Part shown: piece after piece, positions 1-52,124 of the stretch
Numbering within the stretch: position 1 is the stretch's first letter
Layout of the letters: every line of letters begins with the position of its first letter
From: Bacteroidia bacterium
Lineage (GTDB): Bacteria > Bacteroidota > Bacteroidia > Flavobacteriales > Flavobacteriaceae
Length of the DNA: 52,124 bases
Assembly (NCBI GenBank): GCA_030429455.1
Contig: JAUIFC010000005.1
Location: forward strand, 1-52,124
Direction of reading: 5' to 3'
Notes under the pieces: model-generated
Database searches by the model: none
Told to the model about the DNA's origin: nothing
Seen by the model: the letters and a program-made list of their open reading frames with translations, nothing else
Translations under genes and position numbers: made by a program

Positions 1-188
1 TCTTGACCAAAATCTTTTCCAATAACGAACGCAATTTCTTCTAAATGTTCGTTAACTACTTTTGCAATGTCTTCGACTAATCGTTGTACAATCGGTTTTC
101 CAGGAATTGGGATAAGTGGTTTTGGAACTGTAAGCGTGTGTGGTCTTAAGCGAGATCCACGACCAGCCATAGGAACAATAATTTTCAT
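1..188 (-). CDS. Sugar-phosphate nucleotidyltransferase, N-terminal part (runs off window)
   Basis: The reading frame enters from the left edge and begins with ATG at 186-188 on the minus strand; about 62 residues are visible. The N-terminus reads MKIIVPMAGRGSRLRPHTL followed by VPKPLIPIPGKPIVQRLVEDI, which is the nucleotide-binding signature (GxGxRLxPxT...PKPL) of the RmlA/GlmU-N type nucleotidyltransferase fold. These enzymes join a sugar 1-phosphate to an NTP, giving an NDP-sugar for surface polysaccharide or nucleotide-sugar metabolism in the cytoplasm. The sugar and nucleotide specificity (dTDP-glucose, GDP-mannose or UDP-sugar) cannot be read from this fragment. A TAnnTTTG promoter element lies 22 bases upstream, so it starts its own transcript. 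Confidence 0.85.
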   Translation of the reverse strand, partial: MKIIVPMAGRGSRLRPHTLTVPKPLIPIPGKPIVQRLVEDIAKVVNEHLEEIAFVIGKDFGQ

Positions 189-209
189 TTGTTGAGGTTA
201 AAATTTTTT

Positions 210-217
210 CAAAAGTA
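210..217 (-). promoter_or_regulatory. Bacteroidota -7 promoter element (TACTTTTG)
   Basis: On the minus strand the bases read TACTTTTG, matching the Bacteroidota -7 consensus TAnnTTTG, 22 bases before the ATG of the nucleotidyltransferase gene. No clear -33 TTTG was found. Confidence 0.5.
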
Positions 218-352
218 CACGATTTTTTTTATTTACAGTTTTGTGAATGAATGCTGTTTATTAATTGAAAAAAAGATGACTTAGTTGACATTATTCTGGC
301 CAGTGAAGGCTTATGTTTAAAAACGAAATAGCTTTAACAACAAGGAAGGGTT

Positions 353-781
353 TTAACTCAGAAGATACTCTCTTTGAAGAATATCTTTAAGCGTACAGGA
401 TTTTAAAAACTTAACCGTGAGGTATTTTAATTCTAAAAATGCATGGTGTATGCCACATTGTTCTTCGTGTTGGCACTCTTCGCAAGCTTCGTAATAATCG
501 TGTGTTACGCAAGGTAAAAATGCAATGGCACCATCAAACAAACGCATAATTTCTGCAAGATTGATGTTCTCTTTTGGTTGTTTTAGGAAATATCCGCCAT
601 GCCGTCCTCTTTTACTTTCCAATATGTTGGCTTTCTTGAGGTCTAATAAAATGCTTTCTAAAAATTTTTTAGGAATTTTCTGTTTATCAGCGATTTCTCT
701 AGACATGATGGGTGATTTATCCTCATGTCTAGCAATGTAAATCAATGCATTAATCGCATATTTTGTTTTTTTGGAAAGCAT
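353..781 (-). CDS. Rrf2-family transcriptional regulator, probable Fe-S sensor
   Basis: This 142-residue protein begins MLSKKTKYAINALIYIARHE, the typical start of Rrf2/IscR-family winged-helix regulators. The recognition helix region is near residues 28-50, followed by the wing with the glycine-rich RGRHGGYFL (58-66). Cysteines at 91, 100, 103 and 109 form a cluster in the effector region, including CEEC and QCGIHH, which suggests a bound iron-sulfur cluster or thiol sensing. Family members control Fe-S assembly, cysteine/sulfur metabolism or redox responses. The cysteine/PAPS operon about 7 kb away could be a target, but I found no shared operator, so the regulon is unknown. Its own promoter contains an inverted repeat that could serve autoregulation. 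Confidence 0.9.
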   Translation of the reverse strand: MLSKKTKYAINALIYIARHEDKSPIMSREIADKQKIPKKFLESILLDLKKANILESKRGRHGGYFLKQPKENINLAEIMRLFDGAIAFLPCVTHDYYEACEECQHEEQCGIHHAFLELKYLTVKFLKSCTLKDILQREYLLS

Positions 782-785
782 GTTT

Positions 786-815
786 CAAATGTAATGAACA
801 TTCCATAATGGACAA
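786..815 (-). promoter_or_regulatory. Promoter of the Rrf2 gene with embedded inverted repeat
   Basis: On the minus strand TTG (813-815), a 19-base spacer and TACATTTG (786-793) match the Bacteroidota -33/-7 promoter. An inverted repeat TCCAT-A-ATGGA (802-812) fills the spacer, well placed for a repressor. The -7 box ends only 5 bases before the start codon at 781, so the transcript would begin at or within the start codon. Confidence 0.6.
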
Positions 816-994
816 TAGCGTTTTGCCGGCTTTTGTAAGATGACGTGAGTTCGATAGAAGTTAATGAGGTTTCCTTCCTTTGTGGAAAGACTAAAGAGGG
901 TGTTCGTTAATAATCAGAATATTAAAATGAATATTACAACAAATTCAAATTAAGACAGTTACGTTACGCCTAGCTTGCAGGTTATAATCGGTAA

Positions 995-2590
995 TTATTT
1001 AACAAAACTTATGGGCAAACCGTAAACAACAGCCACTTTTTCGCCTTTGGATTCTCCTGGAACAAAGCGAGGAAGAGATTCAACAACTCTGATGGCTTCT
1101 TCTTCTAATTCTGGGCTTGGACCTCTGGCAATTGTATTGTACACCAACCCATCACGAGATATTACAAATTGAACGCTTACTCTGTATTTGCCTGATGGTA
1201 AGTCACTAAATTGGTCTACATTAAAATTTGAATTCACATGATTTGCAACGAATTCTGAGACACAAGCCTTCATTTCTTCTGATGTGCCTTGGTCGCATGA
1301 ACTGGGATGAGGGACTTTTTCAACCAAAGCAAATGGTATTTTTGAAGAATTATCTATAGTTCTCAGACTGTAATTTTCTTCAAAGTCCTTTCTGCTTTCC
1401 TGTATACTGTTGTAGATAACAGATGTCGTTTTATTTTCGTTAATCTCTTTTTCTAATCTTGAGATGTAACCTTCACTCAAACTTTTGTCGTAGCTTAAAC
1501 TCGGAAGAATAATAAATAGTTTAAACTTATCATTATCTGTCAATTTTTCGTCGATATTTATGTCATATGCCAAAAGCAATTCTTTTAGTGGAGCTTCTTG
1601 GTTTAGTTTTTTATTAAATAATTCTCGATTTGGTTTGAGTTCTTCAAAAATTTGTTTGATCTGTTCAGATGAAATGTTGGAATCTTCAAATAGTTCAGCG
1701 TCAGCATCTTCGTTTATGGTATCATAAGTGTCTTGCGTGCATGAAATTAAAATACAAATGAGCAAAGCTGGAAGAATACTCAAGTATTTTTTAGTATTTA
1801 TTTTGCGGGTGGTTGTTATCATTTTTATTCTGTTTTTTAGGTTAGATGTAGTAAAGAAAGTATGGACAAATGAGATGTTTTGAGTGTTAAAATTCTGATT
1901 TAAAAGCGTATTGATATAAAATGCCCGAGAAGTGTTGGATGTGATTCGTTGGTCAACTTCGTATTCGTGTAATTCTTTTAAAAATTTTCTGAAAAAGTAG
2001 AGCAGTGGATTAAACCAAAATAAACAGATCAAAATTTCAATACAAATGATGTCAAACGAATGTTTGTGTTTAATGTGTTGAAATTCATGTTCTAAAATAA
2101 TCTCTTTCTGATCATTAGGAATATTTTGCCCAATGTAGATTTTGTTTAAAAATGAAAAAGCAACAGCCTCATTTTTAAGAATAATTACCTTTTTGGATTT
2201 GTAGGTTTCACTTGCCTTTAAACTGAAGAGTTCAAATAAACTCAAGATATTTTTTTTACGCCAAAGTAGCATGACTAAAATGCCAATGAAGTAAAAAACC
2301 CAGTACAAATTCATGTCAAATTTGGAGTTAGTGTTTAAAACAGCTTGGTCGTAAGGCGTAGCAATCGTTAATCGCTCTAGTTGAATAGGTTCCAACCATT
2401 CAATGATTTCAGCTTGCGATGATGCTTGACTAAAAATGTTGAAGCTTAGAAAAGGTAAAACCAAAGACACACAAATGCTGGTCAACAAATAAAACCGACT
2501 AAACCTAAAGTTGGGTTCATTTTTGAAGAATTGAAACGCCAACAGAAATAGAGTTTGATAAATTAAAATTTCTAATACATAACTAATCAT
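995..2590 (-). CDS. BlaR1/MecR1-type M56 membrane metallopeptidase sensor with TonB-like C-terminus
   Basis: A 531-residue membrane protein. The N-terminal half has several transmembrane segments (about residues 5-22, 34-52, 94-110, 183-200) and a cytoplasmic zinc peptidase of the M56 family with HEFQH at 168-172 and a downstream HEYEVDQ (208-214) supplying the likely third ligand. A further hydrophobic segment lies near 268-284. The rest is periplasmic and ends in a TonB C-terminal-like domain (about 455-531, SVQFVISRDGLVYNTI...EAIRVVESLPRF). In classical systems the peptidase inactivates the BlaI/MecI repressor after an external signal. Here the penicillin-binding sensor is replaced by the TonB-like region, a layout common in Bacteroidota, so the ligand is unknown. 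The start overlaps the end of the repressor gene by 8 bases, implying translational coupling. Confidence 0.88.
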   Translation of the reverse strand: MISYVLEILIYQTLFLLAFQFFKNEPNFRFSRFYLLTSICVSLVLPFLSFNIFSQASSQAEIIEWLEPIQLERLTIATPYDQAVLNTNSKFDMNLYWVFYFIGILVMLLWRKKNILSLFELFSLKASETYKSKKVIILKNEAVAFSFLNKIYIGQNIPNDQKEIILEHEFQHIKHKHSFDIICIEILICLFWFNPLLYFFRKFLKELHEYEVDQRITSNTSRAFYINTLLNQNFNTQNISFVHTFFTTSNLKNRIKMITTTRKINTKKYLSILPALLICILISCTQDTYDTINEDADAELFEDSNISSEQIKQIFEELKPNRELFNKKLNQEAPLKELLLAYDINIDEKLTDNDKFKLFIILPSLSYDKSLSEGYISRLEKEINENKTTSVIYNSIQESRKDFEENYSLRTIDNSSKIPFALVEKVPHPSSCDQGTSEEMKACVSEFVANHVNSNFNVDQFSDLPSGKYRVSVQFVISRDGLVYNTIARGPSPELEEEAIRVVESLPRFVPGESKGEKVAVVYGLPISFVK

Positions 2591-2948
2591 TGTGTGAAGA
2601 TTTTAAGTCGTTAAGTAATGATTCTAATTCTTCAAGACTTAAATCTTGTTTCTTTACAAAAAAAGAGACCATATTTTTGAAAGAACCATCGAAATAGGTA
2701 TTTGCCAGTCGTTTTGAGCTATTACTTTTATATGTTTCCTGAGTAACGATTGGAAAATAAATATGTCCACGTCCTTGTTTTTTATAGTCCACAAACTTTT
2801 TTTGTTCCAATATTCTAACAATTGTGGAAACCGTGTTATAAGCAGGTTTCGGTTCGGGCATTTCATCTATTATGGCATTGACGTTGGCTTCTTCTAGCCG
2901 CCATAATATTCGCATGATGTCGCTTTCAGCTTTTGTAAGTGTTTTCAT
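2583..2948 (-). CDS. BlaI/MecI/CopY-family repressor
   Basis: A 121-residue winged-helix repressor starting MKTLTKAESDIMRILW, with the family pattern of recognition helix followed by KPAYNTVSTIVRILEQKKFVDYKKQGRGHIYFP and a C-terminal dimerisation region ending in SLEELESLLNDL. I chose the ATG at 2946-2948; the frame can be opened 21 bases earlier only with TTG, which would sit inside the promoter -7 region. It is transcribed first and overlaps the sensor peptidase gene by 8 bases, giving the usual repressor-sensor pair. A perfect palindrome immediately upstream of its promoter is the probable operator, so the pair should be autoregulated. Other targets are not visible here. Confidence 0.9.
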   Translation of the reverse strand: MKTLTKAESDIMRILWRLEEANVNAIIDEMPEPKPAYNTVSTIVRILEQKKFVDYKKQGRGHIYFPIVTQETYKSNSSKRLANTYFDGSFKNMVSFFVKKQDLSLEELESLLNDLKSSHND

Positions 2949-2966
2949 CTCAAAAAAATTACTGAG

Positions 2967-2974
2967 CAAATATA
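2967..2974 (-). promoter_or_regulatory. -7 promoter element of the blaI-blaR1-like operon
   Basis: The minus strand reads TATATTTG, an exact TAnnTTTG match, 18 bases before the chosen repressor start codon. Confidence 0.6.
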
Positions 2975-2983
2975 ACTAAATAA

Positions 2984-2997
2984 TTAGTTTAAACTAA
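2984..2997. promoter_or_regulatory. Perfect 14-bp palindrome, probable BlaI-type operator
   Basis: TTAGTTTAAACTAA is a perfect palindrome located 9 bases upstream of the -7 box. It is flanked by further half-site-like copies of ACTAAAT (2975-2981) and TTTAGTTT (3001-3008), so several dimers could bind. Position and symmetry fit an autoregulatory operator of the adjacent winged-helix repressor. Confidence 0.6.
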
Positions 2998-3081
2998 GAA
3001 TTTAGTTTAAAAAAAACGAAAATATATTTTTCAATAAAAAGTTCTATGGAACAATGTGTCGTTAATAGAGTAGAAAAGACC

Positions 3082-4119
3082 TTACTTTTTGGAATTAACT
3101 TGTCTGTTTTTCCATTTTTTTAAGGCGTACTCTTGCATGTCTATTTCCTTGTCGGTTTCATCGACAATTTCTACGCCTAGAAGTGATTCTAAAATATCTT
3201 CAAAGGTTACGATGCCATTAAGTCCACCGTAATTATCCAAAATAATGGAAATATGTTCCTTGTTCTGTATCATGGTTTCCCAAGCGTCGAAAAGTGTAGT
3301 GTCTTCTGTAAACTTGAGGATATCTCGCTTGATATCTTTGAGTTGATTGGCCTTATCCGAGTCGATAATATTTTCGAAAACTTGTTGGCGCATCACGTAT
3401 CCTGTGATGTTATCCTTTTCCTTATTATAAACAGGAATTCTTGAAAATAAAAATTTGTCTTTCAGGTTATAAAATTCTTTAAGCGTCATCAATTCGTTTG
3501 CAGTTTCAACAACAATTCTTGGTGTCATTATTTCATTGATTTTCAAGCTCTTTAATGTGATGATATTTTGAATGACAGTATTTTCTTTGGTTTTAAAAAT
3601 ACCTTCTTTCACGCCAATACTTGCCAGAGCGGAAATCTCTTCTCTACTTGTGGTAGGTTCGTTGTCTTTTTTTGAAATCAATTTAGTAATCAAAGACGAC
3701 ACCCAAACCAAAGGGTAAGTTAAAAATATGGTGCCTTGAATAAGTCTTGTGGTCATGCCAAGGAGTGACTTGTTGTAATTGGCGCCAAGCGTTTTTGGGA
3801 TTATTTCTGTAAAAACCAAAATAAGAACAGTTAAGATGGCAGATACAAGACCAAAGTAAGCTTCTCCGAAAACTTTTGTCGCTTCGGCACCAACACCAGC
3901 TGCTCCGATGGTATGGGCCACTGTATTTAAGGATAAGATTGCCGATAGCGGTTTGTCCACATCATCCTTAAAATCAATCATCGCTTCCACACTCTTGTCG
4001 CCTTTTTCCGACTTTGTTTTCAAATAAGAAATAGGCAAAGACAACAAAACGGCTTCCATTATTGAACATAAAAACGATGTAATCAATGCAATAAGAAGAT
4101 AAACAATAAGTAATACCAT
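3082..4119 (-). CDS. CNNM/CBS-pair (hemolysin-like, DUF21) membrane transporter-related protein
   Basis: A 345-residue integral membrane protein. The N-terminal CNNM (DUF21) domain spans about residues 1-165 with hydrophobic segments near 3-25, 58-75 and 85-107 and the conserved FTEIIPKTLGANYN. Two CBS domains follow (about 195-315), including MTPRIVVETANE and YGGLNGIVTFEDILESLLG. Family members are linked to magnesium or cobalt transport and to adenine nucleotide sensing. The C-terminal CorC_HlyC domain found in many homologues is absent; the protein ends about 25 residues after the CBS pair. It appears monocistronic, with a TAnnTTTG element upstream. The old name hemolysin should not be taken as function. 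Confidence 0.88.
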   Translation of the reverse strand: MVLLIVYLLIALITSFLCSIMEAVLLSLPISYLKTKSEKGDKSVEAMIDFKDDVDKPLSAILSLNTVAHTIGAAGVGAEATKVFGEAYFGLVSAILTVLILVFTEIIPKTLGANYNKSLLGMTTRLIQGTIFLTYPLVWVSSLITKLISKKDNEPTTSREEISALASIGVKEGIFKTKENTVIQNIITLKSLKINEIMTPRIVVETANELMTLKEFYNLKDKFLFSRIPVYNKEKDNITGYVMRQQVFENIIDSDKANQLKDIKRDILKFTEDTTLFDAWETMIQNKEHISIILDNYGGLNGIVTFEDILESLLGVEIVDETDKEIDMQEYALKKWKNRQVNSKK

Positions 4120-4140
4120 TGGTTGTTGACTTTATGTGTT

Positions 4141-4148
4141 CAAAAATA
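4141..4148 (-). promoter_or_regulatory. -7 promoter element (TATTTTTG)
   Basis: The minus strand reads TATTTTTG, matching TAnnTTTG, 21 bases before the CNNM/CBS gene start. Confidence 0.5.
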
Positions 4149-4221
4149 CATGAATTCTATGACTCTGAATGAAGAAATATAATTATCGCAAGAAAACAGG
4201 TTAGCAGATATGATTGGGATA

Positions 4222-4785
4222 TCAATATTCAAAAACTTCCGTCATATTAAACTGTAATTCAGGAAATAACTTTTGGGTAATGATTTCTTTTGTAAACTTT
4301 CAAGTTTCGAGTTCCTTAGATTTGTCATTTTCAAAATAAAATGTCTGAAGAAATCGGCTTTCAGGATTTAAAATCCAGTATTCTTTCACTTTACTTTCCT
4401 CGTACAAGTCAAGTTTTCTGTGTAGTCTTTTATAATGGTCGAAGCGGAAACTATTTCAACGATGAGGTCAGGCGCACCTAAATATCATCTGTCGTCTCAT
4501 TTTTCCAAATTGCAAACAACACAAATGTCAGGTTGAACAACCGTGGTAATTTCATGATATTCTTGTCCTTTGTTTTTAATTAATAGGACATCAAACTGAG
4601 ATTCATATACATCATATGCACTTTTTTTAAAGTAATTTCCTAAGTCTTTATGTTTAAATGCTTAAGTCAAAGAAAATTGATTTCATTTTAAAATTTCAAC
4701 TCTCCACTATTCTAAGTTCAAATAACAATCGAAATCTGCTTCTTTTCTAGTAATTTCAGTTGAAAACAAATTTGTTCATACTAAA
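4222..4785 (-). pseudogene. Decayed Uma2-family (DUF820) nuclease-like gene
   Basis: No intact frame exists here, but reading the minus strand through stop codons gives a clear Uma2-family protein. Successive pieces are EITRKEADFDCYLNLE, AFKHKDLGNYFKKSAYDVYE, TTVVQPDICVVCNLEK, LGAPDLIVEIVSAST, then after a frame change KLDLYEESKVKEYWILNPES and finally KLFPELQFNMTEVFEY with a TGA stop at 4222-4224. The QPDICVV...GAPDLIVEI and KEYWILNP blocks are the PD-(D/E)XK-like core of Uma2. I count at least six in-frame stops (after NLE, EILK, SLT, NLEK, DDR and ELET) and one frameshift just after VSAST. The exact 5' end is uncertain. The native role of Uma2 proteins is poorly known. Confidence 0.82.
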
Positions 4786-4932
4786 TATTATAAATTTGTT
4801 AAGTTTTATTTATGATTAGATAGATAGGGTTTTTAGTAATATTATTGTTACATAGATAACGTTATTATTGTGAAACAAACAGGGTATGATTATTGTTTCG
4901 TAGACCTTAACAACGATAAAATCTAAACGACC
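4786..4932. other. AT-rich intergenic stretch upstream of the DUF3108 gene
   Basis: This remainder of the 4120-4932 gap contains no open frame, RNA gene or repeat that I can recognise. It presumably carries the promoter of the following gene, but no good TAnnTTTG element was found. Confidence 0.4.
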
Positions 4933-5706
4933 ATGATTAAAAAAACCATTCTATTATTCTTTTTTCTAAGTTTTTCTGTGTCTGTTTCATCTCAAGAAAA
5001 AGCATTTAAAAACGGAGAATGGTTGAGTTATAAGGTGAAATATGGGTGGTTTAATGCAAGCAAAGCAAGCATTACGGTCGAAGAAGACACCATAAATGGC
5101 AAACCTGTTCATCATGTTGTAGGTTTTGGAAAATCAACAGGACTTTTAGACATTTTTTTTAAAGTGAGGGATCGCTTTGAAACTTATATAGATACAGGTG
5201 TCGTTAGGCCTTATAAATTTATAAGAGACACCTATGAAGGCGGTTACACAAAAGACAAAGTCATATATTTCGATTACGAAGAAAATATGGCCACAGTAAA
5301 TAATATCAAAAAAGACACGATTCATAAACACGACTTCAGCCCTAGTTCTCAAGATATGATGTCCGCATTATTTTACTTAAGAAACACAGTCGATGAGAAT
5401 ACGCTTAAAAAAGGTGACGAATTTGAGCTAAAAATGTTTTTTGATGAAGAAAATTTTGATTTTAAAGTCAAATATTTAGGTAAAGAAGTCATCGATACAA
5501 AGTTTGGCGATGTGCGTTGTTTGATTTTTAAGCCTTATGTAAAATCTGGAAGAGTCTTTAAAGAAGAAGAAAGTGTCACGGTGTGGATTTCTGATGATAA
5601 AAACAAAATTCCTATTCAAATCAAAGCTGAACTTGCTGTAGGATCGCTAGTTGCTAGAATTGAAAATTTTAAAGGACTCAAGCATCCTTTTAAGATATTG
5701 ATGTGA
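4933..5706 (+). CDS. DUF3108 domain exported protein
   Basis: A 257-residue protein with an N-terminal signal peptide (MIKKTILLFFFLSFSVSVSS, cleavage near residue 20, before QEKAF). The mature part, beginning GEWLSYKVKYGWFNASKASI and continuing through GFGKSTGLLDIFFKVRDRFETYID, is the DUF3108 pattern seen across Bacteroidota. The predicted product is a periplasmic or outer-membrane-associated beta-rich protein; no catalytic residues are evident and the family function is not established. It is followed 61 bases later by lysS on the same strand, but lysS has its own -7 element, so the pair need not be one transcript. Confidence 0.8.
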   Translation: MIKKTILLFFFLSFSVSVSSQEKAFKNGEWLSYKVKYGWFNASKASITVEEDTINGKPVHHVVGFGKSTGLLDIFFKVRDRFETYIDTGVVRPYKFIRDTYEGGYTKDKVIYFDYEENMATVNNIKKDTIHKHDFSPSSQDMMSALFYLRNTVDENTLKKGDEFELKMFFDEENFDFKVKYLGKEVIDTKFGDVRCLIFKPYVKSGRVFKEEESVTVWISDDKNKIPIQIKAELAVGSLVARIENFKGLKHPFKILM

Positions 5707-5739
5707 TATTTGAACGACAGCTAAGTCCTTAAAACAACT

Positions 5740-5747
5740 TATCTTTG
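5740..5747 (+). promoter_or_regulatory. lysS -7 promoter element (TATCTTTG)
   Basis: TATCTTTG matches TAnnTTTG, 20 bases before the lysS ATG. Confidence 0.6.
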
Positions 5748-5767
5748 CAGACTAAAATTTTTCATGC

Positions 5768-7456
5768 ATGGCATTATCCGAACAAGAACTTGTTAGAAGA
5801 GAAAAGCTGCAACAACTTAAAGCTTTAAGTATCAACCCATTTCCAGCGGACGAAGTTGAAATAGATTCAGATGCTTCAACCATAAAAGCTGATTTTCAAG
5901 AAGGTAAACAGGTTAAAATTGCAGGGCGATTAATGTCCAGACGTATTCAAGGTAAAGCTTCTTTTGCAGAACTTCAAGATTCTAGTGGAAGGATTCAAGT
6001 CTATTTCAACAGAGATGAAATTTGTCCTGAAGAAGATAAGTCAAAGTACAATGAAGTTTATAAAAAGCTCCTAGACATAGGCGATTTCATTAAAGTTGAA
6101 GGCACTTTATTTGTCACCCAAGTAGGTGAAAAAACTGTTAGTGTAAAGAATTTTGAACTGCTCAGCAAAGCTTTAAAACCTTTGCCACTTCCCAAAAAGG
6201 ACAAAGATGGAAACGAGTATGATGGTTTTACGGATCCTGAGCAGCGCTATCGCCAGCGTTATGCAGATTTGGTCGTAAACCCTCATGTTAAAGATGTTTT
6301 TGTAAAGCGTACAAAACTATTTAATGCCATGCGTCAGTTTTTTAATGATGCCGGCTATTTTGAAGTCGAAACGCCTATTCTGCAACCAATTCCTGGTGGT
6401 GCTGCTGCTCGTCCGTTTATCACGCATCACAACAGTTTGGACATTCCATTGTATATGCGAATCGCTAACGAGTTGTACCTTAAACGACTGATTGTAGGAG
6501 GGTTTGAAGGCGTTTATGAATTTTCAAAAAACTTTAGAAACGAAGGCATGGATCGCACCCATAATCCTGAGTTTACCGCTATGGAAATTTATGTGGCTTA
6601 CAAAGATTACAACTGGATGATGGATTTTTGTGAGCAACTTCTAGAATATTGTGCGCTTGCCGTAAATGGTACGACGAAAGCAACTTTTGGAGAACACAAA
6701 GTCGATTTTAAAGCACCTTACAAACGCATCACAATGAGAGATGCTATTTTGGAACATACAGGTTTTGATATTGATGCTAAAACGGAAGAACAACTTCGCG
6801 TCGCAGCAATAGAAATGGGTATCGAGGTGGACGATTCCATGGGCAAAGGAAAATTGATAGATGAAATTTTTGGTGAAAAATGTGAAGGAAACTATATACA
6901 ACCTACTTTTATCACCGATTATCCAAAGGAAATGAGTCCTCTTTGTAAAGAGCACCGTGAAAATCCAGAGCTTACGGAGCGATTCGAACTTATGGTCTGT
7001 GGAAAAGAAATTGCCAATGCGTATTCGGAACTTAACGACCCTATCGATCAAAGAGAACGTTTTGAAGCCCAGTTAAAACTAGCTGATCGAGGTGATGATG
7101 AAGCTATGTTTATAGACAACGATTTTTTACGGGCATTAGAATACGGCATGCCACCAACGTCGGGAATGGGAATAGGTATGGACCGATTAATCATGTTTCT
7201 AACCAATAATCAATCCATTCAAGAAGTTCTGTTCTTTCCTCAAATGAAGCCAGAAAAGAAGAAAGTCGCCTTAACGGATGATGCAAAATCGGTTCTTGAT
7301 ATCCTAAAAAAAGCAGAAAAATTACCTTTATCAGATTTAAAAGCTCAAGCTGGACTTTCCAACAAAAAATGGGATAAATCTATCAAAGAATTGACAAAAA
7401 ACACTTTAGCGAAAGTCGAAAAAACAGCAGAAGGCTTATTTGTCGAAATTGTTTAA
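5768..7456 (+). CDS. lysS: Lysyl-tRNA synthetase, class II
   Basis: This 562-residue enzyme charges tRNA-Lys with lysine in the cytoplasm. The anticodon-binding OB fold lies at about residues 47-135 (VKIAGRLMSRRIQGKASFAELQD). The class II catalytic core follows: motif 1 around 185-210 (NAMRQFFNDAGYFEVETPIL), motif 2 at 256-270 (FRNEGMDRTHNPEFT) and motif 3 near 462-472 (GMGIGMDRLIMF). After the normal end of the core (LFFPQMKPEK) there is a roughly 60-residue extension, rich in lysine and helical in character, ending GLFVEIV; flavobacterial LysS proteins are often this long. ATG at 5768 is chosen; an overlapping ATG at 5764 is out of frame. The gene ends at a strong shared terminator. Confidence 0.97.
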   Translation: MALSEQELVRREKLQQLKALSINPFPADEVEIDSDASTIKADFQEGKQVKIAGRLMSRRIQGKASFAELQDSSGRIQVYFNRDEICPEEDKSKYNEVYKKLLDIGDFIKVEGTLFVTQVGEKTVSVKNFELLSKALKPLPLPKKDKDGNEYDGFTDPEQRYRQRYADLVVNPHVKDVFVKRTKLFNAMRQFFNDAGYFEVETPILQPIPGGAAARPFITHHNSLDIPLYMRIANELYLKRLIVGGFEGVYEFSKNFRNEGMDRTHNPEFTAMEIYVAYKDYNWMMDFCEQLLEYCALAVNGTTKATFGEHKVDFKAPYKRITMRDAILEHTGFDIDAKTEEQLRVAAIEMGIEVDDSMGKGKLIDEIFGEKCEGNYIQPTFITDYPKEMSPLCKEHRENPELTERFELMVCGKEIANAYSELNDPIDQRERFEAQLKLADRGDDEAMFIDNDFLRALEYGMPPTSGMGIGMDRLIMFLTNNQSIQEVLFFPQMKPEKKKVALTDDAKSVLDILKKAEKLPLSDLKAQAGLSNKKWDKSIKELTKNTLAKVEKTAEGLFVEIV

Positions 7457-7487
7457 TTGAAGTGTAGTTTGTAATTTATAACAAAAC

Positions 7488-7520
7488 AAAAAAGCTGTCT
7501 TTAGTCAAGACAGCTTTTTG
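7488..7520. terminator. Bidirectional intrinsic terminator between lysS and cysN
   Basis: A perfect 12-bp stem, AAAAAGCTGTCT (7489-7500) with AGACAGCTTTTT (7508-7519) and a 7-base loop, has A/T runs on both sides. It lies between convergent genes and can stop both. Confidence 0.9.
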
Positions 7521-7539
7521 TTTAAGATATAAAAAGAAA

Positions 7540-8796
7540 TTAGATGATCATTCCAGCCGCAACAGTTTCCTTGGTAGAATCGTCGATTAGGATGACGCTT
7601 CCAGTGTTTCTGTTGTCTCGGTATTCGTCTATCATCAATCTGTGTGTTGTTCTAAGCGTTACGCGAGCAATATCATTCATATGAAGTTCTTTGTCTTCTG
7701 TGTCTCTTTCAAACTTATTGATATCCATTTTGTATACGATATCTTTTATCATTGCCTTTTTCTCATTACTAGTGTGCATGATGGTATATTTGGTTCTAGG
7801 TCTTGCTGAACTTCTGTTCAACCAACAAAGCATGACATCAAATTCTTGAGATGTTTCAGGTTGATTGTTTTTCTTTACAATCATATCACCACGGCTAATG
7901 TCGATATCGTCTTCAAGCGTTACGGCAATGGACATTGGAGCAAAGGCTTCTTCCAATTCTTTCTCCCCAGCATTTATACTTTTTACTTTAGATGAGAATC
8001 CAGATGGTAAAACAGCAATTTCGTCGCCTACTCTTAGTATACCACTTTGCAATCTTCCAGCGTATCCTCTGTAATCTATAAAGCCTTCCAGTTGTGGTCT
8101 AATGACTGTTTGAACAGCAAATCGCATGTCAATTTTATTAATGTCGCTACTAATGTGTATAGTTTCCAAAGCATGTAATAAAGGCGAATCTTCATACCAA
8201 TCCATGTTTTCAGAACGATTTACAACATTGTCTCCATCAAGAGCACTGATAGGAATATACCTAACGTCTCTTATGTATAGTTTTGATGAAAATTCTTCAA
8301 ACTGTCTCACAATTTCGTTGAAAGTTTCTTCATCATAGTCCACCAAGTCCATTTTGTTTACACAGACCAAAATGTGTGGAATCTGAAGTAATGAAGCTAT
8401 GTAAGCATGACGTTTAGTTTGCTCAATTACCCCATTTCGAGCATCGATAAGAATTATTGCAGCATTTGCAGTGGAAGCACCAGTTACCATATTTCGAGTA
8501 TATTCGATATGTCCTGGGGTATCGGCTATGATAAATTTTCTTTTTGGGGTTGTGAAATATCTATAAGCCACATCGATAGTGATACCTTGCTCTCTTTCGT
8601 CTTTAAGACCATCTGTGAAAAGCGCTAAGTCTACACCATCAATTCCTTTTTGTTTACTTGTATTTTCTATTGCACTTAATTGGTCTTCGAAAATAGATTT
8701 AGAATCATAAAGCAATCTACCAATAAGCGTACTTTTTCCATCATCTACACTTCCTGCTGTAGTGAATCTAAGTAATTGATTATATTTAATATCCAT
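7540..8796 (-). CDS. cysN: Sulfate adenylyltransferase subunit 1 (GTPase)
   Basis: A 418-residue EF-Tu-like GTPase that drives ATP sulfurylation of sulfate to adenosine 5'-phosphosulfate together with CysD. The GTP-binding motifs are complete: G1 GSVDDGKST at 15-23, G3 DTPGH at 92-96 and G4 NKMD at 147-150, followed by the beta-barrel domains. There is no C-terminal CysC fusion; CysC is a separate gene upstream in the same operon. The start lies 39 bases after cysD. It is last in the cysQ-cysC-cysD-cysN operon and ends at the lysS-facing terminator. Confidence 0.96.
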   Translation of the reverse strand: MDIKYNQLLRFTTAGSVDDGKSTLIGRLLYDSKSIFEDQLSAIENTSKQKGIDGVDLALFTDGLKDEREQGITIDVAYRYFTTPKRKFIIADTPGHIEYTRNMVTGASTANAAIILIDARNGVIEQTKRHAYIASLLQIPHILVCVNKMDLVDYDEETFNEIVRQFEEFSSKLYIRDVRYIPISALDGDNVVNRSENMDWYEDSPLLHALETIHISSDINKIDMRFAVQTVIRPQLEGFIDYRGYAGRLQSGILRVGDEIAVLPSGFSSKVKSINAGEKELEEAFAPMSIAVTLEDDIDISRGDMIVKKNNQPETSQEFDVMLCWLNRSSARPRTKYTIMHTSNEKKAMIKDIVYKMDINKFERDTEDKELHMNDIARVTLRTTHRLMIDEYRDNRNTGSVILIDDSTKETVAAGMII

Positions 8797-8835
8797 ATGT
8801 ATGTTTCTTTAATGTGTAAATTAGTATTTATTATT

Positions 8836-9741
8836 CTAGAAATAGCCTTCTTTTTTACGGTCTTCCATGGCCGTTTCAGAACGCTTATCATCAGATCGAT
8901 TGCCTCTTTCTGTCTGTCTCATTGAAGAAACTTCTTCCACTATCTTTTCAAGTGTATCGGCTTCAGACTCGATACCGCCAGTAATAGTAATATCGCCTAA
9001 AGTTCTAAATCTTATCTTTTTGTTTACTATTTCTTCATTTGGTTCCAGCTTTAAAAACTCAGAATTAGGAATCCAGGAGTCATTTCTCCAGACCACATCC
9101 CTTTGGTGTGCGATGTACAAAGAAGGAATAGAGATATTTTCTCTTAGGATATAGTTCCAAACATCCATTTCTGTCCAGTTACTGATAGGGAATGCTCTAA
9201 AATGTTCTCCTTCAAAGTGTTTACCATTCAGTAGATTCCAAAGTTCAGGGCGTTGGTTTTTTGGATCCCATTGTCCAAAATCGTCTCTGTGCGAAAAGAA
9301 ACGTTCTTTTGCTCTGGCTTTTTCCTCATCTCTTCGACCACCACCGATGGCGCAATCCACTTTATTGTCTTCTATAGCATCCAAAAGTGTCGTGATTTGA
9401 AGCGCATTTCGCGTCGCATTTTTACCTTTTTCTTCTGCAACACGACCTTTATCTATCGATTCCTGTACAGAACCAACGATGAGTTTTACGCCTAATTCCT
9501 CAATCAAATCATCTCTGAATTTGATAGTTTCAGGAAAATTATGACCCGTATCTACGTGCATTAAGGCAAAAGGAATTTTTGCAGGATAGAAGGCTTTTTT
9601 AGCTAAATGCGTGACCAAAATGGAATCCTTGCCGCCAGAAAATAAAATGACTGGATTTTGAAATTGAGCCCATACCTCTCTTAGAATAAAGATTGCTTCA
9701 GACTCTAATTCATCTAAATAATTGAGATAATACTTATTCAT
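8836..9741 (-). CDS. cysD: Sulfate adenylyltransferase subunit 2
   Basis: This 301-residue catalytic subunit of ATP sulfurylase belongs to the N-type ATP pyrophosphatase (PP-loop) family, with SGGKDS at 35-40. Other conserved blocks are HVDTGHNFPET, GGGRRDEEKARAKER and FPISNWTEMDVWNYI. It works as a heterodimer with CysN to form APS from ATP and sulfate. The C-terminal region (RQTERGNRSDDKRSETAMEDRKKEGYF) is the usual ending. It starts 8 bases after cysC, so the two are co-transcribed. Confidence 0.97.
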   Translation of the reverse strand: MNKYYLNYLDELESEAIFILREVWAQFQNPVILFSGGKDSILVTHLAKKAFYPAKIPFALMHVDTGHNFPETIKFRDDLIEELGVKLIVGSVQESIDKGRVAEEKGKNATRNALQITTLLDAIEDNKVDCAIGGGRRDEEKARAKERFFSHRDDFGQWDPKNQRPELWNLLNGKHFEGEHFRAFPISNWTEMDVWNYILRENISIPSLYIAHQRDVVWRNDSWIPNSEFLKLEPNEEIVNKKIRFRTLGDITITGGIESEADTLEKIVEEVSSMRQTERGNRSDDKRSETAMEDRKKEGYF

Positions 9742-9749
9742 TAGTTTAT

Positions 9750-10340
9750 TTATTTTAGATTGTTTGTTATGTAATCGTAAACCTCTTTTGCCGAGGCTTC
9801 TATGGTTTTATTCTGTGTTTTTACTCTTACTTCTGGGTCAATCGGTGCTTCATATGGCGCGGAAATCCCCGTAAAATTTTTAATCTCTCCTTTTCTAGCT
9901 TTTGCATATAAGCCTTTAACATCTCTTTGCTCACATATTTCCAAAGGTGTATCCACAAAAACTTCAACAAAATCCTTTTCTCCAATAATGTGTTTAACAA
10001 TTTCTCTGTCTTTTATTGTAGGAGAAACAAAAGCGGCAATGCAAATCTGCCCAGAATCCACAAAAAGTTTTGCTACTTCTGCAATTCGTCTAAGGTTTTC
10101 TGCTCTGTCTTCGGCTGTAAATGTCAGTCCTTTGTTTATGCCTTGTCTGATGTTGTCACCATCTAAAGTATAGGTTTTATAACCGTTATTAAATAATTGT
10201 TGTTCGACAGCATTTGCAATTGTAGATTTTCCAGAACCTGATAAACCTGTAAACCATAAGACAAAACTTTTTTGGTTCATTTGTTTTTCTCGATCTGCCC
10301 TAGTTATATTATAATGATGAAAAACTGTATTTTCACTCAT
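9750..10340 (-). CDS. cysC: Adenylyl-sulfate kinase
   Basis: A 196-residue P-loop kinase (GLSGSGKST at 32-40) that phosphorylates APS to PAPS. Conserved substrate-binding segments include DGDNIRQGINKGLTFTAEDRAEN and FVSPTIKDRE, and KGLYAKARKGEIKNFTGISAPYEAP near residues 141-165. It lies between cysQ and cysD with 4- and 8-base gaps. A dedicated APS kinase means the operon makes PAPS, the donor for sulfotransferases and for PAPS-dependent reduction. Confidence 0.96.
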   Translation of the reverse strand: MSENTVFHHYNITRADREKQMNQKSFVLWFTGLSGSGKSTIANAVEQQLFNNGYKTYTLDGDNIRQGINKGLTFTAEDRAENLRRIAEVAKLFVDSGQICIAAFVSPTIKDREIVKHIIGEKDFVEVFVDTPLEICEQRDVKGLYAKARKGEIKNFTGISAPYEAPIDPEVRVKTQNKTIEASAKEVYDYITNNLK

Positions 10341-10344
10341 AACC

Positions 10345-11136
10345 TTAAGATTTTGAAACTAAAAAGTAATTGTTTAATAGATTTTCTCTGTTGTAAACCA
10401 TTGGTTCTCCTGTATTTTGGTCAATGACTTTAAGTCCAACAGCTTCGCAAATTGCTTGTCCGGCAGCTGTGTCCCATTCCATGGTTGGTGCAAAACGAGG
10501 ATAGACATCTGCTAAACCTTCTGCTACCAAACAAAATTTTAGAGAACTCCCTTTAGAGACTATTTCTATAGCTTTGTTTTGGCTTTGCTTAAGTTGTTCA
10601 ATAAACTTAAGTGTATCATCATTCATATGAGATCTGCTCCCTACAACTCTTACTTTTTCGTCCTCTTTAGGTTGAATGACTTGTAAATTTTCTAGATTTT
10701 GTTCTAATGAATTTTCATTATTCCAAACAACTTTATAAGATACATTTTCATTAACTAGGCCAACATACAATTCGCTTGAAACAGGTACATATATCACACC
10801 GAATACAGGTTTTTGGTCTTCAATCAAAGCAATGTTTACTGTAAATTCTCCATTCTTTTTTATAAATTCTTTTGTACCATCAAGCGGGTCAATGATCCAG
10901 CACTTCGACCACTCTTTTCTCTCGTCATAGGTTTTGTTTTTGTTTTCTTCACTTATCATGTCTATGCCAAGAGGCTCAAGTGTTTCGACAATAGCTTTGT
11001 TTGCTTTTTGGTCTGCAATTGTCAAAGGAGAGTCATCACCTTTGTAAGTCACATCAAAATCTGTCTCGTAAACTTCTAGTATTTTGTCTCCACCTTTTAT
11101 GGCAGCAACAATGGCTTCTTTAAAAATCCTATCCAT
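10345..11136 (-). CDS. cysQ: 3'(2'),5'-bisphosphate nucleotidase
   Basis: A 263-residue member of the inositol monophosphatase-like Mg-dependent phosphatases. Metal-binding motifs are visible: EE at 63-64, DPLDGTKEF at 83-91 and WDTAAGQAI near residue 220. CysQ removes the 3'-phosphate from PAP (and PAPS), relieving inhibition by the product left after sulfate transfer or reduction. It is the first gene of the operon and is followed after 4 bases by cysC. Together the four genes make PAPS and recycle its by-product. Confidence 0.94.
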   Translation of the reverse strand: MDRIFKEAIVAAIKGGDKILEVYETDFDVTYKGDDSPLTIADQKANKAIVETLEPLGIDMISEENKNKTYDERKEWSKCWIIDPLDGTKEFIKKNGEFTVNIALIEDQKPVFGVIYVPVSSELYVGLVNENVSYKVVWNNENSLEQNLENLQVIQPKEDEKVRVVGSRSHMNDDTLKFIEQLKQSQNKAIEIVSKGSSLKFCLVAEGLADVYPRFAPTMEWDTAAGQAICEAVGLKVIDQNTGEPMVYNRENLLNNYFLVSKS

Positions 11137-11158
11137 CTTTTAATTTCTTAAATTTTTG

Positions 11159-11166
11159 CAAACATA
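11159..11166 (-). promoter_or_regulatory. cysQ operon -7 promoter element (TATGTTTG)
   Basis: The minus strand reads TATGTTTG, matching TAnnTTTG, 22 bases before the cysQ ATG. Confidence 0.6.
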
Positions 11167-11182
11167 CAATAAATTTTATATC

Positions 11183-11197
11183 CTACTAATTTAGTAG
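11183..11197. promoter_or_regulatory. Inverted repeat CTACTAA-T-TTAGTAG at the cysQ promoter
   Basis: A perfect 7-bp inverted repeat with a one-base centre begins 16 bases upstream of the -7 box, overlapping the expected -33 region. Its position suits a repressor or activator of the PAPS operon; the binding protein is unknown. Confidence 0.45.
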
Positions 11198-11355
11198 AGA
11201 TTAAATTTTGGTTAACTCAACTCCTTACCATTTAATGGTTAACTTATGGTTCATTCCTTTAAAGATTTTCAACTTTATACCAGCTTATCAGGTGATAATA
11301 GTCATAAAACATCTGTTTTTAATGTTATAATGAAAGAACACATTCTATTAATGCA

Positions 11356-11363
11356 TATCTTTG
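11356..11363 (+). promoter_or_regulatory. -7 promoter element for the SPFH gene (TATCTTTG)
   Basis: TATCTTTG matches TAnnTTTG and lies 80 bases upstream of the ATG, implying a 5' leader of about 70 bases. Confidence 0.45.
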
Positions 11364-11443
11364 AGAAGGTTGTTTATACTTTCAGATTGTAACAAAATTG
11401 GAATTTTGACAACACATCTATACTAAACTTAAATCCCTATATC

Positions 11444-12382
11444 ATGAGTTATCTTGGTTTTTACATTATTGCCATCCCGGTACTATTTCTTCTTTACAAA
11501 ACATTCTTTATTGTCAAACAGCAGACTTCTGGTGTTGTCGAGAGACTTGGTAAATTTCAAAGCGTGAGGAGTTCTGGATTTCAACTAAAAATTCCGGTTA
11601 TCGATGCTTTAGTTGGACGTATAAATCTAAAGGTTCAACAGCTTGACGTCATGGTCGAAACAAAAACTAAAGATGATGTATTTGTAAAATTGAAAGTTTC
11701 TGTTCAATATCAGGTCATGAAAAGTAAAGTTTACGAGGCTTTTTACAAATTGGAAAGCCCTCGAGCACAAATTACATCTTATGTATTTGATGTGGTTAGA
11801 GCCGAAGTGCCAAAGATGAAATTGGATGAGGTTTTTGAGCGTAAGGACGATATTGCAATAGCTGTAAAAAGCGAATTGAACGAAGCCATGATTGAGTATG
11901 GTTATGATATTATAAAAACCCTTGTCACCGATATCGATCCAGATGAGCAGGTTAAAGAAGCGATGAATAGGATTAATGCTTCTGAAAGAGAGAAAGTTGC
12001 CGCAGAATTCGAAGCTGAAGCCGAACGTATAAAAATTGTAGCTAAAGCACGTGCTGAAGCAGAAAGCAAACGTTTACAAGGTCAAGGTATTGCAGACCAA
12101 AGAAGAGAAATTGCGAGAGGACTTGAGGAAAGTGTAGATGTGTTAAACAATGTAGGTATAAACTCTCAAGAAGCGTCTGCTCTAATCGTTGTTACACAAC
12201 ATTACGATACGCTTCAATCTATTGGTGCCGAGACAGATACAAATCTGATTTTGTTACCAAACTCGCCACAAGCTGGTAGTGATATGCTTAATAATATGAT
12301 TGCTTCTTTTACGGCATCAAGTCAAATTGGAGAACATATGAAGCAAAAAAATAAAAACAAAAACTCTGAAAGTTTGGAGTAA
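11444..12382 (+). CDS. SPFH/Band 7 (stomatin-like) membrane protein
   Basis: A 312-residue protein with one N-terminal membrane anchor (about residues 3-22) followed by the SPFH domain (about 25-190: VVERLGKFQSVRSSGFQLKIPVID, INLKVQQLDV, VKLKVSVQYQV). An alanine/glutamate-rich coiled coil follows at about 185-235 (EREKVAAEFEAEAERIKIVAKARAEAES). The C-terminus is lysine/asparagine-rich. Such proteins form large oligomers organising membrane microdomains or modulating membrane proteases. No NfeD-type partner is adjacent, and the gene is flanked by its own promoter and terminator, so it looks monocistronic. The specific function is not determinable. Confidence 0.9.
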   Translation: MSYLGFYIIAIPVLFLLYKTFFIVKQQTSGVVERLGKFQSVRSSGFQLKIPVIDALVGRINLKVQQLDVMVETKTKDDVFVKLKVSVQYQVMKSKVYEAFYKLESPRAQITSYVFDVVRAEVPKMKLDEVFERKDDIAIAVKSELNEAMIEYGYDIIKTLVTDIDPDEQVKEAMNRINASEREKVAAEFEAEAERIKIVAKARAEAESKRLQGQGIADQRREIARGLEESVDVLNNVGINSQEASALIVVTQHYDTLQSIGAETDTNLILLPNSPQAGSDMLNNMIASFTASSQIGEHMKQKNKNKNSESLE

Positions 12383-12401
12383 GACCTTGTTGGAATAACA
12401 T

Positions 12402-12436
12402 AAAAAAGGTGGAATATCAATATTCCACCTTTTTTT
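12402..12436. terminator. Bidirectional terminator between the SPFH gene and aspS
   Basis: AGGTGGAATA (12407-12416) pairs with TATTCCACCT (12421-12430) around a 4-base loop, preceded by an A-run and followed by seven T. It serves two convergent genes. Confidence 0.9.
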
Positions 12437-12466
12437 ATAATTAGTTTTTATTTTAATTCTAATGAC

Positions 12467-14221
12467 TTACTCTTCGATATCTAGTTTTAAACTTAGTTCC
12501 TTAAGCTGCTCTTCATCCAAAGTTGCTGGAGCATCAATCATGACATCTCGACCCATATTGTTTTTTGGAAACGCAATAAAATCCCTTATGGTTTCTTGTC
12601 CTCCAAGAATGGCAACCAATCTATCAAGTCCAAAAGCAATACCACCATGTGGTGGGGCACCGTATTCAAAAGCATTCATTAAAAAGCCAAATTGATTTTG
12701 AGCTTCTTCTTTGCTAAAGCCTAGCAATTCAAGCATTCGGCTCTGCATTGTTTTGTCGTGAATTCTTATGGAACCACCTCCAATTTCGTTTCCATTTAGC
12801 ACCAAATCGTAGGCATTGGCACGTACTTCGCCTGGTGAAGTTTCCAACAAGGCTTCATCTTCAGCCTTTGGAGAGGTAAACGGATGGTGCATCGCGTGGT
12901 AACGTTGGGTATCTTCATCCCATTCTAAAAGTGGAAAGTCTACAACCCAAAGCGGCGCGAACTCATTCGATTTTCTTAAGCCTAATCGCTCGGCCATTTC
13001 CATTCGTAAAGCGCTTAATTGCGCTCTTGTCGAATTGGTGTCTCCGGATAAAACGGCGATCAAATCACCAGGCTTTGCGCCTGTTTTTTCAGCCCATGAT
13101 TGTAAGTCTTCTTGCGTGTAAAATTTATCGACCGAAGATTTAAAGCTACCGTCTTCATTACACTTGACATACACCATGCCTTTAGCGCCAACTTGTGGTC
13201 TTTTTACCCAGTTTATGAGTTTGTCAATTTCTTTTCGGGAATAAGAAGCACATCCTGGGATGGCAATCCCAACAACTAATTCTGCTTCGTCAAAAATCTT
13301 GAAGTTTTTATGTTTAGCAACATCATTCAACTCTCCGAATTTCATACCAAACCTGATGTCAGGCTTGTCATTTCCATAGGTTTTCATTGCGTCGTCGAAT
13401 GTCATTCTAGGGAAATCTTCGATTTCTATATTATGAGTAGTTTGAATTAGATGCTTAGTTAAGCCTTCAAATGTTTGTAATATATCTTCCAGATTGACAA
13501 AAGACATTTCGCAATCTATTTGTGTAAATTCTGGTTGTCTATCTGCTCTTAAATCTTCGTCCCTAAAGCACTTTACAATTTGAAAGTAGCGTTCCAATCC
13601 GCCAACCATCAACAATTGTTTGAAGGTTTGTGGCGATTGAGGTAAAGCATAAAATTGACCTTTGTTCATTCGGCTAGGAACTATAAAATCACGTGCGCCT
13701 TCAGGTGTAGATTTAATGAGGTATGGTGTTTCAACTTCTACAAAATTTCTTTCAGATAAGTAGTTTCGCACAGCCATCGACACTTGACTTCTGAAAATAA
13801 GTTTGTCTTTTACAGGCTCTCTTCGGATGTCGAGGTATCTGTATTTCATTCTTAATTCGTCACCACCGTCAGTTTCGGTTTCTATGGTAAATGGCGGAAG
13901 TTTGGATTCATTTAAAATTTCAAAATTTTCAACCAAAACCTCTATTTCACCCGTAGGGATTTGAAGGTTTTTGGATTCTCTTTCAATTACTTTACCTTCT
14001 ACTTTAATTACGAACTCCCTGTTTAGAGAATTAGCTTTGTCAAACACGTCTTTAGGCGTTCTTTCTTCGTCGAAAACCAATTGGGTTATGCCATAACGGT
14101 CTCTTAAATCTACCCAAATAATGAAACCTTTGTTCCTTACCTTTTGAACCCATCCTGATAGAATAACATGATTATCAAGATGATTTATAGTTAAGTCGCT
14201 ATTTTGATGCGTTCTATACAT
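12467..14221 (-). CDS. aspS: Aspartyl-tRNA synthetase
   Basis: A 584-residue class II synthetase charging tRNA-Asp. It begins [32 protein letters not shown], the usual OB-fold N-terminus. A further 31 codons upstream stay open, but they lie across the promoter and do not resemble the family, so the ATG at 14219-14221 is preferred. The catalytic core shows motif 1 ([26 protein letters not shown]), the insertion FALPQSPQ-like [25 protein letters not shown], motif 2 ([18 protein letters not shown]) and C-terminal motif 3 ([16 protein letters not shown]). The bacterial GAD insertion domain is present between motifs 2 and 3. The gene is monocistronic with a TAnnTTTG promoter. Confidence 0.97.
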
Positions 14222-14240
14222 ATTTGAAAATTTTGATTTG

Positions 14241-14248
14241 CAAAAATA
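14241..14248 (-). promoter_or_regulatory. aspS -7 promoter element (TATTTTTG)
   Basis: The minus strand reads TATTTTTG, 19 bases before the preferred aspS ATG, which also argues against the longer N-terminus. Confidence 0.6.
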
Positions 14249-14494
14249 ACTAAGAATATTGTTTTGATACCATAATATGAGTTTAATTGCTTTCTTTTCG
14301 AGTTTCCTATTCATTTGTGTATTTGTTGATTATAGAAGTCACAAGTCAACTTAGATTAGTCATATAATTGGTACAATTTGTTTGAAATAATTACCAATTT
14401 TTCAAATGATATATGCTAAAAATGAATTTTTCATAAATGTTAAGGAATCTTTAAAAAAGATAAAGACTTCATTTTAATCTTTTCTCAAAACTTT

Positions 14495-14502
14495 TATATT
14501 TG
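14495..14502 (+). promoter_or_regulatory. ald -7 promoter element (TATATTTG)
   Basis: TATATTTG lies 21 bases before the ATG at 14524. An upstream in-frame TTG at 14500 falls inside this box and so cannot be the start. Confidence 0.6.
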
Positions 14503-14523
14503 GCATCAAAACATTCCATAATT

Positions 14524-15603
14524 ATGAAAATAGGTGTTCCCATTGAAATTAAAAACAACGAAAGTCGTGTTTCTGTTACTCCTGCTGGTGTATTCGATTT
14601 GACCAGAGCCAATCATGAGGTTTATGTTCAATCTGATGCTGGTTTGGCGAGTGGATTTTTGAATCAAGACTATAAAAACGCAGGAGCAATCATTTTGGAG
14701 ACAATCGAAGAGGTTTATGATGTAGCCGAAATGATTGTTAAGGTGAAAGAGCCAATAGAAAAAGAATATGGTCTGATAAAGGAAAATCAGGTGGTGTTTA
14801 CATATTTTCATTTTGCATCCAGCCAGAAACTAACTGAGGCAATGGTAGCTTCGAAAGCTATATGTATTGCCTATGAAACAGTTGAAGAAGATGACGGAAG
14901 TTTACCGCTTTTGACACCGATGTCTGAAATCGCTGGAAGAATGGCGACACAACAAGGGGCAAAATATTTAGAAAAACCGATTCAAGGAAAAGGAATTTTA
15001 CTAGGAGGTGTTCCTGGTGTTCCACCTGGAAAAGTTCTTGTTTTAGGTGCCGGTGTTGTAGGAATCCAATCTGCAAAAATGGCTGCTGGTCTAGGCGCTA
15101 GTGTTGTCATAATGGATATTGATATGAAAAAGCTAAGGTATGTAAATGACGTTATGCCTCCTCACGTTGTTACTGAATTCTCTAACGAATACAATATTAG
15201 AAAGCATATTAAAGATGCAGACTTAATTATTGGAGCTGTTCTGATTACAGGAGCTAGAGCCCCAAAATTGATCAAGAGAGAAATGCTCAAAGAAATGCAA
15301 CATGGAACCGTAATGGTTGATGTCGCGGTAGATCAAGGTGGATGTTTCGAAACTACTAAGCCGACGACACATGAAAGTCCAACTTATATCGTAGATGGAA
15401 TTGTTCATTATTGTGTTACAAATATGCCTGGCGCAGTGCCTTATACGTCCACCTTAGCATTAACCAATGTTACTTTTCCATTTGTTAAAAAGTTAGCGGA
15501 TAAAGGATGGAAAGAAGCTACAGAACAAGATGAAAGACTTAAAAAGGGAATAAATATCATTCATGGTCACATCGTTTTGGATGAATTATTAGATTTGTTC
15601 TGA
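14524..15603 (+). CDS. ald: Alanine dehydrogenase
   Basis: A 359-residue NAD-dependent enzyme converting L-alanine to pyruvate and ammonia, and the reverse. The N-terminus MKIGVPIEIKNNESRVSVTP carries the substrate-binding arginine. KVKEP and YFHFASS hold the conserved lysine and histidine of the active site. The Rossmann fold begins at GKVLVLGAGVVGIQSAKMA, with the NAD ribose-binding aspartate in VVIMDID. The later PGAVPYTSTLALTNVTFP block is also characteristic. Length is close to the usual 370. The start is the ATG at 14524 because the earlier in-frame TTG sits in the promoter. The gene is monocistronic and ends at a strong terminator. Confidence 0.95.
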   Translation: MKIGVPIEIKNNESRVSVTPAGVFDLTRANHEVYVQSDAGLASGFLNQDYKNAGAIILETIEEVYDVAEMIVKVKEPIEKEYGLIKENQVVFTYFHFASSQKLTEAMVASKAICIAYETVEEDDGSLPLLTPMSEIAGRMATQQGAKYLEKPIQGKGILLGGVPGVPPGKVLVLGAGVVGIQSAKMAAGLGASVVIMDIDMKKLRYVNDVMPPHVVTEFSNEYNIRKHIKDADLIIGAVLITGARAPKLIKREMLKEMQHGTVMVDVAVDQGGCFETTKPTTHESPTYIVDGIVHYCVTNMPGAVPYTSTLALTNVTFPFVKKLADKGWKEATEQDERLKKGINIIHGHIVLDELLDLF

Positions 15604-15626
15604 TAAATGCCTGAACCCTTGATAAC

Positions 15627-15660
15627 AAAAAAATCCAAGTTTAAAAACTTGGATTTTTTT
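15627..15660. terminator. Bidirectional terminator between ald and hppA
   Basis: AAATCCAAGTTT (15631-15642) pairs with AAACTTGGATTT (15645-15656), flanked by A-run and T-run. It separates convergent genes. Confidence 0.9.
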
Positions 15661-15682
15661 GTTTTTTATATAATAAGTTGTG

Positions 15683-18148
15683 TTATTCAACTTCCATGGT
15701 GACAGTTTTGCTTATTTCACCTTGTTCCTCATTTAATTTGAAATGGTGTTTTCCATGAACACCTTCTCCTTTCATAGCTTCAATTTTAGCTTCTACTTCA
15801 GAGGCAGTGCCTTTTATGATTTCTTTCTTTTGTTTTTCTTCACCATTCTCCATATAAGTTGTGATGACTGTTGCGGTGGCATTAGGGCCTTCAGATTCGA
15901 TTATTATTTCTTCAGTAATATTTATTTCAGCTTTAGCCATTATTTCATTGCCGTGGTCGCCTAATATTGGAGCAATGACTAAACCAATTAAACATGTCAA
16001 TTTGATTAAGATGTTCATAGAAGGTCCAGAAGTGTCTTTAAATGGATCACCAACAGTATCTCCAGTGACAGCAGCTTGATGAGGAGCTGATGGATTATCT
16101 TCTTTGTGTTTGTAATAGGTCTTTCCATTTATTTCTACACCTGCCTCGAAAGATTTTTTAGCATTATCCCAAGCGCCGCCAGCATTGTTTTGGAAAATAG
16201 CCCACATGACTCCAGACACACATACACCTGCCATGTAACCACCTAAAACTTCGGCACCTAGCGGAAAATCATTATTTACTATAGCAGTTCCAAGACCCAT
16301 AACGACTGGTGTTACAATTGTAATAAGACCAGGAATCACCATTTCTTTTAAGGCTGCTTTTGTGGAAATGTCCACACATTTAGCATATTCGGGTGTTGCT
16401 TTACCTTCCATAATGCCAGGAATTTCTCTAAATTGTCGTCTTACTTCTTCAACCATTTGACCAGCAGCTTTACCTACAGATTCCATCGTTAAAGCAGAAA
16501 AGATCACAGGAATCATTCCACCAATAAATAATGCAGCCAATACAGGCGCTTTAAAAATATTTATACCATCTATACCTGTAAAAGTAACATATGCCGCAAA
16601 TAATGCTAAAGCTGTTAATGCAGCCGATGCAATTGCAAAACCTTTTCCTACGGCAGCCGTTGTATTACCTACAGAATCAAGAATATCAGTTCTTTCTCTT
16701 ACATGTGGTTCCAATTCACTCATTTCGGCAACTCCACCAGCGTTGTCAGCAATTGGTCCAAAGGCGTCAATCGCTAATTGCATTGCTGTCGTGGCCATCA
16801 TTGCGGAAGCGGCTAGTGCTACTCCATAAAATCCAGCTAAAGCGTAAGAACTCCAAATAGCAACAGCAAATAAAATAACAGATAAAAATGTAGATTTCAT
16901 ACCTACCGCCAAACCTGATATGATGTTTGTAGCCGCTCCTGTGGAAGAGTTTCTAACAATGTCCAGAACAGGTTTTTTTCCTAAACTGGTATAGTATGCC
17001 GTAACGATAGAAATCAAGGCACCTACAATCAAACCAATCGTTGCAGTATAAAATACATGTCGAGAAGGGACGGATTTATACCCTTCACCAAAGAACTTCA
17101 TCTCCATCGTTTCTGGTAGCATCCATCGAATTAAAAACCAACTCACTATTAATGTAATAACTATGGAAACCCAATTACCAATATCTAAGGCTCTTTGAAC
17201 TTTAGATTCTTTGGCATCATTTCCTGATACTCTAACTAAAAATGTTCCTATGATAGAAGCTAAAATGCCAACACCTGCGATAACAAGAGGTAATAAAATT
17301 GGTCCCATGTTGTTGAAGCTGTCAGTAAAAGCAGTTCCAGCCTTATCGGCCATGTCTTTAATTACATAATTTCCCAGAACCATTGCAGCCAGAACGGTTG
17401 CTACATAAGATCCAAATAAGTCAGCGCCCATTCCTGCCACATCACCTACATTGTCACCAACGTTGTCTGCTATTGTTGCTGGGTTTCTAGGATCGTCTTC
17501 TGGAATTCCAGCTTCTACTTTTCCAACTAAATCTGCACCAACATCTGCCGCTTTAGTATAAATACCTCCACCAACACGAGCAAATAGTGCAATACATTCA
17601 GCTCCTAAAGAGAAACCAGCTAAGGCTTCAAGAGCAACAGTCATTTCGTCATAAAAGTTACTTTCTCCAGTGACGAACATTTTTAAAAAGATAACAAAAA
17701 ATATGCTCAAACCTAAAACGGCAAGGCCAGCAACGCCAAGTCCCATGACTGTTCCTCCGCCAAAAGATACTTTCAATGCTTTTGGTAAACTGGTTTTAGC
17801 GGCTTCTGCCGTACGTCCATTTGCTTCTGTTGCAATACGCATCCCAATATTTCCAGCTAAGGCAGAAAATATAGCTCCAAATATGAAGGCCACAATGATA
17901 ATGTATGGTGTAGTAGGAACGACATAAGATACGACACCTAATGAAATGGAAGCCAAAACCACGAAACTTAAAAGTAAACGATATTCAGCAGATAGAAAGG
18001 CCAAGGCACCTTCTTTAATAGATTTTGAAATGCTTTGCATTTTTTCGTTACCGGCATCTTGTTTTTTTACCCAAGCCATTTTTACCAGCATAAAAACAAG
18101 GCCTAAGATTGCAAGTCCAATCGGTACATAAATTATATTTTGTTCCAT
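15683..18148 (-). CDS. hppA: Membrane-bound ion-translocating pyrophosphatase
   Basis: An 821-residue, roughly 16-helix membrane enzyme that hydrolyses pyrophosphate to pump H+ or Na+ across the inner membrane. Catalytic signatures include [12 protein letters not shown] (201-212) and [20 protein letters not shown] (217-236). The GNTTAA motif near residue 493 has alanine where potassium-independent enzymes carry lysine, so it should be potassium-dependent. In helix 6 the DLFxS motif has glycine at 246 where Na+ pumps have glutamate; instead a glutamate is at 184 (SLGAEC). A 91-residue hydrophilic, acidic extension (731-821) follows the last helix and is not part of the standard core. The soluble pyrophosphatase gene lies 92 bases upstream on the same strand. 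Confidence 0.95.
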
Positions 18149-18176
18149 AGAAAATTGAATTATTTTAAAAATTTGC

Positions 18177-18184
18177 CAAAAATA
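18177..18184 (-). promoter_or_regulatory. hppA -7 promoter element (TATTTTTG)
   Basis: The minus strand reads TATTTTTG, 28 bases before the hppA ATG, so hppA can be transcribed independently of ppa. Confidence 0.5.
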
Positions 18185-18240
18185 CTCAAATTATATTACA
18201 TAAAGCACCAAAACTGGTCTTTGTAATTGAGTAAATATTT

Positions 18241-18750
18241 TTATCCGATTGAGAAGTCAGAATCTTGTGTATCACTCTGTTTAAAGCGTTCTGAGCAACT
18301 GGTGACTATAGCTTGTGCTTGAAAGACATCACCCCAACCTCCAACATCAACTTTTTTCTTTTCCAAATCTTTATAAACTTGGAAAAAGTGTTCGATCTCT
18401 TGTATGAGGTGAGGATTTAGTTCTTTTAAATCGTTGACTTTTGAAGAAATGGGGTCACTTATTGGAACACAAATAATTTTTTCGTCAGGTCCTTTTTCAT
18501 CGGTCATATGAAAAACGCCTATTGGTTTGACTTCCATTACACATCCTGGAAAAGTTGGCTCGGTTACTAAAACGAGCACATCAAGAGGGTCGCCATCCAA
18601 AGCTAATGTTTCAGGGACAAAGCCGTAATCTGCAGGATACATCATTGAAGAAAATATCATTCTGTCATAGCGAATTTTCTTTAATTTGAAATCGTATTCA
18701 TATTTGTTTCTGCTTCCTTTTGGAATTTCAATAAGTACGTCGAAAGTCAT
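18241..18750 (-). CDS. ppa: Soluble inorganic pyrophosphatase, family I
   Basis: A 169-residue family I pyrophosphatase hydrolysing PPi to phosphate in the cytoplasm. The hallmark DGDPLDVLV is at 52-60. Other catalytic segments are KGSRNKYEYD (11-20), YPADYGFVPETL (38-49) and DEKGPDEKIICVP. It precedes the membrane pyrophosphatase gene on the same strand, so the cell encodes both heat-releasing and ion-pumping ways of using PPi side by side. Each gene has its own TAnnTTTG element, which would allow separate control. Confidence 0.96.
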   Translation of the reverse strand: MTFDVLIEIPKGSRNKYEYDFKLKKIRYDRMIFSSMMYPADYGFVPETLALDGDPLDVLVLVTEPTFPGCVMEVKPIGVFHMTDEKGPDEKIICVPISDPISSKVNDLKELNPHLIQEIEHFFQVYKDLEKKKVDVGGWGDVFQAQAIVTSCSERFKQSDTQDSDFSIG

Positions 18751-18773
18751 TTTGTTTGAATTAATATTCTAAA

Positions 18774-18781
18774 CAAAAATA
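18774..18781 (-). promoter_or_regulatory. ppa -7 promoter element (TATTTTTG)
   Basis: The minus strand reads TATTTTTG, 23 bases upstream of the ppa ATG. Confidence 0.5.
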
Positions 18782-18811
18782 GTGATTATAACCCATTAAG
18801 TGTCTGTAATT

Positions 18812-21307
18812 TTAGAAATAAAACCCAAAAGCACCTGTAATTCCAAAATTCCGTGCGTTTGGTACTTCGAAGTAGTTTCCTCTAAAGTGAAAATCGATTC
18901 TAAACACTCTAAAGATATTTCCTACTCCAAAACTATATGAGTAATATATGTTTCTGTTTGGCGCAAATAAAACAGGGTTTGATGTCGATGCATTTAAGAG
19001 TCTGCTTTCGTCGGAGATGTCGCCATATACGCTTCTAAAAGTTACAATTTCTCTTAAGTCAAGATTTCTGAGCAAAGGAATTCTTGAGAAAAATCTACCA
19101 TTAAAATTGTGTTCCAGTTGAAGGCTAACATATTCATCGGTGACAAACTCATAAAAATCAAGAAGTGGAAATGTGCCTTGAATTGTAAATAACGTCTGGT
19201 TTCCTGGAACCACATTTAGCAGTCCTAAAGGGACTGCCCCAAATGTTTTGCCAGCCTCAAAAGTAGAGGTAAATTTTCCAAAACCACCCAACAAAATGGG
19301 TTGCGTGTACAGCAGTTGTAACCTATCATAATTAAAATTGCTGTTGAATAAACCTTCTATTCCTCTTGTGTATTTCAGAAGTACGTCAGGATACGCACCA
19401 GCATTTACTTGATAGCGTTCGACGCCGTAACCTGTTGTTTTTTTATTGGGCGTATAGTTAATGCTAAATGATAGTTCTGACTGATTGGTTTGTTCCTCTA
19501 TTTGGGTTCGAGCTTCATCTGTGTAATATGCTAAGCTGAAGAGATTTGTGTCGGCTCCAATTAAGGTTCTGTAACTGCCTTCCAATCTTACCTTAAAGTT
19601 ATAAAACGGTTCTGCTTCGAGTGCTAAACCACCCAAATTTATATTTGTTAATGTTGTGTTTGCAGCAACGGTAAATGGTGAGTTGGAAACCAAACTACGT
19701 CCCAAAACGTCGTTTGAGCTTGTAAGACTAGCCCCAAGCTGTTCAATATCTCTTCGGTTGCCGCCTGATAGAATTAATCTTGATTTTCGGTCAAGCATTA
19801 CTTTTCCGCCAATGCCATATTTAAACTTATTGTCATTAAAGCCATAGGCTGTAAATCCTTGTATGCGCCAAGTATCGTTTTGCCCAAAATAAGTTCGTCC
19901 ACCAACTCTTAGCCTAATGCCTTCGATATCATTAAATCCAAAGGTAGAAAAAACTGGTCCAAAATCCCAGCCATCAAATTCGTAGTAATTGGTTGCCAAT
20001 ACCGTGGCAACATCGTAAACATTTTTAAATGCTTTAACTGTTTTAAGGGTGTCTACAAGGGTGTAAATTTCTTTTTCATCTTTTTTAAGTTCTTCAAGTC
20101 GATTTTCTGCCCAAAACAAGCTGTCTCTGTCAAAAACCTGATCGCGGTAAGGATTTACTTGACGTTCATAAAATTCCTTATCTTTTTCTTGGTCAAAGGC
20201 GTAATTGTCATATAGTGTAGTCCTTTTTCCATAAACACCACGAGATTCTTCCTTTTTTCTAAATGTAAAATCTGACATGAAGTAGTCTCTTTTCATTAAG
20301 AAAATAGAATCATTTAAAACATCAAACTCTTGTTCGATATACACATCTTTGACCCAGTTGATGTTGGCGCTTTTTGTCATGGCCAATTCAATTTTTTTAA
20401 TTGCCCATGTGGTATCATTTACCCAAAATTCGCCTCTAAAGGTCAGTTCGTTTTTCCGTCTTGGATAATATATAATGTTATAACACCATCTGTTATCAAT
20501 AAATGCCGTGTCGGCTAAAATATAATTGTAATTGTCTATACCTGTGGTCGAAAGTGGGCTAACAAAACTTTTGTCAAAAATCTTGATATAATTGTCATAG
20601 ACATCGTAATCGGAATATAAGTCTTGTATAAATGCAACTAGGCTTTGATTGTTGCTAAAACCTGAATTTTTATTTCCTTTTAAATCTTCTTTCTTTTTGT
20701 TAATCTCATTGTCGCCGTAAACTTTGGAAACGGCTTCGTTTATAAAAATTGGTAAATACGTTTTTCCCGTAACTTCGTTGGTATCTGTTTGCTCAAAAAT
20801 AAACTCCATACCTTTAAAAAGTCTGCTTTTAATAAGACTGCTGTCAATCGTATTTAAATCAAACTGAAGTTTTTCGTACTTGTCATATTGGTATTGTTTA
20901 AATTTCTTGACCCCATTTGCTCTTCTGTTTGCCCATATTTTTCTGAGGATATCAATGGCAGGATTATTTTTTTTCGAGGTTTTTCCAGAAAATACCATGA
21001 CCTCATCTAAAGATTCTGTGTCTGGCGACATTATTATTTTAAGGTCTAAGGAATTTCTTTGATTTAGTTTGAAATCAAGGGTTTTAAAACCTACAAAAGA
21101 GATGATAATGGCCTCATAATCAGCGTTAGATTGGAGGTAAAATTTTCCGTTTTCATCTGAAATCGTTCCAACACTAGAGTTTTTGAAAATAATATTGGCG
21201 AAGGCAACTGGTTCATCAAATTCATCAAAAATATAACCTCCAACTTTAGTTTGAGCAAAAGTCAAGATGGTAAAGAATAAGAAGAAAAGTGTGATGTTAT
21301 TTTTCAT
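18812..21307 (-). CDS. DUF5686 family outer-membrane protein with carboxypeptidase-like regulatory domain
   Basis: An 831-residue exported protein. The signal peptide is MKNNITLFFLFFTILTFAQ, followed by a CarboxypepD_reg-like domain (about 22-95: GGYIFDEFDEPVAFANIIF, GTISDENGKFYLQS) as in TonB-dependent receptors. The remainder matches the DUF5686 layout of Bacteroidota, with a beta-strand-rich C-terminal half ending in an aromatic residue (GAFGFYF), consistent with an outer-membrane barrel. No TonB box/plug domain is recognisable, so it is not a classical TonB-dependent transporter. The function is unknown. It stands 61 bases upstream of ppa on the same strand. Confidence 0.82.
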   Translation of the reverse strand: MKNNITLFFLFFTILTFAQTKVGGYIFDEFDEPVAFANIIFKNSSVGTISDENGKFYLQSNADYEAIIISFVGFKTLDFKLNQRNSLDLKIIMSPDTESLDEVMVFSGKTSKKNNPAIDILRKIWANRRANGVKKFKQYQYDKYEKLQFDLNTIDSSLIKSRLFKGMEFIFEQTDTNEVTGKTYLPIFINEAVSKVYGDNEINKKKEDLKGNKNSGFSNNQSLVAFIQDLYSDYDVYDNYIKIFDKSFVSPLSTTGIDNYNYILADTAFIDNRWCYNIIYYPRRKNELTFRGEFWVNDTTWAIKKIELAMTKSANINWVKDVYIEQEFDVLNDSIFLMKRDYFMSDFTFRKKEESRGVYGKRTTLYDNYAFDQEKDKEFYERQVNPYRDQVFDRDSLFWAENRLEELKKDEKEIYTLVDTLKTVKAFKNVYDVATVLATNYYEFDGWDFGPVFSTFGFNDIEGIRLRVGGRTYFGQNDTWRIQGFTAYGFNDNKFKYGIGGKVMLDRKSRLILSGGNRRDIEQLGASLTSSNDVLGRSLVSNSPFTVAANTTLTNINLGGLALEAEPFYNFKVRLEGSYRTLIGADTNLFSLAYYTDEARTQIEEQTNQSELSFSINYTPNKKTTGYGVERYQVNAGAYPDVLLKYTRGIEGLFNSNFNYDRLQLLYTQPILLGGFGKFTSTFEAGKTFGAVPLGLLNVVPGNQTLFTIQGTFPLLDFYEFVTDEYVSLQLEHNFNGRFFSRIPLLRNLDLREIVTFRSVYGDISDESRLLNASTSNPVLFAPNRNIYYSYSFGVGNIFRVFRIDFHFRGNYFEVPNARNFGITGAFGFYF

Positions 21308-21440
21308 CTGTTTAAAAACTTCGTTGCTTTTAGATTATTATAGCTTGATAAGTAAATTTAACATTGGTGAATTATTTTGTTGAAGTTTAGATCGTTATGA
21401 ATATGAAATTTTGAGATATTTTTAGGCCATGGTCATAAAA

Positions 21441-21469
21441 AAACCTCATTTGAGGATTCAAATGAGGTT
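21441..21469 (-). terminator. Intrinsic terminator downstream of pdhB
   Basis: AACCTCATTTGA (21442-21453) pairs perfectly with TCAAATGAGGTT (21458-21469) around a 4-base loop. Read on the minus strand it is followed by seven T, so it terminates pdhB. Confidence 0.9.
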
Positions 21470-21490
21470 CGCAATCTAATAAATTAATTC

Positions 21491-22468
21491 TTACAAATAC
21501 ATTACTTTTTTAACGGCTTTTATCACATCTTCATGATTAGGTAACCACTCTTTTAATAGAGAAGGTGAGTATGGCGCTGGTGTATCGGCTGTATTTAATT
21601 TGATAATAGGCGCATCAAGAAAATCGAAGGCATGGCGTTGGATATGGTATGTGATTTCTGTTGAAACATTTCCAAATGGCCAAGCTTCTTCAAGACATAT
21701 TAATCTGTTAGTCTTTTTTACTGAGTTTTCTATGCATTCATAATCCAAAGGTCTAACCGTTCTTAGGTCAATAATCTCGCAGGAAATGCCTTCTTTTTCC
21801 AGTAAGTCTGCAGCTTTGTAAGCTTCTTTTATAATTTTTCCAAAAGAAACGATAGTCACGTCTTTACCTTCTCTTTTGATATCCGCTTTTCCAATAGGGA
21901 TGGTATATTCTTCCTCTGGCACTTCGCCTTTGTCGCCATACATTTGTTCACTTTCCATAAAAATAACAGGGTCATCATCTCTAATTGAAGATTTTAATAG
22001 CCCTTTTGCGTCGTATGGATTGGACGGCACAACAACTTTTAGTCCTGGAGTATTGGCGTACCAACTTTCAAAAGCTTGAGAATGCGTAGCACCCAATTGT
22101 CCAGCTGAAGCTGTTGGCCCTCTAAAAACGATAGGAATGTTTATTTGCCCACCAGACATTTGTCTCATTTTGGCAGCATTGTTAATTATTTGGTCTATTC
22201 CAACTAATGAGAAGTTAAAGGTCATAAATTCCACTATTGGTCGATTGCCATTCATGGCAGAACCTACACCTATCCCTGCAAAACCCAGTTCAGATATTGG
22301 TGTATCGATCACCCTATCCGGACCAAATTCATCTAACATTCCTTTTGAAGCCTTGTATGCGCCGTTGTATTCTGCAACCTCTTCACCCATCAGGTAAACA
22401 GACTTGTCGGCTCTCATTTCTTCACTCATTGCTTCACATACGGCCTCCCGAAATTGTATAGTTCTCAT
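21491..22468 (-). CDS. pdhB: Pyruvate dehydrogenase E1 component, beta subunit
   Basis: A 325-residue transketolase-like protein starting MRTIQFREAVCEAMSEEM. With the alpha subunit it performs thiamine-diphosphate-dependent decarboxylation of pyruvate in the pyruvate dehydrogenase complex. Conserved blocks are MGEEVAEYNGAYKASKGMLDEFG (the E of GEEV assists thiamine activation), DTPISELGFAGIGVGSAMNG, EFMTFNFSLVGIDQIINNAAK and the C-terminal DLRTVRPLDYECI...EEAWPFGNVSTEI. The alpha and E2/E3 genes are not nearby. A branched-chain oxoacid E1 beta is the main alternative, but motifs fit PDH better. The gene is monocistronic. Confidence 0.93.
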   Translation of the reverse strand: MRTIQFREAVCEAMSEEMRADKSVYLMGEEVAEYNGAYKASKGMLDEFGPDRVIDTPISELGFAGIGVGSAMNGNRPIVEFMTFNFSLVGIDQIINNAAKMRQMSGGQINIPIVFRGPTASAGQLGATHSQAFESWYANTPGLKVVVPSNPYDAKGLLKSSIRDDDPVIFMESEQMYGDKGEVPEEEYTIPIGKADIKREGKDVTIVSFGKIIKEAYKAADLLEKEGISCEIIDLRTVRPLDYECIENSVKKTNRLICLEEAWPFGNVSTEITYHIQRHAFDFLDAPIIKLNTADTPAPYSPSLLKEWLPNHEDVIKAVKKVMYL

Positions 22469-22497
22469 ATTGATATTTAGTAGTTACTAATATGTCG

Positions 22498-22505
22498 CAA
22501 AACTA
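22498..22505 (-). promoter_or_regulatory. pdhB -7 promoter element (TAGTTTTG)
   Basis: The minus strand reads TAGTTTTG, matching TAnnTTTG, 29 bases before the pdhB ATG. Confidence 0.5.
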
Positions 22506-22650
22506 ATAAAATTATCTATTATTTTTTATTTTTAATTTAATAAAACTAAACTAGAAATTTTAACCCCTTAAATAAGAATACTTAAATCTATTTTTCCCTA
22601 AGATATATTCAATTTTAGAAGATTTTAGTCTTTATTATACTATGATCTTA

Positions 22651-23247
22651 TTAGTGATGGTGCTTCTTGCCATGGTTATCCCAAAATTTTTTTACTTCTT
22701 TATGATTCTTGAAGGCTAATTTTAACAATTGTTCATTACTAGAATTTTTTAGGGCAATTTTATCTAAACCTTTTTGAATCAAGGAATCTTTTAGCTTGTT
22801 TGTATAATACAATTTAAGGTCGTGATGACTGTCATCTATAAAAAATAGCTTTAGAATATATGGGTGATTAATACCTATTTTCTTTCCTATTAAAATAAGA
22901 TCTTTTTCATTAATATATAGATATTTAGAAAGTCTATTCCAGCTATAATTTATTCTGTGGTAAGCATTGTTGGCTAATTTCCAATCATCAAATTTGTAGT
23001 ATAAGTAAACACCTAAAGAATCTCTTTTAGAAAAAGTTTTTTTGTTTTTGAAAAGTTGTTCGTTGGCTACAATACAATTAAAATCTTCTTTTGAAATCTT
23101 AATCAAATCTTGATTAGAGTTTAGATTATACAAGCAAAGTGTTGAAAAAATTAAACTATCTCTTTTCTTGAGTTTAATATCTTTAATTTCAATTGATTGA
23201 CAATAAAACTGAAAAGGAATAACAAGAAAAAAAATTTTTAATAACAT
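22651..23247 (-). CDS. Exported protein of unknown function with His-rich C-terminus
   Basis: I do not recognise this 198-residue protein. It begins [21 protein letters not shown], a signal peptide probably cleaved near residue 18. The mature part is lysine-, asparagine- and aromatic-rich and ends HGKKHHH, with HH also in DDSHHDLKLY, which could bind metal. The ATG at 23245-23247 shares its first base with the last base of the upstream TAA stop, so translation should be coupled to the ferredoxin-like lipoprotein. A longer reading (20 more codons) would run inside that gene without a signal-like start and is rejected. The gene is very AT-rich. No terminator was seen after it. Confidence 0.7.
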   Translation of the reverse strand: MLLKIFFLVIPFQFYCQSIEIKDIKLKKRDSLIFSTLCLYNLNSNQDLIKISKEDFNCIVANEQLFKNKKTFSKRDSLGVYLYYKFDDWKLANNAYHRINYSWNRLSKYLYINEKDLILIGKKIGINHPYILKLFFIDDSHHDLKLYYTNKLKDSLIQKGLDKIALKNSSNEQLLKLAFKNHKEVKKFWDNHGKKHHH

Positions 23248-23795
23248 TATAAATTCTCTTCTTGATGAGTTAATATTACACTGTTCGCAAGTGGATATGC
23301 AACGCAAAGCAAAATAAAGCCATCATCCAGTTGGTCATCGTCTAAAAATGCATTTTCGCTTTGATCGATAACACCATGTATAAGTTTTGCAGCACAAGTA
23401 GACGATAAGCCTGCTCTATCTGAAAACGGCAATTCTATACCTAGTTCTTCTGCTCTATCTAGAATCGGATAATTATCTGGGCAAGAAAACGTTTCGTCTA
23501 TACCTTCATTATAATTATAAACATTTACTTGAAAGTAATCTATGTTTTTTGGAAATACCTTTTTTGATAACTCTGATTTTCTAATATTTGCTAAATCTAA
23601 ATAGCTTTGAAGACTAGAATATTTATTAATAATACCATCTTTGGATGTTTGACTAAAAGAGTTTTTCATGTTAAATTCAATTTCTAAATCTTCCCATGTT
23701 ATTGATTTTTCGAATTCATCATTAAAAGAGTTTTCGTTACAACCAAGAAATAAAGAAATAAGCAATAAGCCTAAAAAATAAAATTTTGTTTTCAT
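23247..23795 (-). CDS. Lipoprotein with degenerate plant-type [2Fe-2S] ferredoxin domain
   Basis: A 182-residue protein. The signal [19 protein letters not shown] has a lipobox ending at C19, so the mature protein is a lipoprotein. Residues about 101-182 align by eye with plant-type ferredoxins: [73 protein letters not shown]. In the canonical loop CRAGSCSSC...C the four cluster ligands are cysteines; here they read D126, S131, C134 and C164. Two ligands are lost while the surrounding fold is kept, so a normal [2Fe-2S] cluster is unlikely. Residues 20-100 are unrecognised. Expression is driven from a promoter abutting an AATTTTT repeat, and the downstream gene overlaps by one base. Confidence 0.8.
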
Positions 23796-23815
23796 GATGT
23801 TTATTTAAATTTCAT

Positions 23816-23823
23816 CAAATTTA
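23816..23823 (-). promoter_or_regulatory. -7 promoter element (TAAATTTG) of the ferredoxin-like lipoprotein operon
   Basis: The minus strand reads TAAATTTG, an exact TAnnTTTG match, 20 bases before the ATG. Its upstream edge touches the AATTTTT tandem array. Confidence 0.55.
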
Positions 23824-23866
23824 ATTTTTAATTTTTAATTTTTAATTTTTAATTTTTAATTTTTAA
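23823..23866. repeat. Tandem repeat (AATTTTT), six perfect copies plus AA
   Basis: Six uninterrupted 7-bp units run from 23823 to 23864, followed by AA. The array lies between two divergent operons and occupies the place where the -33 element of the lipoprotein promoter would be. Perfect short repeats of this kind are prone to slippage. Confidence 0.95.
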
Positions 23867-23918
23867 CAAAAACTCCATATTTTTATTATGCATGCATAGT
23901 AAATCAAAGATAAAGTAT

Positions 23919-23926
23919 TATCTTCG
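23919..23926 (+). promoter_or_regulatory. Probable etfB -7 element (TATCTTCG)
   Basis: TATCTTCG differs from TAnnTTTG by one base and lies 28 bases before the etfB ATG. Confidence 0.4.
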
Positions 23927-23954
23927 CAAACGATTTATTTAAAACAAAAATACA

Positions 23955-24701
23955 ATGAAAATATTAGTCTGTATAAGTAATGTTCCAGACACAACTTCTA
24001 AGATAAATTTTGTTGAAAATGATACAAAGTTTGATACGAACAGTGTTCAATTTATCATCAATCCAAATGACGAATTTGGTTTAACCCGAGCGATGTGGTT
24101 CAAGGAAAAGCAAGGCGCATCGGTAGATATTATCACTGTTGGGCAGAAAGATGTGGAACCTACAATGCGGAAGTGTTTGGCAATTGGTGCAGATAGAGCC
24201 ATAAGAGTGGATGCAGAACCTAGAGATGCATTTCAGGTTGCCAAGGAAATTGCAAATGTCGCCCAAGAAAAGGGATATGATTTGATCATTGCCGGAAGAG
24301 AGTCTATAGATTACAATGGAGGCATCGTACCTGGCATGGTAGCTAAATATTTAGGTGCACAATTTGTAAATACTTGTGTCTCACTTGAGATTGAAGGTTC
24401 CAATGCAACTGCTGTTAGGGAGATAGATGGCGGAAAAGAAACCTTGTCCTGCTCACTTCCACTTGTTGTTGGTGGCCAAAAAGGCCTTGTTGAAGAAAAA
24501 GATTTACGTATTCCAAACATGAGAGGAATTATGATGGCTAGAAAGAAGCCTCTGGAAGTTAAACCACCAACGGTTGAAGACATTCAAGTTGAATTTTCTA
24601 GTTTTAGCAAACCAGCTCCTAAAGGAGATGTTAAACTCGTAGACCCAGAAAACATAGATCAGTTGATCGAATTACTACATAACGAAGCAAAAGCAATTTA
24701 A
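23955..24701 (+). CDS. etfB: Electron transfer flavoprotein beta subunit
   Basis: A 248-residue ETF beta subunit starting MKILVCISNVPDTTSKINF. The AMP-binding/nucleotide fold blocks are present: INPNDEFGLTRAMWFKEKQGA, MRKCLAIGADRAIRVDAEP, LIIAGRESIDYNGGIVPGMVAKYLG, and the RIPNMRGIMMARKKPLEV segment that interacts with partner dehydrogenases. With EtfA it takes electrons from acyl-CoA and related dehydrogenases and passes them to the quinone pool via ETF dehydrogenase. It begins the etfBA operon; etfA follows after 18 bases. Confidence 0.95.
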   Translation: MKILVCISNVPDTTSKINFVENDTKFDTNSVQFIINPNDEFGLTRAMWFKEKQGASVDIITVGQKDVEPTMRKCLAIGADRAIRVDAEPRDAFQVAKEIANVAQEKGYDLIIAGRESIDYNGGIVPGMVAKYLGAQFVNTCVSLEIEGSNATAVREIDGGKETLSCSLPLVVGGQKGLVEEKDLRIPNMRGIMMARKKPLEVKPPTVEDIQVEFSSFSKPAPKGDVKLVDPENIDQLIELLHNEAKAI

Positions 24702-24719
24702 TTTAAACATAAAAATACC

Positions 24720-25682
24720 ATGTCCATACTTATATATGCAGAATCCGAAAATGGAAAGTTGAAGAAGACCTCATATGAACTTGCGTCTTATGCCTACAAA
24801 ATTGCTCAAAATACACAGGATCAGGTTGTTGCAGTGGCTGTCAACGCTCAAAACCTTGATTCATTAGGTCAATATGGCGTTAGTAAAGTTGTAAGTGTTA
24901 CTTCAGAAGAGTTATCTACTTTCAATTCAGAAACTTATTCAGAAGTTTTAACCTTAGTTGCACAGCAAGAAAACGCAAACTTGGTTATCATAAGTCAAAG
25001 CGCCAATGCTAAATACTTAGCACCTTTGTTGGCCGTGAACCTTGAAGCGGGTTACGCTTCTAATGTTGTTGCATTACCAGAATTAGAAGGTGGTTTTACT
25101 GTTAAGCGTTCAGTGTTTACAAACAAAGCTTTTGGCAAAGCAGAAATCAAAACAGATACTAAAATTGTAGGCTTGTCTAACAACGCCTATGGACTTCATG
25201 AAAATCAAGTGTCCTGTGTCGTCGAAGATTTTAATCCGTCAATATCCCAAAGTGGAATTGCTGTTCAGTCTGTTGATAAGAATACAGACAAAGTAAGTAT
25301 TGCAGATGCAGAAGTGGTTGTTTCAGGAGGTAGAGGTTTAAAAGGACCCGAAAATTGGCATCTTATCGAAGATTTGGCGGATGTATTAGGTGCGGCAACA
25401 GCTTGTTCAAAACCAGTGAGTGATATGGGGTGGCGTTCTCATGGAGAGCATGTTGGGCAAACAGGAAAGCCAGTTGCTTCCAACCTCTATATTGCAATCG
25501 GTATTTCTGGAGCTATTCAACACCTTGCTGGAATCAACTCTTCCAAAACTAAAGTGGTTATTAATACAGACTCAGAAGCGCCTTTTTTCAAAGCAGCAGA
25601 TTACGGCATTGTAGGCGATGCTTTTGAAGTTGTTCCTCAATTAATAGAAAAATTAAAAGAATTTAAGGCGAGTAACGCTTAA
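24720..25682 (+). CDS. etfA: Electron transfer flavoprotein alpha subunit
   Basis: A 320-residue FAD-binding subunit. The N-terminal half is the nucleotide-like fold. The C-terminal FAD domain contains VVSGGRGLKGPENWHLIEDLA, ATACSKPVSDMGWRSHGEHVGQTGKPV, YIAIGISGAIQHLAGI and SEAPFFKAADYGIVGD, all typical FAD contacts. It pairs with EtfB and shares its operon. The gene is followed by a hairpin that ends the transcript. Confidence 0.95.
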   Translation: MSILIYAESENGKLKKTSYELASYAYKIAQNTQDQVVAVAVNAQNLDSLGQYGVSKVVSVTSEELSTFNSETYSEVLTLVAQQENANLVIISQSANAKYLAPLLAVNLEAGYASNVVALPELEGGFTVKRSVFTNKAFGKAEIKTDTKIVGLSNNAYGLHENQVSCVVEDFNPSISQSGIAVQSVDKNTDKVSIADAEVVVSGGRGLKGPENWHLIEDLADVLGAATACSKPVSDMGWRSHGEHVGQTGKPVASNLYIAIGISGAIQHLAGINSSKTKVVINTDSEAPFFKAADYGIVGDAFEVVPQLIEKLKEFKASNA

Positions 25683-25705
25683 TTTTTTTATTTTTACTAA
25701 AATAG

Positions 25706-25753
25706 CGGTCTAAAAATAATTTGAGCATTCTCGTTATTTTTAGACCGTTTTTT
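25706..25753 (+). terminator. Intrinsic terminator of etfBA
   Basis: CGGTCTAAAAATAA (25706-25719) pairs perfectly with TTATTTTTAGACCG (25734-25747) and is followed by six T. The loop is 14 bases. Confidence 0.85.
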
Positions 25754-25764
25754 ATTTGCATATA

Positions 25765-26355
25765 ATGAATCTAATTCAACTTGACATAAAAGGAATATCC
25801 TATAGTCAAACCCAAACAGGAGCATACGCTTTATTGCTAAGTGAAGTTCAAGGCAACAGGCAGCTGCCAATTGTAATTGGTGCATTTGAAGCCCAATCGA
25901 TTGCAATTGCTTTGGAAAAAGATATTAAACCACCAAGACCCTTGACTCATGATTTATTCAAGACATTTTCAGATACCTTTTTTATAAAGTTAAGTAGAGT
26001 TATCATTCATAAGTTGGTTGATGGTATTTTTTACGCAAGTTTGATTTTTGTCAAAGACGGCCAAGAACAAACTGTGGATGCACGAACAAGCGATGCGATT
26101 GCATTGGCATTAAGGTATAAGGCGCCAATTTTTACTTACAAGACAATCTTGGATAAAGCTGGAATAGAACTCAAAGGTCCTTCCTATACCAATGTAAAAC
26201 AATCAAGTAAACCCGTTGAAACAGAAGTAAAATCTGGTTTCGACCTAAAAAATTTAAGTCTCGCTGAGTTGAATAAACTCTTGGAAGATGCTGTAGCAAA
26301 CGAAGAATACGAAAAAGCTGCTAGCATTAGGGATGAAATTACCAAACGTAGTTGA
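25765..26355 (+). CDS. Bifunctional nuclease (DUF151) with C-terminal UvrB/UvrC motif
   Basis: A 196-residue protein. The DUF151/BFN domain covers about residues 1-130 (YALLLSEVQGNRQLPIVIGAFEAQSIAIAL, PRPLTHDLFKT, VDARTSDAIALALRYKAPIFT). After a linker it ends in a UVR-type helical hairpin (LAELNKLLEDAVANEEYEKAASIRDEITKRS), the motif that mediates UvrB-UvrC contacts. BFN proteins have been reported with DNase and RNase activity, but the role here is inferred. The ATG at 25765 is chosen over an in-frame TTG three codons earlier. The gene lies 5 bases upstream of nupC, forming a pair seen in many Flavobacteriaceae. Confidence 0.88.
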   Translation: MNLIQLDIKGISYSQTQTGAYALLLSEVQGNRQLPIVIGAFEAQSIAIALEKDIKPPRPLTHDLFKTFSDTFFIKLSRVIIHKLVDGIFYASLIFVKDGQEQTVDARTSDAIALALRYKAPIFTYKTILDKAGIELKGPSYTNVKQSSKPVETEVKSGFDLKNLSLAELNKLLEDAVANEEYEKAASIRDEITKRS

Positions 26356-26360
26356 TCTTT

Positions 26361-27857
26361 ATGAAACTCTTTTTACCCTTTTTTGTCCTTTTATTTAGTC
26401 TTTTTACAATTGAAAGCTATTCCATCAACACAACACAAGTTAAGGATTCTCTTGAAGTAGTCAAAGACAAAGAATCGTCTACAACTTCTTTAATCGAAAC
26501 TGACATTAGTCAAGCTGCTCTCCAAGTATCTAGTTTAGAGCAAATAATTCCTCATCAAGGCATTAGTTTTACAAGTATAAGCAGAGGTGTTTTAGGAATG
26601 ATAGTATTGTTGCTCATTGCATTTTTGTTTAGCAGTAATAGGAAAGCAATAAATTGGCGGACAGTTGGCATAGGTATTTTACTCCAGTTGGTTTTAGCTT
26701 ATGGCATACTTGAGATTGTGTGGGTTCAAGCAATTTTTGATTTTGTAGGAAGTATTTTTGTGCAAATTTTAAATTTTACTGCTGCAGGAAGTGAGTTTTT
26801 GCTTGGTGATTTAATGGATATTGAGTCTTATGGATACATTTTCCTTTTTCAGGTATTGCCTACAATTATTTTCTTTTCAGCACTAACATCGATATTATTC
26901 TATTTTGGTATCATTCAAGTAGTTGTAAGAGGTTTAGCTTGGTTGCTGTCAAAAATATTAGGCGTTTCTGGAGCGGAGGCTCTTAGCGTGGCTGGGAATA
27001 TTTTTTTGGGCCAAACAGAATCACCTTTGATGATCAAGGCCTATCTAGAGCGAATGACAAGGTCCGAAATTTTATTGGTCATGATAGGAGGGATGGCAAC
27101 AGTAGCTGGTGGCGTTCTGGCGGCATACATAGGTTTTCTAGGTGGTGATGATGAGGTCATGCGACAACAATTTGCACGACATTTGTTAGCAGCTTCGGTA
27201 ATGGCTGCGCCAGGAGCTATTGTAATTTCTAAGATTTTGTTTCCTCAGAAGGATAAAGTTGATAATTCAACAGAAGTTTCCATGGAGAAAATTGGTTCAA
27301 ACCTACTTGATGCTATTGCTAATGGAACAACTGAAGGCCTAAGATTAGCGGCCAATGTAGGTGCGATGCTTCTAGTTTTTGTGGCTTTGATAGCTATGAT
27401 AAATTTTGGCTTAGAGGCCATTGGTGGATTTGTAGGTCTTAATTCTTTAGTACAAGACTATACGCCTTATGATAAATTTTCTTTAGAGGCTATTTTAGGA
27501 ACTGTTTTTTATCCGGTTATGTGGCTAATTGGCGTCGCCCAAGAAGATTCGATGCTTATGGGACAACTCTTGGGAATTAAATTAGCAGCTAGCGAATTTG
27601 TTGGTTATATACAACTTGCAGAACTAAAAGATGTCGGAAATTCTTTACATTTTAAATATCAAAAATCAATCATCATGGCAACCTATATGCTGTGTGGATT
27701 CGCCAATTTTGCGTCGATTGGTATTCAAATTGGAGGAATTGGTTCTTTGGCTCCAGGACAAAGAAAAAATTTATCAGCTTTTGGATTAAGGGCTTTGCTT
27801 GGTGGAACGATTGCATCCCTGATGTCGGCAACTATTGCGGGTATGATTTTGGGCTAA
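26361..27857 (+). CDS. nupC: Concentrative nucleoside transporter (NupC/CNT family)
   Basis: A 498-residue inner-membrane protein importing nucleosides with H+ or Na+. A signal-like N-terminus (MKLFLPFFVLLFSLFTIESYS) and a hydrophilic stretch of about 60 residues precede the usual core, an extension common in Bacteroidota. The core shows the CNT signature LSVAGNIFLGQTESPLMIKAYLERMTRSEI, then GGMATVAGGVLAAYIGF and MLCGFANFASIGIQIGGIG. The start is the ATG at 26361; TTG nine bases earlier overlaps the previous gene. The 3' end overlaps the end of rodA on the opposite strand by 4 bases, with no terminator between them. Confidence 0.93.
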   Translation: MKLFLPFFVLLFSLFTIESYSINTTQVKDSLEVVKDKESSTTSLIETDISQAALQVSSLEQIIPHQGISFTSISRGVLGMIVLLLIAFLFSSNRKAINWRTVGIGILLQLVLAYGILEIVWVQAIFDFVGSIFVQILNFTAAGSEFLLGDLMDIESYGYIFLFQVLPTIIFFSALTSILFYFGIIQVVVRGLAWLLSKILGVSGAEALSVAGNIFLGQTESPLMIKAYLERMTRSEILLVMIGGMATVAGGVLAAYIGFLGGDDEVMRQQFARHLLAASVMAAPGAIVISKILFPQKDKVDNSTEVSMEKIGSNLLDAIANGTTEGLRLAANVGAMLLVFVALIAMINFGLEAIGGFVGLNSLVQDYTPYDKFSLEAILGTVFYPVMWLIGVAQEDSMLMGQLLGIKLAASEFVGYIQLAELKDVGNSLHFKYQKSIIMATYMLCGFANFASIGIQIGGIGSLAPGQRKNLSAFGLRALLGGTIASLMSATIAGMILG

Positions 27858-29107
27858 CTTCCTAAAGTTTTTCTTTCGGAATCAAGTTTTAGAAAAATAA
27901 ATACAAGAATAGAAAATCCCCATAACCCAGAGCCTCCATAACTAAAGAGAGGCAATGGAATACCTATAGTCGGTATAATGCCGATAACCATTCCAATATT
28001 TACGAAGAAATTTATAAAGATGACACCAAATACACCATAGCCATAAATCCGGCTGAAAGGCTTTTTTTGGCGCTCCGCTAAGTACAACAGGCGTATGAGT
28101 AAAGCAACAAATAAAGCGATGACGGTCACAGAGCCTAGAAATCCCCACTCTTCTCCAATTACTGTAAAGATATAATCAGTTTCCTGTTCGGGAACAAATC
28201 CTCCTTGTTTGGATTCACCTTTTAAATAGCCTTTGCCAGTAAATCCTCCATTGCCAATGGCGATTTTACTTTGATATAAATTATATCCACTTCTTTTAAT
28301 ATCGATTTCTGGATTAATAAGCACTTCAAACCTCTCTTTTTGGTGAGGCATGAGTACGTTGTTGTAAATAAAATTTACACTGAATACAAATGCCAAACTA
28401 AAAATACCAACGACTAAAGGTTTCAGCCTAGAGCTTCTTGTTTTTGTTTTGTAAAATAATATTGCGGCAACAACAAAAACAACAATTAAGGCTGTAAAAA
28501 GTGAACCAATAAGCAATACGGAGGCAAAAAGCAAGACCGCCAATAATCCACTAAAAATGTAAAAACCTGGTAAGCCTTCGCGATAAAGTGCTACAAAAAA
28601 TGAAAAATATACCAAGGCACTACCTGCGTCAGGTTGCAATAAAATTAATCCTATAGGCAATGCAAGGATTAAAAATACATTAAGTTGATGTTTGAATTGC
28701 TTTAAATCTATGTTTAAGCCGCTTAAATATTTGGCCATAGCAAGAGATACGGTTGCTTTTGTAAACTCTGCTGGTTGAAGGCTAAAACTTCCAAAAGAAT
28801 ACCAGGCGGTTTGTCCATTAATTGTCTTTCCGAAGAACAACAGCCCAAATAGTAAGAAAATTCCAAGGATGTAGAAGATGGAACTAAACCGTTCATAGAA
28901 CTTGCTACTTATGGACAAGACTAATACTATTATAACTAAGCTTAAAATGATAAACAATAATTGTCTTCCGTAAGGTTTAGAAAGATCAAATAAACCTTGA
29001 TCCAAAGGGGTTACAGTCGTAGAGTATATTGTCGACCATCCAATAATTACCAATGTAAAAAAAAGAATAATGCTTATCCAGTCAAGTTTGAAAAAAGTAC
29101 TATTCAT
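27854..29107 (-). CDS. rodA: Rod-shape-determining peptidoglycan polymerase RodA (SEDS family)
   Basis: A 417-residue integral membrane glycosyltransferase that polymerises lipid II during cell elongation together with PBP2. Several membrane helices are visible. Conserved blocks are FGKTINGQTAWYSFGSFSLQPAEFTKATVSLAMAKYL, LPIGLILLQPDAGSALVYF, the extracellular GNGGFTGKGYLKGESKQGGFVPEQETDYIFTVIGEEWGFLGS, and the C-terminal PLPLFSYGGSGLWGF. Its start overlaps the mrdA stop by 8 bases. It is last in the mreB-mreC-mreD-mrdA-rodA block and overlaps nupC tail to tail. Confidence 0.96.
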   Translation of the reverse strand: MNSTFFKLDWISIILFFTLVIIGWSTIYSTTVTPLDQGLFDLSKPYGRQLLFIILSLVIIVLVLSISSKFYERFSSIFYILGIFLLFGLLFFGKTINGQTAWYSFGSFSLQPAEFTKATVSLAMAKYLSGLNIDLKQFKHQLNVFLILALPIGLILLQPDAGSALVYFSFFVALYREGLPGFYIFSGLLAVLLFASVLLIGSLFTALIVVFVVAAILFYKTKTRSSRLKPLVVGIFSLAFVFSVNFIYNNVLMPHQKERFEVLINPEIDIKRSGYNLYQSKIAIGNGGFTGKGYLKGESKQGGFVPEQETDYIFTVIGEEWGFLGSVTVIALFVALLIRLLYLAERQKKPFSRIYGYGVFGVIFINFFVNIGMVIGIIPTIGIPLPLFSYGGSGLWGFSILVFIFLKLDSERKTLGS

Positions 29108-30992
29108 TAAAATTCAAATTTTCCAGAATACTGTCATGTTTTACCATGAAATCTATTTTATCATATTTTTCTTTAGGGCTATTTTCTAAAAGCCATTTTT
29201 CCAAATCTGTTCTGGTAATATTCCCTTTTATATATTTTTCTATCATCAAACTTGCAATTCGTGCTGCATATCTTGACCCCCAATACCCATGTTCGATAAA
29301 TACGGCAATGGCAATCTTTGGATTATCTATAGGAGCAAAAGCTATAAAAATGGAATGATCTTCAAGCTGAATGACTTTACCATCAATTACTTTTTTGTTT
29401 TCAACTGTTCCCGTTTTACCTCCTATTTCTATGCCTGGAATTTGAACCCATTTAGCAGTGCCATATTCGTAAACTTCCTTCATGCCTTGTACAATTGGTT
29501 CAAAGTGTTTTCGGTCTATTGTTGTATAGTTTTTTACATTATAAATAGAGTCTTTTATTGGGTTGTTGTTTATTGCTTTAAGAATATGTGGTCTTTTATA
29601 CCATCCTCTATTTGCTATAGTAGCCGTCACATTGGCCAGTTGTATAGGAGTTGTTAATATTTCACCTTGTCCAATTCCATTGGATATGGTTGCCGTGCCA
29701 TACCATTTATAGGTAGGATATTTATAGGCTCTGTTGTAATAACTTGAATCTGGAATAAATCCTTTTCTTCCAACAGGCAGATCGTAACCTAAATATTGCC
29801 CTAATCCAAAACTCTTTAAATGTTCTTGCCATTTCTGCATTCCTAATTGTGGCGTTTCATACTTGCTTATAGTGTTCAAATAGACTTTTGAAAAATAAGA
29901 ATTACAAGAATGAGCAATAGCGCTTTTCATTCTTACAGGACTAACATGATGGTGACAGCCAAGTATTCGACCATTCCCATAACTATATCCTCCAAAACAA
30001 GATACAGTATTAGACTCGGTAACAACGTTTTCTTGTAGTGCAATGAGTCCTGTTAAAATTTTAAATGGGGAGCCGGGTGCATATTGCGCCTGTAAGGCTC
30101 TGTTGTAAAGTGGTTTAGTAATAGTATCGTACCATAAGTCTGTGAAATTCCTTGAGCGTTTTCTGCCGACCAGAATACTGGGCTTAAATGTTGGTTCGGT
30201 AACTAAGGCAAGTATTTCTCCCGAACTTGGTTCGATAGCAACTATGCCACCTCTTTTGTTTATCATGAGTTTGCTCCCATAGGCTTGCAAATCGGCATCT
30301 ATGGTAAGCTTCAAATCTTGCCCTTTTTCGGAATCTACATCATATTTGCCATTTTCAAGAGAGCCTATCTCATTATTAAAATTGTTCCTTTGGTAATATT
30401 TAACACCTTTGACACCTCTTAATTTTTCCTCATAATACTCTTCAACACCTTGTTTTCCTATTAAATCTCCAGATTGGTAATAAGGGTTTTTATTTATAAT
30501 TCGCTGATTTACCTCCGCGATATAACCCAAGAAATTTGCACCGATATCTAAGTCGTAATCTCTCAATGAACGCTTTTGAATATAAAAACCATCGTACTTG
30601 AACATGTTTTCTTGTAGATAGGCATATTCTTGTTTAGTTAGTTGAGAGGCAATAAGAGAAGGACGTCTATAACCATAACGTTTGGCTCTGTTAATGCGTT
30701 TTTGTAGCTCTTCTTTTTCAATATTTAAGAGCTTAGAAAGCTCTATGGTGTCAAATTCTTTTAAATCTTTAGGAATAAGCATGACATCGTAAGAGGCTTG
30801 GTTTCCAGCTAATAATTTGCCATTTCTGTCAAAAATGTAGCCTCTTTGTGGATAATCGTATTCAGCCTTTGAGGATTGTTTTCTAGCAATTTCAGCATAT
30901 TGCTCGTGGTCTACAAATTGCAGAAAAACCAATCTTACAATAAAGATAACCGATGTGAATGAAAGTAATAATATTGGAAAAAATTTTCTCAT
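29100..30992 (-). CDS. mrdA: Penicillin-binding protein 2 (transpeptidase)
   Basis: A 630-residue class B PBP that cross-links peptidoglycan in the elongasome. An N-terminal membrane anchor (about 5-25) precedes the pedestal domain (about 50-200, with RGYIFDRNGKLLAGNQASYDV and GYIAEVNQRI). The transpeptidase motifs are complete: SPFK with S308 as nucleophile and K311, SCN at 362-364, and KTG at 526-528. It overlaps mreD by 4 bases and rodA by 8 bases, so the block is translationally coupled. It is the target of beta-lactams selective for elongation. Confidence 0.96.
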   Translation of the reverse strand: MRKFFPILLLSFTSVIFIVRLVFLQFVDHEQYAEIARKQSSKAEYDYPQRGYIFDRNGKLLAGNQASYDVMLIPKDLKEFDTIELSKLLNIEKEELQKRINRAKRYGYRRPSLIASQLTKQEYAYLQENMFKYDGFYIQKRSLRDYDLDIGANFLGYIAEVNQRIINKNPYYQSGDLIGKQGVEEYYEEKLRGVKGVKYYQRNNFNNEIGSLENGKYDVDSEKGQDLKLTIDADLQAYGSKLMINKRGGIVAIEPSSGEILALVTEPTFKPSILVGRKRSRNFTDLWYDTITKPLYNRALQAQYAPGSPFKILTGLIALQENVVTESNTVSCFGGYSYGNGRILGCHHHVSPVRMKSAIAHSCNSYFSKVYLNTISKYETPQLGMQKWQEHLKSFGLGQYLGYDLPVGRKGFIPDSSYYNRAYKYPTYKWYGTATISNGIGQGEILTTPIQLANVTATIANRGWYKRPHILKAINNNPIKDSIYNVKNYTTIDRKHFEPIVQGMKEVYEYGTAKWVQIPGIEIGGKTGTVENKKVIDGKVIQLEDHSIFIAFAPIDNPKIAIAVFIEHGYWGSRYAARIASLMIEKYIKGNITRTDLEKWLLENSPKEKYDKIDFMVKHDSILENLNFNE

Positions 30993-31489
30993 TTATAATT
31001 CAAAAGTTTCACAAATATTAAAATAAAAATCTCCGTTAAAAGAAAAGAAAAGGCAATATTTTTAATAATCACATCAATTTGATCTAGGCTAAAATACTCT
31101 AAACCAAACAAAAAAGTATGGTGTATTAAAATGATCAAGGTAAAATAAACAACTTTTGACTTTATGTCTGCCCTAGGTATGTTTAATGTATTGTAATCAT
31201 AACTTAATCCGAAAGACATACGTAAAATAAATGGTCTTAAAAAGGAAATCACCAAAGTGGAAGCAGCGTGAACACCGCCAGTGTTGTTAAACATATCTAC
31301 GAAAAGCCCGAGTATAAAACCAATGAGTAGTAGTTTACTTCTGTTAATAGTTGTTGGTAGAAAAAGGATGAAAAGGATGTAGATGTACGGATTTGCATAA
31401 CCAAATAAAAGAACATTATCAAGAATGAGGACTTGTAATAATACAAGTGCGACAAATTTCAATATGTATAAAAAATACTTTTTGACCAT
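30989..31489 (-). CDS. mreD: Rod shape-determining protein MreD
   Basis: A 166-residue hydrophobic protein with about five or six membrane helices, lacking catalytic motifs. Position between mreC and mrdA identifies it as MreD, which links the MreBC scaffold to the wall polymerase. It starts 1 base after the mreC stop and overlaps mrdA by 4 bases. Sequence in this family is poorly conserved, so the call relies mainly on context plus membrane topology (YIYILFILFLPTTINRSKLL, GFILGLFVDMFNNTGGVHAA). Confidence 0.9.
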   Translation of the reverse strand: MVKKYFLYILKFVALVLLQVLILDNVLLFGYANPYIYILFILFLPTTINRSKLLLIGFILGLFVDMFNNTGGVHAASTLVISFLRPFILRMSFGLSYDYNTLNIPRADIKSKVVYFTLIILIHHTFLFGLEYFSLDQIDVIIKNIAFSFLLTEIFILIFVKLLNYK

Positions 31490-31490
31490 T

Positions 31491-32288
31491 TTATTTCAAC
31501 AATTCTTGAGCTTCTGTAATTTTTTTTGGAATAATGACATAGGCTTCATTTAGATTGGTCATGTCTGCAAATAATCGAATGTTAATGTAATAATATCCAA
31601 GATTATTGTCCAATTCAAATGTGTCTACTTTACCAATAAGCAAGTTTTTTGGAAAAATCAAGGAATTTCCACCTGTTACGATTGTATCGCCAATGCTAAA
31701 TTTTGCTGAACGAGGAATATCATTTAATTGCATGATATATGGCGATTTGCCGTCCCATTGTAAAGACCCAAACTGACTGCTGTTCAAAAATTTGGCGTTT
31801 ATTGAAAGTTGAGTATTTAAGATTGATATGACTTTAGAAAAACTACTAGATGAGTCTTCAACAATACCTAAAATACCATTTGGAAGGCTAACGCCATAAT
31901 TCTTTTGTACAGAATCTTTCACTCCTTTATTTATAATGAGCGAATTTCGAGGTAATCGATATGAATTCGAAATGACATTCGCAGTTTTATAAGTAAACAA
32001 AGGATTTTCTTTTTTAGTATTTGTGCTAAATGTGAAATTGTCAGATAGCCTTTCTTTTAAATAAATATTCTCAGATTGAAGTATTGAGTTTTCTGTTTTT
32101 AAGTTAAAATAGGAAGTGATATCATATTTAATATCAAAGAAAAAACCAGATAGTTGATTTGCTGAAGTTAAATACTTCTGCTGATGAAAGCTATTTGCAT
32201 TAATTGTTAATGCGAGCGACACAATGAATAAAACTATAAATAAAATGCCAACTTGAAATCGAATAAAAAATTTTATGATTTGCTGCAT
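31491..32288 (-). CDS. mreC: Rod shape-determining protein MreC
   Basis: A 265-residue bitopic protein: a short cytoplasmic start, one membrane helix (about 11-30), a coiled-coil near 60-75 (KTENSILQSENIYLKERL) and the periplasmic beta-barrel domain (from about residue 100, ANVISNSYRLPRNSLIINKGVKDSVQKNYGV). MreC activates PBP2 in the periplasm. It lies 10 bases after mreB and 1 base before mreD. Confidence 0.95.
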   Translation of the reverse strand: MQQIIKFFIRFQVGILFIVLFIVSLALTINANSFHQQKYLTSANQLSGFFFDIKYDITSYFNLKTENSILQSENIYLKERLSDNFTFSTNTKKENPLFTYKTANVISNSYRLPRNSLIINKGVKDSVQKNYGVSLPNGILGIVEDSSSSFSKVISILNTQLSINAKFLNSSQFGSLQWDGKSPYIMQLNDIPRSAKFSIGDTIVTGGNSLIFPKNLLIGKVDTFELDNNLGYYYINIRLFADMTNLNEAYVIIPKKITEAQELLK

Positions 32289-32298
32289 GCATCTCTAT

Positions 32299-33327
32299 TT
32301 AAGTCATTAGAACAGCTTTGTATTTGTCCAAGTTTTTAAGTGTGATTCCTGTGCCTCTTACTATTGCTCTTAATGGGTCTTCTGCTACAAACACGGGTAA
32401 ATCTGTTTTTTGAGATAGTCTTTTGTCAAGACCTCTAAGCATAGAGCCTCCTCCTGCCATATAAATCCCAGTATTATAGATGTCTGCCGCCAATTCTGGA
32501 GGTGTTTGAGACAGCGTTTCCATGACTGCATCTTCAATCCTTAGAATCGATTTGTCCAAAGCTTTTGCGATTTCTCTACTAGAAATTTCAACTTGTTTAG
32601 GTTTTCCTGTCAACAAATCTCTACCTTGTACATTCATGTCTTCTGGAGGAGTTTCAAGATCTTCTGTGGCTGCACCGATTTGAATTTTTATCTTTTCGGC
32701 AGTGCGTTCGCCAATAAATAAATTATGTTGAGTCCGCATGTAATAGATAATGTCGTTTGTAAATACATCGCCAGCAATTTTTACTGATTTGTCACAAACG
32801 ATACCACCTAAGGCGATTACAGCTATTTCTGTAGTACCACCACCGATATCTACAATCATATTCCCTTTAGGCTGAGTTATATCTACACCTATTCCAATTG
32901 CAGCAGCCATAGGTTCGTGAATTAAGTAAACTTCTTTGCCATTTACTCGTTCTGCACTATCCTTCACAGCGCGCATTTCTACTTCTGTTATACCACTTGG
33001 AATACATATTACCATCCTTAAGGAGGAGTTGAAAAATCTCTTTTTTAGGGCAGGAATTTCTTTGATCAACAGACTCATCATTTGTTCACTGGCATCGAAG
33101 TCTGCGATTACACCATCTTTGAGAGGGCGTATGGTTTTTATGTTTTCATGGGTTTTACCTTGCATCATAGAGGCCTCTTTGCCAACAGCAATTATCTTGT
33201 TAGAAGCTCGATCTCTTGCTACTATAGAAGGCGCATCAACTACTACCTTATCATTATGGATAATAAGTGTGTTGGCCGTTCCTAAGTCTATTGCTATATC
33301 TTCAGTGAAAAAATCAAAAAAACTCAT
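32299..33327 (-). CDS. mreB: Rod shape-determining actin homologue MreB
   Basis: A 342-residue bacterial actin that forms membrane-bound filaments directing wall growth. The actin-fold phosphate and nucleotide motifs are visible: AIDLGTANTLI (13-23), the second phosphate loop IVDIGGGTTEIAVIALGG and the adenosine-binding GIYMAGGGSMLRGLDKRL. It heads the mre block. A TAnnTTTG element just upstream and a 40-base gap to purH suggest it can be transcribed from its own promoter as well as with purH. Confidence 0.97.
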   Translation of the reverse strand: MSFFDFFTEDIAIDLGTANTLIIHNDKVVVDAPSIVARDRASNKIIAVGKEASMMQGKTHENIKTIRPLKDGVIADFDASEQMMSLLIKEIPALKKRFFNSSLRMVICIPSGITEVEMRAVKDSAERVNGKEVYLIHEPMAAAIGIGVDITQPKGNMIVDIGGGTTEIAVIALGGIVCDKSVKIAGDVFTNDIIYYMRTQHNLFIGERTAEKIKIQIGAATEDLETPPEDMNVQGRDLLTGKPKQVEISSREIAKALDKSILRIEDAVMETLSQTPPELAADIYNTGIYMAGGGSMLRGLDKRLSQKTDLPVFVAEDPLRAIVRGTGITLKNLDKYKAVLMT

Positions 33328-33351
33328 TAAAATTATTTAAATAAATTATTC

Positions 33352-33359
33352 CAAAGGTA
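33352..33359 (-). promoter_or_regulatory. mreB -7 promoter element (TACCTTTG)
   Basis: The minus strand reads TACCTTTG, an exact TAnnTTTG match in the gap between purH and mreB, 24 bases before the mreB ATG. Confidence 0.55.
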
Positions 33360-33367
33360 ACTAAAAA

Positions 33368-34900
33368 TTAATGTTTAAAATGTCTTTTTCCAGTCATAAC
33401 CATAGATAACCCATTTTCAGTGCAATAATCTATGCTTAATTGATCTTTTATCGATCCACCGGGCTGGATAACAGACGAAATACCAGCATTGTGAGCGATT
33501 TCTACACAGTCTGGAAAAGGAAAAAATGCATCGCTGGCCATCACCGCGCCATTTAAATCGAATTCAAAGTGTTTAGCTTTTTCTATGCTTTGTTTAAGAG
33601 CATCAACCCTCGAGGTTTGTCCAGTGCCACTTGCCAAAAGTTGCTTGTTTTTTGCAAGTACAATGGTATTCGATTTCGTGTGTTTGCAAATTTTTGAAGC
33701 AAACACCAAATCTTCAACTTCTTGATCAGTAGGGGCTAGCTCTGTAACCACTTTAAAATCTTCCTTTTTGTCTGTAAGGTTGTCGCGGTCTTGAACCAAT
33801 AAGCCATTGAGACAAGTTCTAACCAATCTATTCTCGAAGGAAGACTGTTTTAAAATTAAAAGCCTTCGGTTTTTCTTTGATTTTAAAATTTCTAGAGCTT
33901 CATCTTCAAAATGTGGTGCAATAACGACTTCACAAAATAAAGAGTTAATCTCTCTAGCTGTTTCTAGATCTATTTTGGTATTTGATACTAAAATACCGCC
34001 AAAAGCAGAGATTGGGTCGCCAGCCAATGCATCCTTGTAAGCTTCTAAAACTGTGTTTCTTTGTGCTAGTCCACAAGCATTATTGTGTTTTAAAATAGCG
34101 AATGTAGGAGCTTCGTCAATAAATTCATTTATCAAATTTACCGCGGCGTCGATGTCAAGTAAGTTATTATAAGATAAGTCTTTACCGTGAAGTTGCTTTA
34201 AGCAATCTTCAAAATTACCATAAAAACTAGCAGATTGATGTGGGTTTTCACCATACCTAAGAGACATCATGTTGTTTTCGGTCAATCTAAGTTTATGATT
34301 GGTTTTAGGAGCGTTTAAATAAGAGAAAATAAGCGTATCATAATTGGATGATACTGCAAATGCATTTACTGCAAAGCTTTTTCGTTCTTCAATTGTTGTG
34401 TTTAATGTGTCTTTTTGAAGAATATCAAGCAAAGGTTTATAATCTTCTTGAGAGGCTACACAAAGTACATCTTTATAATTTTTAGCAGCAGCTCTGATTA
34501 AAGAAATGCCTCCAATATCAATTTTCTCGATGATATCCTCATGGCTTAATCCAGCCTTGACTGTGTCTTCAAATGGATACAAATCTACAATTACCAAATC
34601 TAATTCAGGAATCTCAAATTCTTCAAGTGTTTCCGAATCATCAGCAATGGCTCTTCTGCTTAGAATACCTCCAAACACTTTTGGGTGTAAAGTTTTTACT
34701 CGACCACCTAATATAGATGGATAATTGGTTAACGTATCAACGGCAATAACTTCTGCACCACAAGATTCAATAAATTTTTGTGTCCCACCAGTAGAATATA
34801 TCGTAACGCCATGATTAATCAAAGAGGTAACAATAGGCTCTAAGCCATCTTTGTTAAATACAGAAATTAATGCAGACTTTATTTGTTTTTCTTGAGACAT
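33368..34900 (-). CDS. purH: Bifunctional AICAR transformylase / IMP cyclohydrolase
   Basis: A 510-residue enzyme catalysing the last two steps of purine synthesis: formylation of AICAR and closure to IMP. The N-terminal MGS-like cyclohydrolase domain (about 1-195) has SALISVFNKDGL and GVTIYSTGGTQKFIE, with GGRVKTLHPKVFGGIL. The transformylase domain shows LRYGENPHQSASFYG and the catalytic AILKHNNACG. The C-terminus is the expected SMVMTGKRHFKH. It has its own TAnnTTTG promoter and precedes mreB by 40 bases, an order conserved among Flavobacteriaceae. Confidence 0.97.
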   Translation of the reverse strand: MSQEKQIKSALISVFNKDGLEPIVTSLINHGVTIYSTGGTQKFIESCGAEVIAVDTLTNYPSILGGRVKTLHPKVFGGILSRRAIADDSETLEEFEIPELDLVIVDLYPFEDTVKAGLSHEDIIEKIDIGGISLIRAAAKNYKDVLCVASQEDYKPLLDILQKDTLNTTIEERKSFAVNAFAVSSNYDTLIFSYLNAPKTNHKLRLTENNMMSLRYGENPHQSASFYGNFEDCLKQLHGKDLSYNNLLDIDAAVNLINEFIDEAPTFAILKHNNACGLAQRNTVLEAYKDALAGDPISAFGGILVSNTKIDLETAREINSLFCEVVIAPHFEDEALEILKSKKNRRLLILKQSSFENRLVRTCLNGLLVQDRDNLTDKKEDFKVVTELAPTDQEVEDLVFASKICKHTKSNTIVLAKNKQLLASGTGQTSRVDALKQSIEKAKHFEFDLNGAVMASDAFFPFPDCVEIAHNAGISSVIQPGGSIKDQLSIDYCTENGLSMVMTGKRHFKH

Positions 34901-34923
34901 AAGAACTGTTGTGTAAATTTTTG

Positions 34924-34931
34924 CAAAAATA
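34924..34931 (-). promoter_or_regulatory. purH -7 promoter element (TATTTTTG)
   Basis: The minus strand reads TATTTTTG, 23 bases upstream of the purH ATG. Confidence 0.55.
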
Positions 34932-34988
34932 GGTTTTAAGAATTAATTATTACTAAAAAGAGTGATCGAAATTTTAATTTATATCACC

Positions 34989-35025
34989 AAAAAAACCTCA
35001 CAAGTTTTTAAGGCCTGTGAGGTTT
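34989..35025 (-). terminator. Intrinsic terminator of the large surface-protein gene
   Basis: AAACCTCACA (34993-35002) pairs with TGTGAGGTTT (35016-35025); read on the minus strand it is followed by seven T. It lies 22 bases past the stop of the upstream gene. Confidence 0.85.
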
Positions 35026-35046
35026 AAATAATCGGTAGAAAAATCT

Positions 35047-38000
35047 TTATTTTTTAATTAGTTTTTTATTAAATTCTCCTCTGTTTGTTTCAACTTTTAA
35101 GAAATAGATACCTTGCTGTAAACCGCTGATGTTTAGTATATCATTTGCGTCAAAGGTTTTAATCTGTCTTCCTTGCATATCAAAGAGTACAATCGATTTA
35201 ACTTGAATTGAAGATGGAAGGTCTATATTGAAAATATCATAAGTAGGATTTGGATAAACTTTAATTTGGTTGAAATCAAATTGACTTGTACTTAGATTAT
35301 CTGTAACTGTTGTAACTGTTGTATTTGTTTGAACAGGCAAGTTGGAATCAAAATGAATATGAGCTGTATTTTGTATGAATTCGCCAGTTTGGATATCGGA
35401 TTTTGGTCTAATTTTGTATGAAATATATCCAATACTGCCCTCCGCGTCGTTAACTACATTGGGTAGATTTATATTATCAAAGTAAATATTAATCTGTTCA
35501 CCGTCCATGATTTCAACGCGGTAATTATGACTTGCACTTGTAGGATGGAAAGTAGACCAGTCCAAATTGTGATGTATAGTATCGGTAATTCTGACATTCT
35601 GCACATTAGTGGTTCCTAAATTTTGAAATCTAATTCTAAAGTCCAAATATTGATCAGTATCCTCGTGATTAATTTCATTACCCTGCATCACCATTATGTT
35701 GTTAGGGTTCATTGCGTTGACTACAGTCTGATTAAAGTGTGTCGTATTGTCTTTAGCATTAGCATCATTGGCATCTGGCGTGATGTGCGCAGTCCAAGGT
35801 AAAATTTCTCCATCGGATACTTGAGGCCAATCAGCATTTTGCATCGTAAGTGTAAAGCTTTTCGTCGAAAAAGGATCGATATCTACTAAATCGAAATTTA
35901 AAAGATTTTGAGCATTTCCAGTCGGTACAGCAGAGGAAGTTATTAAGCTTTGTAGGTTGTCATCATAAGCTAACGAAACCTGTGCGTTAGGTACAGTTTG
36001 CGAACCATTATTTGTGATGATAACCTCATAATCTATTTCAGCACCTGGCATGGCATCTTCTAATGCAATCATGTTAATTGCTAGGTCATCAACTTGTTGA
36101 ACTACTGAAATACAGAAATCTACGTTGTCTATAGTCTCGTTTTGTCCTGTAAATGTGATGTTTTGCGATGCTGGCGTCGAAGTAAAATTACTATTAAGGT
36201 TCAACACACTTATAGTGTAAGAACCAGCAGCTAAAGCAGCGCTGTATTGTCCATTTTCGTCAACCGCAACACTCATGTCTTGCGTGCCATTATTGATATT
36301 AACCATGTAGTTTGACAATCCAAGATCAATGGTATTGCAGCCATCGTTATTTTTGTCATATAGTACATTACCTGAAACATAGTTCAGAAGACCGCAACCA
36401 ACAGTAATGTCTATCGGATTTATGTTAGAACTGTTTGCACAACTTATGCTAAAATCCGAAACAACTTGAACCGTTATCGTATCTCCCGAAGATTGAAACC
36501 CTAAACCGCTTAGGTCGCCTTGGTTGCCATCGCCATTATAAAGTTCTGTGCCATCAGAATCCAGAACGATAAACTGATCAAAAATAACTTCAATATCACC
36601 AGAATTCACAGTCAAGTTAAGCGTAGACCCATTTGTGTTGGTATAGGTATATTCTTCAACAGAAGAGTCGCCATAACAAAAAACGGTGTTTACAGGACCG
36701 ACTGAACAATCTACAAAATTGGTCGTACAAGCTTCTTGTGTGAGTTCACCTGAAACAATTTGGCAATTGGCATCTTGATTATTATTTACACTTAGCTGAA
36801 CTATAGTTCCATTAGGATAAGGTCCAAAAGTGAAAACTCCGCTAGATGAGGTTGTTTGAGATGGACTGCCTTGATTGTCTGTTATACTCAAATCTGTTGC
36901 CGAACCTAAATCGGTGATATTTGCTTCAACATAAAATTGTGGTGCATTCAAACAATCGTCAATGATATTAAAATCTACCATAGGATTTGCACAAGTAGCA
37001 CAACTAACGGTCAAATCTATGGGGTCGATATTAGGATTGTCCTGACAACTGGAAACGAAGCTTGCGTCGACTTGGACGGTAATCGTATCTCCACTGGACT
37101 GAAAAGTCAAACCGCTTAAATCGCCCAGATTTCCCCACCCATTATAGAGTTCGGTGCCATCAGAATTTAGAACTATAAATTCATCAAAATGCTCTTGAAC
37201 ATCTCCAGAATTTACGACTAAATTTAGGACAGAGCCATCACTACTGACATACGTGTATTCTTCTACCGTTGCATTGTCATAACAGAAAACAGTATTGACT
37301 GGGCCAACAGAACAATCTACTAGGTTTGTTGTGCAGGCATCCTGAGTTAGATTATCTGAAACTATCACGCAATTCGGGTCTTGATTATTTAGGGCGGTTA
37401 GTTGTACTAAAGTACCGTTCGCGTAGGGGCCAAAAGAAATTATACCTGCGGATGACGCGACTTGAGCTGGGTTGCCTTGATTGTCGGTGATGTTCAAATC
37501 TGTTGCCGAACCTAAATCGGAAACATTAGCTTCGATAAAAAACTGTGGGGCATTCAAACAATCATCTACTAGGTCAAATGTTACTTCTGCATTGATACAT
37601 GTTGCACAACTGACAGTAAGGTCAATTGGGGCAAAGAGGCCATTGCCAGAATTACTTTGACAGCTTATGGAAAAGTCGGCATCGACTTGAACTGTAATGG
37701 AATCTCCCGAAGATTGAAATGCCAATCCGCTTAAATCGCCTTGATTTCCCCATCCATTATAGAGTTGAGTGCCATCAGAATCTAAAACTATAAAATCATC
37801 AAAATGCTCTTCAACAAGACCAGAATTTACAATTAAATTTAAAACTGAACCATCACTACTTATATAAGTGTATTCTTCTAAAGTTGAATTGTCGTAACAA
37901 AAAACGGTATTTACTGGACCAACCGAGCAATCAACAAGATTTGTTGTGCATGCATTTTGTGTAAATACTTCGGAAATTAGTTGGCAATTAACGTCTTGAT

Positions 38001-39225
38001 TATTAGAAACACTTAGCTGAACGTCAGTACCATTAGGATAAGGTCCAAAACTTACAATACCTGTCGAAGAAGCTATCTGAGGCGGATTACCTTGATTATC
38101 TGATAGGCTTAAGTCGGTTGCAGAACCTAAGTTTATAACATTGGCTTCAACATAAAATTGAGGTGCATTAATGCAATCGTCAATCAAACTGAAATCTACA
38201 ATCGGATTTGCACAAGTGGCACAACTTACGGTAAGGTCTATAGGATTTATATTAGTATTGTCCTGACAACTAGAGGCGAAGCTTGCATCGACTTGGACAG
38301 TAATGGTATCTCCAGTAGATTGGAACGCTAGACCACTTAAATCGCCTAGATTTCCCCATCCATTATAAAGTTCTGTGCCATCGGAATCTAAGACTATAAA
38401 CTCATCAAAATGCTCCTGAACGTTTCCAGAATTTACAATTAAATTAAGCACGGAGCCATCATTAGTAATGTAGGTATATTCTTCAATTGCAGCATTGTCA
38501 TAACAGAATACTGTATTGACAGGCCCCATTGAACAATCTACGACGTTTGTTGTACAAGCATCTTGAGAAAATGATTCTGAAACTATTTGACAATTCACAT
38601 CTTGATTATTGTTTACGGTAAAGTCCACAGAAGTTCCGTTAGGGTATGGGCCAAAAGTATAAACACCAGTTGAAGAAACAGTCTGGGCTGGATTACCGAG
38701 GCTGTCACCAATATTTAAGTCGGTTGCCGATCCGAGACTAGAGACATCAGCTTCAACAAAAAATTGGGGTGCATTTATGCAGTCATCAATCAATTGAAAA
38801 TTTACTATTGGATTGGCGCAAGTTGCACAACTTACTTGCAGGGTTATTGGGTCGATATGTGGGTCAGTTACACAATTTATGATGAAATCTGAAATTACTT
38901 GCACAGTAATCGAATCTCCAGTCGATTGAAAAGCTAGGCCACTTAAGTCACCTTGGTTGCCATAACCATTATATAGTTCAGTGCCATCAGAATCTAAAAC
39001 AACAAATTCGTCCCAATGGTTTTCAACATCTCCAGAAATGACAGACAAATTGATAGAAGAGCCATCATTACTCACATAGGTATACTCTTCAATCGTATTG
39101 TCATCGTAGCAAAACGTAGTTACAATTGGACCATTTGAGCAATCTACTGTGATTTGTGAGGATTGCGCATTTAAAGCGAAAAATGACACAATAAATGTCA
39201 TCAGATAGAAGTAATTTTTTTTCAT
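35047..39225 (-). CDS. Large repetitive surface protein with type IX secretion sorting domain
   Basis: A 1392-residue exported protein. The signal peptide is MKKNYFYLMTFIVSFFALNAQS. Five copies of a CUB-like module follow, each with VDC...GP..T.FCY, EEYTY, DEFIVLDSDGTELYNG and GNQGDLSGLAFQS-type lines; four of them continue with a second module (CATCANP...INAPQFYVEA...FGPYPNGT), giving a roughly 202-residue period. A single SdrD B/CarboxypepD-like segment (about 935-1040, SGNVLYDKNNDGCNTIDLGL) and a DUF11-like/DUF7619 region (about 1045-1310) come next. The last 80 residues are a T9SS type A sorting domain (VYPNPTYDIFNIDLPSS, LFDMQGRQIKTF, GIYFLKVETNRGEFNKKLIKK). It is probably displayed on or released from the cell surface through type IX secretion; an adhesin-like role is inference. 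Confidence 0.88.
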   Translation of the reverse strand: MKKNYFYLMTFIVSFFALNAQSSQITVDCSNGPIVTTFCYDDNTIEEYTYVSNDGSSINLSVISGDVENHWDEFVVLDSDGTELYNGYGNQGDLSGLAFQSTGDSITVQVISDFIINCVTDPHIDPITLQVSCATCANPIVNFQLIDDCINAPQFFVEADVSSLGSATDLNIGDSLGNPAQTVSSTGVYTFGPYPNGTSVDFTVNNNQDVNCQIVSESFSQDACTTNVVDCSMGPVNTVFCYDNAAIEEYTYITNDGSVLNLIVNSGNVQEHFDEFIVLDSDGTELYNGWGNLGDLSGLAFQSTGDTITVQVDASFASSCQDNTNINPIDLTVSCATCANPIVDFSLIDDCINAPQFYVEANVINLGSATDLSLSDNQGNPPQIASSTGIVSFGPYPNGTDVQLSVSNNQDVNCQLISEVFTQNACTTNLVDCSVGPVNTVFCYDNSTLEEYTYISSDGSVLNLIVNSGLVEEHFDDFIVLDSDGTQLYNGWGNQGDLSGLAFQSSGDSITVQVDADFSISCQSNSGNGLFAPIDLTVSCATCINAEVTFDLVDDCLNAPQFFIEANVSDLGSATDLNITDNQGNPAQVASSAGIISFGPYANGTLVQLTALNNQDPNCVIVSDNLTQDACTTNLVDCSVGPVNTVFCYDNATVEEYTYVSSDGSVLNLVVNSGDVQEHFDEFIVLNSDGTELYNGWGNLGDLSGLTFQSSGDTITVQVDASFVSSCQDNPNIDPIDLTVSCATCANPMVDFNIIDDCLNAPQFYVEANITDLGSATDLSITDNQGSPSQTTSSSGVFTFGPYPNGTIVQLSVNNNQDANCQIVSGELTQEACTTNFVDCSVGPVNTVFCYGDSSVEEYTYTNTNGSTLNLTVNSGDIEVIFDQFIVLDSDGTELYNGDGNQGDLSGLGFQSSGDTITVQVVSDFSISCANSSNINPIDITVGCGLLNYVSGNVLYDKNNDGCNTIDLGLSNYMVNINNGTQDMSVAVDENGQYSAALAAGSYTISVLNLNSNFTSTPASQNITFTGQNETIDNVDFCISVVQQVDDLAINMIALEDAMPGAEIDYEVIITNNGSQTVPNAQVSLAYDDNLQSLITSSAVPTGNAQNLLNFDLVDIDPFSTKSFTLTMQNADWPQVSDGEILPWTAHITPDANDANAKDNTTHFNQTVVNAMNPNNIMVMQGNEINHEDTDQYLDFRIRFQNLGTTNVQNVRITDTIHHNLDWSTFHPTSASHNYRVEIMDGEQINIYFDNINLPNVVNDAEGSIGYISYKIRPKSDIQTGEFIQNTAHIHFDSNLPVQTNTTVTTVTDNLSTSQFDFNQIKVYPNPTYDIFNIDLPSSIQVKSIVLFDMQGRQIKTFDANDILNISGLQQGIYFLKVETNRGEFNKKLIKK
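36390..39150 (-). repeat. In-gene tandem repeats of about 606 bp
   Basis: Equivalent points of the repeat (the DCS..GP codons) fall at about 36702, 37308, 37921, 38527 and 39135, giving periods of 606, 613, 606 and 608 bases. There are four full two-module units and one additional first half. Length differences are in multiples that keep the reading frame or are balanced by local indels. Confidence 0.85.
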
Positions 39226-39278
39226 TTCTTTTAATTTTATTAATCAAATATTAAAGCAAAGAGACAATTAGTCTGGAA

Positions 39279-39307
39279 ATCTTTTTAAATCAAAAATTTA
39301 AAAAGAT
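39279..39307. repeat. 12-bp perfect inverted repeat upstream of the surface-protein gene
   Basis: ATCTTTTTAAAT (39279-39290) and ATTTAAAAAGAT (39296-39307) are perfectly complementary around CAAAA. It lies 54-82 bases upstream of the surface-protein start and may be a leader hairpin or an operator. Confidence 0.6.
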
Positions 39308-39645
39308 GCTTATATTTATCTCCCTACGGCATTTAAAAGCCTTAGTTCGAGCATTCTTAAAACTCAAACAACTGTTTTTTATAAATTACTACTTCCTGCA
39401 AGCCAATTAACACACATTTAACTTATGTCGAATATCAATTCATAGTTAATAAATCTGAGATGACAAATTTTAGTAAGATGTACAATAATCACTTCTTAAA
39501 TCAGACGTCTTTTTTTCAATCTTATTCTTGGAATTCAGATGTATCGACATAAGGATAGAATTACGTAAAAATTGAAACTTTAAATAGCTTATTTTCAGTC
39601 AATTAATTTCTTTTAAATTTTAAAGAAAAAAAATTAAACAAAAAC

Positions 39646-39675
39646 TTGCATTTTTCGTCAAAAAAATTACATTTG
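39646..39675 (+). promoter_or_regulatory. Full promoter of the DUF2795 gene
   Basis: TTG (39646-39648), a 19-base spacer and TACATTTG (39668-39675) match the Bacteroidota -33/-7 promoter. The ATG is 22 bases beyond the -7 box. Confidence 0.65.
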
Positions 39676-39697
39676 CAAAAATTAAAATTCTAGTAAT

Positions 39698-39919
39698 ATG
39701 TATTGGACTTTAGAATTAGCATCCTACTTGAGCGATGCGCCTTGGCCAGCGTCTAAAGACGAATTAATAGACTATGCAATACGTACTGGTGCTCCTTTGG
39801 AGGTAGTTGAAAATCTACAGTCTATAGAAGACGAAGGAGATAATTATGAATCTATTGAAGAAATATGGCCAGACTATCCAACAGATGAAGATTATCTTTG
39901 GAACGAGGACGAATATTAG
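39698..39919 (+). CDS. Small DUF2795 family protein
   Basis: A 73-residue, very acidic protein starting MYWTLELASYLSDAPWPASKDELIDYAIRTGAPLEVVENL. This is the DUF2795 pattern of a small helical domain; the C-terminal 30 residues are dominated by Glu, Asp and Tyr. Function is unknown. It has its own strong promoter and terminator and sits upstream of secA, a neighbourhood shared by many Bacteroidota. Confidence 0.85.
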   Translation: MYWTLELASYLSDAPWPASKDELIDYAIRTGAPLEVVENLQSIEDEGDNYESIEEIWPDYPTDEDYLWNEDEY

Positions 39920-40227
39920 TCGTCAAAAAAAGACATTGTGTTAAAAAAAGCTCCAAATAATGGGGCTTTTTTTATAGTCAGTTAGAGCAGTGATAAAATT
40001 AAACTATCAGAAGTTTTCTGCGACTTTATCTTGAATACAAGAAATATGTTGTATTCTAATATTCTAGCTAAATCTAAGTTAAACTGTCTAATGTTCATGA
40101 GTTAAAAATCATGACAATTCCTTGACATTTTGGCATGTAAATGTTCTAAGTGTTTTATTTTTCTTCCATCAAAGTATCATAGCATGTTTTTTGATTATTT
40201 TTGAAGCTTCATTATATAACGTAAATT
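39920..40227. other. Intergenic region upstream of secA
   Basis: About 308 bases. It contains the DUF2795 terminator and two copies of TCATGA (40095-40100 and 40109-40114). No good TAnnTTTG element, small gene or riboswitch is recognised; the secA promoter remains unassigned. Confidence 0.4.
39943..39973 (+). terminator. Intrinsic terminator of the DUF2795 gene
   Basis: AAAAAAAGCTCC (39943-39954) pairs with GGGGCTTTTTTT (39962-39973), including one G-T pair, with a 7-base loop and T-run. Confidence 0.85.
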
Positions 40228-43200
40228 ATGGGAATTTTAGATTCTGTACTTAAAGCCTTTGTAGGCGATAAAACCCAAAAAGATCTCAAGCAAATTAATC
40301 CAATTGTAAAGCAAATCAAATCTTTTGAAAGTGCATTAGCAGCCTTAGATTTAGAGCAATTAAGACAAAAAACAGTTGAATTTAAATCAAAAATAAACGA
40401 AGCTAACAAGGAGGAAATAGCTGAAATAAAGGAGCTTAAGTCCAAAGCAGATACTACTGAAGATATTGACGAAAAGGAAAGCTTTTTTGACCAGATCGAC
40501 GAACTCGAAAAACAAATGTACGAGAACTCCGAAAAAGTCTTGGACGAAATTCTCCCAGAGGCGTTTGCAGTGGTCAAAGAAACTGCAAAGCGTTTTTGCA
40601 ACAATACATCGCTTGAAGTTCATGCAACCGAATTTGACAGAGAGCTATCGGCGACCAAAGATTACATAACATTGGAAGGAGACAAAGCGATTTGGTCAAA
40701 TTCTTGGGATGCCGCAGGCAAAGCCGTAACTTGGGATATGGTACATTACGACGTCCAGCTCATAGGTGGTATTGTAATGCATCAGGGCAAAATTTCTGAA
40801 ATGCAAACGGGTGAAGGTAAAACCCTAGTGGCGACGCTTCCACTATACTTAAATGCCTTGACAGGCAATGGCGTCCATTTGGTAACTGTCAACGATTATC
40901 TAGCAAAAAGAGATAGTGCCTGGATGGCACCAATATTTCAGTTTCATGGCTTAAGCGTGGATTGTATAGATTATTACAAGCCAAATTCTGCCGAGCGAAG
41001 ACGAGCATACAAATGCGATATCATTTATGGTACAAATAATGAGTTTGGGTTCGATTATCTAAGGGATAACATGAGTCACTCTACTGACGATTTGGTTCAA
41101 GGTAAACACAATTATGCCATTGTCGATGAGGTCGATTCAGTATTAATAGACGAGGCAAGAACACCATTAATTATTTCAGGTCCAATTCCTAAAGGAGATG
41201 TGCACGAGTTTGATGAGTTAAAACCAAAAATCAATCAACTTGTTGATATCCAGCGTAAGTTTTTGTTGAAAGAATTAGCAGAAGCCAAAAAATTAATTGC
41301 TGCTGGCGAATCCAAAGAAGGTGGGTTAAAGTTATACAGAGTCTTTAGAGGGTTGCCAAAAAACAAAGCACTTATTAAATATTTGAGTGAAGAAGGGGTT
41401 AAGCAATTACTTCAAAAAACAGAGAATTTTTACATGCAAGACAACAACCGGGAAATGCCAAAGGTTGATGTTGATTTATATTTTGTAATTGAAGAAAAGA
41501 ACAACCAGATAGACCTTACAGACAAAGGTGTTGATTATTTATCAGGAAAAGAGAACCCAGACTTCTTTGTAATGCCAGAAATCGGAACTGAAATTGCTAA
41601 GATTGAAGCCGAAAATCTTCCAAAAGACGAGGAGATTGCTAAAAAGGAAGAACTTTATAGAGATTTTGGAGTCAAAAGTGAACGCATCCACACTTTGAGA
41701 CAACTTCTTAAAGCATACACGCTTTTTGAAAAAGATACAGAATATGTCGTCATGGACAACAAAGTGAAAATTGTCGATGAACAAACTGGACGTATCATGG
41801 AAGGTAGACGCTATTCTGATGGTTTACATCAAGCAATCGAAGCCAAAGAAAATGTAAAAATCGAAGATGCAACGCAGACGTTTGCTACAATTACCCTTCA
41901 GAATTATTTCAGAATGTACAACAAACTTTCTGGAATGACCGGAACAGCTGTAACGGAGGCAGGCGAATTTTGGGAAATCTATAAGTTGGATGTTATAGAA
42001 ATACCAACGAACAGGCCGATTGCTCGAAACGACAAAGAAGATTTGGTTTACAAAACGAAAAGAGAAAAATACAATGCAATAATAGAGGATGTTGTAAATC
42101 TATCTAACGCGGGGAGACCAGTTTTAATAGGGACAACTTCGGTTGAAATTTCTGAATTGTTGAGTAAGATGTTAAGCCGTAGAAAAATAAAACACAATGT
42201 CCTTAATGCCAAATTACATAAACGTGAAGCCGATGTTGTAGCGGAAGCGGGAAATAGTGGTATTGTCACAATTGCGACCAATATGGCAGGGCGTGGAACG
42301 GATATTAAACTTTCTGATCAAGTAAAAAATGCGGGCGGTTTGGCTATTATTGGTACAGAGCGACACGATTCTAGACGTGTTGATAGACAGCTAAGAGGTA
42401 GAGCCGGACGACAAGGAGACCCAGGAAGTTCTCAGTTTTACGTCTCTTTGGAGGATAATTTAATGCGTTTGTTTGGAAGCGAAAGAATCGCTAAACTCAT
42501 GGATAGAATGGGTTTAAAAGAGGGTGAAGTTATTCAACATAAAATGATTTCAAATTCTATAGAACGCGCCCAAAAGAAAGTAGAGGAAAACAACTTTGGT
42601 GTTCGTAAGCGACTATTGGAGTACGATGATGTCATGAATGCACAAAGAGAAGTCGTTTATAAGAGAAGGTTTAATGCCTTATTTGGTGAACGGTTAAAAA
42701 TTGATATCGCCAATATGATTTATGATACCACCGAAAGTATTGTAAACGCCAACAAACAAACCGAAGACTTCAAAAACTTTGATTTTGAGTTAATTCGATT
42801 CTTTTCAATGGAATCGGCGATAGACGAAACGGAGTTCAAGGGCATACAAAGTGATAAACTTATCAATAATGTTTTCAAAGTTGCGTATGATAAATATATG
42901 GATAAGATGCAGAGAAGTGCAGATTCTGCTTTTCCAGTTATCAAGCAGGTTTATGAAAAAGAAGGTAATAAGTTTGAGCGTATTGCAGTTCCATTTACCG
43001 ATGGGCAAAAAACACTTCAGGTGGTTACAAACCTCGAGAAAGCCTATAATAGTGAAGGTAAGCAACTAGTTACAGATTTTGAAAAAAACATCACTCTAGC
43101 CATTATCGACGAAACTTGGAAAAATCATTTAAGAAAAATGGACGAGCTTAAACAAAGTGTGCAGTTAGCAGTTCACGAACAAAAAGATCCGTTATTGATT

Positions 43201-43593
43201 TATAAGTTTGAAGCTTTCGAACTATTTAAAGGCATGGTGGACGAAGTAAATAAGGACGTAGTATCTTTCTTGTTTAAAGGCGAATTGCCAGATAGAGGTA
43301 ACACCAACATTAGAGAAGCCTCTCGTCCAAGAAGAAGAGAAAAAGTCGAAACCAGAAAAGATGAAATCCAAAACCTGGATGAAAGGGCGGCTGCAGCACG
43401 TCAAGCTGGAGAAAGCGCAAGTAATCAGGAAAGACAAGTCGTTGAAACCGTTGTGAGAGATAAGCCTAAGATTGGAAGGAACGATATGGTTACGATAAAA
43501 AATATTCAAACCGGAGAAAATAAGAGTTTAAAATACAAAAAAGCACTCACAATGCTTAACAGAGGGAATTGGGTACTTGTTGATGAAGAGTAA
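40228..43593 (+). CDS. secA: Preprotein translocase ATPase SecA
   Basis: A 1121-residue ATPase that drives proteins through SecYEG. Walker A is MQTGEGKT (192-199), the DEAD-type Walker B is [15 protein letters not shown] near residue 300, and helicase motif blocks [12 protein letters not shown] and [19 protein letters not shown] follow. An extra stretch of about 150-200 residues (roughly 330-520) lengthens the first nucleotide-binding domain, as usual in Bacteroidota. The C-terminus is charged and ends [11 protein letters not shown]; the cysteine/histidine zinc motif that binds SecB in proteobacteria is absent. The gene seems to stand alone and is essential in known bacteria. Confidence 0.97.
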
Positions 43594-43678
43594 AAAGAAA
43601 AACAACGCGATTCAAAGTTGCTTATCTTTCAGTATGATAACGTCTTTCATCCAAATTATACGCTTCTAAAGCATTACA

Positions 43679-44170
43679 ATGGAAAAGTTTAAAATAGAAT
43701 TTAAATACGCTTCTATTTTTACAGCAATTAACCTTGTGTGGGTTTATGCTGAAAAATACCTCGGGTTTCATGATGAGCTCAGCTATCTTCATCCAGTTTT
43801 AAGCTATTTGTTGATATTCCCGATTGGCTTGTGCATTGTGTTGAGCCTTAAAGAAAAACGAAAGGATTATTACTCAGGGGTTATCACTTGGCAGAAGGCT
43901 TTTATTTCGGGAGCATTTCTAAGTTTGATTATTGCGGCACTTTCTATAGGAACGTCTTATGTAATGTCTCAATACATTTCGCCAGATTTTTTTGACAATG
44001 CCATAAGAATAAGTATCGAAAATGGGGCAAATGAAAATTTTGTAAAACAGAGTTTTAATTTGGATGCTTATATCAAAAATACCATGATGTTTTATCTTAC
44101 ATTAGGGGTTATGATTTCGGCAATAGTGGCATTAATTATTAAATCCAAAGCAAAGTCTAGTTCCAAATGA
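43679..44170 (+). CDS. DUF4199 membrane protein
   Basis: A 163-residue protein with four predicted membrane helices (about 10-27, 42-58, 78-98, 137-156), matching the DUF4199 layout common in Bacteroidota, including the cytoplasmic KEKRKDYYSGVITWQKAFISG between helices two and three. Function is unknown. Its TGA stop overlaps the start of the next gene in ATGA, so both are coupled. Confidence 0.8.
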   Translation: MEKFKIEFKYASIFTAINLVWVYAEKYLGFHDELSYLHPVLSYLLIFPIGLCIVLSLKEKRKDYYSGVITWQKAFISGAFLSLIIAALSIGTSYVMSQYISPDFFDNAIRISIENGANENFVKQSFNLDAYIKNTMMFYLTLGVMISAIVALIIKSKAKSSSK

Positions 44171-44820
44171 GATTTACTAGAAAAAGTCTTAAAAGAATTC
44201 TGATAATTGGATTACTCTTTTTCTTGTCATGCTGTGCATTGCTTTTTATTTCAAATTATACGATTGGTCGTTATTCTAAAGGTAAAATCTATTCGGATGT
44301 ACATGCAATTCAAAAGAATAAAGTAGGTTTACTTCTTGGAACATCAAAGTATTTAAAGAATGGAAATATTAATTATTATTTTAAGTACAGAGTTCAGGCT
44401 ACAGTAGAGTTGTATAATTCTGGTAAAATAGATTTTGTGCTTGTAAGTGGTGACAATGGAAATAAACATTATGATGAACCTACAGATTTTAAAAACGAAT
44501 TGATTCGTCTAGGCATTCCTGAAGAAAAGATATTTCTGGATTATGCAGGTTTTAGAACATTGGACTCCGTGGTGAGGGCAAAAGAAATATTTGGACAACA
44601 ACAGATTACAATTATTTCACAGCAGTTTCATAATGAAAGGGCTATTTATATTGCTTCAAAACATGGTGTTTCTGCTGTTGGATACAATGCTAAAGATTTA
44701 AAAGGTAGAAGTGGAATAAGGACTAAAGTAAGAGAGTATTTTGCAAGAACCAAAGTCTTTATAGATATCTTATTTAATGTTGAGCCAAAATTTTTAGGCG
44801 AGCCAATAGTTATAGAGTAA
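44167..44820 (+). CDS. SanA/YdcF-like DUF218 membrane-anchored protein
   Basis: A 217-residue protein with an N-terminal membrane anchor (about 10-30) and a DUF218 (ElyC/SanA/YdcF) fold: VGLLLGTSKYLKNG (about 53-66), FVLVSGDNGNKHYDEPTDF, LDYAGFRTLDSVVRAKEIF and TIISQQFHNERAIYIASKHG. Homologues such as SanA affect envelope permeability and vancomycin sensitivity; the biochemical activity is not established. It overlaps the DUF4199 gene by 4 bases. Confidence 0.85.
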   Translation: MRFTRKSLKRILIIGLLFFLSCCALLFISNYTIGRYSKGKIYSDVHAIQKNKVGLLLGTSKYLKNGNINYYFKYRVQATVELYNSGKIDFVLVSGDNGNKHYDEPTDFKNELIRLGIPEEKIFLDYAGFRTLDSVVRAKEIFGQQQITIISQQFHNERAIYIASKHGVSAVGYNAKDLKGRSGIRTKVREYFARTKVFIDILFNVEPKFLGEPIVIE

Positions 44821-44825
44821 TTTCT

Positions 44826-44847
44826 AAATAAACGTTATGGTTTATTT
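44826..44847 (+). terminator. Weak hairpin after the SanA-like gene
   Basis: AAATAAAC (44826-44833) pairs with GTTTATTT (44840-44847) six bases past the stop codon. No T-run follows directly, so it may stabilise the 3' end more than terminate. Confidence 0.35.
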
Positions 44848-44912
44848 GAAATCAGACTTCTTTTTTATTTCTTCAATAGCAATAATCCTTTATTTTTTCT
44901 GTTTTGTTACTA

Positions 44913-44939
44913 CTACTTAATTAAAGGTGTATTAAGTAG
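44913..44939. promoter_or_regulatory. Inverted repeat CTACTTAAT / ATTAAGTAG upstream of the envelope operon
   Basis: Two perfect 9-bp arms (44913-44921 and 44931-44939) with a 9-base spacer end 9 bases before the -7 box of the DUF6089 gene, covering the -33 region. This fits an operator. Confidence 0.45.
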
Positions 44940-44948
44940 CAGTTTAAC

Positions 44949-44956
44949 TATATTTG
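44949..44956 (+). promoter_or_regulatory. -7 promoter element (TATATTTG) of the DUF6089-uppS-bamA operon
   Basis: TATATTTG matches TAnnTTTG, 28 bases before the DUF6089 ATG. Confidence 0.6.
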
Positions 44957-44984
44957 CAACCTTTTAAATTCAATCGAAAGAATA

Positions 44985-45698
44985 ATGAAATCTGTATACT
45001 TTTACCTTATAAGTATTTTTTTCATTCTTAATGCTTCTTCCCAGACTTATGAGATTGGTGGTATGTTCGGGAGTACATCATTTGTAGGCGATGTTGGGTC
45101 GACTAAAGTTTTTGTTGCCGAAGATTTTTTTGATTCGGACAAACAGTCTTATGGTTTGTTGTTTAGGTGGAATAGAAGTAATAGGCATTCTTTTCGATTT
45201 TCATTTATGCAAATCCAAACCAGAGGTGTAGATGCAGATTCGGATATTTTGGAACGTCAAATGAGAGATTTAAGGTTTGAAACAACCTTAAGAGAATTTT
45301 CTGTTGGTATAGAATACACCTTTTGGGAATGGGACCTTCATGATATAAAAAGACCACAAATGGTTCCTTACTTATCAACGGGTATATCCTATTTTTTTAC
45401 AGACCATTATGCTAGAGTAGGCAGCGAATTATCAGAATTTGGAGATTTACGAGGTTTCTCACTTCCATTAGCCCTTGGTGTAAAAACTACACTCGGAAAC
45501 AGATTCGTTTTATCTGGTGAATTTTCAGCACGTTATGCGTTTTCTGATAATTTGGATGGTAGCAATCCAGAAGAATTTGATGACAATAATGCTTTCCCTT
45601 CATTTGGGAATCCTAATTCAAATGATTGGTATATATTTGCAGGGTTTTCTATAACCTACATGTTTGGTAGGAAACCATGTTATAATTGTATATTATAA
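44985..45698 (+). CDS. DUF6089 outer-membrane beta-barrel protein
   Basis: A 237-residue exported protein: signal MKSVYFYLISIFFILNASS with mature start near QTYEIGG. The rest is beta-strand-rich with GGMFGSTSFVGDVG, LLFRWNRSNRHSFRFSF, FSVGIEYTFWEWDLHD and YLSTGISYFF, a small outer-membrane barrel typical of the DUF6089 family. It starts the operon with uppS and bamA; uppS follows after 3 bases. The function is unproven, but position suggests envelope biogenesis. Confidence 0.83.
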   Translation: MKSVYFYLISIFFILNASSQTYEIGGMFGSTSFVGDVGSTKVFVAEDFFDSDKQSYGLLFRWNRSNRHSFRFSFMQIQTRGVDADSDILERQMRDLRFETTLREFSVGIEYTFWEWDLHDIKRPQMVPYLSTGISYFFTDHYARVGSELSEFGDLRGFSLPLALGVKTTLGNRFVLSGEFSARYAFSDNLDGSNPEEFDDNNAFPSFGNPNSNDWYIFAGFSITYMFGRKPCYNCIL

Positions 45699-45701
45699 GT
45701 A

Positions 45702-46439
45702 ATGACAGAACTTTACATTGATAAGTCTAACATACCAAAGCACATTGCCATTATTATGGATGGGAATGGACGTTGGGCAAAACGACAAGGCTTTAAAAGA
45801 GTTTTTGGTCATCAACATGGTACATCAAGCGTAAATAGGGTAGTAGAGGAGTGCATTAATCTTGGCGTTAAGCATTTAACATTGTTTGCTTTTTCTACCG
45901 AAAATTGGCAAAGGCCAAAATATGAAATTAATAGTTTGATGAAGATATTAATCTCTTCTTTGAAAAAGGAATTGGATAATATGCATCAACAAGGTATTAA
46001 ACTTTCAGCCATTGGCAACATTGATAGATTGCCAGAGCATGTTAGAAAAGAGCTTAACGAATATATAGAACTTACAAAAGGCTATAGCAATCTTAAACTT
46101 ACACTTGCTTTAAGTTATGGTTCAAGAGAAGAAATATTAAATGTAGTAAAACGAATAGCTCAAAAAGTTAAGGACGATAAAATAAGTGTATCAAATATTG
46201 ATCACAATACAATAACAGAACATCTTTACACCTATGATCTTCCTGATGTAGATTTATTAATTAGAACGAGTGGTGAGCAAAGGATTAGTAATTTTATGTT
46301 ATGGCAAATTGCGTATGCAGAGTTATACTTTTGCGATGTAATGTGGCCTGATTTTACAGAAAAACACCTGCACGAAGCTATTCATAATTTTCAGAAAAGA
46401 GAACGACGATTTGGAAAAACAAGTGATCAACTTTTATAA
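45702..46439 (+). CDS. uppS: Isoprenyl transferase (undecaprenyl diphosphate synthase)
   Basis: A 245-residue cis-prenyltransferase making the C55 lipid carrier for peptidoglycan and surface polysaccharides. IAIIMDGNGRWAKRQG holds catalytic D20. HQHGTSSVNRVVEECINLGVKHLTLFAFSTENWQRP is conserved, and the C-terminal block DVDLLIRTSGEQRISNFMLWQIAYAELYF holds the pyrophosphate-binding arginines. The 3' end overlaps the start of bamA, so translation is coupled. Confidence 0.96.
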   Translation: MTELYIDKSNIPKHIAIIMDGNGRWAKRQGFKRVFGHQHGTSSVNRVVEECINLGVKHLTLFAFSTENWQRPKYEINSLMKILISSLKKELDNMHQQGIKLSAIGNIDRLPEHVRKELNEYIELTKGYSNLKLTLALSYGSREEILNVVKRIAQKVKDDKISVSNIDHNTITEHLYTYDLPDVDLLIRTSGEQRISNFMLWQIAYAELYFCDVMWPDFTEKHLHEAIHNFQKRERRFGKTSDQLL

Positions 46440-49014
46440 AAATACTTTTTTATTTGTTAGTGTAATATGTTTTGTTTTTGGTATAACAAGGACAAATGCA
46501 CAAGATTTATCCCTTTCTGGTGGTAAAAAATACACCTTAGGAAGTATAACAGTTACCGGAAATTCTTCATATAACGAAAGAACAGTAATTGCATTTACGG
46601 GCTTAAAAAAAGGAGACGAACTTTTTATTCCAGGCAAGAAGTTAAGCGAAGTCTTAGAAAGTTTGTGGGAACTAGGTTTGTTTAGTGATATAAATTTCTA
46701 TTTGCTTAAGGTTGAAGAAGATGTAGCTCATTTAGAATTGGAAATCAAAGAAGTTCCGAAGCTGTCTGAAGTCAAAGTAAGAGGGGTTTCTAAAAAGAAG
46801 AAAAGAGAAAATATCATTTCGGACAATCAACTTAACAAAGGGACAAAGGTTACTGAAAATCTGATAGCCAACACCAAAAATAGCATTGTAAAGGATTTAA
46901 GAAAAAAAGGATACCTAAATGCCGAGGTAGATATCAACACGATTGAAGTGAATGATTCATTAGGCCAGCCAGTAGGTGTTAATATGGTTGTTAATGTGAA
47001 AAAAGGCGACAAGCTTAAAATCAAGAACATTACCATAAATGGTAACGAAAAGCTTTCTGATAAGAAGGTACGAAAGTATCTAAAGAAAACTAAGAAAAAA
47101 TTTCCTTTACGATTTTGGAAAAGATCTAAATTAATACCTGAAGATTACGAAGCTGATAAAGCAAACATAATTGACAAATATAATGAAAGAGGCTATAGAG
47201 ATGCTAGAATTGTAAGCGATACGGTAATCAAAAGAAATGGCGAAGAGTTAGATATCGCTATAGAAATCAACGAGGGCAACCGCTATTATTTTGGAAACAT
47301 TAGTTTTATTGGCAATTCAGCATATTCTGATGACGAATTGTCCAGAATTTTAGGTATTAAAAAAGGCGACCCCTATAATGGTGTACTTTTTCAAAAGAAA
47401 ATTGCAGATCCATCGAAGCCAGATGCTCAAGATATTACCAATCAGTATCAAAACACAGGCTATTTGTTTTCAAGAATAGTTCCTGTCGAAACTCGAATTT
47501 ATAACGATACCATAGATTATGAAATTCGAATTAAAGAGGGTAAAGTCGCTTACTTTAATGAAGTGCTTATTACAGGTAACGATCGAACAAACGACAATGT
47601 AATCTATCGTAATTTATTAACAAGGCCAGGTGCTAGGTATAGCAGACAAGCAATCATGTCTACCATTAGAGAACTCGGACAATTAAATTTCTTTGATGCA
47701 GAAAAGCTTCAGCCGAATATCAAAAATCCAGATCCAAACGAAGGAACACTCGATATCGAATTTCCATTAGTAGAAACTGGAAGTAGCCAAATTGAACTGC
47801 AAGGTGGTTACGGAGGTGGCGGATTTATTGGTACGCTGGGGTTAAGGTTTAACAACTTTTCGTTAAGAAATATCTTTAATAAAGAAGCTTATCAACCAGT
47901 TCCAATGGGAGATGGTCAATCCATAGCTATTAGAGCTCAAGCGAGTCAGGCCTTTAGAGTTTATAGTTTGTCCTTTGTCGAGCCATGGTTAGGTGGTAAA
48001 AAACCAGTACAACTCTCTTTTTCATTGTCGCAAACAACACAGTTTTTGTTTAATCCATTTACAAGACAAGCAGACAGAAACAGGAAATTCACCATTGCAG
48101 GGGCGAGTATTGGAATTGCCAAAAGGCTTCAAATACCAGACAGGTACTTTACATTTTCATCAGCGCTGAGTTTTCAACAGTTTAATTTAAATAATTTTAA
48201 TACAGGTCTATTTACATTTCCTAACGGAACGTCCAACAACTTGGCTTTTACTGTCGGTTTGTCTAGAGACAACACATTTTCCAATCCAATTTACCCTAAA
48301 GGAGGTTCGAGATTTGGCATAACTGCTAAATTTACTCTTCCATATTCCATGTTCGATGGTCGGGACTATGCAGAACTAGCGGCGGAAAGACAAGTTGCTT
48401 TAGACAATAACGACGCAGAAGAGTTAGCACGCATAGACCAAATCCGTTTTGATTGGTTGGAGTTTTATAAAATTAATTTCAATGCAGAATGGTTTAATAA
48501 GCTTTTCGGCGATTTAGTATTAAGAACAAATGTCGAATTTGGATTCTTAGGCGCTTATAACAGCGATAGAGGTATTCCACCGTTTGAAAGATTCTTTGTC
48601 GGTGGTGACGGTTTGGCGGGTGTGACCTTAGATGGTAGAGAAATCATTAGACTTAGAGGTTATCCAAATCAATCGATAATACCTAGAACAAGAAGTACGG
48701 CTAGTGAAGAAACTTTTAATGATGGAGCAACAATATATAACAAGTATACGTTAGAACTTAGGTATCCTATAACACTTAATCCTAGTGCATCTATTTATAC
48801 ATTGGCGTTTATAGAAGGTGGTGCAGCGTTTGATAATTTTCAAGATTTTACGCCTTTTGAGCTAAGTAGATCCGCAGGATTAGGATTGAGAATATTTATG
48901 CCTGCATTTGGATTGTTAGGTATAGACTTCGGTTATGGATTTGACCCAATACCAGGAACAAATTTAGGGCCAAATGGTTGGGAAACACATTTTATAATAG
49001 GACAACAATTTTAG
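46411..49014 (+). CDS. bamA: Outer-membrane protein assembly factor BamA
   Basis: An 867-residue Omp85 protein inserting beta-barrels into the outer membrane. After a signal-like stretch (about 8-30, ending TRTNAQ) come several POTRA domains (about 38-440, e.g. TLGSITVTGNSSYNERTVIAF, LKIKNITINGNEKLSDKKV, YYFGNISFIGNSAYSDDEL, VAYFNEVLITGNDRTNDNV). The barrel follows with YPKGGSRFGI, the VGGDGLAGVTLDGREIIRLRGYPNQ (VRGF/Y-type lid-lock) block and the final GNxFGxGF-like GWETHFIIGQQF. No ATG lies in frame near the start. The first possible codons are TTG at 46411 and GTG at 46423, both inside uppS. The true start is uncertain between them. Confidence 0.94.
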   Translation: MEKQVINFYKNTFLFVSVICFVFGITRTNAQDLSLSGGKKYTLGSITVTGNSSYNERTVIAFTGLKKGDELFIPGKKLSEVLESLWELGLFSDINFYLLKVEEDVAHLELEIKEVPKLSEVKVRGVSKKKKRENIISDNQLNKGTKVTENLIANTKNSIVKDLRKKGYLNAEVDINTIEVNDSLGQPVGVNMVVNVKKGDKLKIKNITINGNEKLSDKKVRKYLKKTKKKFPLRFWKRSKLIPEDYEADKANIIDKYNERGYRDARIVSDTVIKRNGEELDIAIEINEGNRYYFGNISFIGNSAYSDDELSRILGIKKGDPYNGVLFQKKIADPSKPDAQDITNQYQNTGYLFSRIVPVETRIYNDTIDYEIRIKEGKVAYFNEVLITGNDRTNDNVIYRNLLTRPGARYSRQAIMSTIRELGQLNFFDAEKLQPNIKNPDPNEGTLDIEFPLVETGSSQIELQGGYGGGGFIGTLGLRFNNFSLRNIFNKEAYQPVPMGDGQSIAIRAQASQAFRVYSLSFVEPWLGGKKPVQLSFSLSQTTQFLFNPFTRQADRNRKFTIAGASIGIAKRLQIPDRYFTFSSALSFQQFNLNNFNTGLFTFPNGTSNNLAFTVGLSRDNTFSNPIYPKGGSRFGITAKFTLPYSMFDGRDYAELAAERQVALDNNDAEELARIDQIRFDWLEFYKINFNAEWFNKLFGDLVLRTNVEFGFLGAYNSDRGIPPFERFFVGGDGLAGVTLDGREIIRLRGYPNQSIIPRTRSTASEETFNDGATIYNKYTLELRYPITLNPSASIYTLAFIEGGAAFDNFQDFTPFELSRSAGLGLRIFMPAFGLLGIDFGYGFDPIPGTNLGPNGWETHFIIGQQF

Positions 49015-49017
49015 ATT

Positions 49018-49869
49018 ATGACCAAGTTTAAGCCCTCTCATATCACAATTGCTTTATTTTTTATTTGCTTTTCAATAAAAACCAGTTATGCTCAACGTGG
49101 ATTGAGAATTGGCTATATTGATATGGAGTATATTTATGATAATATTCCTGAATACAGGCAAGCTTCTCAAATGCTTGAGCAAAAAATTCAAGAATGGAAA
49201 AATGAAATAGCTGTCAAACAAGCTGAAGTGGATGCCCTAAAGGATAAGCTTGAAAACGAAAGACCATTACTTACACCAGAACTAATTGAAGAAAAAGAAG
49301 AGGAAATTGAATATTTTTTGGAACAAATATTTAACTACAGAGATCAAAAGTTTGGTGCTTCTGGCGAATTTATTGTTCAGAAAAGACAACTTATGCAACC
49401 TATAGAGGATCAGGTGTTTAATGCTGTTCAAGAGATAGGAAAAGTAAGAAATTACGATTTTATTTTCGAAAATTCAGCAGAGGCCTTATTACTTTTTTCA
49501 GCAGAACGGCATGATATTAGCGATAGAGTCTTGAAATTAATTAATAGAAGTTCTAGATCATCAGCTCGAAGCGAAACAAAAGAGGAGTCTAAAACTCCTA
49601 AGTCAAAGGAGGAAAAGAATGTTTTACAAGAAATAGCAGACGAACCTTATAAATCTGTAAACGATGCTAAAGAAGATGAAGAAAAGGACAAGGCAAGAGA
49701 AAAAGAAATAGAAGATCGACAGAAAGCTAGGGATTCTATAAAACAAGCCAGAGAGAATGTTAGAGATTCTATACGAAAAGCGCGTCAGGCAGAATTTGAA
49801 AAACGAAGAGAAGACGCAAAACGTCGACAGGATTCGATAAGAAAGGCCAGAGAAAATAAGAACGAATAA
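49018..49869 (+). CDS. OmpH/Skp-family periplasmic chaperone with long charged tail
   Basis: A 283-residue protein: signal peptide about 1-25 (ending TSYAQ), then the Skp/OmpH domain (about 30-180: RIGYIDMEYIYDNIPEYRQASQMLEQKIQEW, coiled-coil tentacles, IFENSAEALLLFSAERHDISDRVLKLI). Skp-like proteins escort unfolded outer-membrane proteins in the periplasm. An extra 100-residue Lys/Glu/Arg-rich tail with repeated RDSI-K/RQARE units (about 240-283) follows. It lies 3 bases after bamA, and a second ompH copy follows 44 bases later. Confidence 0.9.
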   Translation: MTKFKPSHITIALFFICFSIKTSYAQRGLRIGYIDMEYIYDNIPEYRQASQMLEQKIQEWKNEIAVKQAEVDALKDKLENERPLLTPELIEEKEEEIEYFLEQIFNYRDQKFGASGEFIVQKRQLMQPIEDQVFNAVQEIGKVRNYDFIFENSAEALLLFSAERHDISDRVLKLINRSSRSSARSETKEESKTPKSKEEKNVLQEIADEPYKSVNDAKEDEEKDKAREKEIEDRQKARDSIKQARENVRDSIRKARQAEFEKRREDAKRRQDSIRKARENKNE

Positions 49870-49913
49870 AATCAAATAATAGAATAATACAGAAGAGAAT
49901 TAATATTTAAATT

Positions 49914-50420
49914 ATGAAATCAATCCACAAATTTTTATTAGTAATAGCATTTATATGCGGAACAGTGAGTGTTAATGCGCAATCGAAAATTGCACATATA
50001 GATACTCAAACGTTTATCGAGGCCATGCCATCTTACCAAGAGGCAATCAAACAACTTAAACAAGTTGAAGATACGTATAGAGCTGAAATTGATGAGCTGT
50101 ATAAAGAAGCTCAAAAGAAAAATGAAAGATTTGAAGCAGAGGCACCGACCAAAACAGATGAAGAAAATGAGGCTAGACGAAATGAATTGGCACAAATGCA
50201 AAATTCAATAATGGAATATAACCAAACCGCGTCTAGAGACATTCAAAAGAAAAAACAAGAGCTTATTACTCCTGTTCTTGAAAAAGCAAGAAATATCATT
50301 CAAGAAGTAGCTAGAGGCAAAGGCTTCGATTATGTATTGGATTCGACAGTTGGTTCAGGTGTATTGTTGGCAGATGGTTATGACCTTATGGAAGATGCAA
50401 AAGCTGCTTTGAATAAATAA
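49914..50420 (+). CDS. OmpH/Skp-family periplasmic chaperone
   Basis: A 168-residue canonical Skp/OmpH protein: signal MKSIHKFLLVIAFICGTVSVNAQ, then KIAHIDTQTFIEAMPSYQEAIKQLKQ, a long coiled coil (about 50-120) and the C-terminal KGFDYVLDSTVGSGVLLADGYDLMEDAKAAL. It is the partner paralogue of the preceding gene and completes the bamA-ompH-ompH order seen across Flavobacteriaceae. A hairpin terminator separates it from murI. Confidence 0.93.
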   Translation: MKSIHKFLLVIAFICGTVSVNAQSKIAHIDTQTFIEAMPSYQEAIKQLKQVEDTYRAEIDELYKEAQKKNERFEAEAPTKTDEENEARRNELAQMQNSIMEYNQTASRDIQKKKQELITPVLEKARNIIQEVARGKGFDYVLDSTVGSGVLLADGYDLMEDAKAALNK

Positions 50421-50445
50421 CCTATCACATTTTTGATTAAATTAG

Positions 50446-50480
50446 CCTCAGTATTTTCAAATATTGAGGTTTTTTATTTT
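50446..50480 (+). terminator. Intrinsic terminator between ompH and murI
   Basis: CCTCAGTATTT (50446-50456) pairs with AAATATTGAGG (50459-50469), with one G-T pair, followed by six T. The T-rich tail runs to the murI start codon. Confidence 0.8.
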
Positions 50481-50482
50481 TT

Positions 50483-51289
50483 ATGATAAACAAGGAAACA
50501 TGCTCTCCACTAGGAATATTTGATTCTGGTTTAGGTGGTTTGTCCATATTAAGTGAAATTCATAAACTGCTGCCAAATGAAAGAATAGTCTACTATGCAG
50601 ATAGTGCAAATGCGCCATATGGAGAAAAGAAGCAAAGCCAAATCCTTGACTTGTGCATTATAAACACACAATTTCTGTTATCAAAAGGTTGTAAGATTAT
50701 TGTCGTAGCTTGTAATACAGCTACAACAAATGCTATTCATGTACTTAGGGCAACTTTTGAAAATATTCCATTTATAGGAATAGAACCTGCAATTAAGCCC
50801 GCTGTTTTGGATTCTAAAACAGGCAAAATAGGCGTGTTGGCCACCAAAGGAACGCTTACAAGTCAGCTCTTTGAAAAAAACTCCAAGAAATATAATTCAA
50901 ACACTACTATAATTGAAGTTGTTGGAAAAGGAATAGTTGAAGCCATTGAGTCAAATACTCTAACGTCTAAAGCGTTTTTGTTAGGTTTAGAACAACAACT
51001 AAGGCCGTTTAAAGATTCTGAAATAGATCATCTTGTTTTAGGATGTTCTCATTATCCATTGGCTTTAGACCAAATCAAATTGTTTTTGAAATCCGAAGTC
51101 AAGGTCATAGATTCAGGATTTGCTGTTGCAAAACAAACGGACAGGATTCTCGTTAAATTTGGCTTGAAATCCGAAAAAATAGTAAAAGAAAATACATTAC
51201 AGATATATACCAATCAGACCTCCAATACAGCTCTAAAAAGTGTATTAAACAAGCTTAATCTTAGGGATTATAAGATCATTAATAGTTAA
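50483..51289 (+). CDS. murI: Glutamate racemase
   Basis: A 268-residue cofactor-independent racemase supplying D-glutamate for peptidoglycan. The first half shows PLGIFDSGLGGLSIL (D14) and IIVVACNTATTNA with catalytic C77; the second half has VLGCSHYPL with the second catalytic cysteine near residue 188. Both cysteines are intact. The ATG directly follows the T-run of the upstream terminator, so a read-through transcript from the bam operon is likely the main source of expression. Its 3' end overlaps the opposite-strand PorP/SprF gene by 11 bases. Confidence 0.96.
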   Translation: MINKETCSPLGIFDSGLGGLSILSEIHKLLPNERIVYYADSANAPYGEKKQSQILDLCIINTQFLLSKGCKIIVVACNTATTNAIHVLRATFENIPFIGIEPAIKPAVLDSKTGKIGVLATKGTLTSQLFEKNSKKYNSNTTIIEVVGKGIVEAIESNTLTSKAFLLGLEQQLRPFKDSEIDHLVLGCSHYPLALDQIKLFLKSEVKVIDSGFAVAKQTDRILVKFGLKSEKIVKENTLQIYTNQTSNTALKSVLNKLNLRDYKIINS

Positions 51290-52124
51290 CTGCTGGACAG
51301 TTACATTTATATTTTTTGCCACTTCCACCAAAGTTGTAACCTAACGTAAGCTGATGAAAACCGGAGTTTGTAAGAACAATTTCATTCAGCAAACTTTGAT
51401 TGGAATAGGTGTATGCCACTAAGAAATTGTTAATCGTCAATCCTATAAATGGAGAAATGATATTTAATTTTTGGCTTTCTACAGTAGTGCGGTCTGTTGT
51501 AAAATCAGCACCATCTAAACTTGCTCTGTAGGACAATCCACCCCAGAGTTGACCATTGTCAAGTTGGTAGAATGCTTTTCCGTTTATATCTATATTAGAT
51601 TCTCCAGTAAATTCTTTATACTGAAATAAAGTTGAAGGCTGAAAAGACCACTTAGAACCTCTGGTATAGAAGTTGTAACCTACAGTAAACAGGTATTGTC
51701 TGTTGTTATCATTCTCCAAATTCTCAGTGAAAATTCTCCTTTCTCTCGGAATGATGTTTCTAGCAGCACCATGTATAAAGAAATCCTGGTAGTTATAAGA
51801 AATTCCAATATCTACGTTTAAAAAGGATTCTGATTGTTCGGTTCCAGAAAGAATGGGGTCAGGATTATTTATGAGATCAATATCAGTTTCATCTAAAGAT
51901 TCTTGCAATATTCCAACACTAGCTCCAAAAGAAAGTTGATTTAAGTCTGTGCCATTGTTTGAAAGGTTGATGTGGTACGCAAAAGTTAAGTAAACTCCAG
52001 TTTGAGAGAATCTACCATTTTGATCATTCATGAAAATACCACCAAGACCTACATTTTCACTAGCCTTAAAATTGGCACTTATGGTTTGCAGATTTGGAGC
52101 GTCATCGACATCAAACCATGATTG
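51279..52124 (-). CDS. PorP/SprF-family type IX secretion-related outer-membrane protein, C-terminal part
   Basis: The frame is open to the right window edge, so the N-terminus is missing; 281 residues are visible. It shows the PorP/SprF pattern: FKASENVGLGGIFMNDQNGRFSQTGVYLTFAYHINL, SFGASVGILQESLDE, LNVDIGISYNYQDFFIHGAARNI, GGLSYRASLDGADF and the terminal HQLTLGYNFGG. These are outer-membrane barrels associated with PorP/SprF, which in gliding bacteria supports surface transport of adhesin SprB; many paralogues exist per genome and accompany specific cargo genes. An internal methionine at 52031 is not the true start. The last residues (SGKKYKCNCPAVNY) are cysteine-containing and hydrophilic. 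Confidence 0.87.
   Translation of the reverse strand, partial: QSWFDVDDAPNLQTISANFKASENVGLGGIFMNDQNGRFSQTGVYLTFAYHINLSNNGTDLNQLSFGASVGILQESLDETDIDLINNPDPILSGTEQSESFLNVDIGISYNYQDFFIHGAARNIIPRERRIFTENLENDNNRQYLFTVGYNFYTRGSKWSFQPSTLFQYKEFTGESNIDINGKAFYQLDNGQLWGGLSYRASLDGADFTTDRTTVESQKLNIISPFIGLTINNFLVAYTYSNQSLLNEIVLTNSGFHQLTLGYNFGGSGKKYKCNCPAVNY

Follow-up and report, generated by a model that had tools for sequence, protein, structure and literature searches.

The question raised by this locus is whether a plant-type ferredoxin domain carried outside the cytoplasm by a predicted lipoprotein, with two of its four cluster ligands replaced, still holds a metal or is kept for another use. The window, i.e., the whole stretch of 52,124 nucleotides analysed here, comes from a member of the Flavobacteriaceae and encodes this lipoprotein together with a downstream partner gene (Table 1). 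The reading given slightly better than an even chance is that the C-terminal ferredoxin domain has lost its [2Fe-2S] cluster and serves as an acidic binding module, maintained for its shape and pinned by a Cys134-Cys164 disulfide.

Table 1. Positions of the two genes and of the parts of the lipoprotein in the window
Feature	Position	Strand	Remarks
Ferredoxin-domain lipoprotein gene	23247..23795	minus	ATG at 23795, stop 23247-23249, 182 aa
Lipoprotein-type leader and lipobox cysteine, residues 1-19	23739..23795	minus	no twin arginine; by eye
Short N-terminal region, residues 20-86	23538..23738	minus	alignment with relatives
Plant-type ferredoxin (Fer2) domain, residues 88-182	23250..23534	minus	profile and PDB matches
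Asp126 codon GAT	23418..23420	minus	position of Fe1 ligand Cys41
Ser131 codon TCG	23403..23405	minus	position of Fe1 ligand Cys46
Cys134 codon TGT	23394..23396	minus	position of Fe2 ligand Cys49
Cys164 codon TGC	23304..23306	minus	position of Fe2 ligand Cys79
Partner gene	22651..23247	minus	198-residue protein, signal-peptide-like start (by eye), His-rich tail KKHHH

The lipoprotein and its ferredoxin domain

Residues 88-182 match the TIGR02008 profile with an E value of 3.3e-32 and 110.1 bits against a curated cut-off of 81.15, covering positions 3-96 of the 97 in the profile, and the lipoprotein matches Pfam Fer2 at 7.1e-11. Distinct PDB sequences matching at E 1e-3 or better number 54, with 1rfk at the top (3.8e-30). 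Judging from these alignments, the similarity of the domain to plant-type ferredoxins is far above the chance level. The DQS...FLDDDQ and VAYP blocks of these proteins, pointed out in the first-pass annotation, are present. The ligand positions are spaced canonically, 126-131-134-164 being equal to 41-46-49-79 plus 85, and the residues there are D, S, C and C instead of the four-cysteine signature C-X4-C-X2-C-X29-C of TIGR02008 ferredoxins. Alignment and the codons in Table 1 agree with the annotation in placing Asp126, Ser131, Cys134 and Cys164 at these positions. The homologue search with ligand alignment that it had proposed as a check found D and S at the equivalent positions in three other genomes (G026, G1417 and G1497). 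A sequencing error behind D and S is therefore very unlikely and was rejected as an explanation; replacement of Cys by Asp requires two base changes.

The gene product is predicted from its leader to be an exported lipoprotein. With the lipobox-like cysteine at residue 19 (LFLG-C19, by eye) and the profile score given above, the earlier description of a lipoprotein ending in a plant-type ferredoxin stands. Positions +2 to +6 after this cysteine read NENSF, with acidic residues mostly beyond, and SSEEG in the protein of genome G768. The surface export signal of lipoproteins at these positions is QKDDE in C. canimorsus and SDDFE in F. johnsoniae, according to the passages cited from PMC5080379. 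A Pfam scan of the 182-aa lipoprotein found no domain besides Fer2, toxin or catalytic domains included. The AlphaFold model of the lipoprotein (43-row alignment) is of very low confidence, with a mean pLDDT of 36.5; its order of helices and strands resembles a ferredoxin and carries no weight. Just upstream of the gene, at 23824-23867, the 7-base unit ATTTTTA is repeated in tandem about six times (by eye).

Residues 20-86 can be aligned with the lipoproteins of G026, G1417, G1497 (open part) and both copies in G095. The N-terminal region of the G768 protein differs from that of the window lipoprotein, and its ferredoxin domain stands behind about 250 residues without a Pfam match. The partner gene, on which the first-pass annotation is silent, is the next one downstream at all eight ferredoxin-domain loci, with gaps of -1 to 24 bp; in the window, the last base of the lipoprotein stop is also the first of the partner ATG (TAATG). 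Since the N-terminal region is different in G768, the constant unit, as far as these sequences indicate, consists of the partner gene and the ferredoxin domain at the C-terminus of the lipoprotein.

Related loci, distribution and origin

All eight ferredoxin-domain loci were found within one bacterial family. The ligand set is D-S-C-C in the window, G026, G1417 and G1497, D-I-C-C in T. aiptasiae, C-D-D-S in copy 1 of G095, and C-C-C-C in copy 2 of G095 and in G768. Two of the five D-(S/I)-C-C copies are broken, which suggests that the gene is dispensable in places. In G1497, the frame is interrupted near the lipobox, and the gene upstream is one that we take to be an IS66-type transposase. The T. 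aiptasiae copy lacks the leader and the N-terminal part.

The lipoprotein-partner pair is rare and patchy within the sampled genomes, the samples used for the following counts being overlapping ones. In the genus of the window genome, 25 of 27 genomes match the lipoprotein query at 1e-8; besides the window genome, only G026 matches over most of the lipoprotein (residues 15-181), and the partner is found in the same two genomes. The remaining matches listed for the genus, including those in G026 and the window genome, cover the ferredoxin region only, starting from residue 79 or later in frames of 186-391 aa, and are taken for other ferredoxin-domain proteins. In the family sample, the lipoprotein was found in 2 of 397 genomes at E 1e-15 (the window genome and G095, with two copies). 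In Tenacibaculum, the genus of G700 and of T. aiptasiae (G1483), the lipoprotein profile is matched at 1e-18 by 5 of 166 genomes. Three of these (G1417, G1497 and G1483) carry the lipoprotein family, and the matches in G1400 and G1516 are weak and lie inside 344-aa frames. A score above the TIGR02008 cut-off was reached in 1 of 395 genomes of the phylum sample (the window genome). Of the 249 genomes sampled in another genus, 243 match at 1e-15, and G768 is the single one among them to exceed the cut-off. The partner profile found members in 3 of 395 genomes of the order sample, 5 of 146 in Tenacibaculum and 2 of 189 in a second family sample. Scanning public genome contigs with the lipoprotein returned the T. 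aiptasiae locus and a Bacteroides contig; the latter, with a match limited to residues 1-33, was set aside.

Genomic locations vary among the loci. Genes that we take to be mutS adjoin the G1417 and G1497 copies, a presumed hemH lies by copy 1 of G095, and a presumed yebC lies near the T. aiptasiae copy. The pair in the window is flanked by what are presumably pyruvate dehydrogenase E1 beta (21491-22468) and electron-transfer flavoprotein subunits (23955-25682); elsewhere in the window, genes assumed to encode a membrane pyrophosphatase-like (15683-18148) and a soluble pyrophosphatase-like protein (18241-18750) stand side by side. The gene pair is A+T-rich, with 21-31% G+C in the 500-base windows at 22500-23999 and 35-42% in the flanking genes (21500-22499 and 24000-25749). 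The low G+C is not peculiar to the pair, the nearby stretch 20500-21499 being at 29-33%. In G768, the pair adjoins a peroxidase gene, the product of which is a di-haem peroxidase by Pfam scan (CCP_MauG, 2.4e-55). By eye, this gene is intact, and a second copy of its 3' part lies on the far side of the pair (L048:2100-5934), a layout suggestive of an insertion accompanied by partial duplication. Upstream of the lipoprotein start in G026 is a stretch (L049:1080) that recurs about 4.7 kb away (5809), with a near-identical translation, before another small secreted-protein gene.

In the sets searched, the nearest kin of the domain outside its bacterial family are ferredoxins of cyanobacteria, cyanophages and viral contigs, which makes it likely that the domain was captured from a phototroph. 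The PDB search also matched chloroplast ferredoxins, which are not among the rows of the domain tree. The domain is also matched by ferredoxins encoded on cyanobacterial plasmids; as to a virus or plasmid origin of the gene pair, none of the records in the phage and plasmid collections reached 80% query coverage.

The order in which the ligand sets arose depends on the tree considered, and long branches weaken all inferences from the lipoprotein and partner trees. The five D-(S/I)-C-C domains group together (90/83) when the ligand columns are part of the alignment, a result that is partly circular. Without the four columns the domain tree gives no resolution, and a single D-(S/I)-C-C clade is neither supported nor rejected (p-AU 0.153). 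For the joined lipoprotein and partner rows of the eight loci, a clade of exactly the five D-(S/I)-C-C copies is rejected (p-AU 0.008); the C-D-D-S copy of G095 stands inside the other four such copies (97/94), and the window copy stands outside. In the partner tree, the window partner groups with the two partners of C-C-C-C domains (88/90), which themselves stand together (88/86). Rooted on the C-C-C-C pair, these sequences are compatible with one possible switch to non-canonical ligands followed by a further change in copy 1 of G095; separate origins of the non-canonical sets are also possible.

Fate of the metal site

Pairwise identity among the five D-(S/I)-C-C copies is 39-52% in the ferredoxin domain. 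All five have a residue at 61 columns, of which 15 are invariant, including D126, C134 and C164; S131 is present in four of the five. The 13 reference rows (8 viral, 3 from cyanobacterial plasmids and 2 flavobacterial, copy 1 of G095 being left out) have cysteine in 13, 12, 13 and 13 rows at the four ligand columns. The viral rows were drawn from 14 rows of the domain tree, which were themselves chosen from 80 loci and L034. In the 35 near-universal columns listed, only 126 and 131 have switched to one new residue in all four D-S-C-C rows. Fourfold sites of the five lipoprotein genes agree in 67 of 156 pooled pairwise comparisons, i.e., 0.43 vs 0.38 at saturation, and those of the partner genes in 27 of 97 (0.28 vs 0.36). 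A neutral simulation on a star tree, which overstates the independence of lineages, gave probabilities of 0.03, 0.0025 and 7e-5 for Asp being kept in all five lineages at 0.3, 0.5 and 1.0 substitutions per site and lineage, respectively. Since Asp126, Cys134 and Cys164 are invariant although the silent sites are near saturation, drift alone is a poor explanation for their retention. The same swap in related bacteria suggests that the replacement, common to these relatives, is most likely under selection. The Ser131 codons are TCN in the window and G1417 and AGT in G026 and G1497; Ser may thus have arisen more than once, or its codon may have switched. A ferredoxin-like gene of a Nostoc plasmid (L173:289-591) reads C,Y,C,C, its tyrosine at the second ligand position being another natural loss of an Fe1 ligand.

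These data bear on the view that the domain is a drifting relic of a ferredoxin captured from a phototroph. Its sparse distribution, the low G+C, the two broken copies and the C-D-D-S paralogue would agree with decay. However, the frames are open in the window, G026 and G1417, 28 of 98 columns are invariant across four copies that are 39-52% identical and near-saturated at silent sites, and the partner gene accompanies all eight copies. Decay thus retains a small probability, and the relatives back the argument made against it in the first-pass annotation, even with two of five copies broken.

The replaced and kept ligands form two distinct pairs. For Anabaena ferredoxin, the passages cited from PMC8538827 assign Cys41 and Cys46 to Fe1, which undergoes reduction, and Cys49 and Cys79 to Fe2. 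Mapped onto these positions, the replaced pair in the window lipoprotein is that of Fe1 and the kept pair is that of Fe2. This asymmetry could mean either an oxygen-ligated Fe1 or two cysteines near enough for a disulfide, and the latter fits the location of the protein better.

The first of these options is a mixed-ligand, asymmetric [2Fe-2S] cluster with Asp126 and Ser131 on Fe1, Cys134 and Cys164 on Fe2 and thus one oxygen-ligated iron. Both Asp and Ser are possible oxygen ligands. The exact correspondence of the replaced and kept residues with the two iron sites would be expected of such a cluster, as would the conservation among the five D-(S/I)-C-C copies, all of which have Asp and four of which have Ser. 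Asymmetric ligation of [2Fe-2S] clusters occurs in Rieske (Cys2/His2) and mitoNEET (Cys3/His1) proteins, as the cited parts of PMC9737848 describe, and iron is ligated by Asp in the ferredoxin of Pyrococcus furiosus, isolated as [3Fe-4S] or [4Fe-4S] (cited part of PMC6237146). The mixed cluster is rather unlikely all the same: the leaders have no twin-arginine signal, which makes cluster insertion before export improbable; T. aiptasiae has Ile at the second position, albeit in the copy without the N-terminal part; and no natural D,S,C,C [2Fe-2S] protein was found among the open-access literature matches listed (one set being the best 10 of 371).

The location argument rests on the export route. 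Sec exports proteins unfolded, without a cluster, and Tat takes leaders with twin arginines. None of the six readable leaders (P0001, P0003, P0005, P0007, P0011 and P0015) has a twin-arginine motif; export of a cytoplasm-built cluster is therefore unlikely. In the favoured cluster-less reading, the lipoprotein would be anchored in the membrane after export by a leader of the Sec type and, passing through Sec unfolded, would receive no cluster built in the cytoplasm. A Cys134-Cys164 disulfide formed in the oxidising envelope may replace the cluster as the core pin, and Asp126 and Ser131 might fill the old Fe1 loop through hydrogen bonding. The domain would then use the recognition face that it retains from ferredoxins to bind either the protein of the partner gene or a ligand from outside. 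The C-D-D-S set in copy 1 of G095, in which three of the four ligands are lost, fits a domain no longer needing a cluster. On the other hand, copy 2 of G095 and G768 keep four cysteines behind similar leaders, so that a cluster may occur in the envelope, and Asp126 is more conserved than a mere filler would need. The first-pass annotation had left the choice between a lost cluster with reuse of the fold and a mixed-ligand cluster; the Sec-type leaders and the C-D-D-S paralogue lean towards the former.

If the domain is cluster-less, one of the best-studied metalloprotein folds has moved outside the cytoplasm and been retained for its shape. A single family then contains the site intact, half replaced and mostly replaced, which makes the order of events in metal-site loss testable. 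If it is metal-bound, it offers a natural D,S,C,C site.

A shape kept as bait or decoy was also considered, the domain engaging a ferredoxin receptor or reductase. Positions 47, 65 and 94 of ordinary ferredoxins, which we assume to be important in reductase recognition, are Ser132, Phe150 and Glu179 here and are invariant in the four D-S-C-C rows. The domain is acidic, with 19 D+E vs 3 K+R in residues 86-182. The model for such use is provided by the pectocins, which enter through FusA; pectocin M1 does so using its ferredoxin domain, as reported in the cited part of PMC11452297. Against this, the Pfam scan found Fer2 with no toxin domain, and the residues at 132 and 150 are Ala and Tyr in T. 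aiptasiae. The bait or decoy role is accordingly given very little chance.

The partner family and comparison with known systems

The window partner has no Pfam or NCBIfam match above the cut-off and no PADLOC or PHROGs match. For the family, no match above the cut-off was obtained in Pfam (12 partners) or NCBIfam (5 partners) and none in PHROGs (3 partners); PADLOC gave one weak match (E 0.006) in one of five partners. The AlphaFold model of the window partner, based on a 2-row alignment, is of very low confidence (mean pLDDT 33.9). Its relatives are not tied to ferredoxin domains, since in G026 a member of the family follows a carbonic anhydrase lipoprotein gene (L185:2956-4399; Pro_CA 4.1e-40). 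Partner genes without a ferredoxin lie at L089:6389-7036, L089:12993-13634 and L047:4397-4906. In G1370, one follows a gene for a secreted protein with a type IX sorting tail (Por_Secre_tail 7.4e-11). By eye, the partner in G1370 and G700 sits between a lipoprotein-like gene and a gene resembling that of the G768 CCP_MauG protein, a setting that we take to be a SusC/SusD-like cluster; the G700 copy has two internal stops. A family whose members adjoin ferredoxin domains, a carbonic anhydrase gene and a gene like that of the di-haem peroxidase offers a starting point for finding a new function in the envelope.

The tails of the partners follow the ligand sets: all five partners adjoining D-(S/I)-C-C domains have His-rich tails, and both partners adjoining C-C-C-C domains end in CGxExCCQ. 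In sequence terms, this correspondence hints at a metal link. It could mean that the D,S,C,C pocket holds a single zinc, iron or copper ion acquired outside the cytoplasm, possibly via the His-tailed partner. The neighbourhood of family members with the carbonic anhydrase lipoprotein in G026 and with the peroxidase-like genes in G1370 and G700 (by eye) would suit this view. However, both G1370 partners are His-tailed without a ferredoxin neighbour, and the two Cys-tailed partners group in the tree, so that ancestry may explain the tails; the partner of the C-D-D-S copy has neither of the two. A single-metal site is therefore considered unlikely.

A broader proposal combines these elements: a selected extracytoplasmic ferredoxin fold would have an asymmetric O/S metal site, with Asp and Ser at Fe1 and two Cys at Fe2, filled outside the cytoplasm with the help of a His- or Cys-tailed companion that also serves other exported metalloproteins. 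This proposal is held to be fairly improbable; if true, it would mean a metal-loading or metalloprotein-care system of the Bacteroidota envelope that has gone unrecognised.

Among the matches listed from the open-access literature (9 in one set), with subscription papers mostly outside this scope, no description of a plant-type ferredoxin lipoprotein in Bacteroidetes was found. The folds of Rieske and mitoNEET proteins differ from the plant-type ferredoxin fold, and their non-cysteine ligands are histidines. These ligands bind one iron only, as described in the cited part of PMC9737848; a mixed-ligand site in the present domain would resemble them in this respect. P450-linked bacterial ferredoxins with the CXX?XXC motif also have a natural non-cysteine ligand position, serine included; unlike the window protein, they contain a [3Fe-4S] cluster, another cluster motif and one replaced position (cited part of PMC6237146). 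Pectocins M1 and M2 likewise reuse a plant-type ferredoxin domain outside electron transfer, and 8jc1 and 4n58 matched the lipoprotein. In pectocin M1, the ferredoxin stands at the N-terminus and a catalytic domain at the C-terminus, according to the cited part of PMC11452297, whereas here the ferredoxin is C-terminal on a lipoprotein in which the Pfam scan found no pectocin-type catalytic domain. The closest comparison is with the plant-type [2Fe-2S] ferredoxins (TIGR02008) of cyanobacteria and chloroplasts, with which the domain shares its length, the ligand spacing, the DQS...FLDDDQ and VAYP blocks and the C-terminal THQEENL; it differs from them in the Asp and Ser at two ligand positions, in the fused lipoprotein leader and N-terminal region, and in the partner gene.
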